Source of the DNA: Candidatus Caldarchaeum subterraneum
GTDB lineage: Archaea; Thermoproteota; Nitrososphaeria_A; Caldarchaeales; Caldarchaeaceae
NCBI GenBank assembly: GCA_000270325.1
Contig: BA000048.1
Span: forward strand, 999,024-1,063,023
Reading direction: 5' to 3'
Length of the DNA: 64,000 bases
This document shows, one piece after another, positions 1 to 64,000 of this stretch. Positions within the stretch are counted from its first letter, which is position 1. The number at the start of each line of letters is the position of its first letter. A program made the translations under genes and the position numbers. The notes under the pieces were generated by a model. It was not told the DNA's origin. It made no database searches and saw nothing but the letters and a program-made list of their open reading frames with translations.

Positions 1-545
1 TGGAAAATGATTTTCGCGGCCTCTGGGTCGACGTAGATGTTGAACTCGGAGACTGGTGTCTCGTTGCCGTAGCCGTAGGGTGTCAACCCGTATGCTCCAC
101 CCATAATGATCAACTGCTTCAAATGCTTGGCTAGGGTTGGCTCGATTAAGAGGGTGTGTGCTATGTTTGTGAGCGGGCCTGTGGCCACGATTGTGACATT
201 CCGCTCTGATGTCAACGTGTCTACAAGGAATTTCACAGCTCCTTCGAGAGGTTTTCTCATCGGCATCGGTAAACCTGCATCGCCTAGTCCATCCTCGCCA
301 TGCACCCACTCCGCGGTAACAAGCTCTTTGACAAGCGGTGTGGCCGCTCCACGGTAAACCGGAATATCCATGTCCCCCATCGTCTCCAAAACCCTCAAAG
401 CATTAACCGAAGATTTGTCGACGTGAACGTTTCCGCTGACAGCCGTGATGCCGAGAACCTCCAGCTCCGGCGAATTAAGGGCCAGCATGATGGCCAAGGC
501 ATCATCGATGCCCGGGTCCATATCTAGAACCACTGCTTTAGCCAT
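1..545 (-). CDS. Inosine-uridine preferring nucleoside hydrolase, partial
   Basis: Hydrolyses the N-glycosidic bond of ribonucleosides to give base and ribose. The N-terminus carries the Ca2+-binding signature DMDPGIDDALA (residues 8-18; family consensus DTDPGxDD), followed by the conserved stretches AVSGNVHVDKSSVNALRV and ATGPLTNIA. About 181 codons are present; the family has about 310, and the window edge cuts the C-terminal part. The ATG lies 27 bases from a TATA box on the same strand, so the message is probably leaderless. It diverges from an ECF transporter and ribokinase unit, which fits ribonucleoside salvage. Confidence 0.93.
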   Translation of the reverse strand, partial: MAKAVVLDMDPGIDDALAIMLALNSPELEVLGITAVSGNVHVDKSSVNALRVLETMGDMDIPVYRGAATPLVKELVTAEWVHGEDGLGDAGLPMPMRKPLEGAVKFLVDTLTSERNVTIVATGPLTNIAHTLLIEPTLAKHLKQLIIMGGAYGLTPYGYGNETPVSEFNIYVDPEAAKIIF

Positions 546-567
546 GTGTTAGCGGAAGATGTGGCCG

Positions 568-576
568 CCTAAAAAC
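568..576 (-). promoter_or_regulatory. TATA box of nucleoside hydrolase gene
   Basis: Read on the minus strand this is GTTTTTAGG, centred about 27 bases before the ATG, the spacing expected for a leaderless archaeal transcript. Confidence 0.5.
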
Positions 577-612
577 TCTCAAGCTGGAAAATTTCCACAA
601 TTTTTCAAAAAA

Positions 613-620
613 GTTTATCT
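613..620 (+). promoter_or_regulatory. TATA box of ECF transporter operon
   Basis: GTTTATCT preceded by an A-rich BRE-like run, centred about 23 bases before the ATG of the S component. It lies back to back with the hydrolase promoter, so both halves of the salvage locus are driven from one short divergent region. Confidence 0.5.
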
Positions 621-638
621 ATCCCACATTGGGAAAAT

Positions 639-1271
639 ATGTTGAGGTGTCTGAGGGTCTTGGGGGAAACCAAGCCCGAAACAACGGGTGAGAAAGAGTT
701 TGTACCCACGGGCGCCAAGATTCTTGCGGTTGTGATGATACCGACAGTTGCTGCACTGAATTATGTGGGAGGGGTTATTGTTGAGTTACTCAAGGCACCT
801 ATATGGGGGGACACGTGGGCTACGATGCTGGGCACTCTCATCTCTGGATTCTGGGTCGGGGCCATCGGCGGTTTCCTTTACAACATAATTATGGCGTTTA
901 CGCTGTGGGGGCTTCCCAACTGGATATGGGGGTTTGCCAACGTGGTCATAGCAGGTATAACAGTTCTATGCGTCAAGATGGGTTGGGCTGACCTTCGAAA
1001 GCCACTTAAACTAATTCCCGCCTTCCTATTATTCGGACTGGTCTATCCAATCTTCACGACAGCTGTTTCGATAGTGTTCTTCGGAGGTGGGCCGCTGTGG
1101 AAACCAATTCCCGCAGCGATATATGCTGCCACGCTAAGCACCACCGGAAACTTTTATCTCGCTAACTATGTTCAAGCAATAAGCACGGAGATACCTGACA
1201 AGATAATCTCCTTCATCATATCGTTGGCTATTGCCTCGAGGGTTCCGCGCCGGCTAATACTGCTTAGATAG
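639..1271 (+). CDS. ECF transporter S component (substrate-binding membrane protein)
   Basis: A 210-residue, very hydrophobic protein with about five or six membrane segments, beginning around KILAVVMIPTVAALNYVGG. Length and context match the substrate-capture (S) subunit of an energy-coupling factor transporter, although S components are poorly conserved and the substrate cannot be read from sequence. It is first in an operon with EcfT, two EcfA ATPases and a ribokinase, and diverges from a nucleoside hydrolase. A nucleoside or ribose substrate is therefore the best inference. The ATG fits the TATA box spacing. Confidence 0.8.
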   Translation: MLRCLRVLGETKPETTGEKEFVPTGAKILAVVMIPTVAALNYVGGVIVELLKAPIWGDTWATMLGTLISGFWVGAIGGFLYNIIMAFTLWGLPNWIWGFANVVIAGITVLCVKMGWADLRKPLKLIPAFLLFGLVYPIFTTAVSIVFFGGGPLWKPIPAAIYAATLSTTGNFYLANYVQAISTEIPDKIISFIISLAIASRVPRRLILLR

Positions 1272-1321
1272 TTCGGTGTTAGATTCTGAGCGCTGTTGGG
1301 TCGCTGCTACTCAAAAGGACC

Positions 1322-2131
1322 GTGCTCGCCGACAGGACACCGCTACACCTAGCAGATGGCAGAACAAAGTTTATCTATTTTATTTGGGTATCACTTCTGG
1401 CTTACATCTTCTACGACTACATTCTAACACTTGTTTTTCTAGTTGTCAATGTGACGCTTGCTTTTATTGGAAGGGTTGCTCGGCAGGTTATTTTGCCTCT
1501 TATCCTCGTTGTACTACCGTGGATGGGTTTCGCTATACCTATTCTTTCACTGCCTCTCGGTTTTCCATGGAACCAGACTGTGGTCTATCGTCTTACAATT
1601 TTCGGGTTGGAATTGCCGGTGTACCTTGAGGGGCTTGCTTGGGGTTTCACATGGCCCCTAAGAATAGGTGTCACCATTTCAGCAGCTCTACTCTTCTACT
1701 TGACCACTCAGCAGACAGCTCTTATAGCGATGCTCTTCAGGTTCCGTGTACCCTTCAAGTTTATCTACATGGTGGCTGCCACGCTACAGTTCATACCGTT
1801 GATGGCCGACGAGGTTCGGAGTATATACCAGGCCCAGCTCGCACGAGGGCTTAGAACCGATGTAAACTTGGTCAAGAAGCTTAGCAACTTTGTCCGATTG
1901 CTCGTGCCTCTGACCCTAAGCTCGCTGGGGAAGGTACAGACAAGAGCCATAGCTTTGGAGTCTCGAGGATTCAGCGCGCCCGTCGCAAAGACTGTGATGT
2001 ATGACATAAGGTTCAAAACAGTAGATTACGTATTTTTCGGATGCATGGCCGCCGCAACGGTTTTCCTAGCCTACATATATGCCACAAAGGGTTACTCCCC
2101 GTTCGTTCACCTCAAATACCTCATAGGGTAG
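1322..2131 (+). CDS. ecfT: ECF transporter T component
   Basis: Transmembrane scaffold that couples the two ATPases to the S component. The protein has about 269 residues, an N-terminal PLHLADGRTK stretch matching the family's LHxLDPRxK, several membrane helices, and two cytoplasmic coupling motifs, QLARGLRTD and ALESRGFSAP, which carry the Arg-Gly pairs that contact EcfA. The start is uncertain: a GTG is used here, but the frame stays open back to codon ATT at 1283. It is followed after six bases by the first EcfA gene. Confidence 0.9.
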   Translation: MLADRTPLHLADGRTKFIYFIWVSLLAYIFYDYILTLVFLVVNVTLAFIGRVARQVILPLILVVLPWMGFAIPILSLPLGFPWNQTVVYRLTIFGLELPVYLEGLAWGFTWPLRIGVTISAALLFYLTTQQTALIAMLFRFRVPFKFIYMVAATLQFIPLMADEVRSIYQAQLARGLRTDVNLVKKLSNFVRLLVPLTLSSLGKVQTRAIALESRGFSAPVAKTVMYDIRFKTVDYVFFGCMAAATVFLAYIYATKGYSPFVHLKYLIG

Positions 2132-2137
2132 AGAGGC

Positions 2138-3025
2138 TTGTTCACCGTTCTGGACATAGGCAGATATCCTGTACTCGTGGAGAACCTCAGCTACTCCTAC
2201 CCCTCCAAACCCAATGTTTTGAAGAACGTAACTCTCAAGGTTGAGCGTGGTGAGGCGGTTGGAATAATCGGGCCAAATGGCGCGGGCAAGTCAACACTAT
2301 GCAAGGCCCTAAACGGGCTTGTGCCCCATTTCTACGGTGGAAGAATAAGTGGAAGAGTGTATGTGGCTGGCATGGACACCCTCAAACATACTGTTGCAGA
2401 GCTAGCCACAAAGGTGGGTCTTGTTTTCCAAGAGCCCGAAACACAGCTCTCCGGTCTGGCTCTTACCGTCGAGGATGAGATCAGCTTCGGCCTCGCCATG
2501 CTCGGTTACCCAAAAGATGTAATAAAGACGCGGACGGCAGAGGCTATTAAGAGGGTCGGGCTGCAGGGTCTTGAACGACGGTCACCGTTCGAGCTCTCAG
2601 GAGGCCAGCAGCAGAGGCTCGCTATAGCAACTGTTTTAGCCATGCGACCAGAGGTAATCGTGCTCGACGAGCCAACCTCCCAGCTAGACCCTATAGGTAA
2701 AGCGCAGGTCTTTGACGTGCTGAGGGAGCTTCTGAGGGACGGGACCACCATAGTGGTGGCTGAACATGAAATAGAAGAACTCGCCACATTCACCAACCGT
2801 ATGCTGTTGCTTAACAATGGTCGAGTGCTTTGCGAAGGCTCTGCTAAAGATGTGTTGAATCAGGTTGAGCTTCTCAAGAGCGTAGGCGTAGACCCGCCCT
2901 CTGTCACCGAGCTTGCCCACCTCGTTAAAAAATTCTACCAGCTAGGAATCATAAAATATCCAATAACGCTTGAGGAAGCTGTATCGATTTTTGCCGAGCT
3001 ACTTGTGCGTGGTGGTGCAAAATGA
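2138..3025 (+). CDS. ecfA1: ECF transporter ATPase, subunit A1
   Basis: ABC ATPase of the energy-coupling module. It has Walker A GPNGAGKST (about residue 44), Q-loop VFQEPETQLSG, a canonical signature LSGGQQQR, Walker B VIVLDEPTSQLD and switch His in AEHEIEEL. The C-terminal extension of about 60 residues is typical of EcfA. TTG start. Its stop overlaps the start of the second ATPase (ATGA), which indicates translational coupling and a heterodimer. Confidence 0.95.
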   Translation: MFTVLDIGRYPVLVENLSYSYPSKPNVLKNVTLKVERGEAVGIIGPNGAGKSTLCKALNGLVPHFYGGRISGRVYVAGMDTLKHTVAELATKVGLVFQEPETQLSGLALTVEDEISFGLAMLGYPKDVIKTRTAEAIKRVGLQGLERRSPFELSGGQQQRLAIATVLAMRPEVIVLDEPTSQLDPIGKAQVFDVLRELLRDGTTIVVAEHEIEELATFTNRMLLLNNGRVLCEGSAKDVLNQVELLKSVGVDPPSVTELAHLVKKFYQLGIIKYPITLEEAVSIFAELLVRGGAK

Positions 3026-3855
3026 TAGATGTTAGGGATGTTTGGTTCTGGTATAACAACGGCGATGAACCGGCTCTTAGGGGTGTGAGTCTTAGCATAG
3101 ATTCTGGGGAAGTGGTATCAATCATAGGCCAGAACGGTGGCGGAAAGACGACTCTTGCCAAGCATCTAAACGGACTGCTAAAACCCTCTAAGGGCGCGGT
3201 GTTAGTTGATGGCCGTGACACTAGGGAAACACCGACACACATACTCGCCTCGACCGTGGCCTATGTTTTCCAAAATCCATCCCACCAGATATTTATGAGC
3301 ACGGTATACGACGAGGTTGCCTATGGACCGCTTCAACAGAATCTACCCAAATCAGCCATCGACAATAGAGTGGCAACAGCTCTAGAAATGGTAGGTCTAG
3401 GGGCCGTTGACACAAAAATCCATCCCTATGACTTGGACTATGGGCAGATGAAGCTGCTCACAATAGCATCAGCAATAGCCATGAACCCTGATGTAATTGT
3501 CTTAGACGAACCTACCACGGGGCAAGACCACAGAGGCAGGCGCAAGGTCGCCGAGGTGGTTAAGCGGCTTAACAACATGGGAAAGACAATAATAATCATC
3601 ACACATGACATGAAATTTGTGACAGAAACTGCACGGAGAACCGTGGTTATGGCCAACGGCCAAATCATCGCTGATGGCCCAACCAGCGCCATAATGAGCG
3701 ATGTAGAGCTTCTCGCCAGAGCCGCCATAAAACCTCCTCAGACAGTTCAGCTTGCTCATGCTCTGAATGAGCGTGGTTACAGGTTGAGAATGTTGACAAT
3801 CAGCGAGGCTCTCGAAGAATTGGGGAAGATGTTGAAACGTCAACCAGGGTGGTAG
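3022..3855 (+). CDS. ecfA2: ECF transporter ATPase, subunit A2
   Basis: Second ABC ATPase of the ECF module, 277 residues. Walker A is GQNGGGKTT, the Q-loop is VFQNPSHQIF, Walker B is VIVLDEPTTGQD and the switch His lies in IITHDMKF. The ABC signature is altered: LDYGQMK stands where LSGGQ is expected, so this half probably forms a less active or asymmetric ATP site. Overlaps the end of A1 by four bases and is followed four bases later by ribokinase. Confidence 0.94.
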   Translation: MIDVRDVWFWYNNGDEPALRGVSLSIDSGEVVSIIGQNGGGKTTLAKHLNGLLKPSKGAVLVDGRDTRETPTHILASTVAYVFQNPSHQIFMSTVYDEVAYGPLQQNLPKSAIDNRVATALEMVGLGAVDTKIHPYDLDYGQMKLLTIASAIAMNPDVIVLDEPTTGQDHRGRRKVAEVVKRLNNMGKTIIIITHDMKFVTETARRTVVMANGQIIADGPTSAIMSDVELLARAAIKPPQTVQLAHALNERGYRLRMLTISEALEELGKMLKRQPGW

Positions 3856-3858
3856 AAC

Positions 3859-4821
3859 ATGTCTTCATTTGAGGTAGTTGTGGTGGGCAGTCTTCACATG
3901 GACCTGATAGTGAAGCTGGCCAGAATACCGGCTAAGGGAGAAACTGTGATAGGTGGCAGCTTCCAGCTTTCGCCGGGAGGAAAAGGAGCTAACCAAGCGG
4001 TGGCTGCGGCGAGGCTCGGGGCCAGCGTAGCTATTGTGGGCCGGGTGGGGTCTGACCTTTTCGGTGACCTTTTGCTGGAAAGGTTGCGGAAGGAAAATGT
4101 TGCGACAGATTATGTTGTCAAAGATGTGGAGACTCATTCGGGTGTCGCTTTGATAATGGTGGACAAAGATGGGAACAACCTCATAGCCGTGGCGTCTGGA
4201 GCTGATGCGAGATGCTCGCCGAGCGACGTGGACGCCGCAGAGAATGTGATAGCGTCTTCAAAAGCGATTCTTACGCAGCTTGAGATACCTCTAGCGGCGG
4301 TTGAGCGAGGTGTTGCGATAGCACGTAGACACGAGGTTCCGGTGATACTTAACGCAGCCCCTGCACAGCGTCTGCCACGCAGGTTGCTGGAGATGGTTGA
4401 TGTGGTGGTCGCGAACAGGATTGAGGCTTCTGTGTTGACCGGTGTGCGTGTGAATGATGTGGTGTCGGCGGTGCGTGCGGGGAAGCGGCTGTTGGCGATG
4501 GGTGTGAAATATGCTGTTGTTACGCTTGGGAGGAGAGGTGCTGTGACGGTTGATAGAAAAGAGACGGTGTATCTCAGGGGTGTGAAGGTGAAGGCCGTGG
4601 ATGCGACCGGTGCGGGCGACGCGTTCTGCGGGGCCCTAGCCTTCGGCCTCGTCAGAGGAATAAAGATTCACGACGCTGCGGAGCTGGCCAACAACGCCGC
4701 CGCGCTCGCCACAACCAAGCTGGGAGCACAGGAAGCCATGCCAACCCTCGCAGAACTCCACAAATTCATGGCATCAAACGGCAGAGCAAAAAACCTCGAA
4801 TCACTGTTCACTATCAAGTAG
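3859..4821 (+). CDS. rbsK: Ribokinase (PfkB family)
   Basis: Phosphorylates ribose at O5 with ATP. PfkB signatures are clear: N-terminal GSLHMDLIVKLARIPAKGET, the sugar-binding PGGKGANQAVAAARLG, and the C-terminal anion hole with catalytic Asp in DATGAGDAFCGALA. Length 320 residues is normal. It closes the ECF operon, so ribose released by the divergent nucleoside hydrolase can be made into ribose 5-phosphate. Other PfkB nucleoside kinases are possible, but the motif set is ribokinase-like. Confidence 0.9.
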   Translation: MSSFEVVVVGSLHMDLIVKLARIPAKGETVIGGSFQLSPGGKGANQAVAAARLGASVAIVGRVGSDLFGDLLLERLRKENVATDYVVKDVETHSGVALIMVDKDGNNLIAVASGADARCSPSDVDAAENVIASSKAILTQLEIPLAAVERGVAIARRHEVPVILNAAPAQRLPRRLLEMVDVVVANRIEASVLTGVRVNDVVSAVRAGKRLLAMGVKYAVVTLGRRGAVTVDRKETVYLRGVKVKAVDATGAGDAFCGALAFGLVRGIKIHDAAELANNAAALATTKLGAQEAMPTLAELHKFMASNGRAKNLESLFTIK

Positions 4822-4847
4822 CTGGAAGAACCTCACAAGGAACATGT

Positions 4848-4855
4848 TTTTATAA
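4848..4855 (+). promoter_or_regulatory. TATA box of citramalate synthase gene
   Basis: TTTTATAA, centred about 29 bases before a GTG at 4881. The spacing predicts a leaderless transcript starting at or just before that GTG, which is out of frame with the conserved protein (see the CDS). Confidence 0.6.
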
Positions 4856-4880
4856 TGGTTTTAGAGGAGATGAGAGCAAG

Positions 4881-6487
4881 GTGGGGGTGGTAAAATCGAT
4901 TACGTCGAGGTTTTGGACACCACTCTCCGCGACGGCGCCCAGACCAGAGGAGTAACCTTCACCCTCCACGACAAACTCCGCATAGCCGAGAAGCTTGATG
5001 AGCTAGGTGTTGATATTATCGAGGGGGGTTGGCCTGGCTCTAACCCGAAGGATGAGGACTTTTTCCGCGAGGCTCGGAAGCTATCCTTCAGCCACAGCAG
5101 GCTCGGCGCCTTCGGCTCCACACGGAGACCGAACGTCAAGCCGTCGCAGGACCCGTCTGTCAACGCCTTGCTAAAAGCCGATGTCCCAGTCGCAATAGTC
5201 TTCGGCAAATCATGGATACTGCATGTAATCGATGTTCTGAGGACAACTCCTGAGGAGAATCTTCGGATGGTCGCCGACACAGTGGAATACCTTAGAGAGC
5301 ATGGGTTGGAGGTGGTTTTTGATGCGGAGCATTTCTTCGACGGCTACCGAGAATCACCCGAGTATGCGTTGCAGGTTCTGAAACAAGCCAGAGACGCGGG
5401 GGCGAGCACGATTGTTCTCTGCGACACCAACGGAGGCACGCTACCATTCAGAGTTGGAGAAGTGGTTAGGAGAGTGAGGAGGGAGATTGATACACGGCTT
5501 GGCATACATGCGCACAACGACTGCGGAGTCGCGGTCGCCAACAGCTTGGTGGCTGTGACGGAGGGTGTGAGACATGTGCAGGGCACGATGATTGGCTTAG
5601 GCGAGAGATGCGGCAACGCTGACCTTACACAGATTATTCCCAACCTCGCGCTGAAAATGAACTACAGTGTTCTCAAAAACAGCGAAGGCCTCCGAAAGCT
5701 TAAAGATGTCGCATACTATGTAGCCGAGGTTTCGGGATTCCAGATTACACCCAATTATCCATTCTTCGGCGTCAACGCCTTTGCACACAAAGGCGGCGTC
5801 CACATAGATGCGATGCTCAAAAACCCGCGCACCTATGAACACATCGACCCCTCTCTCCTAAACATGGAGAGAACCCTCTCGGTCTCGGAGCTCGCCGGCA
5901 GAGCTGCCCTAGTCAACCACGCAGCCAAGCTTGGCCTTGTATTGACCAAGGAGCAGGTGGCTAGCATTCTTGAGAAGATTAAGAGGCTTGAGGCTGAGGG
6001 GTATCATTTTGAGCCCGCTGATGCGACGGTTTCGCTGATGATTCTTGAGGCTGTTGGCTATGATGTGGAGAGGCTGCGGGTGAGGACTTGGTGGGTGGAG
6101 GTTTTGATGGCTGGAAGGATAACTGCGCGGGCGGTTGTCTCGATGGATATCGATGGAGAAGCTGTGACGGAGATGGCTGAAGGCGTGGGCCCCGTTCACG
6201 CTCTTGACGCAGCCATACGCGCAGCTGTTCTCAAACGCTATCCGCAGCTTGAGTCGACGCAGCTGGTTAACTACAAGGTTTCGGTGATTGATACAAAGGA
6301 TGCGACTGCGGCGGCTGTAAGGGTGTTCATAGAGTTCAGCGACAACGGCAACCGCTGGGCCACCACGGGGGTTTCCAAAAACATCGTCGAAGCAAGCCTA
6401 AAAGCGATAGTCGACGGCTACAGCTACAAGCTGCTGGTGCTTGACGGCGGGGTTACTTCACGTTCACAAGCAGATAACGGTTCATGA
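4881..6487 (+). CDS. cimA: (R)-citramalate synthase, start apparently frameshifted
   Basis: DRE-TIM metallolyase of the isopropylmalate/citramalate synthase group (TIGR00977 type), condensing pyruvate and acetyl-CoA toward 2-oxobutanoate and isoleucine. Seen: LDTTLRDGAQ, HAHNDCGVAVAN with metal-binding His, GLGERCGNADL, and a C-terminal regulatory domain of about 150 residues. The conserved N-terminal strand IDYVEV is encoded in frame from 4895, but no ATG, GTG or TTG opens that frame after the TGA at 4871. The leaderless GTGs at 4881 and 4887 would join it if the AAAA run at 4892-4895 had one more A. A TTG at 4913 is the only intact in-frame start and would drop beta strand 1. Confidence 0.9.
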
Positions 6488-6845
6488 TGCTCCAGTATTC
6501 GACGGAGACTCCTGGCTCAATCTTCGCTCTAAGGTTCTCATCCTTCGGCAGCGGCACCTCAACTATCTCAAGCGTCTGGTTATCCATGACAGATACAGAG
6601 TCGCCTGAGAGAGCCACAACCTGTCCCGTCCGTTTATCCACTATCGGCACCTCAACCTTGTTGTCCGCGGGGCCGACCATGCTGCGTTTAACCTCGTCAA
6701 ATATCCCTATGGCGACAAGCCGCACCTTCGCAGAACCATGTTTGCCTGGCTTGCTCTTCTCAACCTCTACAATCCTACATGGCTCGCCGTCGATGACGAT
6801 GTTGTGGCCTTCTTTCAGGGAACCGAGTTCAACAGGCTTGCTCAA
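6453..6845 (-). CDS. eif5A: Translation factor aIF5A
   Basis: Relieves ribosome stalling after hypusine (or deoxyhypusine) modification of a lysine. The 130-residue protein has the modification loop SKPGKHGSAKVR near residue 35, followed by the OB-fold domain. TTG start gives MSKPVELGSLKEG; a TATA box lies 30 bases upstream. Its last 35 bases overlap the end of the convergent citramalate synthase gene. With the neighbouring Dph6 gene it forms a translation-factor modification neighbourhood. Confidence 0.97.
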   Translation of the reverse strand: MSKPVELGSLKEGHNIVIDGEPCRIVEVEKSKPGKHGSAKVRLVAIGIFDEVKRSMVGPADNKVEVPIVDKRTGQVVALSGDSVSVMDNQTLEIVEVPLPKDENLRAKIEPGVSVEYWSIMNRYLLVNVK

Positions 6846-6869
6846 ACCAATCCATCCACAGCGGACCCG

Positions 6870-6879
6870 TTTTTATAGT
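6870..6879 (-). promoter_or_regulatory. TATA box of aIF5A gene
   Basis: Minus strand CTATAAAAAC, about 30 bases before the TTG start, leaving a leader of only a few bases. Confidence 0.5.
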
Positions 6880-6884
6880 ATTCT

Positions 6885-7562
6885 TCAGACATTTTTATCA
6901 ACCAGAACAGCTCTCTCAATCCTAAGGTAGCCGTAAACACCTCTCCAAACCACGCTTTTCTCCAGAGGCTTGATTCTTTTGCGGAAAAGAGGGCAGTCAA
7001 GAACCATGGTCTCCATCTCGCCGCCTTCGCCTGCTGGGTTGACGCCGTGGCGCTCCGAGAGGGCCTCCAGCTCCTTGACAGCTTCTTCATCAAGTATCCG
7101 GCCCAGCCAGCTCCTGTCCATTCCAGCAGCCGCCACAGCCACAACCATTATCTCAAACCTGTTCCGCAGCATTTGACGGAGAAGTTCGCCCGGGTTTTGG
7201 CCCCACAGCGGCGTCAAGACCGTGAACCCATGTTTTTCAGCCGCACGTTTCATCCGCTCCCTTTGATAGCTGCTGGCCAAGGCTCCCGCGACGACGCCAT
7301 CCACTCTCCCAGCAACCTCCGACAACGCTCTCTTCAACGCCTCTTCCTCATCCATGCCCGCGACGGGGTATATGATGTGATGTCTCCCCATAGCTTCGGC
7401 CTGCAGAGGGGTGAGATGTATGTTGGGATAGTGGAAGAGGTAGCTGTCGATGGACTGGGGGAGAAACGTTAGCAGAACCTCCACCACATGCCCCATGTTT
7501 TCTGCTAGGTATATGGCGTAGGTCGAGTCCTTTCCCCCGGAGAAAAGCGCGGCGAGCCTCAC
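6885..7562 (-). CDS. dph6: Diphthine--ammonia ligase (Dph6-type)
   Basis: ATP-pyrophosphatase that amidates diphthine on elongation factor 2, the last step of diphthamide synthesis. The PP-loop SGGKDST is at residues 8-14; the family motif GEGGEMETMVLDCP is near the C-terminus. Length 225 residues matches archaeal members. GTG start, 26 bases from a TATA box on the same strand, so probably leaderless. Diverges from sucC. Confidence 0.92.
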   Translation of the reverse strand: MRLAALFSGGKDSTYAIYLAENMGHVVEVLLTFLPQSIDSYLFHYPNIHLTPLQAEAMGRHHIIYPVAGMDEEEALKRALSEVAGRVDGVVAGALASSYQRERMKRAAEKHGFTVLTPLWGQNPGELLRQMLRNRFEIMVVAVAAAGMDRSWLGRILDEEAVKELEALSERHGVNPAGEGGEMETMVLDCPLFRKRIKPLEKSVVWRGVYGYLRIERAVLVDKNV

Positions 7563-7583
7563 ATCAGCACCTTCTCAACATAG

Positions 7584-7591
7584 TATCTATA
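7584..7591 (-). promoter_or_regulatory. TATA box of dph6
   Basis: Minus strand TATAGATA, 26 bases before the GTG start of dph6. Confidence 0.5.
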
Positions 7592-7596
7592 CCTTA

Positions 7597-7605
7597 AGTT
7601 AAATT
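7597..7605 (+). promoter_or_regulatory. TATA box of sucC operon
   Basis: AGTTAAATT, centred 27 bases before the ATG of sucC; supports choosing that ATG over the TTG just before it. Confidence 0.45.
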
Positions 7606-7627
7606 CAGGTGTTCTCAGCTTTTTTTG

Positions 7628-8749
7628 ATGAAGCTTTACGAGTTTGAGGGCAGGGAGCTTTTCCGACGCTACGGCATCCCTGTGAATAATTATGTTGTTG
7701 TTAGAAGCGCGGAGGAAGCGCGGAGGGCTGCGGAAGCTCTTGGTGGAAGAACTGTGGTCAAGGCTCAGGTTCTCGTGGCGGGTCGTGGAAAAGCCGGTGG
7801 CGTCAAGGTTGCGGAGAACGTGGAGGAGGCCGTGATGTTGGCGGGCAAAATGCTGCGCTCGGAGATTAAGGGTGAAAGGGTTGAGTCGCTCGTCGTGACA
7901 GAGTATACTGAAGTGGTGAAGGAGCTTTATCTCGGCATCATAGTTGACAGGTTCAAGCGTGCTCCCGTGGTAATCGCATCGGCAGAGGGTGGTGTGGAGA
8001 TTGAGGAGTTGGCGAGAACAAGCCCCGGCCACGTTTTGAAGACAGAGGTAAATCCTTTGCTGGGTCTCGCCGACTATCAGGTGAGGAAAATCATCTCTTT
8101 CATGAAGCTCGACCAGAAGCTTGCGCAGCAGGCAGCCGCCATCCTCCGCGGTCTATACCGATTGTTTGTCGAAAACGACTGTGAGTTGGCTGAAATAAAC
8201 CCGCTGGTCATAACACCTGATAACAGACTAGTCGCTCTTGACTCCAAGATTATTGTCGACGATAATGCCTTGTTTAGGCGCGGTGAGTTTAGTCGGCCCG
8301 AGTCGGGGACGGGGTTGGAGGCTGAGGCTCGTCGTCTCGGGTTTGCCGCGGTGGAGCTTGACGGCGACATAGGCATTATCGGGAACGGCGCGGGGTTGAC
8401 GATGGCTACGATGGATATGGTTAAGCTGAAGGGCGGAAGCCCCGCCAACTTTCTCGACGTCGGCGGAGGCGCCTCTGAAGATGTTGTGGAAAAGGCTGCG
8501 AGGCTGTTGCTCACCCATCCACGGGTGAAGGTGGTGTTCGTCAACATCCTCGGAGGGATTACGCGATGTGATGAAGTGGCCCGTGGGCTTGTCTCGGCAT
8601 ACAAATCTGTCGGAGCGGGAAAGAAGATTGTGGTCAGGATGATGGGCACCAACGAGGAGGAGGGCAAACGCATCCTCATCGAAAACGGCATCTACCCGCT
8701 TGACAGCATGGAGGAAGCGGCTGCGAAAGCCGCTGAACTCGCGAGGTGA
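7628..8749 (+). CDS. sucC: Succinyl-CoA synthetase beta subunit
   Basis: ATP-grasp subunit that, with SucD, interconverts succinyl-CoA and succinate with NTP formation. Seen: N-terminal LYEFEGRELFRRYGIPV, VVKAQVLVAGRGKAGGV, CELAEINPLV, and the CoA-ligase half with NFLDVGGGA and NILGGITRCDEVARG. About 373 residues, normal length. The ATG follows a TTG directly; TATA spacing favours the ATG. Heads an operon with sucD, a PPP phosphatase and an MBL protein. Confidence 0.97.
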   Translation: MKLYEFEGRELFRRYGIPVNNYVVVRSAEEARRAAEALGGRTVVKAQVLVAGRGKAGGVKVAENVEEAVMLAGKMLRSEIKGERVESLVVTEYTEVVKELYLGIIVDRFKRAPVVIASAEGGVEIEELARTSPGHVLKTEVNPLLGLADYQVRKIISFMKLDQKLAQQAAAILRGLYRLFVENDCELAEINPLVITPDNRLVALDSKIIVDDNALFRRGEFSRPESGTGLEAEARRLGFAAVELDGDIGIIGNGAGLTMATMDMVKLKGGSPANFLDVGGGASEDVVEKAARLLLTHPRVKVVFVNILGGITRCDEVARGLVSAYKSVGAGKKIVVRMMGTNEEEGKRILIENGIYPLDSMEEAAAKAAELAR

Positions 8750-8756
8750 GAAAGCT

Positions 8757-9632
8757 GTGGCAATCCTAGTCAACGACGACACACGCGTCCTCGTTCAAGG
8801 CATCACCGGCAGACAGGGAGCCTTCCACACAAGGGCCATGCTCAAGTATGGTACCAAAGTCTTGGCAGGCGTGACACCTGGAAAAAGTGGCCACTCTGTC
8901 GAGGGTGTGCCTGTTTATAACTCGGTTGAGGAGGCTATGGCGAATTACCCCGAGATTAACACGTCGATGGTGATGGTTCCGGCGCCATATGCGGGGGACG
9001 CGGTCATCGAGGCCCTTGACGCGGGGATTAAGCTTGTCGTCGTCATAACGGAGCATGTCCCCATCCATGACGCCATGAAGTTCATCACATACGCTAGGCT
9101 CCGCGGCTCAAACATAGTTGGCCCCAACTGCCCCGGCGTCATCACACCCGGCGCCGCCAAGGTAGGCATCATGCCCGGCCACATCTTCAAGAAAGGAGTC
9201 GTGGGAATTGTTTCCCGCAGCGGCACGCTCACCTACGAGATAGCACACGCCATAACGGTCAAGGGCCTCGGACAGTCGACATGCATCGGCATAGGCGGTG
9301 ACCCAGTTGTTGGCCTCAACTTCATAGATGTGCTGGAGATGTTTAGAAGGGATGAGGAGACGGAAGCGGTTGTTCTCATCGGTGAGATAGGTGGAGACCT
9401 TGAGGAGAGGGCCGCCGACTACATAGTGAAAACAAGGTATCCCAAGCCCGTTGTAGCCTACATAGCTGGAAGAACTGCTCCTCCAGAGAAACGGATGGGC
9501 CACGCAGGGGCCATCATATCGCTGGGCGCAGGAGACCCCGCAAGCAAGGTCAAAGCACTCACCCAAGCAGGCGTCCACGTCGCATCCACACCCGGCGAAG
9601 TCGCCGACAAACTCGTCCAACTCCTCAAATGA
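8757..9632 (+). CDS. sucD: Succinyl-CoA synthetase alpha subunit
   Basis: CoA-binding subunit with the phospho-histidine. Seen: QGITGRQGAFHTRAMLKYG, CoA-binding Rossmann region, GPNCPGVI, and the active-site His in KRMGHAGAIIS. The GTG eight bases after the sucC stop gives MAILVNDDTRVLVQG and a 291-residue protein, the usual size; longer starts would run far into sucC. Ends in an ATGA overlap with the next gene. Confidence 0.97.
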   Translation: MAILVNDDTRVLVQGITGRQGAFHTRAMLKYGTKVLAGVTPGKSGHSVEGVPVYNSVEEAMANYPEINTSMVMVPAPYAGDAVIEALDAGIKLVVVITEHVPIHDAMKFITYARLRGSNIVGPNCPGVITPGAAKVGIMPGHIFKKGVVGIVSRSGTLTYEIAHAITVKGLGQSTCIGIGGDPVVGLNFIDVLEMFRRDEETEAVVLIGEIGGDLEERAADYIVKTRYPKPVVAYIAGRTAPPEKRMGHAGAIISLGAGDPASKVKALTQAGVHVASTPGEVADKLVQLLK

Positions 9633-10420
9633 CAGATTTAGCCCAACTCGCTGAACAGGTCGCCGAAATACTGCGCAAAGACCCCTCGCTTCTGAAAACC
9701 GATAGCTCGCTTCTTCTCGTTGTCGGCGACACCCACGGCGACGTAGACTCCACAAAAAAGGCCCTCGAGTACGCGGATGAGAAAGGTGCTGTCGCTGTTT
9801 TTCTCGGCGACTACGTGGACAGAGGCCCTTACCAGATAGAAAACATCACGCTACTCTTTGAGCGGAAGCTCGCCGAGCCGAATAGACTTCTCCTACTCCG
9901 CGGAAACCATGAAACCCTCACCATGAACACCTACTACGGCTTCCTCGACACCGTCACGCGCAGACACGGCCTCAAAACCTACCAACAATTCCTCAAAGCA
10001 TTTGCACAGCTTCCGTACGCGCTACGCTGGCGAGATGTTTTCTTTGTCCACGGTGGAATTGCCAGAGGTTTGCACATGGTCGAAGAGGTTGAGAAGCTTG
10101 AGCGTGGGGAAGACGACCCCGAGCATCCTATCGCTTTTCAGCTGTTGTGGAACGACCCGCATCCCGGTGTCAAGGGGTTTGCTGAGAGCGAACGTGGAGG
10201 AGGAGCGCTCTACTTCGGGGAAGACGTCTTCACAAGCTTCATGGAGCAAAACGGCTTAAGGCTGCTGATACGCTCTCACCAGCCCATGCCCGACGGATAC
10301 CGATACATCTTCGGCGGAAGGCTTTTGACGGTTTTCTCATGCCGCTACTACATGGTTCCACCCAAGGCGGTCCTGCTCCAAACCTATAAAGAACAGGCGG
10401 AGATAATTGAGTTGAAGTAG
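9629..10420 (+). CDS. PPP-family serine/threonine protein phosphatase
   Basis: Binuclear-metal phosphoprotein phosphatase. All PPP signatures are present in order: GDTHGD (33-38), GDYVDRG (60-66), RGNHE (91-95), FVHGG (His 141), and RSHQPMPDG toward the C-terminus. Length 263 is a minimal catalytic domain. Start overlaps the sucD stop (ATGA), so it is co-translated with a TCA-cycle enzyme. That suggests control of metabolism by dephosphorylation, but the target cannot be told from sequence. Confidence 0.94.
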   Translation: MTDLAQLAEQVAEILRKDPSLLKTDSSLLLVVGDTHGDVDSTKKALEYADEKGAVAVFLGDYVDRGPYQIENITLLFERKLAEPNRLLLLRGNHETLTMNTYYGFLDTVTRRHGLKTYQQFLKAFAQLPYALRWRDVFFVHGGIARGLHMVEEVEKLERGEDDPEHPIAFQLLWNDPHPGVKGFAESERGGGALYFGEDVFTSFMEQNGLRLLIRSHQPMPDGYRYIFGGRLLTVFSCRYYMVPPKAVLLQTYKEQAEIIELK

Positions 10421-10421
10421 G

Positions 10422-11300
10422 TTGCGTGTCTCGGAAAAGGTTTACCTCATTGATACAAGGGCTCTCGGGTTTGAGAAAATCGTCGCATGCTACCTCGTGA
10501 TGGGGCGGAAAACCGCTTTGGTGGACGCAGGATACTCGTCGACTGCCGATGTCGTGATAAACGCTTTGAAGGAGATGGGTGTCACCAGACTCGACTACAT
10601 CATCCCCACACATGTTCACCTAGACCACTCGGGAGCGGTGTGGAGACTCGCCGAACACTTCAAAGAAGCGGAGGTAATCGCTCACCAGAGAGCCGTTAAA
10701 CACTTGGTCGACCCATCAAAACTCGTGGCCAGCGTCCTCGAGGTCTATGGCCCAGACATACTACAGGTTTTCGGAGAAGTGAAGCCTGTTGAAGAGCATC
10801 GCGTTCACAGCGCAGCCGACGGCGAAACTCTCGTCTTAGGAGACGTTGAGCTAACATTCATCTACACACCCGGCCACGCACCTCACCAGTTCACAGTCGC
10901 CGTCAGCGACGGCTCCGTCATCACAGCCGACGCCGTCCCCATAAAATATCCCGGCAAACCATTCATCATTCCCTCGACACCGCCGCCAAGCTTCGACCTC
11001 AACCAGTTCATAGACAGCCTCGCCAAGCTCGGAAAACTCGGCTCCACAATCTTCCACACACCCCATTTCGGCAGCCGCGAAACAGACGAGTCCCATGTAG
11101 ATTTTCTCTTAGAGAAGACGCGGGAGTTCGTGGCAGTGGCGGAGAAGGCGTATAGGCAGGGCGCGGGTGTAGGCGGAATCTACATGGCTCTTGAACGGAA
11201 GCTCGAGACAGAGGCGGGTGAAAAGCTTCCCATATACGCTCAGAACCTTGTCAAAATCTCATCCATGGGCCTGTACGACTATTTCAGAAAAAACGGCTGA
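10422..11300 (+). CDS. MBL-fold metallohydrolase
   Basis: Metallo-beta-lactamase fold hydrolase of the glyoxalase II type. The Zn-binding motif THVHLDHSG is near residues 65-73, with later ligands in TPGHAPHQF and TADAV (Asp) and FHTPHFG (His). TTG start one base after the phosphatase stop puts it in the sucCD operon. The C-terminal 70 residues are extra relative to a minimal MBL domain. A thioester substrate such as an acyl-CoA or glutathione-like conjugate is possible but not shown. Confidence 0.85.
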   Translation: MRVSEKVYLIDTRALGFEKIVACYLVMGRKTALVDAGYSSTADVVINALKEMGVTRLDYIIPTHVHLDHSGAVWRLAEHFKEAEVIAHQRAVKHLVDPSKLVASVLEVYGPDILQVFGEVKPVEEHRVHSAADGETLVLGDVELTFIYTPGHAPHQFTVAVSDGSVITADAVPIKYPGKPFIIPSTPPPSFDLNQFIDSLAKLGKLGSTIFHTPHFGSRETDESHVDFLLEKTREFVAVAEKAYRQGAGVGGIYMALERKLETEAGEKLPIYAQNLVKISSMGLYDYFRKNG

Positions 11301-11310
11301 ACCTATTTTA
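11301..11310 (+). promoter_or_regulatory. TATA box of malate dehydrogenase gene
   Basis: ACCTATTTTA, centred 27 bases before the ATG; the gene seems to be transcribed on its own as a leaderless message. Confidence 0.45.
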
Positions 11311-11332
11311 CCTGCGGTTAAGTAGGTTTTTT

Positions 11333-12262
11333 ATGCCGTTAATCACCGTTGTTGGTAGTGGAAGGGTTGGGACCTCGGCTGCTTTGCAGATTGCTCTCCG
11401 CGAGCTGGGGGACATCGTTTTGGTGGATGTTATTCAGGGTCTTCCACAGGGCGAGGCCCTTGACCTAAACCATGCATGCGCTATATTGGACCTCGACGTC
11501 GATGTGAAAGGCTCAAACGACTACCGAGACATACAGGGCTCCGACGTTGTCGTGGTAACCGCGGGCCTCACACGCAAACCCGACATGACGAGGCTTGACC
11601 TCCTACTCAAGAACGCTGAAATAATCAAGGAGGTTTCGAGACACATAAGGGAAAATGCTCCAAAGTCTAAGGTGATTGTTGTAACCAATCCGCTTGATGT
11701 CATGGCGTATGTGGCTTACAGGGTCACGGGGTTCGAGAGCAGACGTGTGATGGGCTTCAGCGGACTGCTTGACGTGGGTAGATACCGTTACCTCATCAGA
11801 AACAAGCTGAATGTGAGCTACAGGTCCATCAGGGGAATGGTTATCGGCGAGCACGGCGACTCGATGGTTCTGCTGCCCAGCCACACCTATGTGGGGACCG
11901 AGGCTCTAAGCAAATACCTGGATGAGAAAACTACCGCGGAGATTGTGGAGGCGACGCGTAAAATGGGCGCGGAAATCATCAGGCTGAAAGGCTGGTCGGC
12001 GCATCACGCGCCGGGGGCAGGTGTCGCCGTCATGGTCGAGGCGATACTCAAGGACCAGAAATCCATCATCCCCACATCAACCCTTCTCACCGGCCAATAT
12101 GGGGAGAAAGACGTTTACGCGGTTCTCCCCTGTGTGCTGGGAGCAGAGGGGGTGGAGAAGGTGCTGGAGCCGAGCCTGACACCTGAAGAGCTCGCCAAAT
12201 TCCGCGAAAGCGTAAAAATCATCCGAAACGCCGTCAACCAGCTCAGCCTAGACAAGACTTAA
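11333..12262 (+). CDS. mdh: Malate dehydrogenase
   Basis: NAD(P)-dependent oxidation of malate to oxaloacetate. Rossmann motif GSGRVG at 8-13, substrate loop AGLTRKPDMTRLDLL carrying the arginines that select malate over lactate, VVTNPLDVM, and catalytic His in GEHGDSMV. 309 residues, typical for archaeal LDH-like MDH. Lies next to the succinyl-CoA synthetase operon, so TCA-cycle genes are grouped here. Confidence 0.95.
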   Translation: MPLITVVGSGRVGTSAALQIALRELGDIVLVDVIQGLPQGEALDLNHACAILDLDVDVKGSNDYRDIQGSDVVVVTAGLTRKPDMTRLDLLLKNAEIIKEVSRHIRENAPKSKVIVVTNPLDVMAYVAYRVTGFESRRVMGFSGLLDVGRYRYLIRNKLNVSYRSIRGMVIGEHGDSMVLLPSHTYVGTEALSKYLDEKTTAEIVEATRKMGAEIIRLKGWSAHHAPGAGVAVMVEAILKDQKSIIPTSTLLTGQYGEKDVYAVLPCVLGAEGVEKVLEPSLTPEELAKFRESVKIIRNAVNQLSLDKT

Positions 12263-12288
12263 AACGCCGCCATACATGCTGTCTATGG

Positions 12289-12423
12289 ATGAGTTCCGAG
12301 AAGAAGGAGTTCAGATGTCCCTACTGCGACTCCGTCTTCAAGACCGAGGCCGAGCTCTCCAAACACATCGACAGAATACATATCGGCAGCGGGCTGCTTG
12401 AAGGCGACCGAACAAAATGGTGA
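12289..12423 (+). CDS. Small C2H2 zinc finger protein (44 aa)
   Basis: A 44-residue frame starting MSSEKKEFRCPYCDSVF. It holds one complete C2H2 zinc finger, C10-x2-C13-x12-H26-x4-H31, with hydrophobic core residues Phe8, Phe17 and Leu23 in the classical positions. The last seven bases overlap the start of the downstream peptidase gene, which suggests coupled translation. Single C2H2 micro-proteins of this kind are known in archaea as probable DNA-binding or protein-binding factors; the function here is unknown. Confidence 0.82.
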   Translation: MSSEKKEFRCPYCDSVFKTEAELSKHIDRIHIGSGLLEGDRTKW

Positions 12424-13763
12424 ACCTCACCCCTCTTTTTCAACACGTGGAGGAAAATCGTGAAAAGTATCTCGAGTATGCCAAGCGTCTGATAAGCGTG
12501 CCAAGTGTCTCGACCTATGGCAGCGGCCTCGAGGAATGCGCCGACCTCGTTGCGGAGATGTTGGAGAACCATGGATTCCGTGTGGAGAAGTTCAGCAACC
12601 CTGAGGGCGGCGGCCCCATATTGCTTGGCACGATAAACTACGAAGCACATGCTACGCTGATGTTCTACAACCACTATGATGTCCAGCCCGCCGAGCCTTT
12701 GGAAAAATGGACAACACCACCTTTCACACCCGTTGTCAGAAACGGCAAACTCTATGGAAGGGGCGCGGCCGACAACAAGGGCAACATCGCGGCTCGTCTC
12801 GCAGCCGTTGACGCCTTGCTCAGCACCTTGGGGGAGCTGCCTGTTAACCTGAAGTTTTTGATAGAGGGGGGCGAGGAGGTCGGTAGCCCGGGCCTCGAAA
12901 AATTTGTCCGCGAAAACCGTGACAAGCTCTTCGCCGATGGATGCATTTGGGAATATGGATACGTGAGCAGAAGCGGCTCCCCCGTTATCTACCTGGGGCA
13001 GAAGGGGATGCTCTATGTAGAGATGGAAATACAGGGCCCCGCCAGCGACCTGCATTCCTCATGGGGGGCGGTTGTCGAGAATCGGGCGTGGAGGCTTGTG
13101 CAAGCTCTTTCCACGATGCGGGGCCCTGACGGCAGAGTAACGGTGGACGGTTTCTACGACGACGTGGTGTATGAGGGTGAGGAGTTGCTGGAGAAGCTTG
13201 ACATATCGGAGTTCAGCCCACCCCATAAGCTTCTCAAATCGGCTGAGAAAAACCCGCTGAGACAGCTGTTTCTCGAGCCAACCATCAACCTCAACGGCCT
13301 CTACGCAGGCTACATAGGTCCCGGCAGTAAAACCATCATACCAGCCAAAGCCTCGGCAAAGCTGGACATACGTCTCGTCCCACGACAAACCCCCGAGAAG
13401 ATAAAGCAGCTTCTCCTACAGCACCTCGAGAAAAACGGCCTAACCGACATCAAGCTACACATTCACCAAGCCTACCCAGCCGCGCGGACAAGCCCCGACA
13501 ACTTCCTACCCAAGCTCGTAGCAGACACCGCGGCAACAGCATACGGAAAACCATCCATCATAATTCCGTCCGGAGCGGCTTCGGGACCGATGTACGTCAT
13601 AACAGACATCCTCGAAACACCATGCGTCTCAACAGGATGCGGATACTACGGCTCCTCCCCACACGGCCCCGACGAAAACATACGTCTCACAGACTTCACA
13701 GCAAACATCAAACACATAGCGCTCATAATGCTCAACTTCAAAAACTACCTCTACACGGGGTAG
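12417..13763 (+). CDS. M20 family metallopeptidase (dipeptidase-like)
   Basis: Di-zinc peptidase/deacylase of the carnosinase/DapE group. Metal ligands are visible as H86 and D88 in YNHYDVQP, D119 in GRGAADNKG, E153-E154 in GGEEVGSPG, and a late His in GSSPHGPDENIR. Length 448 fits the M20 dipeptidase branch with an inserted dimerisation domain. Starts inside the end of the zinc-finger gene and is followed four bases later by the VIT-type gene. Confidence 0.9.
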   Translation: MVNLTPLFQHVEENREKYLEYAKRLISVPSVSTYGSGLEECADLVAEMLENHGFRVEKFSNPEGGGPILLGTINYEAHATLMFYNHYDVQPAEPLEKWTTPPFTPVVRNGKLYGRGAADNKGNIAARLAAVDALLSTLGELPVNLKFLIEGGEEVGSPGLEKFVRENRDKLFADGCIWEYGYVSRSGSPVIYLGQKGMLYVEMEIQGPASDLHSSWGAVVENRAWRLVQALSTMRGPDGRVTVDGFYDDVVYEGEELLEKLDISEFSPPHKLLKSAEKNPLRQLFLEPTINLNGLYAGYIGPGSKTIIPAKASAKLDIRLVPRQTPEKIKQLLLQHLEKNGLTDIKLHIHQAYPAARTSPDNFLPKLVADTAATAYGKPSIIIPSGAASGPMYVITDILETPCVSTGCGYYGSSPHGPDENIRLTDFTANIKHIALIMLNFKNYLYTG

Positions 13764-13767
13764 TCAC

Positions 13768-14670
13768 ATGACGGACGCAGACCCAGTTGATATATCGGCT
13801 GACGCCTCGTTTTTCCGAGATGACGAATACTTCGACCACATCGTGTACAGGGAGCTGGCGCGGAGGGAGAGGAATGGACAACGGAGGGAAATGCTGGTTA
13901 AGCTTTCTGAGATGGAGAAGGAGCACTACGAGTTCTGGCGAACGCTTGCACCGGACCAAAGGCCAGTTTTCAGCAAACTACGCTTCTGGTTCATCATGCT
14001 TTTGAGACGCCTGCTTGGAATAACCTTCGTCATCAAATTCCTCGAACGCCACGAAACCGAGGTCATCAACAGATACCGCAAAGTCATAAACAAGGTAGAG
14101 GAACAACATCGTGGAAAAGTCGAGAACTTTCTCCGAGACGAGGAGGAGCATGAGAAAACTCTCCAAAACCAAATCGATGAACCAATTCTGAGATACATAG
14201 GCTTCATAGCGCTGGGGTTATCCGACTCGATAATCGAGGTCTCAGGTGTTCACGCCGGATTTCTGGGAGTAACTTCTTCCACGCTGATAGCGGGTGTCGC
14301 GGGGCTGGTTGTGGGCTTCGCCGCATCCATCTCCATGGGCGTCGCCGCATACCTCAAGGCGAAGAGCGAACTCAGACAAAAATCATTCACCTCGGGCCTG
14401 ATAACGGGCATAGTCTACATACTGTCAACAATCATCCTCGCACTACCCTATTTCCTCACCCACGACATGCTCGAAGCCTTCACAGCTTCCGTGGCCTTGG
14501 CCATAATCCTCGCCTCCAGCTTTACATACTACGTCGCCGTAGTCAACGAAACAAGTTTCAAAAGAGAAGTTCTGGAAAACACCCTGCTGATAATGGGCAC
14601 CGCCGCAGCAACCTTTCTCTTCGGCGAATTCCTCGGAAACCTGTTCGGCATCCCCGGATACTTCCGCTAA
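13768..14670 (+). CDS. Ferritin-like / VIT1 (CCC1) fusion membrane protein
   Basis: N-terminal ferritin-like four-helix domain (residues 15-140) with candidate di-iron ligands E29, E50xxH53, E97 and E125/H128 (EEEHEK). The C-terminal VIT1/CCC1 membrane domain (142-300) starts RYIGFIALGLSDSIIEVSGV and has about five helices. Similar to the MbfA-type iron exporters: the ferritin-like part senses or loads Fe(II) or Mn(II) and the membrane part transports it. Direction of transport is inferred. Confidence 0.88.
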   Translation: MTDADPVDISADASFFRDDEYFDHIVYRELARRERNGQRREMLVKLSEMEKEHYEFWRTLAPDQRPVFSKLRFWFIMLLRRLLGITFVIKFLERHETEVINRYRKVINKVEEQHRGKVENFLRDEEEHEKTLQNQIDEPILRYIGFIALGLSDSIIEVSGVHAGFLGVTSSTLIAGVAGLVVGFAASISMGVAAYLKAKSELRQKSFTSGLITGIVYILSTIILALPYFLTHDMLEAFTASVALAIILASSFTYYVAVVNETSFKREVLENTLLIMGTAAATFLFGEFLGNLFGIPGYFR

Positions 14671-15093
14671 CCTGTGACGCTCTCGACCGAGTCCTCCCCC
14701 TTCTCAGCCATAACATGTCTCAGCTCCGGCAAAATTTTCTAATCCGTCTTGGACCTTGTAAATAAGCGCGGATTTTCTCAACCGGCCGAAAGACGTGCTA
14801 ACGCTAACACACCCTTCCCATCCTATTCTCACGGGTGCGTGTGAAAGTAAACGGAGACCAAGGTCATACCCAGTCTCCTCAGAAACACATAAAAATATTC
14901 TGTAAACAAGCCATGCCTCGTACACGGACGGTTCCTAATTAACTATATCCGTTGTAAATGATATATACCGATGTTGAGGAGATTTTTTGTGGGGATGATG
15001 GCCGCTTCATACGCGGTCTTGTTTGGGGGTTGGGAGTCTGTCTGATGGTTTAGTGGTTTTTCTCTGTGTTGTTGATGCATGGGTGGTTTCTGG
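14671..15093. other. Intergenic region without a supported gene
   Basis: About 420 bases between the convergent-side end of the VIT gene and the next start. Both strands have short open frames but none with a family signature. It contains an inverted repeat (GGAGAC at 14853-14858 and GTCTCC at 14873-14878), an AT-rich stretch with ATATAAA-like elements around 14888-14965, and a direct GCTAAC pair near 14797. It may hold the promoter of the downstream operon or an RNA; nothing is assigned. Confidence 0.4.
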
Positions 15094-16251
15094 ATGCGTG
15101 TGCTGGTGCTTGGTGTAGGGGCTGTTGGAGAGGTAATAGCTAAGCATCTCGCTGGTGAAGGCGGGGTCTCGCTGAGTGTTGCTGACATCGACGAGCTGAG
15201 GCTGAGACGTATTAAACGCATGCTACGGAGTAGGGTTGAGACGCGGATTGTGGGCGGAGACGGCTTTGATGAAGTGGTTAATGACGCCGACCTCGTAATA
15301 AACTCCGCAAGCCCTACGATAAACCTTGACCTGATGAAGACTTGTCTACGCTACGGTGTGAACTACATGGATTTGGCGAGTGACGATATCGATAAGCAGC
15401 TTGCCATGAATAGGAGCTGGCGGCGGAAAGAGGTTCTCGCGCTTATCTGTATGGGAGAGGACCCGGGTTTGTCAAACATCTACGCAAGATACGCCGCGGA
15501 CAAGCTGGACAGAGTCAACTCCATCAAGATAAGGGACGGAGAATATTCGAAAAGCAGAAAATATCCGTTGATAGCGTTGTTTTCTCCTGAGATTTTCTTT
15601 GACGAGATATTGTCGCCTTCGCTTGTTTACGTAAACGGCCGGTTCAGGAAGTTGCCGGCGCTCAGCGGCTATGAGGTTTACGAGTTTCCAGAGCCTGTTG
15701 GCAAGCTTTCGGTCTACTCTGTCAACCACGAGGAGGTGTATACTCTTCCGAGGTTTATTGGGAAAGGGGTTCGCTATGTCGATTTTAAGCTGGCTCTTGC
15801 CGATGAACTGATAAACGCCACCAAGCTTCTCAAACGCATCGGGTTGCTGAGGTCGCGGCGGATGCGTGTCAAAGACGCGTCCGTATCTCCTCGCGATGTA
15901 TTTTTTGCTCTCATGCCCAAGCCCTCAGAGATAGCTAAACATATAGAGGGCTATGCAAGCCTCGTTGTCGAGGTTGAGGGAATGTACAAGGGAAAAGCCG
16001 TCACCTACAGCATATACACCCTGATGAGCCATGAGCAGGCCAACAAGCTGTTCAGAGCCAACGCGACCTCTTACCTGACGGGCACCGTCCCCGCGGTCGT
16101 CGCATCTATGATTGCGAGAGGAGAGATTGAGGATGTCGGTGTCCGTGTTCCCGAGCAGCTTGACCCGACCCCTGTAGTTGAGCGTCTTACACGCCATGGA
16201 ATACTGAGTTACGTAGAGTCTTCTGAGGAAAAGTTATTGGCGAGAGATTAG
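15094..16251 (+). CDS. Saccharopine dehydrogenase-like oxidoreductase (LYS9 family)
   Basis: NAD(P)-dependent enzyme of the saccharopine/carboxynorspermidine dehydrogenase family, which makes or splits secondary amines between an amino group and an aldehyde or keto acid. Rossmann motif GVGAVGE follows MRVLVL; GVNYMDLASDD and GEDPGLSNIYA are family landmarks. Start taken at the ATG directly before the Rossmann strand; an ATG 15 bases earlier is also possible. Followed 15 bases later by an M20 deacylase. A second, divergent paralogue lies near 23 kb. Confidence 0.85.
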   Translation: MRVLVLGVGAVGEVIAKHLAGEGGVSLSVADIDELRLRRIKRMLRSRVETRIVGGDGFDEVVNDADLVINSASPTINLDLMKTCLRYGVNYMDLASDDIDKQLAMNRSWRRKEVLALICMGEDPGLSNIYARYAADKLDRVNSIKIRDGEYSKSRKYPLIALFSPEIFFDEILSPSLVYVNGRFRKLPALSGYEVYEFPEPVGKLSVYSVNHEEVYTLPRFIGKGVRYVDFKLALADELINATKLLKRIGLLRSRRMRVKDASVSPRDVFFALMPKPSEIAKHIEGYASLVVEVEGMYKGKAVTYSIYTLMSHEQANKLFRANATSYLTGTVPAVVASMIARGEIEDVGVRVPEQLDPTPVVERLTRHGILSYVESSEEKLLARD

Positions 16252-16266
16252 CCTGCCACACTGTAG

Positions 16267-17388
16267 ATGGATAGTGACCGTGTTCTAGAGCTTTTAGAGA
16301 GACTTGTGGCGGTTCCCAGCCTTTCGGGGCATGAGGAAAAGGTTTGCGACCTTGTAGCCGAGCATGTGGAGTCTCTGGGGTTTGTTGTCGAGAGGCAGGA
16401 GGTGTATAAGACGGGATACAACGTGGTGACGAAGCTCGGTGACGGCTGTGATGTGCTGTTCTGCGGTCATCTCGACGTGGTTCCCGAGTATGATATGGCT
16501 GATGCTTTTAGGCCTCGGGTTGTTGGGGACAAGCTCTATGGCCGTGGTGCATGCGACATGAAGGGTGGCGTGGTTTCCCTGCTTCTGCTGCTTGAGAGTC
16601 TCCGACAAATGGAGCCTGAGCCGAATGTCTCGTTTGCGTTCGTGGTTGATGAGGAGATGTATGGACGAGGGGCGGCGGAGCTTTTGCGGCGCGGAATGCG
16701 TGCCGAGATGTGTGTAATAACTGAGCCAACCAGCGGCGTAATATGTGTGGGCAACGCGTCCTGCATGGAGTTTAGGCTAACAGCGTCGGGAAAAAGCGGC
16801 CACGGGGCCTCACGTGCAGGCGGCAACGCGGTGAAGTCGCTTATGGGTTTCTACGAGGTTTTCGAGAGAGGGCTGATGAAGGAGCTTGATGTCAGGGGCT
16901 CTGATTTTCCTATGTCGCCTATTATCAACCTTGGAAAGTTTGAGGGCGGATATGGTGGCTGGGTTATCCCGTCTAAGGCCTATTGCGAAGTATTGGTTCA
17001 CATGCATCCCTCGATAAGCTACAGAGACGGTTTGGATACAGTCCGCAGGCTGGTGGAGGAGATTGCGGAGGAGCTCGGAATCGTTGTTGAGCTAACCATG
17101 CTCCACGGATGCGACGGCTACATCCTGCCGCAGACAAACCAACATCTCCACAAACTCAAACAGGCTTACAGCATGGAAACGGGTCAGAAACCCAAAACAG
17201 GTCTAATCGAGTCGGAGACAGATGGGAACGCCCTTTACCACAAGGGAGGAATTCCCTGCATAGTCTACGGCCCCGGCGACATAACGTACGCCCACTCCAG
17301 CCAAGAACATGTCTCCATCAAGGATGTAATCGAATGCTACCGAGTGCTTAGACGCTTCATCAACATGGTCAGCGGCTTAAGAAAATGA
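16267..17388 (+). CDS. M20 family deacylase (ArgE/DapE-like)
   Basis: Zinc amidohydrolase that removes acyl groups from amino acids or amines. Ligand motifs: H68 and D70 in CGHLDVVP, D97 in GRGACDMKGG, E129-E130 in DEEMYG, E153 in TEPT, and a late His in AHSSQEHV. 373 residues matches acetylornithine deacetylase/succinyl-diaminopimelate desuccinylase. Sits between a saccharopine dehydrogenase-like gene and a class III aminotransferase, so an acylated diamine or amino acid substrate is plausible. Confidence 0.9.
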   Translation: MDSDRVLELLERLVAVPSLSGHEEKVCDLVAEHVESLGFVVERQEVYKTGYNVVTKLGDGCDVLFCGHLDVVPEYDMADAFRPRVVGDKLYGRGACDMKGGVVSLLLLLESLRQMEPEPNVSFAFVVDEEMYGRGAAELLRRGMRAEMCVITEPTSGVICVGNASCMEFRLTASGKSGHGASRAGGNAVKSLMGFYEVFERGLMKELDVRGSDFPMSPIINLGKFEGGYGGWVIPSKAYCEVLVHMHPSISYRDGLDTVRRLVEEIAEELGIVVELTMLHGCDGYILPQTNQHLHKLKQAYSMETGQKPKTGLIESETDGNALYHKGGIPCIVYGPGDITYAHSSQEHVSIKDVIECYRVLRRFINMVSGLRK

Positions 17389-17399
17389 TATAAACCTCT

Positions 17400-18788
17400 A
17401 TGCCAACAATTTTTAAAAGTGGTTTGTCGGGCAACACGTTTCTGGAAAAGTTTCTAGCGGCTACCAAGCGTAGCAAGGCCCTTTATGAAGAGGCCCTTGG
17501 GCTTACGCCCCATGGCGTTCACAGCAACTGGCGCATATTCGACCCCTACCCGCTCTACATGAGCAGGGGAAAAGGCTCACGGATATGGGATGTGGACGGA
17601 AACATGTATCTGGACTTTAACATGGCTTTCGGAGCACTTGGCGTCGGCCATGCTCACCCCATTCTCGTCGAGGAGATGAGGAAAGTTATCGAGAACGGCA
17701 CCATCTATGGTTTCGAGTCGGAGGCTTCGGTGAAGACGGCTAAGGTTTTGACGGAGAGGTTTGGCTATGAGAGGGTGAGGTTTGCGACGACGGGGCTGGA
17801 GGCGACGATGCTGGCTGTTAGGCTGGCGAGAGCCTTCACGGGCCGTAAGAAGATTCTCAAGTTTGAGGGATGTTTCCACGGTTCGCATGAGCCTTTGATG
17901 GTGAGCGTCAAGCCAAACATCTACAGAGCAGGCCATCCCAAGACACCTAACTCTGTGCCTGCGAGCATGGGTATGCCGCAGGAGTTCGCCGACCTCGTAA
18001 CCGTCGCACCCTACGGAGACCTAGACGCCGTCGAGAAAATCATGCAGAAACACGGCAACGATGTTGCGGGCATTATTCTCGAGCCAATTGCTATGAACAT
18101 GGGTGTAGTCATTCCTCCGCTGGAGTTTTTGAAGGGGTTGAGGAGGCTGGCGGATGAGTACAACTCGCTTCTTATCTTTGACGAGGTTAAGACGAGCGGC
18201 AAGTTTTACCGCGGGGTGCAGGAGTGGTGCGGCGTAAAGGGCGACATAATGGTTGCGGCGAAGTCGATAGCCGGGGGATACCCCTTCTCGGCCGTGCTGT
18301 CGAGCAAAGAGGTTTTCGACTATGTGGGGCCCAACAAGACCGCCCACGGCGGCACCTTCAACTCTAACCCGTTATCAGTGAACGCAGCCCACGTAACCTT
18401 GACCAAGATACTCACGGTGGACAATCTCCGCCACGCCCAGACCCTCAGCAAAGAGCTTGCGAAAGGCTACAGCGACATCCTCGAAGAAGCAAAAATCACC
18501 CACAACATTACACACATCGCGACAAGCGGAACAATATACTTCACCGAGCACCCTATACGCAACTGGAGAGACTTTGTAAAGTTCAACGATTTCGGAAAAT
18601 GGTTCGCATGGGTTGTGGGCATGCTTGCATACGGCGTGATTCCACAGGCACTCGGCTATGATGAGCAGTGGACCGTCTCCGTTCAGCACACCAGAGAAGA
18701 TGTGGAGAAAGCGTTGGAGGCGATGAAAAACGTCGTCAAACAGCTCAAAGACGCCAGCATACAAGTTGGTGTGGAAGAGGTTCTCTGA
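17400..18788 (+). CDS. Class III aminotransferase (glutamate-1-semialdehyde aminomutase-like)
   Basis: PLP enzyme of fold type I. PLP contacts: TTGLEATMLAVRLA, FEGCFHGSHEP, Asp in FDEVKTSG (about 261) and Schiff-base Lys288 in VAAKSIAGGYPF. Resembles GSA aminomutase in layout, but residue choice around the active site (for example FDEVKTSGK instead of FDEVITGFR) points to another substrate. The C-terminal region (about 350-420) holds an unusual Trp- and Phe-rich insert. TATA-like elements occur around the ATG, so a later start cannot be excluded. Confidence 0.85.
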   Translation: MPTIFKSGLSGNTFLEKFLAATKRSKALYEEALGLTPHGVHSNWRIFDPYPLYMSRGKGSRIWDVDGNMYLDFNMAFGALGVGHAHPILVEEMRKVIENGTIYGFESEASVKTAKVLTERFGYERVRFATTGLEATMLAVRLARAFTGRKKILKFEGCFHGSHEPLMVSVKPNIYRAGHPKTPNSVPASMGMPQEFADLVTVAPYGDLDAVEKIMQKHGNDVAGIILEPIAMNMGVVIPPLEFLKGLRRLADEYNSLLIFDEVKTSGKFYRGVQEWCGVKGDIMVAAKSIAGGYPFSAVLSSKEVFDYVGPNKTAHGGTFNSNPLSVNAAHVTLTKILTVDNLRHAQTLSKELAKGYSDILEEAKITHNITHIATSGTIYFTEHPIRNWRDFVKFNDFGKWFAWVVGMLAYGVIPQALGYDEQWTVSVQHTREDVEKALEAMKNVVKQLKDASIQVGVEEVL

Positions 18789-18833
18789 AAAACTTATCTC
18801 AGGGAATTTTGTCTCCATGATAGAAATGAGAAA

Positions 18834-19904
18834 ATGGCCGAGGTAGAGATTAGGAGCGTCAAGAAAGTTTACGAGGGCGGCGTCGAGGCCCTGAGAGGTG
18901 TGAACCTCGCCATCGAGAAAAACGAGTTCTTTTCCCTGCTCGGGCCCAGCGGATGCGGTAAAACCACTCTTCTCAGGATTATAGCTGGGTTGGAGCAGCA
19001 GGATGAGGGCGAGGTGCTGATTGGCGGTAAAAACATGGACAACGTTCCCCCACACAAGCGAGGTGTTGGACTGGTTTTCCAAGGCACAGCAATCTTCCCC
19101 CACATGACGGTGTATGACAACATAGCGTTTGGACTCAGGATGCGGAAGTATCCACGGCAAGAGATACGGGAGAGGGTTCGCAACGTGCTTGAGTTGATGA
19201 ACATGCCTTTCGAAAAATATGCGTGGAAAAAATCGCATCAGCTCAGCGGCGGCGAGAGACAGAGGGTTGAGATAGCGCGGTCGCTTGTCATAGAGCCGAA
19301 GGTGCTGCTGCTCGACGAGCCGCTGGGTCCTCTGGACCTCAAGATAAGGCAAAAGATGCAGCTTGAGCTTAAGCGTCTTCAGAAAAAGGTTGGCACAACA
19401 TTCATCTATGTAACCCATGACCAGACAGAGGCCTTCGCCATGTCCGACAGAATAGCCGTGATGGAGAAAGGTCTTGTAGTCCAGGTGGGGACGCCTGAGG
19501 AGATTTACCGAAGGCCTTTGAGCAGGTTCGTCGCAGACTTTATCGGCGAAACAAACCTTATCGAGGGCGAGGTGGATGCTGGTGGCTTCTTCTTGGCGGA
19601 GGGGCTGCCTCCCCTGAAGATCGCTTCCGAGGCTTCTGAAGGCTTGGCAGGGAGAAAGGCTCTTTTATCAATCAGGCCTGAGCTCATCTATCTCGGCAAC
19701 TCCATCGAGACAGAGAACAAGCTGAGGGGTGTGGTTGTCGACAAGACATACATGGGGCCCTACGCTACGCTCAAAATCGGAGTAAGCGGTGAAATCCTAC
19801 TGACCGTTCATGTCCGCGAGCCCGAGTTTCTCCAAAACATCAAAGTAGGTGACCATGTCTCGTTCGGCTGGAAAGCCTCAGACTCCTACCTCATAGTGGG
19901 ATGA
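18834..19904 (+). CDS. potA: ABC transporter ATPase, spermidine/putrescine type
   Basis: Energises the adjacent permease pair. Walker A GPSGCGKTT, signature LSGGERQRVE, Walker B VLLLDEPLGPLD, switch His in VTHDQTEAF, and a C-terminal TOBE-like regulatory domain (about 240-356), as in PotA/FbpC/MalK-type ATPases. The ATG follows a purine-rich stretch. It overlaps the next permease gene by four bases (ATGA). Confidence 0.92.
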   Translation: MAEVEIRSVKKVYEGGVEALRGVNLAIEKNEFFSLLGPSGCGKTTLLRIIAGLEQQDEGEVLIGGKNMDNVPPHKRGVGLVFQGTAIFPHMTVYDNIAFGLRMRKYPRQEIRERVRNVLELMNMPFEKYAWKKSHQLSGGERQRVEIARSLVIEPKVLLLDEPLGPLDLKIRQKMQLELKRLQKKVGTTFIYVTHDQTEAFAMSDRIAVMEKGLVVQVGTPEEIYRRPLSRFVADFIGETNLIEGEVDAGGFFLAEGLPPLKIASEASEGLAGRKALLSIRPELIYLGNSIETENKLRGVVVDKTYMGPYATLKIGVSGEILLTVHVREPEFLQNIKVGDHVSFGWKASDSYLIVG

Positions 19905-20770
19905 GCATGATGAGGCAGCGGAGAAAGACAGGGCTAGTGCTGTTGCTTCTGCTTCCACCGCTTCTCTTCTACATCAGCTTCTTCCTCGCACCGTTTCTCA
20001 CGGTCGTGGGCGTCAGCATCGGCCTCGTTCTCCCAAGCGAGGCACAGGTTTCCCGTGGAGAGGCCATCACACTCCGTTATTTCCAAGACGCGTTGGACCC
20101 TCTTTTCCTCAGAGTTCTCAGCCGTTCACTTCTCTTCGCTCTCGCGACGTCGGCGGGATGCGTCTTACTGGGCTACCCCGTGGCCTACTTCATAGCATTC
20201 AAGGGCGGACGCTACAAAAACTTCCTCATACTTCTCGTCATACTTCCTCTCTGGGTGACCTTCGTGCTTAGGGCCTACGCCGTCCTCTCACTTCTCGGCC
20301 CAGAAGGTGTTGTCAACTCGTTTCTCCTAAACCTTGGCATAATCAAGCAGCCTCTCTACCTCATCTACAACGAGTTCGCCGTCATGCTGGGAATGCTCTA
20401 CGGCTACCTACCCTTCATGATACTCCCCCTATACGCAAGCCTCGAGAAAATAAGCAAAACAGTAGTCGAAGCAGCGCGAGCACTCGGCGCAGGCCCCTTT
20501 ACAGCATTTCTCAAGATTACACTGCCGCTTAGCAAGCCGGGGCTCGTCGCGGGCACGCTTCTCACATTCATCCCAGCCGCAGGAGAATTCGTCATACCCT
20601 CGTTTCTAGGAGGTCCGAGCGAAGTCTTCGTAGGCACCATGATATACTCGGCATTCATCTCAGCCCGCAACTGGAACTGGGGCTCGGCGCTTTCACTCGT
20701 CTACATCGCGCTTGTCCTCGTCGGCGTAGCCCTCTACATGCGATACTCGAGAGAGGAGTTGACGATATGA
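19901..20770 (+). CDS. potB: ABC transporter permease, PotB-like
   Basis: Inner permease with six membrane helices. The EAA coupling loop reads VVEAARALGAGPFTAFLKITLPLSKPG, the PotB-type form. 289 residues. Stop overlaps the next permease start (ATGA), giving tight translational coupling. Polyamine or similar cationic solute is the expected cargo by family; iron(III) and thiamine importers share this architecture, so specificity is inferred. Confidence 0.9.
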   Translation: MSMMRQRRKTGLVLLLLLPPLLFYISFFLAPFLTVVGVSIGLVLPSEAQVSRGEAITLRYFQDALDPLFLRVLSRSLLFALATSAGCVLLGYPVAYFIAFKGGRYKNFLILLVILPLWVTFVLRAYAVLSLLGPEGVVNSFLLNLGIIKQPLYLIYNEFAVMLGMLYGYLPFMILPLYASLEKISKTVVEAARALGAGPFTAFLKITLPLSKPGLVAGTLLTFIPAAGEFVIPSFLGGPSEVFVGTMIYSAFISARNWNWGSALSLVYIALVLVGVALYMRYSREELTI

Positions 20771-21540
20771 AGCTGGGAGATCTCTTGCTCAAGATTGTGG
20801 TCGTCCTCATCTTCTTGTTTATCTACGCGCCGTTGGCCGCCTTGGTCATCGGCTCTTTCAACGCAGGCCGAAACATCGTGGAGTGGGTGGGATTCACCTT
20901 TGACTGGTATGTGAGAGCGTTCTCCAACGAGAGGATACTGGCCGCTGTCTACAACAGTTTCTGGGTAGCGGGTACGGTGTCTCTCGCAGCGGTTGTGCTG
21001 GCGCTTCTAGCCGCGGTGGCTGTGGAGAAGCTTTCACCCCGTATTCAGACAGGTGTCAACAACATCTTCTACCTCTCCATCGTGGTGCCTGAGATTGCTG
21101 AGGCCCTGACCCTTGTGCTCTTCTTTCTATGGGTGAATCTGCCTCTGGGAGTTGGTGCCGTGATACTTGGTCACTTGGTCTGGTTTCCGCTGGTTTACGT
21201 GGTTTTGAGGGCGAGGATGGCTGGTCTACCCAAGGTATATGAAGACGCGGCACGGGTGTTGGGCGCCTCTGGGCTGAAGACTTTTCTGAACGTGACACTT
21301 CCTCTGTTGATGCCCGGCGTAATCACAGGCGCCCTCCTGATCTTTACTTGGTCGTGGGACAGCTTCATCAAAACACAGTTCACACGTGGCCCGGGCTTCG
21401 AAACACTGCCTGTCTACATATGGAACGCGGTGGGCGGTCGTGGAAGAGGAATATCGCCAGAGGTCAACGCCGTCGCTACAGTATCCCTACTTGTCTCAGT
21501 AACACTCGCGATTCTCTACACACGCTTCAGATCAAGGTAG
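20767..21540 (+). CDS. potC: ABC transporter permease, PotC-like
   Basis: Second permease, 257 residues with about six helices; EAA loop VYEDAARVLGASGLKTFLNVTLP. Contains the PotC-type SFNAGRNIVEWVGFTFDWY segment after helix 1. Its stop codon abuts the stop of the convergent binding-protein gene with no spacer. Confidence 0.9.
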   Translation: MKLGDLLLKIVVVLIFLFIYAPLAALVIGSFNAGRNIVEWVGFTFDWYVRAFSNERILAAVYNSFWVAGTVSLAAVVLALLAAVAVEKLSPRIQTGVNNIFYLSIVVPEIAEALTLVLFFLWVNLPLGVGAVILGHLVWFPLVYVVLRARMAGLPKVYEDAARVLGASGLKTFLNVTLPLLMPGVITGALLIFTWSWDSFIKTQFTRGPGFETLPVYIWNAVGGRGRGISPEVNAVATVSLLVSVTLAILYTRFRSR

Positions 21541-22764
21541 CTAAGCCGCCAAAACCTCCAGCCAAGCCTTCGTCAACATCTCCTTCTGCTCCGGTGTCCT
21601 GTTCAGCCACATCTCATATTTCGAGATAACCTCGGGAGGCGGGTAGATGCTCGTGTCCTCTTTCATGTCGTCCGGCAGCATTTCGTATGCGAGGCTGTTG
21701 GGTGTTACGAGGCTGTTGTAGAGGACGTGGGCCACCTGTACGGCGGGTTCTAGCAAATAGTTTATAAGCGCATAAGCGGCGTCAACGTTTTTCGCCGACT
21801 TGGGTATGACGAGCGAGTCTTCCCAGATTTCGGAGCCCTCTTCAGGGGCTACGTAATCCACGTTGTTGGCAGAATCCTGCCAAACCCATGTCTCGGAGAC
21901 CCAGAACCTTTCCTCGGCTAGGCCGGGAACAAACTCCGAGGGTCCCGCGTAGGTGGCGAGGTATGGCTTCTGCTGTATCAGGATTTCCTTCGCCTCTGCG
22001 ATGTTTTCGGGTGTGATGTCGTTTATCGACTTGCCCATGACGGCTTTAATGACCACGGGAATGGTTTCGACGCCGCCGGGAATCATGGTCGCCCTCTTCA
22101 CACCATCTTTTGGACTGTATTTGCGGAGGAAGCCTTCGAAGTCGAAGAGGGAGTCTCTGAAGCCTGTCGGCCAATCCTCCTCAGCAATCTTGTCTGTTCT
22201 GTATGAGACGCCGGTTGTTCCCAGCTCTATGGGCACGGAGTAGTCGCGGTTGGGGTCGAATGGCGGGTTGAGGATGTCTTTTATGAAGCCTGTGAAAGCG
22301 TATCTCTTGAAGTTGGGTATACGGTTTAGGTCGAGCTTGGTGAGGTAGCGTTCATGCTCCTGCCGCGTCATCCCACCCATGGTCACAGATGTCACGTCAT
22401 ATGGCATCTGGCCCGTGAAAAGCTTGGCGTAAACCTCGTCGCTGCTCTCGAATGTGTCGAAAACAACTTTCACACCTGTCTTTTCCTCGAAAAACTTCAG
22501 CAACTGCTCGGGAATAGTTTCCGACCAGAAGTAGAACCTGACCTCCTTATCCTTTATCTCATACTGTGCGAGCTTCTCCTTCAGCTCATTTATCTCAGCC
22601 TCGAGGGCGCGAATAGTCTCGTTAGCCACGTTAGCTGCCTGTCCGCTGAGTTGGCTACGGGTTATTTCCGAGCCGGCGACGTATCCACCCGCCGCGCCCA
22701 CTATGCCCGCGGCCACTATGGAGCCGACTGTTCTGAGGAATGAGCGTCGCGAAGGCTGCGACAT
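21541..22764 (-). CDS. potD: Polyamine-type substrate-binding protein with Tat signal
   Basis: Extracytoplasmic solute-binding protein for the adjacent ABC transporter. The N-terminus has a twin-arginine signal, SRRSFLRTVGS, followed by a hydrophobic stretch, then a short coiled-coil-like linker (residues 45-65) before the PotD-like domain (FYFWSETIPEQLLKFFEEKTG). Tat export implies folding before secretion. Encoded opposite to the permeases and convergent with them. ATG chosen by TATA spacing; a TTG lies two codons earlier. Confidence 0.9.
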   Translation of the reverse strand: MSQPSRRSFLRTVGSIVAAGIVGAAGGYVAGSEITRSQLSGQAANVANETIRALEAEINELKEKLAQYEIKDKEVRFYFWSETIPEQLLKFFEEKTGVKVVFDTFESSDEVYAKLFTGQMPYDVTSVTMGGMTRQEHERYLTKLDLNRIPNFKRYAFTGFIKDILNPPFDPNRDYSVPIELGTTGVSYRTDKIAEEDWPTGFRDSLFDFEGFLRKYSPKDGVKRATMIPGGVETIPVVIKAVMGKSINDITPENIAEAKEILIQQKPYLATYAGPSEFVPGLAEERFWVSETWVWQDSANNVDYVAPEEGSEIWEDSLVIPKSAKNVDAAYALINYLLEPAVQVAHVLYNSLVTPNSLAYEMLPDDMKEDTSIYPPPEVISKYEMWLNRTPEQKEMLTKAWLEVLAA

Positions 22765-22786
22765 TACCAATTAAAGAACTAGATGT

Positions 22787-22796
22787 GCATATAAAT
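22787..22796 (-). promoter_or_regulatory. TATA box of binding-protein gene
   Basis: Minus strand ATTTATATGC, about 28 bases before the ATG at 22764. The binding protein thus has its own promoter, separate from the permease operon. Confidence 0.55.
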
Positions 22797-22809
22797 TTTT
22801 TCGGAAATC

Positions 22810-23973
22810 TTATGCATAGTATTCTTTGACTGTTGTCTTTATTCCATGGGTCTCTACTTTTTTTAGAAACTCGTCGGGGTTTATGCATGTTTCGGGAGGT
22901 ATGACGCCGCGTTGTTTGACCTCGCCCTCAGCTATCATCATGGCTGCTGTTGATGAGGGGATGCCGACGCCTGTTTGGGCGCAGCTCATCCTCCACTCGG
23001 GCTTAGGTGGAAACAGGATGTCGTAGACGAGTTTCACATTTTTTCCCAATCGTTTACCCATTATGACGAGCCTTGTTATCTCCCAGTCGTTCGGCGTCTG
23101 GTCTCCACGGTATCCCACCAAGCCTCTCGACTCCAGCAGTTTGAGAAGAAATCTTCGCGGAGATATTTTGCAGCCTCCTATCTCGATGTCGTCGGATGAC
23201 GCGAAGCCGATGTCGGCGAGTTTTTTCACAAAGATTAGGCCGGGGCTGCCCTCCATCCAGTCGCATTCGCTCAAGCCCTTGTCGTGGAAGCTTCGCGGAA
23301 AGGTGGCTAACTCAGAGTGTATGGTTACGTATGTGTCGAGGGGGCCGACGGGCTGCGGAAACTCAACCCTCTCCATCAAGCTCAGCGGCGGAATTGACAC
23401 GAGCTGGCCGTTGCGAAGAACCACGGCGTCCAGCGTCATCTCATCAAAGAGCGTGAGCGGTGACCATGTGAAGAGAGGCGGGTTCTCGGTGAGGTCGACC
23501 GAGCCGTCCCTGATGTAGACAGCCTTCATCTCATCAAGCTGGTCGTAGGCGTGTTTGGCGACGAGGTTTGTTAACCCCGGCTGCGCACCCATTCCAACCA
23601 AGGCTGTGAGGCTCTTCGACTTGAACAACCCGTCCAGCTCGAGCTGTTTCAATGTTACGTGGTAGAGGCCGCCGTGGTCGACATAATGCACACCAGCTTT
23701 TAGAGCAGCCTGCATAACCTCGAGGTTGTAATAGTATTGGACGGAGTTGATGACGACATCGCATCCACGGAGAAACGCCGCGGTCTCTTCGATGCTTCGT
23801 GCATCTATCTTCGCCGTGGTCAGCTTACTGCTTCCAAACATGTTGGAGAGCCTCTGGAGAGCTTTCTCGTTGACATCGCCCACCAAGACTTCGGATACTT
23901 TCTTATTCTCTAGAAGGTTTCTCACAGCCGCTTGGCCCGTGAGACCGGCGCCGCCCAAAACAGCTATCCGCAT
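22810..23973 (-). CDS. Saccharopine dehydrogenase-like oxidoreductase, second copy
   Basis: LYS9-family NAD(P)-dependent enzyme with Rossmann motif GGAGLTGQ after MRIAVL, GVHYVDHGGLYH and GMGAQPGLTNLVA. About 387 residues. It shares the layout of the copy near 15 kb but the two proteins differ in most of their sequence, so they probably use different substrates. ATG chosen directly before the Rossmann strand; a GTG 12 bases earlier is possible. Lies downstream of the CoxL-like gene with a gap of 20 bases and is probably co-transcribed with it. Confidence 0.85.
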   Translation of the reverse strand: MRIAVLGGAGLTGQAAVRNLLENKKVSEVLVGDVNEKALQRLSNMFGSSKLTTAKIDARSIEETAAFLRGCDVVINSVQYYYNLEVMQAALKAGVHYVDHGGLYHVTLKQLELDGLFKSKSLTALVGMGAQPGLTNLVAKHAYDQLDEMKAVYIRDGSVDLTENPPLFTWSPLTLFDEMTLDAVVLRNGQLVSIPPLSLMERVEFPQPVGPLDTYVTIHSELATFPRSFHDKGLSECDWMEGSPGLIFVKKLADIGFASSDDIEIGGCKISPRRFLLKLLESRGLVGYRGDQTPNDWEITRLVIMGKRLGKNVKLVYDILFPPKPEWRMSCAQTGVGIPSSTAAMMIAEGEVKQRGVIPPETCINPDEFLKKVETHGIKTTVKEYYA

Positions 23974-23993
23974 ACCCTCCCACACATGGATGC

Positions 23994-26285
23994 TTAACGC
24001 CGCCGACCCGTGTTGACGAGCGACCAGACTCTATAGGGTGTGAGAGGTGTTTTCTCTATCTGTATTCCGAGTGGTGAAAGCGCGTCTTCAACTGCGTTTA
24101 CGATGGCCTGTGTGAAACCGATGGTCGCCAGCTCGCCTACACCCTTCGTGCCTAAGGGATTCGGGGCAGGTGTCTCCGTCCGTTGCAGAAACATCTCGGG
24201 AATCTCTGTGGCCGATGGCAGGAGATAGTCGGCGAAAGAGCTTGTCAACAAGGCTCCGTTTTCATCATAGACTACCTCCTCATACAGCGCCTGTCCAAGC
24301 GCCTGCACAGCTCCGCCATGTATCTGGCCTTCTACAAGCATCGGGTTGACGACTTTGCCCACATCGTTTACTAGAACGGCTTTCTTGACCTCAACCTTTC
24401 CAGTTTCTGGGAAGACTTCGACTAGGGCAAGGTATGCTCCGTAGGGGAATGTGAGGTCGGGGTTGTAGAAGCTGGTGGCGGCGAGACCCATCTCAACACC
24501 CTCAGGCAGCTTCTCGGGGTCATAAGCCATGGCCGCCACCTCCTCAAAAGATACACTTTTCTCGGGAGCGTCTTTGACAAAGAATCTTCCATCCTCGGCC
24601 TCGATGTCTTCGGGGCTGCATTCGAGATGATGGGCGGCTATGGCCACCATCTTTTGTCTTATCTGTTTGCATGCGTTGAGGATGGCGTTTCCTCCCGAGG
24701 TGAGTGTCCAGCTGCCCGCGGTCCCCCATCCATAGGGGATGGCCAGGGTGTCGCCGTGAATAACCTGCACATCATCGATTGAGACATCTAGGGCGTCGGC
24801 AACTATTTGCGCAAACGCCGTCTCCTCTCCCTGTCCATGGGGGGATGTGCTGGTGAAGACCAGAGTTTTCCCACTCGGCTCAACGCGGACCGAGGCGCTC
24901 TGGTAGGAGAAGTTACATACCTCGATGAACGTGGAGAGGCCTATCCCGAGATAGCGGCCCTGTTTCCGGAGCTCATCCCTCATCTTCTTCAACCCCTCAT
25001 AGTCAGCCGCGGCGAGAAGAGTGTCCAAAGCCTTCGCGTAGTCACCCGAGTCGTAGACAAACCCGGTCAAAGTCTTGTAGGGCAGCTTCTCCGCGGGTAT
25101 GAAATTTCTGCGCCTTATCTCCGCCGGGTCCATTCCAAGCCTACGGGCTACGGCGTCTACAGTCCTCTCGATGATGTATGATGCCTCGGGCCTGCCGGCG
25201 CCGCGGTAAGCATCTGTGGCCATTTTGTTGGTGTAGACACCTATCACCTCGAGGTCGAGGCCTTGGAGCATATAGCAACCCTGAACCATCCTCGCAGCCA
25301 TGATCGGGTTGTCTTGGGTGTAGACGTAGCTGTATGCGCCGAGGTCAGCCAATAGCTTGAGACGAATCGCGAGAATCAGCCCAGTTCTCTTGACCGCTGC
25401 GGAAACATGTGCTATCATGTCTCTTCCATGTGTTGTGGCTGAGAGGTTTTCAGACCGGTCCTCAAACCATTTGACTGGTCTGCCGAGTTTCATGGCTAGA
25501 TGGGGTATGATTACTTCCTCTGGATAGTGGTTGAGCTTGGAGCCGAAGCCTCCTCCCACCTCAGGTGCGATGACCCTTATCCTGTTCTCAGGCATGTTCA
25601 GCGATGTGGATATCCATGTGCGGAGCCGATGTGGAAACTGTGTCGAGGACCAGACAGTAAGCATCCTGTTGTAGCCGTCGTAGAGTGCGACGACCCCGCG
25701 TGGCTCCATGGCCGAGGGCGCGAGACGCTGAATAACCAGACGCGTCTCCACAACCTCGTCAGCTTCTTTAAACAGCTTCTCCACATCGCCGTAAACTCTC
25801 CTCCATCTGTAGCAAACATTATCCTCAAGCGTCTCATGCACACGGGGAGAACTTTTCTCAAGAGCTTTCTCGGGGTCGACAACAGCGGGCAAAGGCTCAT
25901 ACTCTACTTGGACAAGCTCGGCCGCATCTCTCGCCGTGTAAAGGTCTTCCGCCACAACCACCGCCACGGGCTCGCCGACAAACTTGACCACGTCGACTGC
26001 AAGAGGCTGTCTCTGCACAAACCTCTTCTCATCCATGATTGTTTCAACCACCTGCGAACCCACCTGTCCACGCAGGTCTTTGCCCGTGTAAACCGCTACC
26101 ACCCCCCTAAGGCTTCTAGCCGCCGCCACATCCATGGACCTTATTCTTGCATGTGCATGAGGGCTTCTCACAAAAACAGCATACAGCATGCCTGGAAGCC
26201 TGACATCATCGACGTAAACCGATTCACCTTTTACTAGACGAGGGTCCTCCTTCCGCTTGACAGCTACACCAACTAGCTTCGCCAT
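23994..26285 (-). CDS. Molybdenum hydroxylase large subunit, CoxL-like form II
   Basis: Xanthine oxidase-family molybdopterin-binding subunit, 763 residues. Seen: KRKEDPRLVKGE at the N-terminus, EVGGGFGSK (243-250), the loop AYRGAGR (359-365), SPHGQGEET (481-489), and catalytic Glu718 in KGVGE. True CO dehydrogenase (form I) carries AYxCSFR in the loop; AYRGAGR is form II, so oxidation of an aldehyde, purine or aromatic is more likely than CO. No FAD or 2Fe-2S subunit gene lies next to it. Confidence 0.9.
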   Translation of the reverse strand: MAKLVGVAVKRKEDPRLVKGESVYVDDVRLPGMLYAVFVRSPHAHARIRSMDVAAARSLRGVVAVYTGKDLRGQVGSQVVETIMDEKRFVQRQPLAVDVVKFVGEPVAVVVAEDLYTARDAAELVQVEYEPLPAVVDPEKALEKSSPRVHETLEDNVCYRWRRVYGDVEKLFKEADEVVETRLVIQRLAPSAMEPRGVVALYDGYNRMLTVWSSTQFPHRLRTWISTSLNMPENRIRVIAPEVGGGFGSKLNHYPEEVIIPHLAMKLGRPVKWFEDRSENLSATTHGRDMIAHVSAAVKRTGLILAIRLKLLADLGAYSYVYTQDNPIMAARMVQGCYMLQGLDLEVIGVYTNKMATDAYRGAGRPEASYIIERTVDAVARRLGMDPAEIRRRNFIPAEKLPYKTLTGFVYDSGDYAKALDTLLAAADYEGLKKMRDELRKQGRYLGIGLSTFIEVCNFSYQSASVRVEPSGKTLVFTSTSPHGQGEETAFAQIVADALDVSIDDVQVIHGDTLAIPYGWGTAGSWTLTSGGNAILNACKQIRQKMVAIAAHHLECSPEDIEAEDGRFFVKDAPEKSVSFEEVAAMAYDPEKLPEGVEMGLAATSFYNPDLTFPYGAYLALVEVFPETGKVEVKKAVLVNDVGKVVNPMLVEGQIHGGAVQALGQALYEEVVYDENGALLTSSFADYLLPSATEIPEMFLQRTETPAPNPLGTKGVGELATIGFTQAIVNAVEDALSPLGIQIEKTPLTPYRVWSLVNTGRRR

Positions 26286-26306
26286 GCAAGAAGCAGGAGA
26301 ACGCGG

Positions 26307-26317
26307 GTTATAAAAAA
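26307..26317 (-). promoter_or_regulatory. TATA box of CoxL-like gene
   Basis: Minus strand TTTTTTATAAC, 27 bases before the ATG at 26285. Confidence 0.5.
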
Positions 26318-26370
26318 TTCGCTAACCAACCATAAGCTTTAATGCCAAAAATGTTCTGTGATTTTGGGAC

Positions 26371-27708
26371 ATGGATGAAGTGGTTGAAGACACAGTAAGA
26401 TACACTTACGGCACGTGGAGAAAGCAGAGAGGATGGAGGCCTCTTCACATAGTTGATGCCGAGGGATGCTACTTCACCGACGCATCGGGCAAAAAATATC
26501 TCGACTTCTCCTCTCAGCTGGTCTGCGTCAACCTCGGCCACCGTAACAGAAACGTTATCGAGGCTGTGAAAAACTATCTAGAGAAAACACCCTATCTCAT
26601 GCCAGCTTTCACATGCGAAGTCAGGGCGGAGCTTAGCAGGAAACTGGTGGAGATACTTCCCCCAGGGCTGAGAAAATTCTTCTACTCAACCTCTGGAACA
26701 GAGGCCAACGAGGCGGCCCTCAAGATAGCGCGTGTATTCACTGGTAGACACAAGATAATCGCCCGATACCGCTCCTATCACGGAGCCACTGCCGCCTCTC
26801 TCGCGGTCACCGGAGACATACGCCGCTGGTATGCCGAGGCAGTTGACGCCGTCCCAGGCGCGGTTTTTGCACCAGACCCCTACTGCTACCGTTGCCCACT
26901 CAAGCTGACCTATCCCGACTGTGGCGTGGCTTGTGCCGACTATGTCGACTACATGCTGAGCTATGACGGAAACGTGGCCGCGGTGATTGTGGAGCCTGTT
27001 GTGGGGACCAACGGTGTGATTGTGCCTCCGCCCGAGTATATGCCGAAGCTGCGTGAGATAACGCGGCGACACGGTGTTTTGCTTGTCGCTGACGAGGTCA
27101 TGAGTGGATGGGGCCGTACAGGTGAATGGTTCGCCGTCAACCACTGGAACGTCGAGCCAGACATCCTCACCACCGCGAAAGGCATCACCTCAGCATACCT
27201 CCCCCTCGGCCTCACAGCCACATCTGAGAAAATCAGCGAATACTTCGACGACCACTTTTTCCCACACGGCCACACCTACGAAGCGCATCCACTCACTCTT
27301 GCGGCGGCTGTGGCGGCGATAGACGAGTACAGGAGGCTGAACCTTATCGAACGGTCGAGGAGAATGGGCGAGTATCTCGGTAAGCGGTTGAAGGAGGTTG
27401 GTGACAGGCATCCATCGGTCGGTGAGGTGCGCGGCCTGGGGCTATTCTGGGCCGTTGACCTTACCAAGAACCAGAGAACAAGGGAGCCCTTCAACGTGCC
27501 GAAAGACAAGTACAGCGGCGCACCGCTCATGGTTGACCAAGTGGCCGCGGAGATGATGAAGCAGGGTGTCTTCGTCATGTCCTGGATAAACCACCTTGTG
27601 ATAGCGCCCCCGCTCATCGCCGAGAAGGAGGACATAGACAAAGGCGTCGAGGCCCTTGACAGCGCCCTAAAAGTCGCTGATGAAAAAACCGAGAAAAACA
27701 CCCCATAA
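26371..27708 (+). CDS. Class III aminotransferase with Cys4 motif
   Basis: PLP-dependent omega-aminotransferase (445 residues) resembling beta-alanine/taurine/4-aminobutyrate transaminases. PLP contacts: STSGTEANEAALKIA, YRSYHGATAAS, ADEVMSGWGRTG and Schiff-base Lys270 in TTAKGITSAYLP. It carries four cysteines spaced C172-x2-C175-x8-C184-x3-C188, shared with the aminotransferase near 29.3 kb and possibly a metal site. A TATA-like element (AGCTTTAAT) is centred 31 bases before the ATG. Diverges from the CoxL-like gene. Confidence 0.88.
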   Translation: MDEVVEDTVRYTYGTWRKQRGWRPLHIVDAEGCYFTDASGKKYLDFSSQLVCVNLGHRNRNVIEAVKNYLEKTPYLMPAFTCEVRAELSRKLVEILPPGLRKFFYSTSGTEANEAALKIARVFTGRHKIIARYRSYHGATAASLAVTGDIRRWYAEAVDAVPGAVFAPDPYCYRCPLKLTYPDCGVACADYVDYMLSYDGNVAAVIVEPVVGTNGVIVPPPEYMPKLREITRRHGVLLVADEVMSGWGRTGEWFAVNHWNVEPDILTTAKGITSAYLPLGLTATSEKISEYFDDHFFPHGHTYEAHPLTLAAAVAAIDEYRRLNLIERSRRMGEYLGKRLKEVGDRHPSVGEVRGLGLFWAVDLTKNQRTREPFNVPKDKYSGAPLMVDQVAAEMMKQGVFVMSWINHLVIAPPLIAEKEDIDKGVEALDSALKVADEKTEKNTP

Positions 27709-27812
27709 ACCGAGAAGAACCAGGTAAAAGCTTCTCCAGTCCCGAAACATCTTTTAAACGGTTTTCTAGCTTAGCGACCATGCCGTTGCGTTTGTGAGCC
27801 TCGGAACTGGCC

Positions 27813-27833
27813 GCCGCCTTTTATACATGCGGC
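27813..27833 (+). promoter_or_regulatory. Inverted repeat enclosing a TATA-like element
   Basis: GCCGC and GCGGC flank an 11-base spacer, CTTTTATACAT, that itself looks like a TATA box. It lies about 120 bases before the next aminotransferase start. Such a layout could be an operator covering a promoter. A second TATA-like box (AGGATAAAT at 27910-27918) is nearer the gene. Confidence 0.35.
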
Positions 27834-27952
27834 GTAGTAAACTCGCTAACGGGGTTTTCTGCAGTTTTTAACTGTTTTACGGTGGATTTTTTATTTTCCT
27901 GGCAAAAAAAGGATAAATCTGGCAGAAAACTACAGAGGCCAGTGATAGGACC

Positions 27953-29293
27953 ATGATGAACTCACTCCTACAAAGAAAATCCACAAAGTCGGAGACACTG
28001 TTGAATGAGGCGAAGAAGATTATCCCAACCGGCGCGTCTTCGGTTATGAGAACCCGGATACCCAACCCGGTGTTCGTTGTCCGGGGAAGCGGGTCACGTG
28101 TCTGGGATGTCGACGGCAACGAGTACATCGATTATCTGCTGGGCTTCGGCTCGCTGATAAACGGCCACTGTCATCCGCGTATTGTTGAGGCTGTGAAGAG
28201 GCAGGCGGAGGAGCTTTTGATGAGCGGTACGCCGGTTGAGCTGGAGATGGAGGTTGCGTCGAGGATTCAGCGGGTCGTCCCCAACGCGGAGATGGTTCTC
28301 TTCGCGTCAACGGGCACCGAGGCCACTATGGAGGCCATCAGGATTGCGAGAGCTGTGACGGGTAAGACAAAGATTATCAAGTTCGAGGGCTCCTACCACG
28401 GCCACCACGACTACGTGCTTTGGAGCGTCGAGTCATCCAACCCAGGCCTCGAGATATCGCCCTTCCGCATCCCCTACTATCCAGGCATACCCGAGTCCGT
28501 CGGCAAAACCGTCACCATAGCACCGTGGAACAACCTCGAGGCGCTTCGGAAAATAGTCCGCAGAAACCGCAGCAACCTTGCAGCAATCATCGCCGAGCCA
28601 GTCATGGCGAACAACGGCGTAATCCTACCCAAGCCAGGGTTCCTCAAAGCCTTGAAAGAACTGGCTGAGGAATCCGATGCTCTGTTGATATTTGACGAGG
28701 TGATTACAGGGTTTAGGCTTGCCCCCGGTGGGGCTCAGGAATACTTCGGCGTCAAACCCGATTTGGCCACATTCGGCAAAGCATTGGGAGGAGGCGTGCC
28801 AATAGCCGCGGTCACAGGACGCAGAGACATCCTCGAAAACATCGGGCCTGGAAAGATAGGGTTCGGCGGAACATACAACGCTCATCCCCTCAGCCTCGCA
28901 GGCGCCTTAGCCAACCTCGACATCTTACTCGGAAACGGCGGCGAAGCCTACCAACGTCTCCACTCAACAGGCGAGAAGCTCATCAAAGGGCTTCGACAGG
29001 CCATAGAAGACACGGGTGTAGAAGCGATAGTGCAGGGCCTGGGCCCATTGTTCCAAATATACTTCACCAACCTACCCGAAATATCGTCCTATAGAGAGAA
29101 GCTGCAGACAAACTCGGCGGCATACACCGCTTGGGCCCTTAAGATGTTTGAAAAAGGTGTCTACATATACGCTGATGATGGTGAGAGAATCGTGTTGTCA
29201 ACTCAGCACACGGACGAGGATGTGGAGCTGACAGTCGCTGCTGCTGAGGAGGCTTTCAGAGAAGTGAAGAAACAGCTTAGCTTGGCTGCTTAG
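27953..29293 (+). CDS. Class III aminotransferase (GSA aminomutase-like)
   Basis: 446-residue PLP enzyme close in layout to glutamate-1-semialdehyde 2,1-aminomutase: STGTEATMEAIRIARA, FEGSYHGHHDY, FDEVITGFR and Schiff-base Lys276 in TFGKALGGGVP. It could supply 5-aminolevulinate, but there is no other haem gene nearby and the setting among aminotransferases suggests a catabolic role. Starts ATGATG. The 3' end overlaps the convergent aminotransferase by 17 bases. Confidence 0.86.
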   Translation: MMNSLLQRKSTKSETLLNEAKKIIPTGASSVMRTRIPNPVFVVRGSGSRVWDVDGNEYIDYLLGFGSLINGHCHPRIVEAVKRQAEELLMSGTPVELEMEVASRIQRVVPNAEMVLFASTGTEATMEAIRIARAVTGKTKIIKFEGSYHGHHDYVLWSVESSNPGLEISPFRIPYYPGIPESVGKTVTIAPWNNLEALRKIVRRNRSNLAAIIAEPVMANNGVILPKPGFLKALKELAEESDALLIFDEVITGFRLAPGGAQEYFGVKPDLATFGKALGGGVPIAAVTGRRDILENIGPGKIGFGGTYNAHPLSLAGALANLDILLGNGGEAYQRLHSTGEKLIKGLRQAIEDTGVEAIVQGLGPLFQIYFTNLPEISSYREKLQTNSAAYTAWALKMFEKGVYIYADDGERIVLSTQHTDEDVELTVAAAEEAFREVKKQLSLAA

Positions 29294-30578
29294 AAACCTC
29301 TTTCAGACATTCTTCAACCATGTCGAGGCCTTTTTCCAGCAGCTCCTCTTGTATGGTCAACGGTGGATGAAGCCTCACCACGTTTGAGTATAGCCCTGCT
29401 TTGAGCAGAAGGAGGCCACGGCGGCGCGCATGCTCAAGCACCATAGATGTCTCCTTTACGGCGGGCTCCTTGCTCCTCCTATCTTTCACCAGCTCAAAAG
29501 CCCTCATCACACCAAGGCCCCTCACATCACCCACCAGCTCAAACCTCTCAAAAAACTCCCCAAGCCTCCTAGCCATCAACTCACCGAGACGCATAGCCCT
29601 AGCAGCCATGTTGTCACGTTTCATAATCTCGAAGACCTTCACAGCGGCCGCGCATGCGACAGGGTTGCCTCCGAAGGTTGACCCCAGCGAGCCAGGCGGC
29701 ATTTTATCCATCAGCGAAGCTTTTCCAGCAACCGCTGACAAGGGGAGGCCGTTGGCAAGTGCTTTCCCCACGGTCACGAGGTCGGGCGCCACACCGCTGT
29801 GCTCAATCGCGTAAAAGCGGCCTGTTCTGCAAAAACCTGTCTGAACCTCGTCATCAATAAACACTATGCCATGCTCGTCGCAAACGCTGCGCAGCTCTCT
29901 CAGATACTCTGGCGGAGCTGGCACAAACCCGCCCTCGCCCTGAATAGGCTCGATGATGAAACAGGCTATCTTATGTGGTGGAACCCTTGTCTTGAAGAAA
30001 TGTTTTTTGATGTAGTCCATGCATTCGAGGCCGCAGCCGGGGTAGCTCTGTCCAAACGGGCAGCGATAGCAGTAGGGAAATGGCGCATGCTCAACGGCGG
30101 GTGGAAAAGGCTCGAAATCAACCTTGTAGGGCTCATACTTGCCCGTCAAAGCCATGGCGAGATATGTGCGGCCGTGGAAAGAATTCTCGAAGGAGACGGC
30201 GTACGGTCTCTTGGTTACGTGGCGGGCTATTTTTACAGCGTTTTCAACAGCCTCGGCGCCGCTGTTAAACAAGACACCACGCTTCTCAAAATCTCCGGGA
30301 ACAGTTTCGACAAGCTTCTCAACAACCTCCACATAGCCCGGATAATTGGCCACCATGAAACAGAGATGCCATAAATTCTTCAACGCTTTCTCAACCGCTT
30401 CACCTATCTCAGTGTTACCGTGTCCAAGGTTAATCACACCTATTCCCGAGGTGAAGTCGATGTAGTGGTTGCCCTCGGAGTCGATGAGCAGGGCGTTCTC
30501 CCCTCGCGTAATGGTTATCGGATGAACAAGCGCGACCCCAGGTGAAACCAGCCGCCTAAGCTCCAGAAACCTATCCAT
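29277..30578 (-). CDS. Class III aminotransferase, 4-aminobutyrate type, with Cys4 motif
   Basis: 433-residue PLP enzyme of the GabT/ornithine-aminotransferase type. PLP contacts: FNSGAEAVENAVKIAR, FENSFHGRTY, IDDEVQTGFCRTG and Schiff-base Lys272 in TVGKALANGLP. Cysteines C170-x2-C173-x8-C182-x3-C186 (YCYRCPFG..CGLEC) repeat the pattern of the enzyme at 26.4 kb. The ATG gives the family N-terminus; upstream in-frame sequence looks non-coding and overlaps the divergent MBL gene. Confidence 0.9.
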   Translation of the reverse strand: MDRFLELRRLVSPGVALVHPITITRGENALLIDSEGNHYIDFTSGIGVINLGHGNTEIGEAVEKALKNLWHLCFMVANYPGYVEVVEKLVETVPGDFEKRGVLFNSGAEAVENAVKIARHVTKRPYAVSFENSFHGRTYLAMALTGKYEPYKVDFEPFPPAVEHAPFPYCYRCPFGQSYPGCGLECMDYIKKHFFKTRVPPHKIACFIIEPIQGEGGFVPAPPEYLRELRSVCDEHGIVFIDDEVQTGFCRTGRFYAIEHSGVAPDLVTVGKALANGLPLSAVAGKASLMDKMPPGSLGSTFGGNPVACAAAVKVFEIMKRDNMAARAMRLGELMARRLGEFFERFELVGDVRGLGVMRAFELVKDRRSKEPAVKETSMVLEHARRRGLLLLKAGLYSNVVRLHPPLTIQEELLEKGLDMVEECLKEVSKQPS

Positions 30579-30666
30579 ACCCGAGAATATTCTCTGGTCT
30601 GAAAAAAGGGTTTCTAAACATGCCGCCTCGTGGTTTAAAACACACCTCCACCCCTGTCTATACGAG

Positions 30667-31635
30667 TTGACGGAGACCTGGGAACTGTCTGACGGCGTAG
30701 AAGTTGTCGAGCTGGACGAGGCTGTTGATTTACCCGTCCGATGCTTTCTGCTCAAAGAAGATGAAAAAAGAATACTTGTTGACACAGGATACGGCGAAAC
30801 TGTGCCCCAGCTTCTAAGCATTCTGGAAAAACGCAACCTTTCAAGCATAATCCTGACGCATCTTCACATAGACCACTCGGGCGGGGCCCTGGCCGTGAAA
30901 AAAGCCAAAAACATTCCAATCATCTACCACAAGCTCGAGCTGGAGACCTTGAACCAAGCAGTCAACCTAGACAAAAGCATCCACAGAATGTTCACAGACG
31001 GTTCAGTTGATTTCCTCCAAGAGGCTTTGCACGTGCTCAAGGTTCTGCCGCCTCCAGACCTTTTCGCTGAAGACGGCATGGCGATGTCCATGTGGCGGCT
31101 TATGCACACTCCAGGTCACACTCCGGGACACATCATCCTCGTGGGCGAGAACCACGCACTCACCGGAGACCTCATACTTGTCAAAGAAACAAGCAACGTC
31201 GCCTACGTTCCCCTGCCCGGCTACCATCCTCTAAGAAACTATCTCGAAAGCCTCGTAAAAGTGGCGTCGCTAAATGTGGAGATGCTTGTTCCCTCACATG
31301 GGCCCTTGATAATGGACCCGATGCCTAGGGTAAGGGAGATTTTCAGCCATCATCGTGAGAGGCTTAGGCAGGCGGCGTCGGCGCTGGAGAAAGGCCGCTT
31401 ATCGCTGAGAGAAGTAGCCGAGGAAATCAGGTGGTCGAAGGGAAGCTTCTCCTCGCTCACACCACTGGATAAATGGCTCGCCCTACTCGAGACAATCTCC
31501 CACCTCGACTTCCTCGCAGAAACAGGCTACGCCATCTCCGGAAACAACCTCACATACATGCTAAGCAACAACCCCGACTGGCGAAACGTGGAGCAAAAGC
31601 TCACACAACTCTCAAACGGCATATACCGGCCCTAA
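30667..31635 (+). CDS. MBL-fold hydrolase with C-terminal winged-helix-like domain
   Basis: Metallo-beta-lactamase fold protein of the LACTB2/glyoxalase II type. Zn motif THLHIDHSG (about 63-71), later ligands in TPGHTPGH, TGDLI and PSHGP. The C-terminal 90 residues (REIFSHHRERLRQAASALEKG onward) resemble the helical domain seen in LACTB2-like proteins. TTG start placed by a TATA-like GTTTAAAA 29 bases upstream. It closes the catabolic-looking block; the substrate is unknown. Confidence 0.85.
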   Translation: MTETWELSDGVEVVELDEAVDLPVRCFLLKEDEKRILVDTGYGETVPQLLSILEKRNLSSIILTHLHIDHSGGALAVKKAKNIPIIYHKLELETLNQAVNLDKSIHRMFTDGSVDFLQEALHVLKVLPPPDLFAEDGMAMSMWRLMHTPGHTPGHIILVGENHALTGDLILVKETSNVAYVPLPGYHPLRNYLESLVKVASLNVEMLVPSHGPLIMDPMPRVREIFSHHRERLRQAASALEKGRLSLREVAEEIRWSKGSFSSLTPLDKWLALLETISHLDFLAETGYAISGNNLTYMLSNNPDWRNVEQKLTQLSNGIYRP

Positions 31636-31725
31636 GCAAGCCAAAACCTCCACAAATCCAGCACAAGGCAAAACCAGAATAAGATACACGTGAAAGAGAA
31701 TTAGGTCACAAAACAAATCTCCAAA

Positions 31726-31734
31726 AAATTATAT
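31726..31734 (+). promoter_or_regulatory. TATA box of GHKL/STAS-like pair
   Basis: AAATTATAT within an A-rich run, about 35 bases before the ATG at 31765. It predicts a short leader and marks an AT-rich transcription unit. Confidence 0.5.
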
Positions 31735-31764
31735 CACAGTTAATCTACTACTTTGGTTATCGGA

Positions 31765-32565
31765 ATGGAATTAGTGAAGTGCTACGTAAAATTTTGTCAA
31801 CACAGACAACATATTGAAACTTCTTCAGAGCTAGATTTAACCGATGAAATCTTCATTTACCCATCGACATTCACACCTTTACTAGCTTATCTTCTTGCCT
31901 TAGACTCTGATAAGATACCCATAAAGTGGCCTAAAGATGAGTCTGTAAAAAATTACATGCTGACGATTCTAAGAAGTGCAAAGACTGGAAAAAAGGGCGC
32001 CACCTACATACCCTTTATCCCCCTTCCAAAAGAGAAAACACAGGCTGATAAAATTTTAACAGAGTTCTGGCGGCTTGTAGGTGAGGACGAATTCATAAAA
32101 AATAACTACTCCTCACTTAACTATGTCTTAGGCGAGTTTGTATCAAACATTTACGAACATTCAGAGTTTACAAACGCTTATATCATGGCCCAGAAATATT
32201 CGAGTAAGGGGTTTGTGGAACTTTGTGTCGTTGATGATGGAATAACCATACCCGGCTCGTTCAACAAGCATGGATATAACTACAATGATAATGAACATGC
32301 ACAAGCTATACGAGATGCGATTAATGGTAAATCTACAAAGGGGCCTGATAGAGGCTTTGGGCTCGGGACCTCGGCAAACATAATTTATAAAGGCTTTAAG
32401 GGGGAGATACTAGTGGTCTCCTGCCTTGGAGCAGTTGGCATTAGTCAGAAAGGTATGCAACCTTATATTCTTCGAGAAAGCATGCGATATAACGGCACTC
32501 TAATAGCTGTTAGGGTTCCATTAATCACTGAAAAGGTTGATCTTTATGCTTATATCGAGCAGTAG
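31765..32565 (+). CDS. GHKL (histidine kinase-like) ATPase domain protein
   Basis: A 266-residue protein with a lone GHKL ATPase fold in its C-terminal half: N-box LGEFVSNIYEHS (E124, N128, H132), G1 box VVDDGITIPGSF (D157-D158), and G2 box DRGFGLGTSANII (194-206). The N-terminal 95 residues match nothing I recognise, and there is no phospho-acceptor His domain. This is the architecture of anti-sigma-type kinases (RsbW/SpoIIAB) or stand-alone ATPases. Codons are more AT-rich than the neighbours. An in-frame TTG lies 12 bases upstream. Pairs with the STAS-like gene 13 bases downstream. Confidence 0.82.
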   Translation: MELVKCYVKFCQHRQHIETSSELDLTDEIFIYPSTFTPLLAYLLALDSDKIPIKWPKDESVKNYMLTILRSAKTGKKGATYIPFIPLPKEKTQADKILTEFWRLVGEDEFIKNNYSSLNYVLGEFVSNIYEHSEFTNAYIMAQKYSSKGFVELCVVDDGITIPGSFNKHGYNYNDNEHAQAIRDAINGKSTKGPDRGFGLGTSANIIYKGFKGEILVVSCLGAVGISQKGMQPYILRESMRYNGTLIAVRVPLITEKVDLYAYIEQ

Positions 32566-32578
32566 TAAAGGAGATGGC

Positions 32579-32887
32579 ATGAGGCTGAAGGTTGCCGAGG
32601 TTTTGTCAGAGAACCTCATTCTACGCGACACAGCGAATATGTTGTTTGACATGGTTGAGAAGAATGATGAAAAGGAGGTGGTCTTAGACTTTGAGGGAGT
32701 GAGGAGTATCAGCAGATCTTTTGCGCATCAGTATGTTCTGAGGAGAAAGTCATCACCAAAGACAATAAAAGAGGAAAATGTGCCTGAAGAAGTGCTGAAA
32801 ATGTTCAGAATAGTTTCGGAGAGACGCCAGCCAAGGCATGAGCTTCCCCCAGCCAATCAACCCATTCTGCTTGAACCACAAGCATAA
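32579..32887 (+). CDS. STAS-like domain protein (DUF4325 type)
   Basis: A 102-residue protein reading KEVVLDFEGVRSISRSFAHQYV in its core, which matches the STAS-like DUF4325 family (beta strand, then the loop around the Ser usually phosphorylated in STAS anti-anti-sigma factors). A clear Shine-Dalgarno-like AAAGGAGA precedes the ATG, unlike the leaderless genes around it. Encoded just after a GHKL ATPase, as in bacterial partner-switch pairs. Archaea lack sigma factors, so the regulated target is unknown. Confidence 0.75.
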   Translation: MRLKVAEVLSENLILRDTANMLFDMVEKNDEKEVVLDFEGVRSISRSFAHQYVLRRKSSPKTIKEENVPEEVLKMFRIVSERRQPRHELPPANQPILLEPQA

Positions 32888-32993
32888 ATGATGTCTTCTA
32901 GCAAACCTTAAAATTTTCTAAATACAGGCTGGTGGGTTAACTCGAAATCCTCCCCTGTGATAATACTAGGTTAAGAGAAATAACTATTGAGAT

Positions 32994-33003
32994 GTTTAAG
33001 TTT
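32994..33003 (+). promoter_or_regulatory. TATA-like element of C/D sRNA candidate
   Basis: GTTTAAGTTT, centred about 31 bases before the first base of the predicted C/D RNA terminal stem. Confidence 0.35.
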
Positions 33004-33029
33004 AAGAACACGCTGGAGAATTTATGTAT

Positions 33030-33087
33030 CTGCTATGATGAGTCTGACCAGTCTGATCTGGTGACTGGGATCTTGAGCTCTGAGCAG
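33030..33087 (+). ncRNA. Candidate C/D box methylation-guide sRNA
   Basis: Elements occur in the right order and spacing: terminal stem CTGC (33030-33033), perfect C box ATGATGA (33035-33041), 11-base guide, D' box CTGA (33053-33056), 4-base spacer, degenerate C' box GTGACTG (33061-33067), 12-base guide, D box CTGA (33080-33083), closing stem GCAG (33084-33087). Archaeal C/D sRNAs are 50-60 bases with just this layout. By the N+5 rule the guides would direct 2'-O-methylation within ACUGGUCAGAC and AGCUCAAGAUCC. The target RNA was not identified. Confidence 0.68.
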
Positions 33088-33126
33088 CCCGTATAACGTA
33101 ATATCTGGCTTTTCATCTTGTTGGTT

Positions 33127-33600
33127 ATGCTTGTTGAGCAGGTTGTGGCGACGCTGGTTGCGTCTGTTGTTTTTGGCTTGGTTGTTGTGTTTTTGAGGTT
33201 TGTTCTCCGCGCCAAGTTTAGGCAGGAGCATCGCAAGGTTCTCTATGTTGCGTTGATATTGGTCGCGGGTGTCTACGTCGGCTACGTCGGCTATGTTTGG
33301 CGGCTTCTCGAGTTTGTAGTCGGTGTTCTCGCCACAGCCGGTGCTCTCGGTTTGTTGTTCGCCCTAGCCCTCGTCCCCTACGTCAGCGACGTCTTCGCCA
33401 GCATCTCAATCGCCCTCGACCCATACATCAACATCGGCGCCGACATAGAAATTGATGGAAAACGCGGAAAAGTCATTGAGATATCTTTGACGAGGACGGT
33501 TATCTCGGGTGATGAGTGCTTGATTGTGGTGCCTAACAAGAGGCTTAGGGACTCGGTTGTGGTGGTTTATTCGACGAAGTCTATTCAGAAGCTGTTTTAA
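33127..33600 (+). CDS. Small MscS-type mechanosensitive channel
   Basis: About 157 residues: two or three N-terminal membrane helices, then the pore-lining and beta domain of MscS, with the typical string ALDPYINIGADIEIDGKRGKV followed by VIVPNKRLRDS-like ending (seen: CLIVVPNKRLRDSVVV). It is a minimal version, lacking the large cytoplasmic alpha-beta domain. ATG is 25 bases from a TATA-like GTAATATCT. Its stop overlaps by four bases the stop of the convergent threonine synthase. Confidence 0.85.
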   Translation: MLVEQVVATLVASVVFGLVVVFLRFVLRAKFRQEHRKVLYVALILVAGVYVGYVGYVWRLLEFVVGVLATAGALGLLFALALVPYVSDVFASISIALDPYINIGADIEIDGKRGKVIEISLTRTVISGDECLIVVPNKRLRDSVVVVYSTKSIQKLF

Positions 33601-34833
33601 TGGGATAGGGGTTGGTTGGTTTGGAGGGTTTCGAGGATTTTGTCGAGGCGTGCGGGGACGACGTAGGCGGGGCCGCTGACCTGTTCAACAACCTCGTCAA
33701 CCTTGAAGCCCGCACCCGTCACGCAGCAGACAACCTCGTCACCCGCGTCAATCACACCGTTCTCCCTCATCTGCTTCACCGCCGCAACCGTGATGGCTCC
33801 ACCGGGCTCGGCGAAAATCCCCGTATACTTGGCGAGAAGCTTCACCGCCTCAACCGTTTCGTCGTCGGAGACTTTCTGACAGGTGCCTCCTGTTTTACGA
33901 GCAACGTTCAGGGCATATATTCCGTCGCCGGGGTTGCCGATTGCGAGGCTCTTCACAAGGGTCTCGGGTTTCCTCACTGGTGTAACATCCTCCGCACCTT
34001 TCTCAAACGCAGTTGATATCGGTGAGCATCCTATGGGCTGAACTCCGTGGAAAACGGTGTCGGCGTCAGATATAGCGCCGAATGTCTCGAACTCGTGCAG
34101 ACCTTTGTAGAGTGCTCCGAAGAGGGCGCCGCTGGCCATGGGGACCACGATGTGCTGGGGGGCGCGCCAGCCAAGGGCCTCCACCGTCTCGAACATCATG
34201 GTCTTGGAGCCTTCTACGTAGAAGGGTCGTAGGTTGACGTTGACTATTCCGACCTCTGCTGTGTCGACGAGGAGGTATGCGAGGCGGTTAACGTCGTCGT
34301 ATGTGCCGTCGACGAGGATGACTTTTCCGCCATATATCGAGGCTTGCCGCACCTTCGGGAGCTCGACTGTGTCGGGCATGAGGACGAAGCCTGTCAACCC
34401 GGCTGCTACAGCGTGAGCGACTGTGGCTGAGGCGAGGTTGCCTGTTGAAGCACATCCAACAATCCTGAGGCCAAACTCCCGAGCCTTCGAGACAGCAACC
34501 GACGCAGGCCTGTCTTTGAATGAGAAGGAGGGGTTTGTTGTGTCGTTTTTGATGTAGAGGTTGCGGACGCCTATCACTCTTCCTAGCTCACGTGCATGAA
34601 CTAAGGCTGTGCCGCCTGCGCCGATGTCGACCCGATGCCTCTCTTCCACAGGAAGCAGCTCTGCATAGCGCCAAACACCGCGGACATAGCTATTGGCTAT
34701 TCTGCTCCGCAGACCATCAGCTACCTCTTCATAGACGACGTCAAGGGCCCCGAGACACTTGTCGCAAACGTTCCTCAGCTCGTTGGGATATTCTGAACCA
34801 CAGTTTCTACATACGAGCTTTAGCTCCGACCAC
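33597..34833 (-). CDS. thrC: Threonine synthase with zinc ribbon, start apparently frameshifted
   Basis: PLP-dependent conversion of O-phosphohomoserine to threonine. PLP Lys lies in NPSFSFKDRPA, with ASTGNLASA, MASGALFGALYKG and EPGGAITVAAV. An in-frame N-terminal zinc ribbon (LVCRNCG and VCDKC, C-x2-C pairs) and LLPVEERHRVDIGAGGTAL are encoded from 34829, but that frame has no ATG, GTG or TTG start before 34649. A GTG at 34833 sits 28 bases from a TATA box and would read MSELKLVCRNCG if one G of the GTGG were absent. The intact frame from GTG 34649 gives 350 residues without the ribbon. Confidence 0.9.
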
Positions 34834-34855
34834 CTTGTCCGAAAGGTTTTCTTCC

Positions 34856-34866
34856 AATTTAAAAAC
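34856..34866 (-). promoter_or_regulatory. TATA box of threonine synthase gene
   Basis: Minus strand GTTTTTAAATT, centred 28 bases before the GTG at 34833; lies in the 3' end and downstream flank of the GGR-like gene. Confidence 0.5.
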
Positions 34867-34871
34867 CTTAT

Positions 34872-35879
34872 TCAAGCGTTTATGATAAGCATCAAATCAC
34901 TCTTGCGGATGACCAGCCCGAACCGCTCCTCTCGCTCCTTCATGTATCTGTAGCAGCGCAGCACAATGGGCATATGTCTGACGAGGCTCAGCTGGTTGCT
35001 TTGCCTTAGTTTGATGAGTCTGTACATGTCTGAGAAGGGTTTGAAGCTTTCGAGGACCTTGCTCCGGTAGGCTTCTCCGTCGCCAATCGTCTGAGCAAAT
35101 ATCTCCGCACATTCGAGGCTTGGAAGTATGCCTTCACCCAGTAGAGGAAACACCGTTCCAATAGACTCGCCGACTCCGACGACTTTTCCATATGAAAAAG
35201 GTGTCATGAACTCGGGCGGTGCAATACGCACAGATTTCCCAAGTTTCTCGACGGGTGTGCCACCATAGCGTTTCATGAACGCGTTTACTTCGGCTACTTG
35301 TTTCCCTTTCATGTGGCCGGCGCCGACATAAGCCTCGCCGTCGCCGAGGGGGAAAAACCAGAGATAACCGTCCCAGCTGCTGAAAATCCTGACGTAGAAA
35401 TCTTCGAAGGGAGGCTTATCGTTGTACCTGACCCTGTACTGGAAGCATGGGACAATCTCGTCATGTGTAGCTGGGGGTAGTAGGCTTCTTGAGATGCCTG
35501 TAGCGTCGACTATGAGGTCGAACTCTTTCTCTAACATCTCGACGGTGGGTGTGGTTCCGTAGAAAACTTTGAGGCCTTTGGTCATGTCTAGCTCCAGCCG
35601 CTTTTTGTCATATGTGCATAGGCCGATGAGGGGGATTGTTGACGTTTCTCTGCCGTTGTCGAGGATGAGGCTTTCCCCGAGATGTAGAACGTATTCGTCA
35701 AAGTCTATCTCAACTTTCTGGAGAATTTTCTTTATCTGGTTTCTTGAGGTGCCCCATGCACATATCGCTTTGAAGCTCTCCCTCCGCTGTCTATCAAAGC
35801 CCACAACCTCGTGCTCCAGCGAAAGACGCCTCATAAGGTAGCTCCCCGCGACACCCAACCCCACAACCGCTATCCTCAA
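34872..35879 (-). CDS. Geranylgeranyl reductase-family FAD oxidoreductase
   Basis: FAD-dependent reductase of the GGR family that saturates isoprenoid chains of archaeal lipids or quinones. N-terminal dinucleotide motif GLGVAGSYLMRRL, mid FDLIVDATGISRSLLP, LWFFPLGDGEAYVGAG and GVGESIGTVFPLLGEGI (FAD motif). 335 residues, slightly short. TTG start, 28 bases from a TATA-like AT-rich box at 35902-35913. Its exact substrate cannot be read from sequence; several paralogues are usual in archaea. Confidence 0.85.
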   Translation of the reverse strand: MRIAVVGLGVAGSYLMRRLSLEHEVVGFDRQRRESFKAICAWGTSRNQIKKILQKVEIDFDEYVLHLGESLILDNGRETSTIPLIGLCTYDKKRLELDMTKGLKVFYGTTPTVEMLEKEFDLIVDATGISRSLLPPATHDEIVPCFQYRVRYNDKPPFEDFYVRIFSSWDGYLWFFPLGDGEAYVGAGHMKGKQVAEVNAFMKRYGGTPVEKLGKSVRIAPPEFMTPFSYGKVVGVGESIGTVFPLLGEGILPSLECAEIFAQTIGDGEAYRSKVLESFKPFSDMYRLIKLRQSNQLSLVRHMPIVLRCYRYMKEREERFGLVIRKSDLMLIINA

Positions 35880-35960
35880 CCCGAAAAAACTATTCCACCG
35901 GATACAAATATATTACCCCGGTTCCCACAACCGCATTACCGGCCACTCACCGCCGAAGTA

Positions 35961-35970
35961 TCTTTAAGTA
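35961..35970 (+). promoter_or_regulatory. TATA box of GINS23-MCM-Hel308 operon
   Basis: TCTTTAAGTA, about 28 bases before the ATG of the GINS gene; predicts a leaderless replication operon. Confidence 0.5.
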
Positions 35971-35993
35971 TCTTACTTCATAATGGATGCTGG

Positions 35994-36527
35994 ATGTTTA
36001 CGGGTCTCAGGGATGTGGTTGAGGAGAATCGTGTCGAGAATCTGCATTCAGTGGTCAAGGTGATGTTGACCGTGGATGTTCCGCGTCTCAGCTACGCTGG
36101 ACGTACTTTTGAGGACCTTAAGAAAGGGGCTGTTCTGAATGTGTGGAGATGGGTGGCTGAGGTGCTTGTGGCGAGACGGTGTGCCGAGTATGTTTCTAAA
36201 CAGTCGCCGGCTAACCAGCTTCTTCAGATAGAGTGGCGGGAGAAGAACAATCCTGGGGAGCTTCAGCCGTTGCAGAAATATTTCTACGTGGAGTTGTTGA
36301 GGGAGGGTGTTCTGGATGATTATGCGGTGAAGAAGCTGCGGGACATTATCACGATGCGTATGATGAAGATTGTCAGCATAGCGGCTAAGAGGCTGGACGG
36401 CGAGATTGTGCGGAGGATGACGCCTGAGGAGGAGGCCTTGTACAAGGCTGTTTACCGAGTTGTCGACGAGTGGCTGAAGGCGATAGAGCACGGGGAAGGG
36501 GGTGGAGATGGCGGAGCAACCTCTTGA
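35994..36527 (+). CDS. gins23: GINS complex subunit, Gins23-like
   Basis: A 177-residue replication factor. The segment VPRLSYAGRTFEDLKKGAVLNVWRW resembles the N-terminal B-domain of archaeal Gins23, followed by an all-helical A-domain. Assignment as Gins23 rests on domain order (B then A), on the position directly before MCM as in other TACK archaea, and on the presence of a Gins51-like gene near 57 kb. Overlaps the MCM start by about 20 bases. Confidence 0.8.
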   Translation: MFTGLRDVVEENRVENLHSVVKVMLTVDVPRLSYAGRTFEDLKKGAVLNVWRWVAEVLVARRCAEYVSKQSPANQLLQIEWREKNNPGELQPLQKYFYVELLREGVLDDYAVKKLRDIITMRMMKIVSIAAKRLDGEIVRRMTPEEEALYKAVYRVVDEWLKAIEHGEGGGDGGATS

Positions 36528-38529
36528 AGAAAGGCTTGTCAACTTCTTCAAGTCGGAGAAGTACCGGGAGCTGCTGAGAGAAGCGGCGGTGAAGAAACGC
36601 CGCAGCATCCCCATCGACTTTAACGACCTCATCAAATTTGATGAGAAATTCGCCCGCGAGCTTGTCAACAAGCCATATACTCTGCTCAAGGTCCTAAACA
36701 GGGCATGTTTTCGGCAGCTGCAGATTGAGGACCCTGAGTATGCTTCCGCGGTTAAATCGTTTACGGCGCGTGTTGTCTCGCTTCCCGCGGTCACCGCTAT
36801 CCGCGAGGTGAGGTCGGAGCATCTCCGTAAGCTCGTGATGATAGATGGCATGGTTTCTAAGGCTTCTGCTGTGAAGCCGCTGCTTAGAGTTGGTGTTTTC
36901 CGCTGCAGATACTGCGGTAACCTTCAGGAGGTTGAGCAGGTTTCTCAAAAGCTTATGACGCCCGAGGCTTGTCTGGATAGGACATGCAGGGGGAGCAAGA
37001 GGCCGAGCTTTGAGCTGGTTCCCGAGGAGTCCAGCTACATGGATTATCAGGTGCTGGGTGTGCAGGAGAAGCCGGAGGACCTTCCGCCGGGCCAGCTTCC
37101 ACGCGTCATCGAGGTCCGTGTCAGGGATGATTTGGTTGATGTCGTGAGGCCCGGTGACAGGGTCATAGCCGTCGGCGTGGTGGAGTCTGTTCAGGAGCGT
37201 GGCGCCGAGGGGCCTCTCAAAACATTCCGCATATACCTTGACGCCGTCAGCGTAGAGCCGGCGAGCAAGGAGCCCCAATCGGTCCAAATCACACCTGAGG
37301 ATGAGAGGCTTTTCAAGAAAATGGCCGAAGACCCGTTCATCATCAACAAGCTCACAGAATCCGTGGCCCCCTCCATTTACGGCCTTGAACACATCAAGAA
37401 ATCCATCCTGCTTCTCCTCATCGGCGGAAGAACCAAGGTTTTTCCCGACGGTCTCCGCGTCAGAGGAGACATCAACGTCCTGCTTGTCGGCGACCCGGGC
37501 ACAGGGAAGAGCCAGCTTCTCCAGTATGTGGCGAGCTTGGCGCCGAGAGGCATCTACACATCTGGCCGAGGCTCCACAGCGGCTGGGTTGACGGCGGCTG
37601 TGATTCGTGAGAAAGAGGGTGGAATGGTTCTTGAGGCGGGTGCCATGGTTTTGGCTGACATGGGTGTCTGCTGCATAGACGAGATTGATAAGATGAGGGA
37701 GGAGGATAGGGTGGCTATTCATGAGGCGATGGCTCAGCAGACCGTAAGCGTCGCAAAAGGCGGAATAGTGGCTACCCTGAACGCTCGGACAGCGGTTCTC
37801 GCAGCGGCCAACCCCTACCTCGGCAGATACGACCCCTACAAAAACTTCATCGAAAACATCAACCTTCCCATAACCATCCTATCACGCTTCGACCTGATGT
37901 TCGTGTTACGCGACGAACCCAACCCCGACACAGACAGGAAAATCTCCTCACACATCTCGGCTCTACATCAGATAGGTGAGCCCGAGAAAGCTCCCCCAAT
38001 CGCTCCCGATGTGCTCCGAAAATACATAGCATACGCCAAGAGAATTGAGCCCTCTATTTCGCCGAAGGCCCTCAAACAGCTTGAGGACTTTTACCTGAAG
38101 ATGAGGGCGATGTATGAGAAGACGGCGACGGTCAGCATTACGGCTCGTCAGTTCGAGTCGTTGATAAGGTTGACGGAGGCCCATGCACGTGCTCGTCTCA
38201 GGAATGTGGCTGATGAAGAGGACGCGGCTGCAGCGATACTCTTGATGAGGAAGAGTCTGCAGGAGGTTGGTGTGGACATAGAGAGCGGTGCACCTGACAT
38301 CGACACCATCATGACAGGCAAGCCGAAAAGTGTGAGGGAGAAGATGAAGCTCGTCATCGACACCATCAAGAAGTTTGAGGAACAGAGCGGCTACGCTGCG
38401 GAGCAGGAGCTGAGAACAGCTCTTCTCCAAGAAGGATTGTCAGAGGAAGAGATAACGAGGCTACTGACCCGTCTAATCACCGACGGCAGAATATTCATGC
38501 CACGCACAGGCGCATACAAGGTCACATGA
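36508..38529 (+). CDS. mcm: MCM replicative DNA helicase
   Basis: Hexameric 3'-5' helicase. N-terminal domain with zinc site (CRYCG and CLDRTC, about 133-160), OB fold, then AAA+ core: Walker A GDPGTGKSQ (about 330), Walker B CCIDEIDKM, sensor 1 AAANPYLGRY, Arg finger LSRFDLMF, and a C-terminal winged helix. About 673 residues. ATG used; GTG two codons earlier is possible. No intein. Overlaps both neighbours, so GINS, MCM and Hel308 form one operon. Confidence 0.97.
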   Translation: MAEQPLEERLVNFFKSEKYRELLREAAVKKRRSIPIDFNDLIKFDEKFARELVNKPYTLLKVLNRACFRQLQIEDPEYASAVKSFTARVVSLPAVTAIREVRSEHLRKLVMIDGMVSKASAVKPLLRVGVFRCRYCGNLQEVEQVSQKLMTPEACLDRTCRGSKRPSFELVPEESSYMDYQVLGVQEKPEDLPPGQLPRVIEVRVRDDLVDVVRPGDRVIAVGVVESVQERGAEGPLKTFRIYLDAVSVEPASKEPQSVQITPEDERLFKKMAEDPFIINKLTESVAPSIYGLEHIKKSILLLLIGGRTKVFPDGLRVRGDINVLLVGDPGTGKSQLLQYVASLAPRGIYTSGRGSTAAGLTAAVIREKEGGMVLEAGAMVLADMGVCCIDEIDKMREEDRVAIHEAMAQQTVSVAKGGIVATLNARTAVLAAANPYLGRYDPYKNFIENINLPITILSRFDLMFVLRDEPNPDTDRKISSHISALHQIGEPEKAPPIAPDVLRKYIAYAKRIEPSISPKALKQLEDFYLKMRAMYEKTATVSITARQFESLIRLTEAHARARLRNVADEEDAAAAILLMRKSLQEVGVDIESGAPDIDTIMTGKPKSVREKMKLVIDTIKKFEEQSGYAAEQELRTALLQEGLSEEEITRLLTRLITDGRIFMPRTGAYKVT

Positions 38530-40733
38530 GGAAAAACCGCGGAGCCTCGGAGAAAAAGGGCCACGTGTATAATGATGCGGGAAAATCCGGTGATGGGATG
38601 ATGGGATACCGCTCATCAGCCGACACGCCTCCACACATCCGACAAGCCCTCGAGAGAATAGGGATAACCACGTTTTATCCCCCTCAGTCGCTTGCCCTGT
38701 CCAAGGGATTGTTGGACGGGAGGCCTCTGATGGTTGCGACGCCGACGGCATCCGGCAAGACCCTGATAGCGATGATGGCTGCCTACAACCATGTGGCACG
38801 CGGCGGCAAAGTTCTCTATCTCACGCCGCTCAGGGCCCTCGCGGCTGAGAAGCTTCAGGAGTTCACCGATTTTCTGGGAGACGAGTTCAAAGCCGTGGCC
38901 AGCACAGGGGACTATGACTCCGCCGACCCGTGGCTCGCCAACTACGACGTCATCATCACCACCAACGAGAAAGCCGACAGCCTGCTGAGACACGGCGCCT
39001 CATGGATAGACAGCGTCTCCCTCCTCGTCGCAGACGAAGTCCACATGCTCGGCGACACAGACAGAGGCCCAACCCTCGAGATGACGCTCACACGCCTCCG
39101 CAACAGAAACCCAAGGGCCCAGCTTCTCGCACTAAGCGCGACTGCACCCAACGCCGACGAGATAGCGGCGTGGCTAGGGGCGGAGCTTATCAGCCTCGAC
39201 TGGAGACCCGTGCCGCTGCGAGAGGGTGTTTACTATGACGGCGAGATACGGTACAGCGACAGGGCTAGGCGGAAGGTGAGGGAGCTTGACTACAACCCTG
39301 TCATATCGCTTTTGCTTGAGGTTGTGCAGGATGGTGGGCAGGTCATCGTCTTCGCGAACACACGTAAACGGGCTGAGCAGTATGCGGAGAAGGCTGCGGC
39401 GGCTCTCTCGCGGGAGACTCTGGTCACGGATGATGAACGAGATAAGCTGAATGGCTTGGCTGACGAGCTTCTGTTGTCGGCGGAGGCGTCGTCTTTCACC
39501 GATAGGGTCGCAGCCCTGATGCGTCAGGGCGCCTGCTTCCACCACGCAGGACTCGGCGCTGTCCACCGCAGGTTTGTTGAGAAGGCTTTTAGAAACAGGA
39601 TTCTCAAGGTTCTCGCCGCTACACCCACCTTGGCCGCGGGAGTAAACCTTCCCGCACGCGTGGTCATCATTCCTGAGCTGCGGAGATACGAGGTGGGCGA
39701 AGGCCTTCGAAACATCTCGGTCACCGAGTATAAACAGTTCTGCGGTAGGGCGGGGCGACCCGGGTTCGACACAGAGGGCGAGGCGTTGACTATTGCGAGA
39801 AGCGAGGAGGAGCTTGAGCTCATCATGGAGAAATACATCAAGGGGAAGCCTGAAAGAGTGTGGTCAAGGCTGGGAAGCGAAAACCACTTGAGAATACAGA
39901 CACTCGCGGTCATAGCCTCCGAGCCTGTCAAATCCTTCGACGGCCTTGTCAAGTTCTTCGAGTCGACTTTCCTCTGCCACCAGTTTGGCTCAGCCCTACT
40001 CCGCAAATCACTCACAGGAGTCGTTGATTTTCTCGCGCGACATGGTTTTGTCGAAGCAGCTGATGGCTTGGAGGCAACGCGGCTGGGCAAACGTGTGGCC
40101 GAACTATACATAGACCCGTTGACCGCTCTCGCAATAATTCAGACATGTGGAAACAGGCCTCGGCTTATGACGGAGCTGAGCCTGCTGCAGGTGGTTTGCA
40201 ACACGCATGAGGTGCCGAGTGTGCCGATGCGTAGGTCTGATTCGGCGAGGCTGGAGAGGTTTGTTGAAGAAAACCGTGAACAGTTTTTCCAGGTTCCCGA
40301 CCCTGTTGAGAGCCCTGATGATTACGAGTTTTTCCTCGACTCTGTGAAGACGGCTGTGTTGATGAATGCTTGGATTGAGGAGGTTGGTGAGGGTGAGCTG
40401 TATGAGCGGTGGGGTGTCGAACCAGGCGACCTCGCGGTGCTCCGTGAGAGGGTTAGCTGGATTTCCTACGCGGCTTCACAGCTGATGCGGGTTGTCGGCC
40501 ACACGGATTTGGTGCACTTGTTTGAGCTGTTGTCCGAGAGGGTTGAGCATGGTGTCAGACCCGAGCTTCTGCCTCTCGTGTCTCTGAAGGGTGTGGGCCG
40601 CGTAAGGGCCCGTAACCTCTACAACGCAGGCTACAGAACAATAGAGGACCTCCGTCGCGCATCAGCCGAGGAGCTGGCGCAGGTGCCGAGCATAGGGCCC
40701 CGGATAGCGGCCAGCATCAAGAGCCAGGTTTAG
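38526..40733 (+). CDS. hel308: Hel308-type superfamily 2 DNA helicase
   Basis: Fork-processing 3'-5' helicase. Motif I ATPTASGKT (71-79), DEVH (170-173), motif III LSATAPN, FHHAGL, and motif VI QFCGRAGRPGFD; the ratchet domain follows and the C-terminus carries a helix-hairpin-helix (LKGVGRVRARNLY and VPSIGPRIA). 735 residues from the overlapping ATG. An internal ATG about 24 codons later, giving MMGYRSSADTPPHIRQALE, could be the true start. The 3' end overlaps the convergent phosphatase by 17 bases. Confidence 0.95.
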   Translation: MRKNRGASEKKGHVYNDAGKSGDGMMGYRSSADTPPHIRQALERIGITTFYPPQSLALSKGLLDGRPLMVATPTASGKTLIAMMAAYNHVARGGKVLYLTPLRALAAEKLQEFTDFLGDEFKAVASTGDYDSADPWLANYDVIITTNEKADSLLRHGASWIDSVSLLVADEVHMLGDTDRGPTLEMTLTRLRNRNPRAQLLALSATAPNADEIAAWLGAELISLDWRPVPLREGVYYDGEIRYSDRARRKVRELDYNPVISLLLEVVQDGGQVIVFANTRKRAEQYAEKAAAALSRETLVTDDERDKLNGLADELLLSAEASSFTDRVAALMRQGACFHHAGLGAVHRRFVEKAFRNRILKVLAATPTLAAGVNLPARVVIIPELRRYEVGEGLRNISVTEYKQFCGRAGRPGFDTEGEALTIARSEEELELIMEKYIKGKPERVWSRLGSENHLRIQTLAVIASEPVKSFDGLVKFFESTFLCHQFGSALLRKSLTGVVDFLARHGFVEAADGLEATRLGKRVAELYIDPLTALAIIQTCGNRPRLMTELSLLQVVCNTHEVPSVPMRRSDSARLERFVEENREQFFQVPDPVESPDDYEFFLDSVKTAVLMNAWIEEVGEGELYERWGVEPGDLAVLRERVSWISYAASQLMRVVGHTDLVHLFELLSERVEHGVRPELLPLVSLKGVGRVRARNLYNAGYRTIEDLRRASAEELAQVPSIGPRIAASIKSQV

Positions 40734-41208
40734 CCAGCCTCTCAAACTCTCGCAAACAGTTTTCCTGATTTTTCTCCACCGAGCCTGGCCGAATCCTCCG
40801 CACAGTCTCTAAAGCCGTTCTCCAGTCGAGGTTTTTCTCCAGCATCGTGTAGGCTGTCAGCACCATCCCCGTCCTCCCCAGCCCAGCGAGACAGTGGACA
40901 AGCACCTTCTCACCCGAGGAGACAAGCTCTTGGAGATGCTTGACTATTTCAAGTACTTTGGCGGGGTCGGCTGCCTGATGGTCGGCGAGAGGATAGTGAA
41001 AATACTTGATGTTCTCGTTTTCGAGGAGCTGTGGTGGAAGAGGCTGCTCGGTGAGGCTGATTATCGCGGTTATCCCCTGGCGTCGGAGAAACTTGATGTG
41101 CCTCCGTGTGCTAGGCAGCCCGCTGCCCGCGACGTTTTCGGTCAACATGGAGAAGTTGGGAGGCCCCTCTGTAAACATGCCCTGAATTCTCCGCAGAATC
41201 GGTGACAA
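40717..41208 (-). CDS. Dual-specificity/PTP-type protein phosphatase
   Basis: Cysteine-dependent phosphatase with P-loop HCLAGLGRTG (HCx5R, Cys about 106 from the TTG start) and general-acid Asp probably in PLADHQA. About 153-163 residues, a minimal archaeal PTP. An ATG ten codons in (MFTEGPPNFSML) is also a good start. Downstream of, and probably co-transcribed with, the ParB-like gene. Substrate could be a phosphotyrosine protein or an RNA/nucleotide 5' phosphate. Confidence 0.9.
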   Translation of the reverse strand: MSPILRRIQGMFTEGPPNFSMLTENVAGSGLPSTRRHIKFLRRQGITAIISLTEQPLPPQLLENENIKYFHYPLADHQAADPAKVLEIVKHLQELVSSGEKVLVHCLAGLGRTGMVLTAYTMLEKNLDWRTALETVRRIRPGSVEKNQENCLREFERLAKPGS

Positions 41209-41211
41209 GGG

Positions 41212-41943
41212 CTATCTATTCAAGGCTGTTTTGACGAGCTTTTCAACCTTCTCCTCATATTCCGCACGCATGCTCGATGCAGAGGCATCGTCGACATCGA
41301 GGACAAGAGCCTTCACACTCTCATAGCCCAGCCTGTTGACCAACACATCGAAAACCCTGTGACCAGCCACAAGCTCGAAGAACCCGTTGTCCAGAGGCCT
41401 AACAACAACGGGGCCGAGGATTTCAACATATTGTGCCAAGGTTTCCAGCTCCTCTTCGCTCATAGGCGCCGTGGCTGAGGGCTGGTATATGACACGTCTC
41501 ACAGGGACTTCTACAACTGTTCCAACCACTGGCGCGTCCAAAACCTCCACCCGTTCAGCCACCCACTCGTTAAGCATCAGCCTATCCTTGTCGCCGAAGT
41601 ATCCATGCCACCACTTCAAACTCTCCATCACAAGCCTCTCCATCTCAGCGGCTATCTGACGACGCTCACCCACAACCTTCTCATTACTTAGAACCATCAA
41701 AAGCGTTTTCCGCGAAGGCTTCTCAGGCTTCGCCTCGCCAAGCAGCTGAGGCCGCACAGCGGTGAGCACAACGTCCATGACCACCTGATTGCCCTGCTTA
41801 TCCGCGCCCAGGTTTATCCTCACGGAGACACGGTCTTTGCCCTTCAGCTTATCCAGTAAATAGTCTCGGAGCCTTTCATACATCACCATAGTGTAGATGA
41901 ATTGGCCGAGCTTGGACTCGAACTCGTCGTAGCCGTAGCTCAT
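41212..41943 (-). CDS. ParB-like domain protein
   Basis: A 243-residue protein. The C-terminal 80 residues read EELETLAQYVEILGPVVVRPL and FELVAGHRVFDVLVNRLGY, which is the ParB/Srx-like nucleotide-binding fold (the usual GHRR box is GHRV here). The N-terminal 150 residues are not recognised; they are rich in charged residues and begin MSYGYDEFESKLGQF. No HTH of true ParB is seen and no ParA gene is adjacent. Starts directly after the stop of the 49-residue gene. Confidence 0.75.
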   Translation of the reverse strand: MSYGYDEFESKLGQFIYTMVMYERLRDYLLDKLKGKDRVSVRINLGADKQGNQVVMDVVLTAVRPQLLGEAKPEKPSRKTLLMVLSNEKVVGERRQIAAEMERLVMESLKWWHGYFGDKDRLMLNEWVAERVEVLDAPVVGTVVEVPVRRVIYQPSATAPMSEEELETLAQYVEILGPVVVRPLDNGFFELVAGHRVFDVLVNRLGYESVKALVLDVDDASASSMRAEYEEKVEKLVKTALNR

Positions 41944-42093
41944 CTATGGAGCCTTCTCTATGTATTTGAAGACGCCTATTTGGATGGAGTTGTGGTGGAT
42001 GTAGGTGTATTCGTCGGAGACAGGCATCAGGATTGCCTCGCAAACGGGCAGGCTCGGCTCAGGAATCTCCACCTGCTCCAGCTTCTTCTCCAT
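41944..42093 (-). CDS. Small uncharacterised protein (49 aa) before ParB-like gene
   Basis: Frame MEKKLEQVEIPEPSLPVCEA to FKYIEKAP. Supported by a TATA box on the same strand (GCATATAAG on plus, 42115-42123) 26 bases before the ATG, by archaeal-like codon choice, and by its stop codon abutting the ATG of the ParB-like gene. No family is recognised. The product is acidic, without a membrane segment. Confidence 0.6.
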   Translation of the reverse strand: MEKKLEQVEIPEPSLPVCEAILMPVSDEYTYIHHNSIQIGVFKYIEKAP

Positions 42094-42114
42094 GCCAGAG
42101 ACATCCACGGTTGG

Positions 42115-42123
42115 GCATATAAG
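42115..42123 (-). promoter_or_regulatory. TATA box of small-protein/ParB-like operon
   Basis: Minus strand CTTATATGC, 26 bases before the ATG of the 49-residue gene. Confidence 0.55.
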
Positions 42124-42177
42124 CGTTATCCAAAAACACGTAAACATTAAGTTCTGCATTCATGAGGGGTTTTTGGC

Positions 42178-43044
42178 TTGAAGGTTGTGAAGGGCCCCTC
42201 CTCTGCTCAGCTGGCTGAGAAAGTGGCGAGATACCTGAACGTCGAGGCTGTGGATGTTTTTGCCAGAGTTTTCCCCGACGGCGAATCCTATGTGAGGCTG
42301 TCGGGTGATGTGCGTGGGGAGGATGTGGTTGTTGTCCAGGGCACGCATCCGCCTCAGGATGTCAACTTTGTCAAGCTCCTGCTGCTGGTGGACGCGGTTA
42401 CACGCATGGGGGCGAAGTCTGTGAAAACAGTTATTCCCTACATGGCTTACGCTCGTCAGGACAGGGTGTTTCTCGAAGGGGAGCCGGTCAGCATCCAGGC
42501 TATGCTTAAAGCGCTCAAGGCCGTAGGCGCTGATGAAGCCATAACAGTCAACATACATTCCCCGTGGACGGCTGACCAGTCGGCGGTGAAGCTGACAAAC
42601 ATCGACGCGTCAGGTCTTCTCGCATCCTACATCATGCAAGCGGGTGTTGAGAAGCCGCTCATAGTCTCGCCGGGTAAGAAAGGGTCGGAGATGGCCGCCG
42701 CGGTCGCCTCAGTCATCGAAACAGACTACCTCGCTGTCAAGACCATGCGAAGCCCCGAGACAGGAGAAGTGGAGGTCAAGGTGGAGGAGATAGAGGAGGG
42801 GAGGCAAGTGGTGGTGGTTGACGACATCATAAGCACCGGAACAACCATGGCTAAAACTATTCAGCAGCTCAAGAATTATCGTCCCTCGAAGATTATTGTC
42901 GCAGCTGTTCACGGATTGTTCATCGGCTCGGCTGCTGAGAAGATATCATCGGCGGGCGCTGACTTGATTTTCACAACAGACACGGTGCCTAACCCCTTTG
43001 GATACGCGTCTGTCGCGGGGTTAATCGCTTCACATCTAAGCTGA
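42178..43044 (+). CDS. prs: Ribose-phosphate pyrophosphokinase
   Basis: Makes PRPP from ribose 5-phosphate and ATP. Seen: VFPDGESYVRLSGDV, PYMAYARQDRVFLEGEPVS, and the PRPP loop VVVDDIISTGTTM near residues 220-232. 288 residues as in archaeal classes. TTG start. It can use the ribose 5-phosphate that ribokinase and the nucleoside salvage locus at the window start would supply. Confidence 0.96.
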   Translation: MKVVKGPSSAQLAEKVARYLNVEAVDVFARVFPDGESYVRLSGDVRGEDVVVVQGTHPPQDVNFVKLLLLVDAVTRMGAKSVKTVIPYMAYARQDRVFLEGEPVSIQAMLKALKAVGADEAITVNIHSPWTADQSAVKLTNIDASGLLASYIMQAGVEKPLIVSPGKKGSEMAAAVASVIETDYLAVKTMRSPETGEVEVKVEEIEEGRQVVVVDDIISTGTTMAKTIQQLKNYRPSKIIVAAVHGLFIGSAAEKISSAGADLIFTTDTVPNPFGYASVAGLIASHLS

Positions 43045-43052
43045 AAACAGGC

Positions 43053-44069
43053 TTGGCGGTATTCTTTCTCCTATCGGGTGAAAAACCTCCACTCTCATAC
43101 TCGGAGCTACGTCACTTGGTGAAGGTCTTGGGCGGAGTAGATGTTGAGAGAGTGGATGAGAGGGTGGCCTCTGCGGAGGTTGATGATAGGTTGGCCGCGG
43201 AGATTGTGCATCGCTCGGCTTACACGAGGCTGGCGGCTGTTTGGCTGGGGGTGGGCAGAAATTATGAAGACGTTACCTTTACCGAGAATCTGGCCGAGGT
43301 TGTGGAGGGTAGACGGAGCTTCGATGTCTCGGTCTATGAGGTGGGCGGAGTAGATGTGAACTCCGTGGATGTTGAGAAGAAGCTGGCCGCGGCTATAAAT
43401 GCGCACATCCCTGGCATGAGGGTCAACCTAACCACGCCCGATGCAAGGTTCGTCGCAGTCATCACCCTGAGCAATTGTTTCATAGGACTGCTCATCGCCG
43501 AGAAGCCCAAACACTATTTCTCCGAGAGAAAAGCAGGCAACAGACCCTTCCGCATCCCCTCCGCCATGCAGCCGAAGCTGGCGCGATGCCTCGTCAACCT
43601 CGCGATAAACAGCCGCGGCTCGAAGGTTTTGGACCCTTTCGCCGGCTCCGGCGCGCTCGTCATAGAGGCTGGTCTTCTCGGCCATGTCTGTCTCGGTGTC
43701 GAGGTTAAGACATGGGTCTGCAACGGGATGTGGAGAAACATGCAGTTCTACGGAATTGGGCTCGGCCACGCGGTCCAAGGAGACGCCCGGCATCTACCTT
43801 TTAGAAGGTTTTTCGACGCGGTGGCGACTGACCCGCCTTATGGAAGGTCGGCCACCCTCGGCGGCATACCGTTCAAAACCCTGTTGAAAGCATTTGCGGA
43901 AGACGTGGTCAACGTCTTGACCGATGACGCTCGGCTCGCTGTTACAGTTCCGCACACAGCTTATCACGACCTAGTCGAAGCCTTCACAGACTTCAGACTG
44001 CTGGAGCACCATGACCTCTATGTTCACAGGAGTTTGACGCGGCGGGTTGTGGTGATGGAGCTTGACTGA
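43053..44069 (+). CDS. tRNA (guanine10-N2)-methyltransferase, Trm-G10 type
   Basis: THUMP domain in the N-terminal half plus a Rossmann methyltransferase: SAM site LDPFAGSGALVIEAG and catalytic DPPYGRS. 338 residues, normal for archaeal Trm11-like enzymes that dimethylate G10. TTG start eight bases after prs; its end overlaps the RNase Z gene, placing two tRNA maturation enzymes in one operon. Confidence 0.92.
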   Translation: MAVFFLLSGEKPPLSYSELRHLVKVLGGVDVERVDERVASAEVDDRLAAEIVHRSAYTRLAAVWLGVGRNYEDVTFTENLAEVVEGRRSFDVSVYEVGGVDVNSVDVEKKLAAAINAHIPGMRVNLTTPDARFVAVITLSNCFIGLLIAEKPKHYFSERKAGNRPFRIPSAMQPKLARCLVNLAINSRGSKVLDPFAGSGALVIEAGLLGHVCLGVEVKTWVCNGMWRNMQFYGIGLGHAVQGDARHLPFRRFFDAVATDPPYGRSATLGGIPFKTLLKAFAEDVVNVLTDDARLAVTVPHTAYHDLVEAFTDFRLLEHHDLYVHRSLTRRVVVMELD

Positions 44070-44070
44070 G

Positions 44071-44976
44071 ATGAGGGTTGTTTTTCTGGGGACAAGCGGC
44101 GGTATGCCCACTCGGAGAAGAGGGATGCCGTCTGTGGCCATCCGCATGAGCAAATCAATACTGTTGATGGACTGTGGAGAGGGTACTCAACGGCAGTTCA
44201 TCTTCTCAGGCCTCGGCGTTAAACCCGGCTTCCACATATTCCTCACACATCTCCACGGCGACCACGTCCTCGGCGTCCCCGGCCTACTCTTCACACTCTC
44301 GATGAACGGCCGCGAAAAAGAAGTCAACATCTACGGCCCCAAAAACACCGCCACACTCGTCAAAGCGCTCACACTCCCCTACCTCGGCACCCTAAACTTC
44401 ACCATAAACATCCACGAACTATCCCCCACGGACACAGTCCACATAGACACCGTCACGGTCACAGCCTTCAAAACAGACCACACAACAAACTCACTCGGAT
44501 ACATCGTCAAGGAAGAAGACCGGCCTGGCAAGATGAGGGTAGATTTTCTTGAAAGCCTCGGGGTGCCAAGGGGCCCGCTCTGGGGACAGCTTCAGAGAGG
44601 AAACTCGATAAAGTATGGGGGTAGAGTTATCACACCTGAAGAGGCTCTGGGTCCTCCGAGGCCCGGGAGAAAAATCGTCTACACAGGCGACACAAGACCC
44701 TGTGAAGAAGTGGTGAAGGCTGCACAGGACGCGGATGTCCTCATACATGACGCGACGTTCGACAGCTCCTTGCGCGAAAAAGCTGTTGAGCAGGGCCACT
44801 CAACAGCCGAAGACGCCGCCAAGACAGCCGCAGAAGCCTCAGCCAAACGCCTCTACCTCTTCCACATAAGCCCACGCTACGAAGACCCCGAGAAACTCCT
44901 CATAGAAGCCCGAGCAATCTTCCCCGAATCCTACGTAGCAGAAGACTTTGAAACATACCTAGTTCCGCTCAGGTAG
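44071..44976 (+). CDS. rnz: Ribonuclease Z
   Basis: Removes tRNA 3' trailers; in a genome whose tRNAs lack encoded CCA this precedes CCA addition. Signature LTHLHGDHVLGVPG near residue 60, phosphodiesterase landmarks GTSGGMPTRRRGMPS, GDTRPC and LIHDATFD. About 301 residues from the ATG; a TTG three codons upstream is possible. Confidence 0.95.
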   Translation: MRVVFLGTSGGMPTRRRGMPSVAIRMSKSILLMDCGEGTQRQFIFSGLGVKPGFHIFLTHLHGDHVLGVPGLLFTLSMNGREKEVNIYGPKNTATLVKALTLPYLGTLNFTINIHELSPTDTVHIDTVTVTAFKTDHTTNSLGYIVKEEDRPGKMRVDFLESLGVPRGPLWGQLQRGNSIKYGGRVITPEEALGPPRPGRKIVYTGDTRPCEEVVKAAQDADVLIHDATFDSSLREKAVEQGHSTAEDAAKTAAEASAKRLYLFHISPRYEDPEKLLIEARAIFPESYVAEDFETYLVPLR

Positions 44977-44977
44977 C

Positions 44978-45358
44978 TTATTCAGTTAACCATTCGATAA
45001 ATTTCTTCGGCTCATCTGTTTCGACGACCACGGTTATGGGGCCGAGAGCCATCACCTCACCCTCTTCGAAAAACGAGACCTTGCCGACGGAAGCCGCCTG
45101 CTTGTTTAGATAGAATGTTACTGTGTTGTCTCTCAGGCCCTTGTTGAGAAGAGCTCTCACAGTATTCCTGATGCGGCGCGACCGGATTATCATCCGCAGC
45201 TTCTCAAAACCTGCAGTTCCCTCAACATGGGCGACGACTTTTCCATCACCTTTTTGGATGAGAACAGCCTTTGGAAAAATGTTGAGAAGTGCTTTGGCTA
45301 CCTTTTCCTCGTCCTCTGTAAAGTTTACGGGGGCTGTGACCGTGGCTGATAGATTCAA
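44978..45358 (-). CDS. UPF0201 family RNA-binding-like protein
   Basis: A 126-residue archaeal protein of the UPF0201 family: TAPVNFTEDEEKVAKALLNIFP at the N-terminus, RSRRIRNTVRALL in the middle, and LNKQAASVGKVSF toward the end. Its fold is related to ribosomal protein L5-like RNA-binding domains; role unknown. TTG start, overlapping the CBS gene stop. Confidence 0.85.
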   Translation of the reverse strand: MNLSATVTAPVNFTEDEEKVAKALLNIFPKAVLIQKGDGKVVAHVEGTAGFEKLRMIIRSRRIRNTVRALLNKGLRDNTVTFYLNKQAASVGKVSFFEEGEVMALGPITVVVETDEPKKFIEWLTE

Positions 45359-45771
45359 AGCTGTGACTTGAGCGCCGACAGCGCCATCATCACATTCAAA
45401 GTGTTCTCGAAGAGCTCGGTCTGTGTGACTCTGCCGATTATCTTACCGTTTTCAATCACGAAGAGCCTGCGGATGTTTTTCTCAACAAGCTTGGCCATGG
45501 CCTCTCCAAGAGAGGCGTCGGGCGAGATGGTCTCTATTGGCGTTGACATTATTTCCCCGACTTTTATCGTCATCGGACGGCCTTTGCCTATGCATCTCCT
45601 AATGATGTCCCGCTCGGTCACAACCCCTATGGGAAGCTTCTGACGCGTAACAACAAGAGACCAAACCTCGTTCTCAAGCATCTTCTTCACAGCGTCGGCC
45701 ACGGTAGCGTTCTCATCAATCTCCACAACCTTCTTATCCATCACATCCTTCACACGAAGCGTTACAGGCAT
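45355..45771 (-). CDS. CBS-domain pair protein
   Basis: A 138-residue protein made of two CBS motifs: VKDVMDKKVVEIDENATVADA..GVVTERDII and VGEIMSTPIETISPDASLGEA..IIGRVTQTEL. Such pairs bind adenine nucleotides or SAM and usually sense energy state. Four-base overlap with UPF0201 implies a joint role. A TATA-like element on the minus strand lies about 35 bases upstream. Confidence 0.9.
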   Translation of the reverse strand: MPVTLRVKDVMDKKVVEIDENATVADAVKKMLENEVWSLVVTRQKLPIGVVTERDIIRRCIGKGRPMTIKVGEIMSTPIETISPDASLGEAMAKLVEKNIRRLFVIENGKIIGRVTQTELFENTLNVMMALSALKSQL

Positions 45772-45828
45772 AGCTCACCACGAATAATCTTCTCATGCGC
45801 CGTTTTTAAGCTTTGGCGACGCTGAAAC

Positions 45829-45838
45829 CCTTATTAAA
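45829..45838 (+). promoter_or_regulatory. TATA box of thymidylate kinase operon
   Basis: CCTTATTAAA, centred 27 bases before the ATG at 45861; this spacing decides the start of the kinase gene. Confidence 0.5.
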
Positions 45839-45860
45839 AATTGCAGGTCTTTCTCGCCGG

Positions 45861-46535
45861 ATGCTCGGTTCATCTTTTGTGGTTGCGTGGGAAGGTGTCG
45901 ACGGCTCGGGTAAAACAACCCTGATGAAAGCCGTGGTCAACAAGCTTGCTGAGAAGGGACACGGTGTCGAGACCTACAAGACACCCAGCTCCTCGCCCAC
46001 AGGCATTTTCGCGGTCCAACATGGAAACAGGCCCGAAACAGACCCGTTGACACGGATGCTCCTCTTCCTCGCAAACACGTCAGACGACAGCGCTGTCATC
46101 AAGAAAATCATAGAAGAGAAGAAACCCGACTACATGATGATAGACCGGTACAGCCTCTGCTCGGTTGTGTACGGGTTCGCACTCTGGTCGAGAAGATTTG
46201 GTAGAGGAGTTGAGGACATGCTGTTTACCCGCTTCATCGAGATTGTTGAAACGCTTGGAGAAAATGTCTTTGCGAAACCAGACCTCACGGTTGTGGTTGA
46301 AGTGGATGAGGAGACACGGCGTAGACGCACAGCACAGAAAACAGGCACGAGCGATAGAGTTCTCGAGGTCGACGAGGAGCTGCAGAAGCTTGTGAGCAAG
46401 TACTATGACGTCTATCTCTCATGGAGGCCTGGGGAGACGGTTAAGGTCTTCAACGGAGACAGCATGCTCGACGAGTTAGCTAACACGTTGGCTGAGAAAC
46501 TTGTCTACCTGAGGGAGGCGCGTCTACATGGTTAG
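45861..46535 (+). CDS. tmk: Thymidylate kinase
   Basis: Phosphorylates dTMP. P-loop EGVDGSGKTT (about 10-19), DRY in MIDRYSLCS, and LID region RRRRTAQKTG. About 224 residues with MLGSSFVVAW as N-terminus, chosen by TATA spacing and by the usual short lead to the P-loop. Overlaps the ThpR gene start. Confidence 0.9.
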   Translation: MLGSSFVVAWEGVDGSGKTTLMKAVVNKLAEKGHGVETYKTPSSSPTGIFAVQHGNRPETDPLTRMLLFLANTSDDSAVIKKIIEEKKPDYMMIDRYSLCSVVYGFALWSRRFGRGVEDMLFTRFIEIVETLGENVFAKPDLTVVVEVDEETRRRRTAQKTGTSDRVLEVDEELQKLVSKYYDVYLSWRPGETVKVFNGDSMLDELANTLAEKLVYLREARLHG

Positions 46536-47079
46536 AGCCTTCTACGCCGTCGACATACGGGATGAACAGACTGTCAAAAACCTGTTAGCGATTCAGAATG
46601 AGCTTCTGAGAGCGGCGGGAGAAGGGCTCAAACCCGTCGAGCCTGAAAACCTCCACATCACACTCCTTTTCCTCGGAGAACTGGATGACTCGCAGGTAAG
46701 CGAGGCCGAGAAAGCGCTGCAATCAATAGAGGCGAAGCCTTTCGAGATAGGGATGAATGGTGTGGGCTATTTTCCGGGCGGGGGGAGAGTCAACGTGATA
46801 TGGGTTGGTGTGAAAGAGGGCGCGGACAACTTGGCTGATGTGCATAATCAGCTTCGGAAACGTCTGCCACGTATCAGGGTTGAGGAGCAGCGGTTCATTC
46901 CCCATCTAACCATCTGCAGGGTCAAGTATCTCAGAAACCGTGGCCCGCTCCTCGAAGCCATCAACAGAAACAGTAACACGTTCTTCGGCAGACAACTCGT
47001 CACCAGAATCGTGTTGAAGAAGAGTGTGCTTACTTCTTCTGGGCCTGTTTACTCTGATTTGGCGGTGAAGAATCTTTGA
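46528..47079 (+). CDS. thpR: RNA 2',3'-cyclic phosphodiesterase / 2'-5' RNA ligase
   Basis: 2H phosphoesterase with two HxTx motifs, HITLLFLG (about 43) and HLTICRVK (about 129). 183 residues. In archaea it opens 2',3'-cyclic phosphates or joins tRNA halves. Lies between tmk and the CCA enzyme with overlaps on both sides, so tRNA end processing is the likely context. Confidence 0.95.
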   Translation: MVRAFYAVDIRDEQTVKNLLAIQNELLRAAGEGLKPVEPENLHITLLFLGELDDSQVSEAEKALQSIEAKPFEIGMNGVGYFPGGGRVNVIWVGVKEGADNLADVHNQLRKRLPRIRVEEQRFIPHLTICRVKYLRNRGPLLEAINRNSNTFFGRQLVTRIVLKKSVLTSSGPVYSDLAVKNL

Positions 47080-48437
47080 CATCGGTTGAGGATGTTCTGC
47101 GTCATGTGGTTGAGAAGCTTAGGCCCCTGCCTGAGACTCTTGAGAAAACCGAGGATGTTACGGCGCGTTTGGTTCAGCGGCTTGAGGACGTGTTCGGTAA
47201 GGGCCGTGTCTCTGTGGAGGGTTCTTTCGCGAAGGGCACGATGGTCCGCGGCAGAGAGGAGAGCGACATCTTCATCCATTTTCAGCCTGGGTTTCCCGTC
47301 GATGAAGCATGCCGCCGCGTAGTCGAAGAAGGTGTGAAAGCTGTTGTAGAAATGGGTGGTGTTTATCGGCTTAGGTATGCGAGCCACCCCTATGTGGAAG
47401 GGTTTGTGGACGGTGTGCGTGTCAACATCGTGCCCTGCTATGACGCCGAGTATGGGAAATGGATTACACCCGTCGACCGCACACCCTACCACACCGCCTA
47501 TGTGAAGAAAAATCTCCCACCCGCCGGAGCTGACCATGTCCGTCTCCTCAAAGCCTTTCTCATGAACGACAACCTCTACGGAGCAGAGGTGAAGACAAGG
47601 GGCTTCAGCGGATATGTGTGCGAGCTTTTGATAACCAGGTTCGGCTCCTTCACCTCTCTTGTTCAAGCGGCCTCGAGATGGAGGCCTCCCGTGGTCATAG
47701 GCGAAGACAAGCCCGCGCCGATGACCGTGCTTCATTTACCCGACCCCGTGGACCCGGGCCGCAACACAGCCGCAGCGGTCTCGCTCACAACTCTCTCAAA
47801 CTTCATCCTCAAATCCAAACTCTTCCTCACAAAACCCAGCATAGACTATTTCCTCGGCGACACAGCCTTGGAGACAGTTGTCGAGGGACGGAGTTTCCTC
47901 GGCCTCGTCTTCACCGTGCCCAATCAGCCGCCCGATGTTCTCTGGGGAGAGCTTAACCACACCGTCGAGGGATTGACGCGCGGCCTCAACGGCCTCGGGT
48001 TCACCGTTTTGAGGAGCGATAGATGGGCTGATGAAAAAACAGGTGTCATGGTTTTCGAGCTCGAGTCAAACACGCTGCCGCCTGTTGTGTTGCATATGGG
48101 TCCTCCGGTGTGGAGCGGCAACGCCGAACGCTTCATCGCTGAGCAGATGCGTAAAAAAGAGTTGTTGGCTCCGCCGTGGGTCGCAGGGGATAGACTGTAT
48201 TCGTTGTTAAGGAGAAGGTTCAGCGACTCTGCGGCGGCCCTTCAGCATCTTATCCAATCGGGGCAGGCATCTGTCTCCAAGCATCTACAGCCTCATCTGA
48301 GAAACGCGAAAACCTACAGAGATATTGGCAGCTTGATGGAAGCTCTCGCAGATGAGGGAAAAAATTTCCTCAAAGAGTTTGTGAGAACATGTCCCAGATA
48401 CATCGCCACATACGTTTCCTCCCTCTCAACCAGCTGA
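47076..48437 (+). CDS. cca: Archaeal CCA-adding enzyme (class I)
   Basis: Adds CCA to tRNA 3' ends. Nucleotidyltransferase head GSFAKGTMVRGREESDIFIHF with carboxylates E62 and D64, then RVNIVPCY, RTPYHTAYV and GFSGYVCELL. 453 residues. The third catalytic acid, Asp in VDVVPCY of studied archaeal enzymes, is Asn117 here. The single tRNA-Val gene in the window has no encoded CCA, so an active enzyme is needed. TTG start overlapping thpR. Confidence 0.93.
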   Translation: MTSVEDVLRHVVEKLRPLPETLEKTEDVTARLVQRLEDVFGKGRVSVEGSFAKGTMVRGREESDIFIHFQPGFPVDEACRRVVEEGVKAVVEMGGVYRLRYASHPYVEGFVDGVRVNIVPCYDAEYGKWITPVDRTPYHTAYVKKNLPPAGADHVRLLKAFLMNDNLYGAEVKTRGFSGYVCELLITRFGSFTSLVQAASRWRPPVVIGEDKPAPMTVLHLPDPVDPGRNTAAAVSLTTLSNFILKSKLFLTKPSIDYFLGDTALETVVEGRSFLGLVFTVPNQPPDVLWGELNHTVEGLTRGLNGLGFTVLRSDRWADEKTGVMVFELESNTLPPVVLHMGPPVWSGNAERFIAEQMRKKELLAPPWVAGDRLYSLLRRRFSDSAAALQHLIQSGQASVSKHLQPHLRNAKTYRDIGSLMEALADEGKNFLKEFVRTCPRYIATYVSSLSTS

Positions 48438-49153
48438 AAGAGAAGGCCGTGGACCTTAGTTTGTTCGCTTATCCTTCTGGGGAGAGCGAAAGGGTGTCGG
48501 AGGTTTTGCGGGAGCTTGAACTGCTTGGATTGGCTGGAATTGGTGTGGCGGAGTCTACTGGGAAGCTGGCGCCTTTTTTGCTGGGGAAGGGGGGGCGCGG
48601 CATGGTTTTCCTCGGACTCGTGGACGAGGCATGTGTTGCTGTGAAAGTGGCGCGGACAGACGCCGCTGTGCCGACGATGGAGCAGGAGGCAACCCATCTC
48701 AGAAAAGCCAACACCGTCAACGTAGGGCCCAAGCTCTTCAACCACTCTACACACATAATCGTCATGGAGTATGTCGAGGGCGAAACGTTGGCCGAATTTA
48801 TCACGACAAAAAGCCGCATAGAGATAGCCGAGATAGTGGAGCAAGTTCTCGACCAAGCACATCTTCTCGACAAAATCCACCTCGACCACGGACAGCTCTC
48901 AAACTCCTCCGACCACGTCATCATCTCACCGCGGGGAAAACCATGCATCATCGACTATAGCCACAGCTCCCAGCAGAGAAAACCCAGAAACGTCACAGCC
49001 TTCACATCCTACCTCATCCGCACAATACTCCGCGAAAGAAGAAACGACCCAACCCTGCTAACCCTCCTAAAACAATACAAGGAAAAACAAGATGAAACAA
49101 GCTACGCGATGCTTAAAGAAACCGTCACCAGACTCATAAGCCTTTTAGAATAG
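48389..49153 (+). CDS. Predicted serine/threonine protein kinase (COG2112-like)
   Basis: A 254-residue kinase-like protein. Glycine-rich LLGKGGRGMVFLG (about 64-76), VAIK-type Lys in VAVKVAR, hinge VMEYVEGETLAEF, catalytic loop IHLDHGQLSNSS and metal site CIIDYSHSS, with Asp in place of the DFG context. This is the archaeal COG2112-type family related to Bud32/RIO kinases. Overlaps the CCA gene end by about 49 bases in another frame. Confidence 0.82.
   Translation: MSQIHRHIRFLPLNQLKEKAVDLSLFAYPSGESERVSEVLRELELLGLAGIGVAESTGKLAPFLLGKGGRGMVFLGLVDEACVAVKVARTDAAVPTMEQEATHLRKANTVNVGPKLFNHSTHIIVMEYVEGETLAEFITTKSRIEIAEIVEQVLDQAHLLDKIHLDHGQLSNSSDHVIISPRGKPCIIDYSHSSQQRKPRNVTAFTSYLIRTILRERRNDPTLLTLLKQYKEKQDETSYAMLKETVTRLISLLE
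49143..49151 (+). promoter_or_regulatory. TATA box of GlcD-like oxidase operon
   Basis: TTTTAGAAT, 25 bases before the ATG; it lies within the stop region of the kinase gene. Confidence 0.4.
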
Positions 49154-49171
49154 GGTAAACCTGCTTAAGAC

Positions 49172-50566
49172 ATGGATTTTGGGAAAGTCGCGGAGGAGCT
49201 TCGTCTCCTGCTCGGAGATGATAAAGTCTTCACGGATGAGGAAAGTCTTGACAAATATTCTCGGGACATGGGCGGGTTCATGCGGAGGCCCAAGCTTGTC
49301 GTGAGAGCGAGCTGTGTAGAGGATGTCTCCAAGCTGCTGAGGTATTGTAGCCGCCATAAAATTCCTCTAACGGTTTGGGGGGCGGGCACGAGCTTGACGG
49401 GGGCGGTTGTCACAGACAGCCTAATCCTGGATTTGTCGGCCATGACACGTATCTTGAAGGTGGACACGGTCAACTACTATGCCCATGTTGAGGCGGGAGT
49501 TGTTCTCGAGCAGTTAAACAACACACTCGAGGAATACGGCTTCTTCTTTCCACCAGACCCAGCGAGCAGTTTTCTCTGCACCGTTGGTGGGGCCGTGGCT
49601 GAGGGGTCGGGAGGGCTCCGCTGCGTCAAATATGGAACCGTTAAGGACTGGGTTCTCGCCGTCAAGGTTGTGCTCGCCTCGGGTGATGTTGTTGTCTTCG
49701 GTGAGCCGCTTGCAAAGAACAGGGCGGGCTATAATCTGTGTCAACTGATGGTGGGCAGCGAGGGAACTTTGGGCGTGATTGTGGAGGCTTGGCTCAAGAT
49801 AGCGCCGCTTCCGGAATTCGGTATAAGAAGGATTTACGCCGTGTTTGACGATTGGAGGGACGCGGGCAGAGCCATCATCGAAATCCGGACAAACAGGGTT
49901 GTTCCACGGATGCTTGAGTTCTTTGACCGAATAGGGCTTGAGGCGGCCAACAAAATGCATGGCACATCCTTGCCAGTAGGTGAGGCGATGCTGCTGATAG
50001 ATGTCGAGGAGATGACGGGAAAAGAGCTGCCTAAGGTTCTCCAAATTCTGGAGAAAAACCATGCCAGGGAGGTGAGGGTGGCTGAGACCGAGGAGGAGGC
50101 TGAGCAGCTTCTCCAGATAAGGGCCACGATGTATCTCGCCATACGCTCCGTGACCAAGGAGGTAATGGTGGAAGACGTGTGCGTGCCCATAGACAGGATA
50201 GTGGACTATCTCGAGAAAGTTCAGGAGCTTTCGAGAAAACACGGCTTGACAATTTCTATGAACGGCCACGCTGGCGACGGAAACATACATCCCCTGATAT
50301 TCTATGACCCCGACAACCCTGAAGAAGTCAAGAGAGCCGAGCAGGCTGTCAGAGACCTCGTCCGGTTCGCGATAGAGGTCGGTGGAACAATAACAGGTGA
50401 ACACGGCGTAGGCATTCAGAAGATGAGGGAGCTGGTGCAGCAGCTCGAGGCACACAACGGAATAGAAACACTCAAACTTATGCAGAAAATCAAGAAAGCC
50501 TTCGACCCGGACAACATACTTAACCCGGGGAAATACATCGACGTGTCATGGATGCAATCGCAGTAG
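49172..50566 (+). CDS. FAD-linked glycolate/D-lactate dehydrogenase, GlcD type
   Basis: FAD-binding PCMH-fold oxidase, 464 residues. FAD contacts [13 protein letters not shown] and [19 protein letters not shown], then the FAD-oxidase C-terminal domain with [11 protein letters not shown] and [11 protein letters not shown]. Oxidises a 2-hydroxy acid such as glycolate or D-lactate. No GlcE or GlcF iron-sulfur subunit is adjacent, so it works alone or with a distant partner. Overlaps the sugar kinase downstream. Confidence 0.9.
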
Positions 50567-51438
50567 ATTTCGGCGCCACCTACACACGCTTCGCAGTCGT
50601 ATCGTCCTCGGGAAAAATCCGCCGCAAAATAGTGACAGCCACGCCCAAAACAATTCCAGCCATCAGGGCGATGTTTAAGCGAGGCTTCAGCATACTGCGG
50701 CAGACTGGCGTGTCTGCCAAAACGCCCTTGGGGATAGCCTCCATAGGGCCTCTCTCGAGCAAAAGAGGGCTTGTCCTGAACACTCCCAACCTTGGAGGCC
50801 TCAGCATCAACCTGAAAGAAATAGTGGAAAGCTTTCACAGGGGCCCGTTTGCTCTTCTGAATGACTGCAACGCCGCCGCATGGGGTGAAAAGGTTTTCGG
50901 CGTTAAGACGAGGTTGGAGAACCTTGTCTACATAGCTTTCGGCACGGGGCTCGGAGGAGGCGCCGTTGTCGACGGCAACCTGCTGCTCGGCAAAGATGGA
51001 AACGCTGTCGAAATAGGCCACATAGTTGTGGACACGAACTCACGTGTTAGATGTGGCTGCGGCGGGATAGGACACTGGGAGGCATTTTGCTCGGGAACAG
51101 GGTTGCCCAAGCTCGCCGCCCAGATTCTGGGCAAGAGGCTGTGGAAAACATCATGGGAGATTTTTGAGAGTTTGCCGAGAGATGGACGGGCGAGGAAAGT
51201 GGTGGCTAAGATGGCGGAATACAACGCGGCGGGCTATGCATCGGTCATCAACACGTTTGACCCCGAGATTCTCGTGGTCGGAGGAGGCCTCGCCCTAAGT
51301 CATCCCAGAGAAACCCTGGAAAAACCAAAACATATCATGAAAAAATATCAGCTGCTGAGGACACAGATTCAGCTCTCCTCACTTGGACAGGATGCGGCTC
51401 TGCTTGGCGCTGCTGCATACGTGTTGAAAAACGTTTAA
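50548..51438 (+). CDS. ROK-family sugar kinase (glucokinase-like)
   Basis: ATP-dependent hexose kinase. Phosphate-1 motif [12 protein letters not shown], catalytic Asp in LNDCNAAAWGE, adenosine region FGTGLGGGAVVDG, and the ROK zinc motif GH..CGCGGIGHWEAFCSG. 296 residues. The start lies within the end of the GlcD gene. Substrate is inferred from the family only. Confidence 0.9.
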   Translation: MDAIAVDFGATYTRFAVVSSSGKIRRKIVTATPKTIPAIRAMFKRGFSILRQTGVSAKTPLGIASIGPLSSKRGLVLNTPNLGGLSINLKEIVESFHRGPFALLNDCNAAAWGEKVFGVKTRLENLVYIAFGTGLGGGAVVDGNLLLGKDGNAVEIGHIVVDTNSRVRCGCGGIGHWEAFCSGTGLPKLAAQILGKRLWKTSWEIFESLPRDGRARKVVAKMAEYNAAGYASVINTFDPEILVVGGGLALSHPRETLEKPKHIMKKYQLLRTQIQLSSLGQDAALLGAAAYVLKNV

Positions 51439-51443
51439 CAAAG

Positions 51444-51452
51444 CTAATATAC
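51444..51452 (+). promoter_or_regulatory. TATA box of tandem RAM protein gene
   Basis: CTAATATAC, 26 bases before the GTG start; predicts a leaderless message. Confidence 0.5.
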
Positions 51453-51473
51453 CCAGACACCATGTAAAGAAAT

Positions 51474-51977
51474 GTGAAAGCGTTTGTTCTCGGAACAGTC
51501 GGCAGCCGAAGCGGCTTAATCGAAACCATCCAAGCCATAAGGTCCGATAAAAACGTGGAGGAATCATATCTTATCTGGGGCCCCTACGATGTGCTGAGCA
51601 AGGTCAACGTCGAGTCGCTCAAACACCTCAACAGTGTTTTGGACACCATGCGGGGATACGGTGTCGTCGACACCAATTCTCTCATAGTGAACGAAGGCGG
51701 CCTCTCTTTCGAGAAGGAGGGAGCCAGCACCAAACGAAAATGCGCATACATTTTCATCAAGATGAGACGGCCTTCGGCTCCTAAGCTCTGGGAAAAATAT
51801 CTCATGTCTATCGACGAGATTCTCGAGGGCCATGAGTTGTTCGGCATGTGGGACGTGGTGGTGAGCGTTGACGAAGACGCGCGTGAAGATTTCTTCAACC
51901 GTGTATTCAAACGGCTCTGGCTCCTAACCGAGGTAAACATGACCTCAACACACACCATGTTCACCGTCAAAGAGTAA
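51474..51977 (+). CDS. Tandem Lrp/AsnC ligand-binding (RAM) domain protein
   Basis: 167 residues without a helix-turn-helix. Two halves of about 75 residues each look like RAM/Lrp effector domains: KAFVLGTVGSRSGLIETIQAI..ESYLIWGPYDVLSKV, and AYIFIKMRRPS..LFGMWDVVVSVDEDAREDFFNRVF. RAM domains bind amino acids and multimerise. The product may be a ligand-responsive partner of an Lrp-type regulator. GTG start fits the TATA box. Confidence 0.7.
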   Translation: MKAFVLGTVGSRSGLIETIQAIRSDKNVEESYLIWGPYDVLSKVNVESLKHLNSVLDTMRGYGVVDTNSLIVNEGGLSFEKEGASTKRKCAYIFIKMRRPSAPKLWEKYLMSIDEILEGHELFGMWDVVVSVDEDAREDFFNRVFKRLWLLTEVNMTSTHTMFTVKE

Positions 51978-52020
51978 AACCAACATAGTTAAAACCAGAA
52001 CATTCAGACGGTTGGCGGAG

Positions 52021-52494
52021 ATGACTGATTTAAGGGAGTTTATGAGACATGTTCCACAGCCTGTCACGGTTGTCACCACATTCCACGACGGTCAGCCGCA
52101 TGGCATGACTGTCAGCTCCTTCACTTCCGTCTCTCTCGAGCCGCCGACCGTTCTGATAGCGCTTGAAAAAACCACCAAAACATGTGTAAACGTCCTGAAG
52201 TCGGGACGGTTCTGCGTCAACCTTCTCTCAGAGAAACAGGGCTGGGTATCAGATGTATTTGCTTACTCCCCGCATGAGGAGAGGTTTTCGAGGGTGAAGT
52301 ATGAGCTTGAGGATGGTTTTCCTGTGCTGAAGGATGTGTTGGGCGTGCTCTTTTGCGAGGTCAGCGGACACGTAGACTGTTCAACACATCTGATAATCTT
52401 GGGGCAGGTGAAGCGCGTGAGAATGTTCTCGGAGGAGTTGCCGCTCATCTATCACATGAGGCGCTATGGCAGGCCCGCTTCGCCTACGGTGTAA
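52021..52494 (+). CDS. Flavin reductase-like protein
   Basis: FMN-binding split-barrel protein of the flavin reductase family: VPQPVTVVTTFHDGQPHGMTVSSFTSVSLEPPTV (FMN pocket) and RFCVNLLS. About 157 residues. Usually supplies reduced flavin to a monooxygenase; none is adjacent. ATG chosen; a TTG three codons earlier is possible. The 3' end overlaps the convergent AspRS by 11 bases. Confidence 0.88.
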   Translation: MTDLREFMRHVPQPVTVVTTFHDGQPHGMTVSSFTSVSLEPPTVLIALEKTTKTCVNVLKSGRFCVNLLSEKQGWVSDVFAYSPHEERFSRVKYELEDGFPVLKDVLGVLFCEVSGHVDCSTHLIILGQVKRVRMFSEELPLIYHMRRYGRPASPTV

Positions 52495-53815
52495 GCCTGA
52501 ACCTGTCACGTGGGAACAGAACGGTTTCTCTGATGTTGGTCCGTCTCGTCAACACCATCAAGAATCTTTCAAACCCGAGTCCCCAGCCCGCGTGAACAGG
52601 CATCCCATAACTAAACACTTTCAAATGGTCCTCGAACATGGCGGGGTTAAGGCCCTTCTCCCGAAGCTTCCGCTCAAGCACATCATGGTCGGATACACGT
52701 GTCCCACCCGAGGCCAGTTCAAGCCACTGATACATCAGGTCAAACGACTCGGAAATCCTCGGGTCTTTCTCCGTCTCCTGTATGTAGAAGGGCTTGGACT
52801 CGGTTGGGAAATGTGTGATAAAGTAGTAGGTTGGATATTTTTTGCCGAGCAGCCTTAGATGAGGTGTGCCGAAGTCCTCACCCCACCGCATCTCCACTCC
52901 CTCGCTCCGCAGAATTTCCAAAGCCTCATCATAGGTGAATCTTTTGAAGTGCCTCTTGGGAACACGCAGGTTCACCCCAAGCATCTGCAATAGATGCTGA
53001 TGATTTTCGACAAGATGCTTGTGGACATGCACGACCAGCTCCTCGAGAACATCCATCACCTCATACATGTCGGCGAAGGATTGCTCTATGTCGACCGAGG
53101 TAAATTCGCTGATGTGTCTGCCCGTGTGTGAGGCTTCTGCTCGGAAGTAGGGCCCTATTTCGCAGACTTTCTCGAAAACTGTTGTAAGCTGCTCCTTGTA
53201 GAGCTGCGGGCTCTGAGCTAGGTAAGCTACTCTGTCAAAATACTTTACCTCGAAAAGCTCTGCCCCGCCCTCGGTCGCGGAGCCGATTAACTTGGGTGTC
53301 CGCACCTCCACAAACCCTTTCATGTGGAAAAAGTCTCGCATAGCTTTGAGAACTTCGCTGCCCACGAGAAAGACAGCTCTAACCTCTGGCCGCCGCAGGT
53401 CGAGAATTCTGTGACGAAGCCTCGCATCAAGCCCCGCCGGAACCTTTCCCGTGGGGTCCAGCTCGAGCTTAGGCACGGCACGGCCCAAAACAGTCAGCCT
53501 TTTTCCAACAACCTCCACACCAAGCTTCGACCGCGGCTGCTTCACCACAACACCCTCAACAAACACCGCGGATTCGTTGGTCAACCCTTTCACAGCATCC
53601 CTAACACTCTGCTCAACCTCCTCCATCCTGAAAACCACTTGACAGATTCCCGACACATCTCGGAGAAGTATGAAGACAAGCTTGCCGAGGTCACGTATCT
53701 CATGAACCCATCCAAAAAGGTTGACAACTCTGCCATCCAGCTCGGGCTTCACATCCCCTGCCATAACACGGCCACGCAAAGCCATACGCACATTTTCATC
53801 CATCAACACCATCAC
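52484..53815 (-). CDS. aspS: Aspartyl-tRNA synthetase (archaeal type)
   Basis: Class IIb synthetase. N-terminal OB fold (VNLFGWVHEIRDLGKLVFILLRD), motif 2 EIGPYFRAEASHTGRHISEFTSVDIE, motif 3 GWGLGFERFLMVLT. 443 residues, the short archaeal/eukaryal form without the bacterial GAD insert. Whether it also charges tRNA-Asn cannot be told from the motifs alone. GTG start overlapping the KH-protein stop. Confidence 0.95.
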   Translation of the reverse strand: MMVLMDENVRMALRGRVMAGDVKPELDGRVVNLFGWVHEIRDLGKLVFILLRDVSGICQVVFRMEEVEQSVRDAVKGLTNESAVFVEGVVVKQPRSKLGVEVVGKRLTVLGRAVPKLELDPTGKVPAGLDARLRHRILDLRRPEVRAVFLVGSEVLKAMRDFFHMKGFVEVRTPKLIGSATEGGAELFEVKYFDRVAYLAQSPQLYKEQLTTVFEKVCEIGPYFRAEASHTGRHISEFTSVDIEQSFADMYEVMDVLEELVVHVHKHLVENHQHLLQMLGVNLRVPKRHFKRFTYDEALEILRSEGVEMRWGEDFGTPHLRLLGKKYPTYYFITHFPTESKPFYIQETEKDPRISESFDLMYQWLELASGGTRVSDHDVLERKLREKGLNPAMFEDHLKVFSYGMPVHAGWGLGFERFLMVLTRRTNIRETVLFPRDRFRLTP

Positions 53816-54357
53816 CGTCCAAACCTACCCGGCGGCGGCCTTGGCCTCCGCTGAAACTCAAAACTCACAGAAATGTTGAGAACTTTCTGAACAATTTCTG
53901 AAAGCACATGCGGGGGAGCGCCGACAGCCCTTTCATCATCAACAACCGCCTTCACCTCCGTTGTCTGGTCAGGCAGCCAAACCTTGTTAATCGCCAAAAG
54001 ACGCGCCGGCGCAACAAGACTCTGCAGAAACGTGTTCAAGTCTCTGCTGGTGTCCATCAGCTTGACACGCATCCCTGTCTTGAGACTCAGCTCATTTCTC
54101 AAAGCCGTTTGAACATCGGCGGGAAGCGAGGAAAAACCACGCTCAAAAAACACAAACAAATACCCATCAGCCGTGAGACTCCTACCATATTTTAGAGAAG
54201 AAATATTGGGAAATTTTCTCTCAAGGTCGAGAAAAAAACGCATAATCTCGAGGTCGTTTGACGTCAGCTCTCCTCGGCGGATTTTCTGCTCACACTTGCT
54301 GCACAGGACACCGGTTTTTAGGTCGAAGACGCATACCGGAAACTCCAACGCAGGCAC
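53812..54357 (-). CDS. KH-domain / NusA-like protein with N-terminal Cys pair
   Basis: 181 residues. An N-terminal CxxC-type pair (VLCSKCEQKI, with a further Cys at VCVF) is followed by regions resembling archaeal NusA-like KH proteins: TGMRVKLMDTSRDLNTFLQSLVAP and VWLPDQTTEVKAVVD. The C-terminus ends in a basic, proline-rich tail (QRRPRPPPGRFGR). Probably RNA-binding in transcription or ribosome assembly. GTG start; co-transcribed between Alba and AspRS. Confidence 0.72.
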   Translation of the reverse strand: MPALEFPVCVFDLKTGVLCSKCEQKIRRGELTSNDLEIMRFFLDLERKFPNISSLKYGRSLTADGYLFVFFERGFSSLPADVQTALRNELSLKTGMRVKLMDTSRDLNTFLQSLVAPARLLAINKVWLPDQTTEVKAVVDDERAVGAPPHVLSEIVQKVLNISVSFEFQRRPRPPPGRFGR

Positions 54358-54378
54358 CGTGGGGCATCAGAAAGCCCC

Positions 54379-54672
54379 TCAGGAGGAGCTCAGCACAATC
54401 TCTATGGTGCTTACGTTGAGAGTCCGGTTTTGCTCATCGGTTATCTGCTCGGTGCCGATGCGTATGTCCTTGATGTTAACCCCCTGCAGGAAACGGTTCT
54501 TCACAATCTGCACGACGTCGACGGCTCTGCTAATAGCTCTGCCACGGGCCTTGACGACAATCTCCTTCGAACCGCTCTGGAAACCCGTCAGACACGCCAG
54601 CACATAGCTCATCGCAGGCTTCTTCCCAACCAAAACCGTTGGAGCAATCTGTTTCTCAGCCATATCCACCAT
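54379..54672 (-). CDS. albA: Alba chromatin / RNA-binding protein
   Basis: Small dimeric nucleic-acid-binding protein. [19 protein letters not shown] contains the conserved Lys pair (the acetylated or methylated Lys of Sulfolobus Alba is in GKKP), followed by [19 protein letters not shown]. 97 residues from the first ATG; a second ATG three codons in gives [15 protein letters not shown]-like element lies upstream on the minus strand around 54703-54712. First gene of the Alba-KH-aspS unit. Confidence 0.95.
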
Positions 54673-54726
54673 CCTCTACAGCCCATATTGAAAACCATGT
54701 GAAATAAATAGTTATCAAGAGACAGG

Positions 54727-54735
54727 ATATAAATA
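54727..54735 (+). promoter_or_regulatory. TATA box of eL40 gene
   Basis: ATATAAATA, about 30 bases before the ATG; a leader of only a few bases is expected. Confidence 0.55.
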
Positions 54736-54760
54736 TGTCCGAAAAGATTCAGACACAGCC

Positions 54761-54922
54761 ATGCCAATAAGAGACCCTGCGCTGCTCCAGCTGGCCCAGA
54801 GCCGACGCCTACTCATCAAAATCTGCAGAGACTGCGGCGCCCGAAACGCCAAAACAGCCGTCAAATGCAGAAAATGCAGAAGCTACAACCTCCGATGGAA
54901 ACGGCGGGAGATAAAGCGCTAA
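54761..54922 (+). CDS. rpl40e: Ribosomal protein eL40
   Basis: A 53-residue basic zinc ribbon protein: MPIRDPALLQLAQSRRLL, then CRDCGARN and CRKCRSYNLRWKRR, giving two C-x2-C pairs. This is the stand-alone archaeal L40e, without the ubiquitin fusion of eukaryotes. Too short for usual gene-length cut-offs. Followed 11 bases later by a tRNA-Val gene. Confidence 0.95.
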   Translation: MPIRDPALLQLAQSRRLLIKICRDCGARNAKTAVKCRKCRSYNLRWKRREIKR

Positions 54923-54933
54923 ACCTCCACAGT

Positions 54934-55007
54934 GGGCCGGTGGTCTAGCCTGGTAGGACGCTGCTCTTACGAAGCAGAGGTCGGCGGTTCAAGTCCGCCC
55001 CGGCCCA
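54934..55007 (+). tRNA. tRNA-Val (UAC anticodon)
   Basis: 74-base cloverleaf: acceptor GGGCCGG pairing with CCGGCCC, D-stem GTC/GAC, anticodon stem CTGCT/AGCAG with loop CTTACGA (anticodon TAC), T-arm GGCGG TTCAAGT CCGCC, discriminator A. No intron and no encoded CCA. Confidence 0.96.
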
Positions 55008-55080
55008 TGAGATGCTCAGAGACACCTCTTACGTACAGCAGCTGAACGAAAAAGGTGCCCGTTCCATCCATTGACCCCAT

Positions 55081-55090
55081 ATCTTTAATA
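55081..55090 (+). promoter_or_regulatory. TATA box of PriS operon
   Basis: ATCTTTAATA, about 31 bases before the ATG of the 38-residue membrane peptide that leads the primase operon. Confidence 0.45.
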
Positions 55091-55116
55091 CCGCCTTGTG
55101 TGGTGATGGCGTTGGG

Positions 55117-55233
55117 ATGTCTCTCGAGCAGTTTGTTGACTTTCTGTTTGGCGCCAGCTACTGGCTTGTGGTGGCGGGGTTTGTTTTGGTCGCGGCATAC
55201 GTTGTCTACAGTAGGTTGAGAGGCGGCGAATGA
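55117..55233 (+). CDS. 38-residue single-span membrane peptide before primase
   Basis: Frame MSLEQFVDFLFGASYWLVV continuing through one hydrophobic helix (about residues 14-30, WLVVAGFVLVAAYVVY) to SRLRGGE. Its stop overlaps the ATG of the primase gene (ATGA), so translation is coupled, and a TATA box sits at the right distance. One membrane helix with a basic end suggests N-out/C-in insertion. No family is recognised. Confidence 0.65.
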   Translation: MSLEQFVDFLFGASYWLVVAGFVLVAAYVVYSRLRGGE

Positions 55234-56447
55234 GTTTTCGAACGGTGACGGATGCGCAGCTTGTTCAGCAGCTTTTCAGAATTTTCTATGAGAAGGGTTA
55301 CGTAGATGTTTTTCAGCCTTTTAGTGTCGAGAGGCGTGAGTTCGGCTACATGCCCTTTGGCCAGCGTGTGATGGTGCGGCATCTTTCTTTCAGGAGTTTT
55401 GATGAGCTGCGGAAAATGCTTGTCCGCGAGGCGCCTCTACATGTTTACCGCTCGGCCGCTCTTTACCAGTATCCGCAGGCGCCGATGGAGGAGAAGGGTT
55501 GGCTGGGTGCCGAGCTTATCTTCGACATAGACGCCGACCATCTCGAAACAAGCTGTAAACCCGCCCACGACTACTATGTCTGTCTCTCATGTGGGCAGAG
55601 GGGGGCTGAGAAGACGCAGCGATGCGGGGTTTGCGGCGGCGAAATGGCTGAGGTGAAAATGGTTTGTGACACTTGTCTTGAGAAGACGAAGCAGGAGCTG
55701 CTTAAGCTCATCGACTTCATGGAGAATGACTTCGGCCTCGGCTCGTTTACCGTAAGCTTTTCAGGCAACCGTGGCTATCATCTTGCGGTTGAAGCCAAGG
55801 AGGTGCTCGAGCTCGGCCGCGACGCTCGTCAGGAAATAGTGGATTACGTGACTGGCTCGCATATCGGCATCGAGTTTCACGGTCTTCCTCCATCTTCAGC
55901 CTATGCTCCTGATTACGGCGACCCTGGTTGGCGGGGTAGAGTAGCTCGTGGGATGAGGCGGATTGTTTTGGAGGCGGCGGCTGGCGAAGATGAGAGGCTG
56001 GCTCGTTTGCTTGGGCATCGGCAAGTGGAGGAGCTGCGGTCTATGTCTTCTCTTTGGAGGGAGAGGCCTCGTTGGGAGCTGCTCAGACAGGATAGGCGGA
56101 GCCAGCAATTCGAGAAGCTTGTGTCCCTGTCCGTGGATGAGGCGGCTTCGCACATCGACACGGTTGTTACAACCGATGTCCACAGGTTGCTGAGGTTAGC
56201 TGACACGCTCAACGGCAAAACAGGCCTCAGAGCCATGGTTGTTTCACGTGACATGCTTGAGGAATTCAACCCGCTACGTGACGCCGTCGCTCTGCCAGAG
56301 GAGCCGACCCTCACAGTAAGGGTGTTTCACTCACCTAGGTTCCAGCTCAGGGAAAATGTTTATGGCCCGTGGGAAAACCAGGCCCAAAGGCTGCCTGCCT
56401 ACGCCGCTGTTTACCTACTATGCAAAGGCCTTGCGACCTTGGCATAG
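55230..56447 (+). CDS. priS: DNA primase small (catalytic) subunit
   Basis: Archaeo-eukaryotic primase. Catalytic FDIDADH (about 107-113), zinc-binding knob with CLSCG..CGVCGG..CDTC (about 125-155), and SGNRGYHLAV. 405 residues. Makes primers together with PriL (not in the window). The start overlaps the membrane peptide gene. Confidence 0.95.
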   Translation: MSFRTVTDAQLVQQLFRIFYEKGYVDVFQPFSVERREFGYMPFGQRVMVRHLSFRSFDELRKMLVREAPLHVYRSAALYQYPQAPMEEKGWLGAELIFDIDADHLETSCKPAHDYYVCLSCGQRGAEKTQRCGVCGGEMAEVKMVCDTCLEKTKQELLKLIDFMENDFGLGSFTVSFSGNRGYHLAVEAKEVLELGRDARQEIVDYVTGSHIGIEFHGLPPSSAYAPDYGDPGWRGRVARGMRRIVLEAAAGEDERLARLLGHRQVEELRSMSSLWRERPRWELLRQDRRSQQFEKLVSLSVDEAASHIDTVVTTDVHRLLRLADTLNGKTGLRAMVVSRDMLEEFNPLRDAVALPEEPTLTVRVFHSPRFQLRENVYGPWENQAQRLPAYAAVYLLCKGLATLA

Positions 56448-56524
56448 TGGGCAAAGGTTATCAAGCTGTTGAGCGGCTTATCGTTGTGAGTGGTGAAGCA
56501 GAGGCTGGTGGCGGCGTTCCAAAG

Positions 56525-56983
56525 ATGCGTGTCGGAGAAATCATGCTACGGGTTAACAACGTTGTTGACGCGGGAATAACGGTCCGCGAGGCCGCGATTT
56601 TGATGGATAGGCTTGACACCGGTTATCTTCTGGTAAAGTCTGAGGATAAGCTTGTAGGAATTTTCACCGAGAGAGATGCGGTCCGCCGTGTTTTGGCCAC
56701 AGGCCTAGACCACACCCGGACAAAGGTCGCGGATGTAATGTCTTTTCCAGTCATAGGTGTCTCCCCCGACACATCTGTTGAGGACGCGGTCGTGTTGATG
56801 GCGATGCACGGGTTCAGACGGCTTCCGGTAGTCTCGAAAGAGGGAAGGCTCGAGGGCGTTGTAACCATCACAGAGGCGGCTCGAGCACTAGCATCCATGC
56901 AGAAAACCGTCGAAGAGCTTTTCCAGCATCTTCTACGCGTGGTAAAAACCGATGAGGAAACCAAGAAGCCTATGTACGACTGA
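56525..56983 (+). CDS. CBS-domain pair protein
   Basis: Two CBS motifs: VGEIMLRVNNVVDAGITVREAA..GIFTERDAV and VADVMSFPVIGVSPDTSVEDA..GVVTITEAA, then a short helical tail. The ATG gives 152 residues and the typical N-terminus; the frame is open upstream to 56369 and earlier starts would overlap priS. Lies between primase and GINS51, which may link replication to nucleotide levels (inference). Confidence 0.85.
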   Translation: MRVGEIMLRVNNVVDAGITVREAAILMDRLDTGYLLVKSEDKLVGIFTERDAVRRVLATGLDHTRTKVADVMSFPVIGVSPDTSVEDAVVLMAMHGFRRLPVVSKEGRLEGVVTITEAARALASMQKTVEELFQHLLRVVKTDEETKKPMYD

Positions 56984-57030
56984 AAAGTTCCCCACAAGCA
57001 TTAAAAGGATGTCTACCGTGGTCTGGCTGG

Positions 57031-57579
57031 ATGGAGGAGGTTTACGAGAAGCTGCTTGAGCTGTGGGGAAGGGAGCGCAGCGAACCCGGGCTTCAGAAAA
57101 TAGAGGAGGATTTTCTCGACACTTTGGCGACCTATATGGGGATACTTCGGCGCCAAGTGAGGCTTAGCGAAAGAGATTCCCTCAACGCGTCTCTAAAATC
57201 GGCTGAGCTCCAAATGATGGGGAAGCTTCTTGAATCCGTTCTGAGGATTCGTTTCCGGAAAATATCTGAGGCTGCTTTGAGGCAGGAGCAGTTGGAAAAC
57301 CTGCTGCCTTTTGAGAAGAAGACCATGGAGCATATAATGCGTGCTTTGTCGTTTCATGAGGCCAAGGTCCGCAACGGGATACACAACCCTAAGACGCTCT
57401 ACGCTGAGGAGGATGAGAAGCTTGAGGTTGTTGTTTTTCTCCGGGATTTCCCCAGGTTTGTCGGAGAAGACCTTGTTAGCTACGGGCCCTTCAAGGAGGG
57501 TGATGTCGCCACCATTTATCACGCGAATGCTGTGGCTTTGGCGCAGAAGAAAGTGGTTAGGCTGATGAAGCTAGTCTAG
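57031..57579 (+). CDS. gins51: GINS complex subunit, Gins51-like
   Basis: 182 residues with an N-terminal helical A-domain (VYEKLLELWGRERSEPGLQ) and a C-terminal B-domain, FLRDFPRFVGEDLVSYGPFKEGD, that matches the Sld5/Psf1-type end of archaeal Gins51. The ATG lies 28 bases from a TATA-like CATTAAAAG. The 3' end overlaps the convergent Clp1-like gene by nine bases. Completes a GINS pair with the subunit beside MCM. Confidence 0.85.
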   Translation: MEEVYEKLLELWGRERSEPGLQKIEEDFLDTLATYMGILRRQVRLSERDSLNASLKSAELQMMGKLLESVLRIRFRKISEAALRQEQLENLLPFEKKTMEHIMRALSFHEAKVRNGIHNPKTLYAEEDEKLEVVVFLRDFPRFVGEDLVSYGPFKEGDVATIYHANAVALAQKKVVRLMKLV

Positions 57580-58722
57580 CTGGAGAACCTCGTCCCCTTC
57601 CTCTGTGAGAACGACGCGGCCTATTCCTATTTTCCTCACTTCGTCTTCGACGGCTGTCAACACCATGTAGACCCGTTTCTCATCGTTTAAGCCCGTAAGC
57701 ACACCCATTCCCTTGTAGCGGTCTAAGCCGTCGTAGAGAAAAGCAATCAACCCCCTCCTCTTGTTTTCGCTGTTTTCCTGTGTCGTCTGCGCCAGCGCCT
57801 CATTAACTTGTTTCACTAACTCTAGTGGCGGTGTTTGTCCGCAGAACGTGAAAAGCTTTACCCATGAATAAGGTATGAGCCGTGTCCTGGTTTTTCCGAG
57901 ATGCTTTCTGTATAGCCATTCACGTGTTTTCCGCCGTGTTGCTGTTTCGCGTTGTTTGATGTAGCGGGAAAGAGGGGCTGTGAACACTTCTACACCTGCT
58001 TGTGAGAGGGCTTCGGCGAGCGGCTTGTTCTCACCCATCACAACCACATGGCTGCAGTTCAGCGCCTTCACCAAAGCAACCTTATGAGCAGTCGCTGCGG
58101 GGCCCTCAACCCAGCCATCCACATCAACGACATAGACTTCACCAGACAGGGCTTGAGCGATTTCCCTAGATGCCTCAGCTATCTCTGCGGCGCATAGGGC
58201 TGCTGAGGGGGAGCCGACAGGCCTCTGGAGAAAAGCAGTCAGAACCGTGAGGTCGTGGACAGGCTCACGCATCAAGGCGCAGCCCACTACACAGGGTGGT
58301 GTGAAGCTTGTCTGCCCAGGGTCAAGGCCCACCACAACACATCGCCCCAATTTCTGTGCAAACATGTTGGCGGCGAATGTTGCGAAAGATGTTTTACCTG
58401 TGTCGACTCCTCCGCAGACAGCTAAAGCTCCGCTGTCACCAATTTTTTCGAAGATTTCCCTCCACGCCGCATGTTCTTCTCCTGTTTCTACAAGGGTTGC
58501 TTCGGCTTCGGCGCCGAGGTTAAGCTCGATTTTGACATCTTCTTCGGCGTAGAGGGGATAACGTTTCCAAGGCCTAAGCACATAGTTTTTACGCAGCTTC
58601 AGCGGACAGCCGTAGATGTAGCCTTTTCCCTCGACAAGCTTTACAGACGCTGGCCCATCAATCAAGAGCGTTTTTCCAGAAGGTATGTCCAAGTTTAGCT
58701 CCTCTTGATTCCTCTGCTCCAC
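57571..58722 (-). CDS. Polynucleotide 5'-hydroxyl kinase, Clp1/Grc3 family
   Basis: RNA/DNA 5'-kinase with P-loop GGVDTGKTS (about 104-112), Walker B-like VYVVDVDGWVEG, and the LDPGQTSFTPP stretch of the Clp1/Grc3 family. The N-terminal beta domain holds GKTLLIDGPASVKLVEGKG. 383 residues. May rephosphorylate 5'-OH ends left by tRNA intron cleavage. Overlaps the RNase-H-fold gene upstream by 28 bases. Confidence 0.88.
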   Translation of the reverse strand: MEQRNQEELNLDIPSGKTLLIDGPASVKLVEGKGYIYGCPLKLRKNYVLRPWKRYPLYAEEDVKIELNLGAEAEATLVETGEEHAAWREIFEKIGDSGALAVCGGVDTGKTSFATFAANMFAQKLGRCVVVGLDPGQTSFTPPCVVGCALMREPVHDLTVLTAFLQRPVGSPSAALCAAEIAEASREIAQALSGEVYVVDVDGWVEGPAATAHKVALVKALNCSHVVVMGENKPLAEALSQAGVEVFTAPLSRYIKQRETATRRKTREWLYRKHLGKTRTRLIPYSWVKLFTFCGQTPPLELVKQVNEALAQTTQENSENKRRGLIAFLYDGLDRYKGMGVLTGLNDEKRVYMVLTAVEDEVRKIGIGRVVLTEEGDEVLQLD

Positions 58723-59330
58723 ATCCTGTGGATAACTGCTGCGGCGAGCTCGTCTCTTCCACGGGCGAGGCGGGTGGAGTTTCCCTCAGGCACGGTGAAG
58801 ATGTTCTCCTCACGGAGGTCAGGCATCTTGCTCAACAGAGACTTTGTCAGGTGTTCTCTGTAGATGGGTGCGCCCGCCCCCATCACGACATGGTGAACGG
58901 ATTCGGGATGGTTTCGGAAAAAGTCCGCCACATGTTCGGCGAGAACATCGTAATCATACAGCGTCTCTGTCCGCAGCAACACGTTGTCTGCGTAATAGGC
59001 AAGGCCTGTTTTCTTCCCCGGGTCCACCGCGACCAGCGCTTTTGCAACTTTTTCAATCATGAAGGCTTTCTCGATGGCTTTGTCAACCACCGAGGCAGGT
59101 GACTGCGTTGCCTCGGCTTCAACCACCTTATCCGCCGTTATGCCGGGGAACTCGCCTCTTTTCATTATTACTGCTTTCGCGGTCAACGGTATGTCTTCGC
59201 GGCTGTTGACATGCACCACCTCAAGCCTTCTCCTTCGCGCCTCCTCAACAATCCTCTTAGCAAACCTATGGTCATGACTCAGCACAGCCAGCAGAACCCC
59301 TCTATGCATGGCTGCTGCATGGCGCGGCAT
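58695..59330 (-). CDS. RNase H/RuvC-fold-like archaeal protein
   Basis: About 211 residues. The middle strand ALVAVDPGKKTGLAYYAD looks like the first catalytic Asp motif of the RuvC/YqgF RNase H fold, and HVVMGAGAPIYREHL plus RGRDELAAAVIHRM could supply later acids. The N-terminal 90 residues (LLAVLSHDHRFAKRIVEEARRR) resemble a small alpha/beta sensing domain. ATG picked by TATA spacing; GTG seven codons earlier is possible. Function unknown; a nuclease is an inference. Confidence 0.65.
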   Translation of the reverse strand: MPRHAAAMHRGVLLAVLSHDHRFAKRIVEEARRRRLEVVHVNSREDIPLTAKAVIMKRGEFPGITADKVVEAEATQSPASVVDKAIEKAFMIEKVAKALVAVDPGKKTGLAYYADNVLLRTETLYDYDVLAEHVADFFRNHPESVHHVVMGAGAPIYREHLTKSLLSKMPDLREENIFTVPEGNSTRLARGRDELAAAVIHRMWSRGIKRS

Positions 59331-59340
59331 CCCAATCGGG

Positions 59341-59349
59341 TTTAAATCC
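59341..59349 (+). promoter_or_regulatory. TATA box of Elf1 gene
   Basis: TTTAAATCC, about 27 bases before the Elf1 ATG. The opposite gene has its own box on the minus strand at 59354-59363, so the divergent promoters interlock. Confidence 0.45.
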
Positions 59350-59371
59350 ACCGCATATCTAAATTTTACTC

Positions 59372-59629
59372 ATGGGCAGAAAAAGGCGGAAGATTATCAA
59401 GCGGACACCGAGGCCCTTCCCCAAAGTATTCAGCTGCCCCCTATGTGGCGCGACGGCTGTTAGAGTAGTGCATGAGAAAAAAAGCGAGACCGCAACGGTG
59501 ACATGCGGCAACTGCAACGCCTCAGCTGAGATACCGTGGTACCCAGCCTACAGCGAGGTGGATGTCTACACAAAATGGTATGATATCGTGACGAGGGGCG
59601 AAAAACCTGTTGAAGCAGGGCAGGGTTGA
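59372..59629 (+). CDS. elf1: Transcription elongation factor Elf1 homologue
   Basis: 85 residues: basic N-terminus MGRKRRKIIKR, zinc ribbon FSCPLCGATAVRV..VTCGNCNASAE (two C-x2-C pairs) and VDVYTKWYDIV, all matching eukaryotic Elf1/ELOF1. Elf1 binds RNA polymerase during elongation; among archaea it is known in TACK lineages. Its end overlaps the start of the GGGPS gene. Confidence 0.92.
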   Translation: MGRKRRKIIKRTPRPFPKVFSCPLCGATAVRVVHEKKSETATVTCGNCNASAEIPWYPAYSEVDVYTKWYDIVTRGEKPVEAGQG

Positions 59630-60365
59630 TAGCTACATTCACGCAAAACTAGAAGCTGGAGAAAAGCTTCACATGACCCTTATAGACCCAATCAGCATCT
59701 CGCAGGACGACGCGGCGGCGCTGGCGGCGAGTGTCGAGGAAATGGGCTCCGACGCAATCATGGTCGGAGGCTCCACGGTCCACACACAGGAACAGCTTGA
59801 CAACTACATCAAAACAATCAAGTCCAAGACAAGGCTCCCGGTCATAATCTTCCCCAACAACGTCCAGTCAATCTCCCGCTTCGCCGACGCGATATGGTTC
59901 ATGAGCCTCCTCAACAGCGTCGACTGGTACTACATCGTCGGCGCTCATCTTCAAGGGGCTTTGACGGTTAAGCATTTCAACCTCGAGGCTCTTCCGATGG
60001 GCTATGTTGTCTTCGGGCATGAGAGCACGGTGGCCGCGATGGGTAGAGTTCTCCCCCTTTCACCGCATAATGTTGAGATTGCTGTCTGCTACGGCCTCGC
60101 CGCACAGTATCTGGGAATGAGGTATCTCTATCTTGAGGCGGGCTCCGGAGCGGCGGCGCACATTCCGCCACAGACAATCAAAGCCGTCAAGCACGCCGTC
60201 GAAATCCCAGTCATCGTCGGAGGAGGAATAAGAACAGGAAAAGACGCGGAAACCGTCGCAGCTGCCGGAGCAGACATCATAGTCACTGGAACAGCTGCCG
60301 AGAAAAACCGCGAAAAACTCGCCGAAATAATAAATGCGGTGAAAAGCGGGCCCAGCGGGCTTTGA
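59610..60365 (+). CDS. Geranylgeranylglyceryl phosphate synthase
   Basis: First ether-lipid step: joins sn-glycerol-1-phosphate and geranylgeranyl diphosphate. TIM barrel with MTLIDPISIS near the N-terminus, AIMVGGSTV, LPVIIFPNNVQSIS, YLYLEAGSGAA, IVGGGIRTG and DIIVTGTAAE. 251 residues, group II type. TTG start within the Elf1 gene. The last 19 bases are also the 3' end of the opposite tRNA-Lys gene. Confidence 0.96.
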   Translation: MKQGRVDSYIHAKLEAGEKLHMTLIDPISISQDDAAALAASVEEMGSDAIMVGGSTVHTQEQLDNYIKTIKSKTRLPVIIFPNNVQSISRFADAIWFMSLLNSVDWYYIVGAHLQGALTVKHFNLEALPMGYVVFGHESTVAAMGRVLPLSPHNVEIAVCYGLAAQYLGMRYLYLEAGSGAAAHIPPQTIKAVKHAVEIPVIVGGGIRTGKDAETVAAAGADIIVTGTAAEKNREKLAEIINAVKSGPSGL

Positions 60366-60444
60366 TCCCGCGACCTGCCGGTTAAGAGCCGGCCGCTATA
60401 GGAACCGTTAGATGGTTCTCTCTACCTGACTGAGCTATGGGCCC
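60347..60444 (-). tRNA. tRNA-Lys (CUU anticodon) with intron in the D-arm
   Basis: Read on the minus strand: acceptor GGGCCCA pairing with TGGGCCC, D-stem GCTC/GAGC, anticodon stem GCCGG/CCGGC with loop CTCTTAA (anticodon CTT), T-arm GCGGG ATCAAAG CCCGC, discriminator G, no encoded CCA. A 24-base intron (60396-60419) interrupts the 3' half of the D-stem, between about positions 24 and 25 (two-base ambiguity), not the usual 37/38. The intron holds a GAACC/GGTTC hairpin with a seven-base loop, consistent with a bulge-helix-bulge site. Mature length 74. Confidence 0.93.
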
Positions 60445-60461
60445 AGGTTGTGCTGCGGCCT

Positions 60462-60474
60462 GTTAAAATATAAA
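60462..60474 (-). promoter_or_regulatory. TATA box of tRNA-Lys gene
   Basis: Minus strand TTTATATTTTAAC, about 26 bases before the first base of the tRNA. Confidence 0.55.
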
Positions 60475-60576
60475 GGTTGTCCGCGGCTGTTTTGGGCTGT
60501 TGAGCTTTTTTCCATGGAACCCTTAATAGTGAGCGGTTCGAGGATGTATTCAGCTTAGAAGTTTTGGGTGTCTGGC

Positions 60577-60843
60577 ATGGTTAAGAAAGAGAAAACTTCT
60601 GAGAAAGAGGTTGTGGACATAACTGAGCATGTGCTTGTTCCCAAGCATGAGGTCCTCTCTCCCGAAGAGGCGGAGGAGTTGTTACGTAGATATGGTGTTT
60701 CGCGTGACAAGCTCCCCTATATCCATCCATCGGACCCGATGGTGAAGCGGCTGAAGGCGAAGAGCGGAGACATCATAAAGATTATCAGACGCTCCGAGAC
60801 AGCGGGTGAAGCTGTTTACTATCGCGTGGTGTGGGGTGAGTAG
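60577..60843 (+). CDS. rpoH: RNA polymerase subunit H (Rpb5 C-terminal homologue)
   Basis: About 88 residues: DITEHVLVPKHEVLSPEEAEELL, then LPYIHPSDPMVKRLKAKSGDIIKIIRRSETAGE and YYRVV. This is the archaeal RpoH core with a short charged N-terminal lead. ATG preferred; a GTG three codons earlier is possible. Precedes rpoB by two bases, the standard archaeal order. Confidence 0.96.
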   Translation: MVKKEKTSEKEVVDITEHVLVPKHEVLSPEEAEELLRRYGVSRDKLPYIHPSDPMVKRLKAKSGDIIKIIRRSETAGEAVYYRVVWGE

Positions 60844-60845
60844 GT

Positions 60846-63800
60846 TTGGCGACGCAGCTTACTAAGGATGAGCTTTGGGATGTTTTCCGGTCAAACCTCG
60901 AAGACGAGGGGCTTGTTCAGCATCATCTCAGGTCCTTCAACTACTTTGTCAAGACAGGGCTTCAGCAGCTCGTCAACTCGATGAGCGACTACGAAATCAA
61001 AACCAAGCATGGAACAGTTGTCGTCAAGTTTGGGCAAGTTACGATAGACATACCTACGAAGAGGGAGATTGATGCGCCGAACCCTCAGCCTCTCTATCCA
61101 TGGGAAGCGAGACTGCGTAACCTCACCTACGAGGCTCCCATCTATATCAAGATGAGCATCTACTTTGACGGCAAACCTATCGCCCCTCCCGAGAACGTCT
61201 GGGTCGGAAACATCCCCGTGATGGTGAAGAGCGACATCTGCCCACTCTCCAAGATGACGCATGACGAGCTCCTCGCACACGGCGAAGACCCACAGGACCC
61301 CGGCGGCTACTTCATCATAAACGGCTCCGAGAGAGTCATAGTCGGCATAGAGGACTTGGCACCTAACCGCATTATTGTCACCAAGAAAGAGGGAGACAGC
61401 AAACCACAATACTCCGCGGTGATTCTATCAGCCGCACATGGGCGCCAAGTAAGGGTTGAAGTCAGCTACCGAAAAGACTCACCGGTCAAGGTGTATTTCT
61501 CACGAATCTACAAAGGAGTGCCAGCGATAATCATGCTTAGAGCTCTTGGGCTAACCAAGGATCAGGAGATTGCGAACCTGATTTCGCCGCTTAAGGAGGT
61601 GCAGGAGCTTCTTGAGCCGAGTTTCCGCGAGGCCGAGGGTGTGGAGACCGTTGAGCAAGCTCTTGACTACATCGGTAGCAGGATAGCGTTTGGCTACGCG
61701 GAGGAGTATAGGCTTGAGAAGGCTGAGCAGATTGTTGACACGATGTTTATGCTTCATCTCGGGACAACAAAGGCGGCACGCATGAAGAAGGCGGTGCATC
61801 TCTGTGAGATGATTGGCCGCGTTCTTGAGACAAGCCTCGGCTTGAGGGAGCCAGATGACAGAGACCACTATGCCAACAAACGGCTCAAGCTCGAGTCAGC
61901 GTTGTTGACCGAACTCTACCGAATGGCCTTCGTCAAGCTCCTGCGGGACCTGCGCTACCAGCTGGAGAGGATAATACCGACACGCCAGCCCATATCAATC
62001 TCAACATACGTCCGCCACGGAATAGTTTCAGAGTTTGTTAAACACGCCATGGCCACGGGCAACTGGCCCGGTGGACGTGTCGGCGTAACCCAGCTACTAA
62101 ACAGGACAAATTACCTAGCGACTCTCAGCCACTTACGTAGGGTGCAGTCGCCGCTGAGCAGGGGCCAGCCTCACTTCGAGGCCCGAGATCTTCACGGCAC
62201 GCACTGGGGCCGTCTATGTCCATGCGAGACACCTGAGGGCAGCAACGCAGGTTTGGTGAAGAACCTCGCCCTCTCCGCAGAGGTATCTTTCCAGGCCAAC
62301 AAGAAAGAATTGCTTGACAGGCTTTTCCAGCTAAACGTCATACCTCTAAACGAAATCATAGCCAAGCGCAGACCTCCGCCGAACGTCAAGGTCTTTGTTG
62401 ACGGTGTGCTCGAGGGTTATCACAGCAACGGCGTGATGCTTGTCAACGAGCTTCGGAGGCTGCGTAGAGAGGGGATAATCAGCCAGAACATCAACGTGGC
62501 GCTCTACACCTACGGCCATGTTCAGGAAGTTGTGATAAACACGGATGAAGGCAGAATAAGGAGGCCTTTGATAGTTGTTCAAAACGGTCAGCCTCTTCTC
62601 CAGAGACAGCATGTCGAGCTCATAAAGAGAAAGACCTCAAAGTTCAGGGATTTGGTGAGCCTCGGCATCATAGAGTATCTCGACGCCGAAGAGGAGGAGA
62701 ACGCGTACGTCGCCATATCACCTGACAAAGTCACCAACGAGCATACCCATCTCGAGATATCCTCCTTCGCCATGCTGGGTGTAACTGCTTCGCTGATACC
62801 CTACGCCGAGCATAACCAGTCACCGCGCAACGTCTACGAAGCAGCCATGGCTAAACAGGCGCTGGGCGTCTTCGCCTCCAACTATGCTCTCCGAACAGAT
62901 TCCCGCAGCCATCTCCTAGTTTATCCGCAGAGGCCTATTGTCACTACAAGGACCGCTGACTTGATTGGAATAGATAAGCGGCCGTTGGGTCAGAACATGG
63001 TGGTTGCGATTTTGACGGGGAAAGGATACAACATGGAGGACGCCGTGGTGCTTAACAGGTCATCTGTCGAGAGAGGTCTCGGGCTTTCACTCAGCTGGAG
63101 AATTTACGAGGTTGAGGCGCGGCAGACACCGGGTGGGCAGAGGGACAAGTTCGGCATACCTGAGCCATCTGTGCGCGGATACAGAGGAGAACAGTTTTAC
63201 AGAGTGCTTGACAAAGACGGTTTCGCACACATCGAGTCAGACGTCTCGGGCGGCACAGTTATAGTTGGTATGATGAGTCCGCCGCGTTTCCTCGAGGAGT
63301 ATCAACGTGTTCCCACCCGTGAAATGGTTTGGAGAGACTCCTCGGAGACTGTTCAGCCAAGCGAAACAGGCAACGTCGAAAACATCTTCATCACAATAAA
63401 TGCGGAGGGAAACCTTCTCGTCAAAGCCAAAGTTCGCTCCACCTGCTTCACAGAGATAGGCGACAAGTTTTCCTCGAGACATGGGCAGAAAGGAGTGGTC
63501 GGCATGCTGATTCCTCAGGAGGACATGCCATACACCAAGGATGGAATTGTTCCCGACCTTCTCATCAACCCCCACGCCTTTCCATCACGTATGACAATCG
63601 GCCAGTTGATTGAGAGTTTGGCGGGCAAGCTGGGAAGCATCAAAGCAGAGATAGTGGATGGCACACCTTTCCTCGGCAAATCACTGGAGGAGCTTAGGGC
63701 GGAACTGGAGGCCCTCGGGTTCAAGAGTAGTGGACGGGAGCTTCTCTACAACGGAGCAACTGGAAAGATCCTCGAGGCCGAGGTATTCATAGGCGTGGTC

Positions 63801-64000
63801 TACTACCAGCGGCTACATCACCTTGTCAGAGACAAAATCCACGCCCGCGCCCGTGGACAGGTCCAGATGCTCACCCGTCAGCCTACCGAGGGAAGGTCAA
63901 GAGGCGGAGGACTCAAGTTCGGCGAAATGGAGAGAGACTGCTTAATAGCCTACGGCGCATCCTACCTACTGCTCGACAGGCTTCTCGAGCAAAGCGACAA
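60846..64000 (+). CDS. rpoB: RNA polymerase subunit B (undivided), partial
   Basis: Second largest polymerase subunit; 1051 codons are in the window and the frame runs off the end. Seen: SFNYFVKTGLQQLV and YPWEARLRNLTYEAP, rifampicin-pocket-like SPLSRGQPHFEARDLHGTHWG and CPCETPEGSNAGLVKNLAL, the acidic GYNMEDAVVLN near the active centre, and SRHGQKGVVG. B' and B'' are joined in one frame, as in TACK archaea and unlike many euryarchaea. TTG start two bases after rpoH. Confidence 0.97.
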   Translation, partial: MATQLTKDELWDVFRSNLEDEGLVQHHLRSFNYFVKTGLQQLVNSMSDYEIKTKHGTVVVKFGQVTIDIPTKREIDAPNPQPLYPWEARLRNLTYEAPIYIKMSIYFDGKPIAPPENVWVGNIPVMVKSDICPLSKMTHDELLAHGEDPQDPGGYFIINGSERVIVGIEDLAPNRIIVTKKEGDSKPQYSAVILSAAHGRQVRVEVSYRKDSPVKVYFSRIYKGVPAIIMLRALGLTKDQEIANLISPLKEVQELLEPSFREAEGVETVEQALDYIGSRIAFGYAEEYRLEKAEQIVDTMFMLHLGTTKAARMKKAVHLCEMIGRVLETSLGLREPDDRDHYANKRLKLESALLTELYRMAFVKLLRDLRYQLERIIPTRQPISISTYVRHGIVSEFVKHAMATGNWPGGRVGVTQLLNRTNYLATLSHLRRVQSPLSRGQPHFEARDLHGTHWGRLCPCETPEGSNAGLVKNLALSAEVSFQANKKELLDRLFQLNVIPLNEIIAKRRPPPNVKVFVDGVLEGYHSNGVMLVNELRRLRREGIISQNINVALYTYGHVQEVVINTDEGRIRRPLIVVQNGQPLLQRQHVELIKRKTSKFRDLVSLGIIEYLDAEEEENAYVAISPDKVTNEHTHLEISSFAMLGVTASLIPYAEHNQSPRNVYEAAMAKQALGVFASNYALRTDSRSHLLVYPQRPIVTTRTADLIGIDKRPLGQNMVVAILTGKGYNMEDAVVLNRSSVERGLGLSLSWRIYEVEARQTPGGQRDKFGIPEPSVRGYRGEQFYRVLDKDGFAHIESDVSGGTVIVGMMSPPRFLEEYQRVPTREMVWRDSSETVQPSETGNVENIFITINAEGNLLVKAKVRSTCFTEIGDKFSSRHGQKGVVGMLIPQEDMPYTKDGIVPDLLINPHAFPSRMTIGQLIESLAGKLGSIKAEIVDGTPFLGKSLEELRAELEALGFKSSGRELLYNGATGKILEAEVFIGVVYYQRLHHLVRDKIHARARGQVQMLTRQPTEGRSRGGGLKFGEMERDCLIAYGASYLLLDRLLEQSD

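Follow-up and report, generated by a model that had tools for sequence, protein, structure and literature searches.

A laterally acquired kinase–STAS gene pair in Candidatus Caldarchaeum subterraneum resembling the CapK-CapS and VapK-VapS switches

The pairing of a GHKL kinase with a STAS-domain partner that it switches is a textbook bacterial device for controlling sigma factors. Candidatus Caldarchaeum subterraneum, an uncultured and heat-loving archaeon, carries such a pair, and since archaea to our knowledge have no sigma factors, a sigma-factor target cannot hold for it. The locus raises the question of where the pair came from and what it may control. The window is the whole stretch analysed, 64 kb (G000:C1:999024-1063023) of the single-contig, 1,680,938-bp genome, and positions given without a contig are counted from its first letter.

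The insertion and its empty site

Two genes on the plus strand make up the locus, as the preliminary description had it. The first (31765..32565) encodes a VapK/CapK-like GHKL kinase of 266 aa, supported by ORF call, Pfam, PHROG 3364 and AlphaFold2; its best start is ATG 31765 (a TTG at 31753 lies four codons further upstream) and its stop is at 32565. The second (32579..32887), 13 bp behind it on the same strand, encodes a VapS-like protein of 102 aa with a DUF4325/STAS domain (Pfam PF14213, E 3.5e-9, above the cut-off). Together the two genes are 41.1% GC in a window of 53.3% (z about -4.7), and the lowest GC of the whole 64 kb is found at the pair, which bears out the earlier remark that the locus is AT-rich.

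A sister genome of the same genus (G003) has the same site without the pair. When L069/L084 are compared with the window by blastn, both flanks match G003 at 91.5-92.6% nucleotide identity, and in G003 the base matching window position 31649 is followed without a gap by that matching 33002, i.e., G003 lacks a 1,352-bp insertion at 31650..33001. An AT-rich insert had been placed at 31726-32887; it does lie there, but the true insert is larger and takes in about 115 bp of non-coding sequence on each side of the two genes, which are its only other content. The insert ends 114 bp past gene 2, and the next gene, encoding a mechanosensitive-channel-like membrane protein, is also present in G003, there without the insert. 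Two further genomes (G001 and G004) likewise have no insert between the same neighbour genes.

The pair was thus gained laterally, and because G003 is precisely without the insert, this conclusion goes beyond composition alone. Since G001 and G004 also lack the insert, it was more probably gained in the window lineage than lost from G003. The recent transfer proposed earlier is upheld by the empty site and by a search of 43 other genomes of the class, which found no relative of the kinase.

How the insert entered the chromosome is less plain. Inspection of the junction revealed no target-site duplication longer than 1 bp and no convincing flanking repeat, the insert contains no integrase or transposase, and no tRNA was found at the insertion site; recombinase-driven integration was rejected on these grounds. 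The source need not be remote. Gene 2 is 61% identical to a solo DUF4325 copy in its own genome, which is above any other homologue, and the DNA similarity between the two (71%) starts about 10 bp upstream of the gene 2 ATG and stops short of the kinase gene. The nearest relatives of the kinase are only about 40% identical to it. Because gene 2 is closest to a copy in its own genome, recent transfer does not have to mean a distant donor; either a related archaeon or a mobile element that circulates in the window lineage could have been the source.

The insert appears to bring its own expression signals. A TATA-like element, AAATTATAT, lies at about 31726..31734 on the plus strand, roughly 30 bp upstream of the kinase ATG, and from this position the insert would seem to bring an archaeal-type promoter of its own for the pair. 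Gene 2 is preceded by the Shine-Dalgarno sequence AAAGGAG (32567..32573, plus strand), which had been taken as a further mark of transfer. The sequence is there, but similar ones precede 14/37 inner genes and 10/26 first or isolated genes in the window, so we do not regard it as a sign of transfer. Outside the insert, starting 29 bp to the right of the insertion point, there is a candidate C/D-box small RNA (33030-33087, plus strand) with the boxes ATGATGA, CTGA, a GGTGA-type box and CTGA. Its sequence is kept in G001, G003 and G004, and it matches several C/D-box families, all under their gathering scores.

The kinase and its STAS partner

The kinase falls under the gathering score of its Pfam family (HATPase_c, E 2e-4, residues 116-252) and matches PHROG 3364 with an E-value of 5e-36. 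Its AlphaFold2 model, built from 38 sequences, has a pLDDT of 91.8; sequences from records annotated as phage or plasmid were left out of the input alignments for structure models. Foldseek places a GHKL ATPase/kinase domain at residues 109-252 (32089..32520, plus strand). Among the Foldseek matches listed, SpoIIAB (1til_E) ranks first by TM-score relative to target length (0.73, probability 1.00, E 2.8e-3), with the proviso that E-values were modest throughout and none was below 0.001. SpoIIAB is also at the top of the fold matches of a homologue in which kinase and STAS protein are naturally fused. As modelled, the ATPase core is thus closest in fold to this anti-sigma kinase. Its catalytic boxes are intact: the N box (E124, N128, H132), G1 box (D157, G159) and G2 box (G197, G199) are made of residues that are invariant or near-invariant across 47 kinase sequences.

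The N-terminal domain (residues 1-70; 31765..31974, plus strand) had been called unknown. It does indeed have no match in Pfam, NCBIfam or PADLOC, but it is most likely a degenerate STAS domain in which Pro-Thr replaces the phosphosite. An hhalign comparison puts it in register with the STAS profile of its own partner over 64 columns (P 1.7e-4, at a probability of only 50%), and the N-terminus of the fusion homologue is modelled as strand-helix-strand-helix-strand-helix-strand, which is a STAS-like order. CapK and VapK are likewise described as STAS-GHKL proteins, those without a helix-turn-helix (HTH) domain being of the VapK type (PMC13373217). Two conserved aromatic residues, F30 (F or W in 40/47) and Y64 (Y in 45/47), are candidates for the stacking residue equivalent to CapK W68 and VapK F54, the aromatics that bind ssDNA in those kinases.

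The product of gene 2 has a short C-terminal tail, no winged helix and nothing else beyond its STAS domain. Searching the PDB with this single sequence gave no match, and searching with the DUF4325 family profile gave Escherichia VapS (9z7o, E 1e-4) as the sole significant match. Conservation in homologues draws attention to Ser47 (codon 32717..32719, plus strand), the third position of an SRSF motif. Of the 80 kinase-linked homologues that are not gapped at this position, 76 have serine. The other four are three extra upstream copies, all from loci that have another DUF4325 gene as well, and L067, whose Thr comes one residue earlier. At L118, L120 and L125, DUF4325 genes stand on both sides of the kinase gene, and the upstream copy reads TMNF or TMNY for SRSF.

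Solo DUF4325 homologues have the serine in 0/3 cases (A, A and E instead). It would appear that the residue is kept beside a kinase and lost in solo copies, but with so few sequences, two of them orthologous to each other, this is suggestive only. In an ungapped profile alignment VapS Ser48 falls opposite the Arg of SRSF, one residue before Ser47, and this Arg is flanked by a conserved Ser on both sides. For this reason Ser47 is only a proposal as the phospho-acceptor.

The solo gene of the window's own genome (L002, G000:C1:930433-930813) and its G003 counterpart (L006) have neither a kinase nor the motif serine, and in both species they overlap the gene of a DnaJ-domain protein. A PIN-domain match lies at 934603 of the same genome, about 4 kb from the solo gene.

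Pairing, distribution and neighbouring genes

Do the two genes belong together? An alignment-based scan recovered 43 loci in species genomes and a viral scan recovered 10. Across about 80 loci in archaea, Bacteroidota and phages, the STAS gene adjoins the kinase gene in nearly all, usually overlapping it or lying within about 100 bp. Exceptions include L038, where no DUF4325 gene was found, and L051, where the order is reversed. One locus (L054) is the natural kinase-STAS fusion. Within a Methanobacteriaceae family set, 52/139 genomes have a kinase match, many of the copies being decayed, and the partner is present in 29/30 of the loci inspected. Pairwise distances of kinase and partner are strongly correlated (Mantel r 0.80, null maximum 0.24 in 2,000 permutations). 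By adjacency, co-variation and fusion the kinase and STAS genes are one unit, as had been supposed, and this two-gene form is the majority across archaea.

The pair is found in Bathyarchaeota, Nitrososphaerota, Methanobacteriota, Thermoplasmatota, several DPANN groups and Bacteroidota, as well as on a halophile plasmid and in phages. In Bacteroides phage BF1-TP2 it is near an endolysin gene, and in streptococcal prophages it sits between a lysin gene and an integrase gene. Most recovered loci, however, are on cellular archaeal contigs with no evident viral neighbourhood. This distribution is mobile and accessory, viruses included, and is not that of vertically inherited housekeeping genes, which the preliminary description had named as the finding that would speak against it.

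Among viruses, the kinase is matched best (38% identity over 94%) in Methanothermobacter prophage psiM100 (AF301375), where ORFB-ORFC-ORFD, all three named "unknown" in the record, lie on fragment IFa, which the depositors annotated as inserted. The 492-aa ORFD (L010:7126-8604) has a start that looks PIN-like by eye, although neither Pfam nor the PDB backs this, and its middle part is acetyltransferase-like according to PHROG; judged from its sequence, it is likely to be a toxin-type partner of the archaeal pair. L067, a remote relative, has a complete VapKSC layout of kinase, VapS (9z7o, E 6e-7) and PIN domain. Apart from psiM100 (by eye) and L067, no PIN-type gene stands directly behind the pair. 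Three Methanobacteriaceae loci (L049:8015-8533, L106 and L115:2585-3064) instead have a predicted multi-helix membrane protein in that place. They represent two lineages, L049/L106 and L115, whose membrane proteins are 35% identical and have no convincing Pfam family; this protein is a possible alternative effector.

A conserved third gene was looked for across the archaeal relatives and none was found; neighbours in cellular archaea are miscellaneous. The commonest neighbour family is phage integrase, at 5/121 neighbour proteins. In the suggested survey for defence islands PADLOC gave scattered matches only, taken here as raw hits, and no match for the pair itself. Neither protein of the pair matches a known toxin family in Pfam, NCBIfam or PADLOC. 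The genome as a whole has 11 PIN-domain matches, 0 of them in the window.

Known switches and rival explanations

The comparison that matters most is with the CapKS and VapKSC systems, reported in EMBO J in 2026 together with a VapS structure, PDB 9z7o (PMC13373217). CapK phosphorylates CapS once activated by ssDNA, and a bacterial version of the switch turns on anti-virus systems upon DNA damage, with immune operons and a PIN toxin among the CapKS/VapKSC outputs (PMC13373217). VapS is the antitoxin of a VapC-like PIN toxin, the S48E substitution breaks the VapS-VapC complex, and the vapKSC operon, which is reported across bacterial groups, gives about 2-log protection against one phage (PMC13373217). 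The kinship with sigma-type partner switches noted earlier holds at the level of GHKL and STAS domains, but the closest characterised relatives are CapKS/VapKSC, which are not sigma switches (PMC13373217).

VapKSC shares with the window pair its gene order (kinase, then STAS protein), a STAS-GHKL kinase without HTH (the STAS assignment being moderately supported in the window kinase) and a STAS protein of about 100-116 aa with a short C-terminal extension, homology to VapS being recognised by family profile. Unlike VapKSC, the window pair is archaeal, has the SRSF Arg at the position of VapS Ser48, which is the phosphorylated residue of VapS and an absolutely conserved Ser/Thr in VapKSC, and is followed by no VapC/PIN gene. 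Because there is no adjacent VapC toxin gene, the pair is not a VapKSC system in the strict sense. CapK-CapS is also a kinase-STAS gene pair, and every capK is followed by capS, in association with immunity (PMC13373217). However, the N-terminal HTH of CapK and the C-terminal winged helix of CapS are both missing from the window pair, and no immune operon lies downstream in the insert.

The bacterial SpoIIAB/RsbW-SpoIIAA/RsbV switches likewise combine a GHKL serine-kinase fold with a STAS substrate, but the window kinase has an extra STAS-like domain. The phosphosite motif of SpoIIAA/RsbV is of the DSSG type, which SRSF replaces in the window protein. psiM100 has the same gene order as the window and is also an insertion, but there the 492-aa third protein follows and in the window none does.

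We favour the reading, and put its probability at about 0.6, that the locus is a laterally acquired archaeal switch made of two genes and akin to CapK-CapS/VapK-VapS: the STAS protein would be phosphorylated by the kinase and an effector set free. In its favour are the empty site, the constancy and co-variation of the pair, the kinase fold with its intact catalytic boxes, the match of the partner family to VapS, the layouts of L067 and psiM100, the serine kept beside a kinase, and the patchy, mobile distribution. By analogy with the bacterial systems, gene 1 would be a STAS-GHKL protein kinase and gene 2 its STAS-domain substrate. At rest the STAS protein would bind and hold the effector, which its short C-terminal tail may block, as in VapS. 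A stress signal, perhaps ssDNA from DNA damage or virus infection, would activate the kinase, and phosphorylation at SRSF Ser47 would release the effector or de-repress the target. Since the insert would hold only the control half, the effector would have to be encoded elsewhere, e.g., by an unlinked PIN-domain gene, unless the STAS protein itself acts; a benefit in defence would be expected by the same analogy. Against the switch stand the absence of a toxin gene or immune operon beside the window pair, the absence of a conserved third gene among archaeal relatives, the Arg at the Ser48 position, the low identity of even the nearest kinase relatives, and the fact that experiments exist for distant bacterial relatives only.

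Other readings explain parts of the same evidence. A stand-alone stress switch that acts on transcription or metabolism and plays no part in defence or toxicity would account for the miscellaneous neighbours in cellular archaea, the lack of a conserved effector gene among them and the merely scattered defence-type matches. We consider it unlikely, however, as patchy distribution, virus carriage, decayed copies and precise recent gain are typical of accessory conflict genes rather than of housekeeping regulators. Virus carriage has a reading of its own: the pair could be prophage cargo for counter-defence or superinfection control that silences host effectors or immunity, with host PIN toxins as the targets of the STAS protein in an antitoxin role, and could have arrived as viral debris. 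Its presence in psiM100, BF1-TP2 and streptococcal prophages fits, as does an insert with no toxin in a genome whose 11 PIN-domain matches all lie outside the window. Yet most loci are in cellular archaeal contigs without evident virus surroundings, the insert holds no further viral gene, and a kinase that inactivates an antitoxin would be odd in pure antitoxin cargo, all of which makes this origin rather improbable.

Least probable, and in our judgement very much so, is a remnant: a VapKSC-like operon whose toxin gene has gone and which no longer functions. The third gene of psiM100 and L067 is absent from the window, and many relatives in the Methanobacteriaceae set are decayed, but both window genes are intact, with catalytic boxes and motif conserved. 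This reading is further disfavoured because the two-gene form is the majority in archaea, which would require independent toxin loss everywhere, and that is hard to accept.

Returning to the switch, the papers we found do not describe an archaeal form of CapKS/VapKSC. A wider proposal, which we offer tentatively and hold to be doubtful as a whole, is that archaea have a widespread CapKS/VapKSC branch without a linked effector. It would be a mobile two-gene "controller" for effectors supplied by the host or a third gene (the PIN-like protein of a virus, the membrane proteins of Methanobacteriaceae), its phosphosite would be shifted by one residue, and solo STAS copies, including the one in the window's own genome, having lost the phosphoserine, could serve as kinase-blind (always-on) antitoxins. 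The small size and intactness of the pair leave binding, phosphorylation and dependence on ssDNA open to direct testing, and the solo gene provides a built-in natural control for the phosphosite. A pair that moves freely across archaea without sigma factors would make the kinase-STAS device a general control module.
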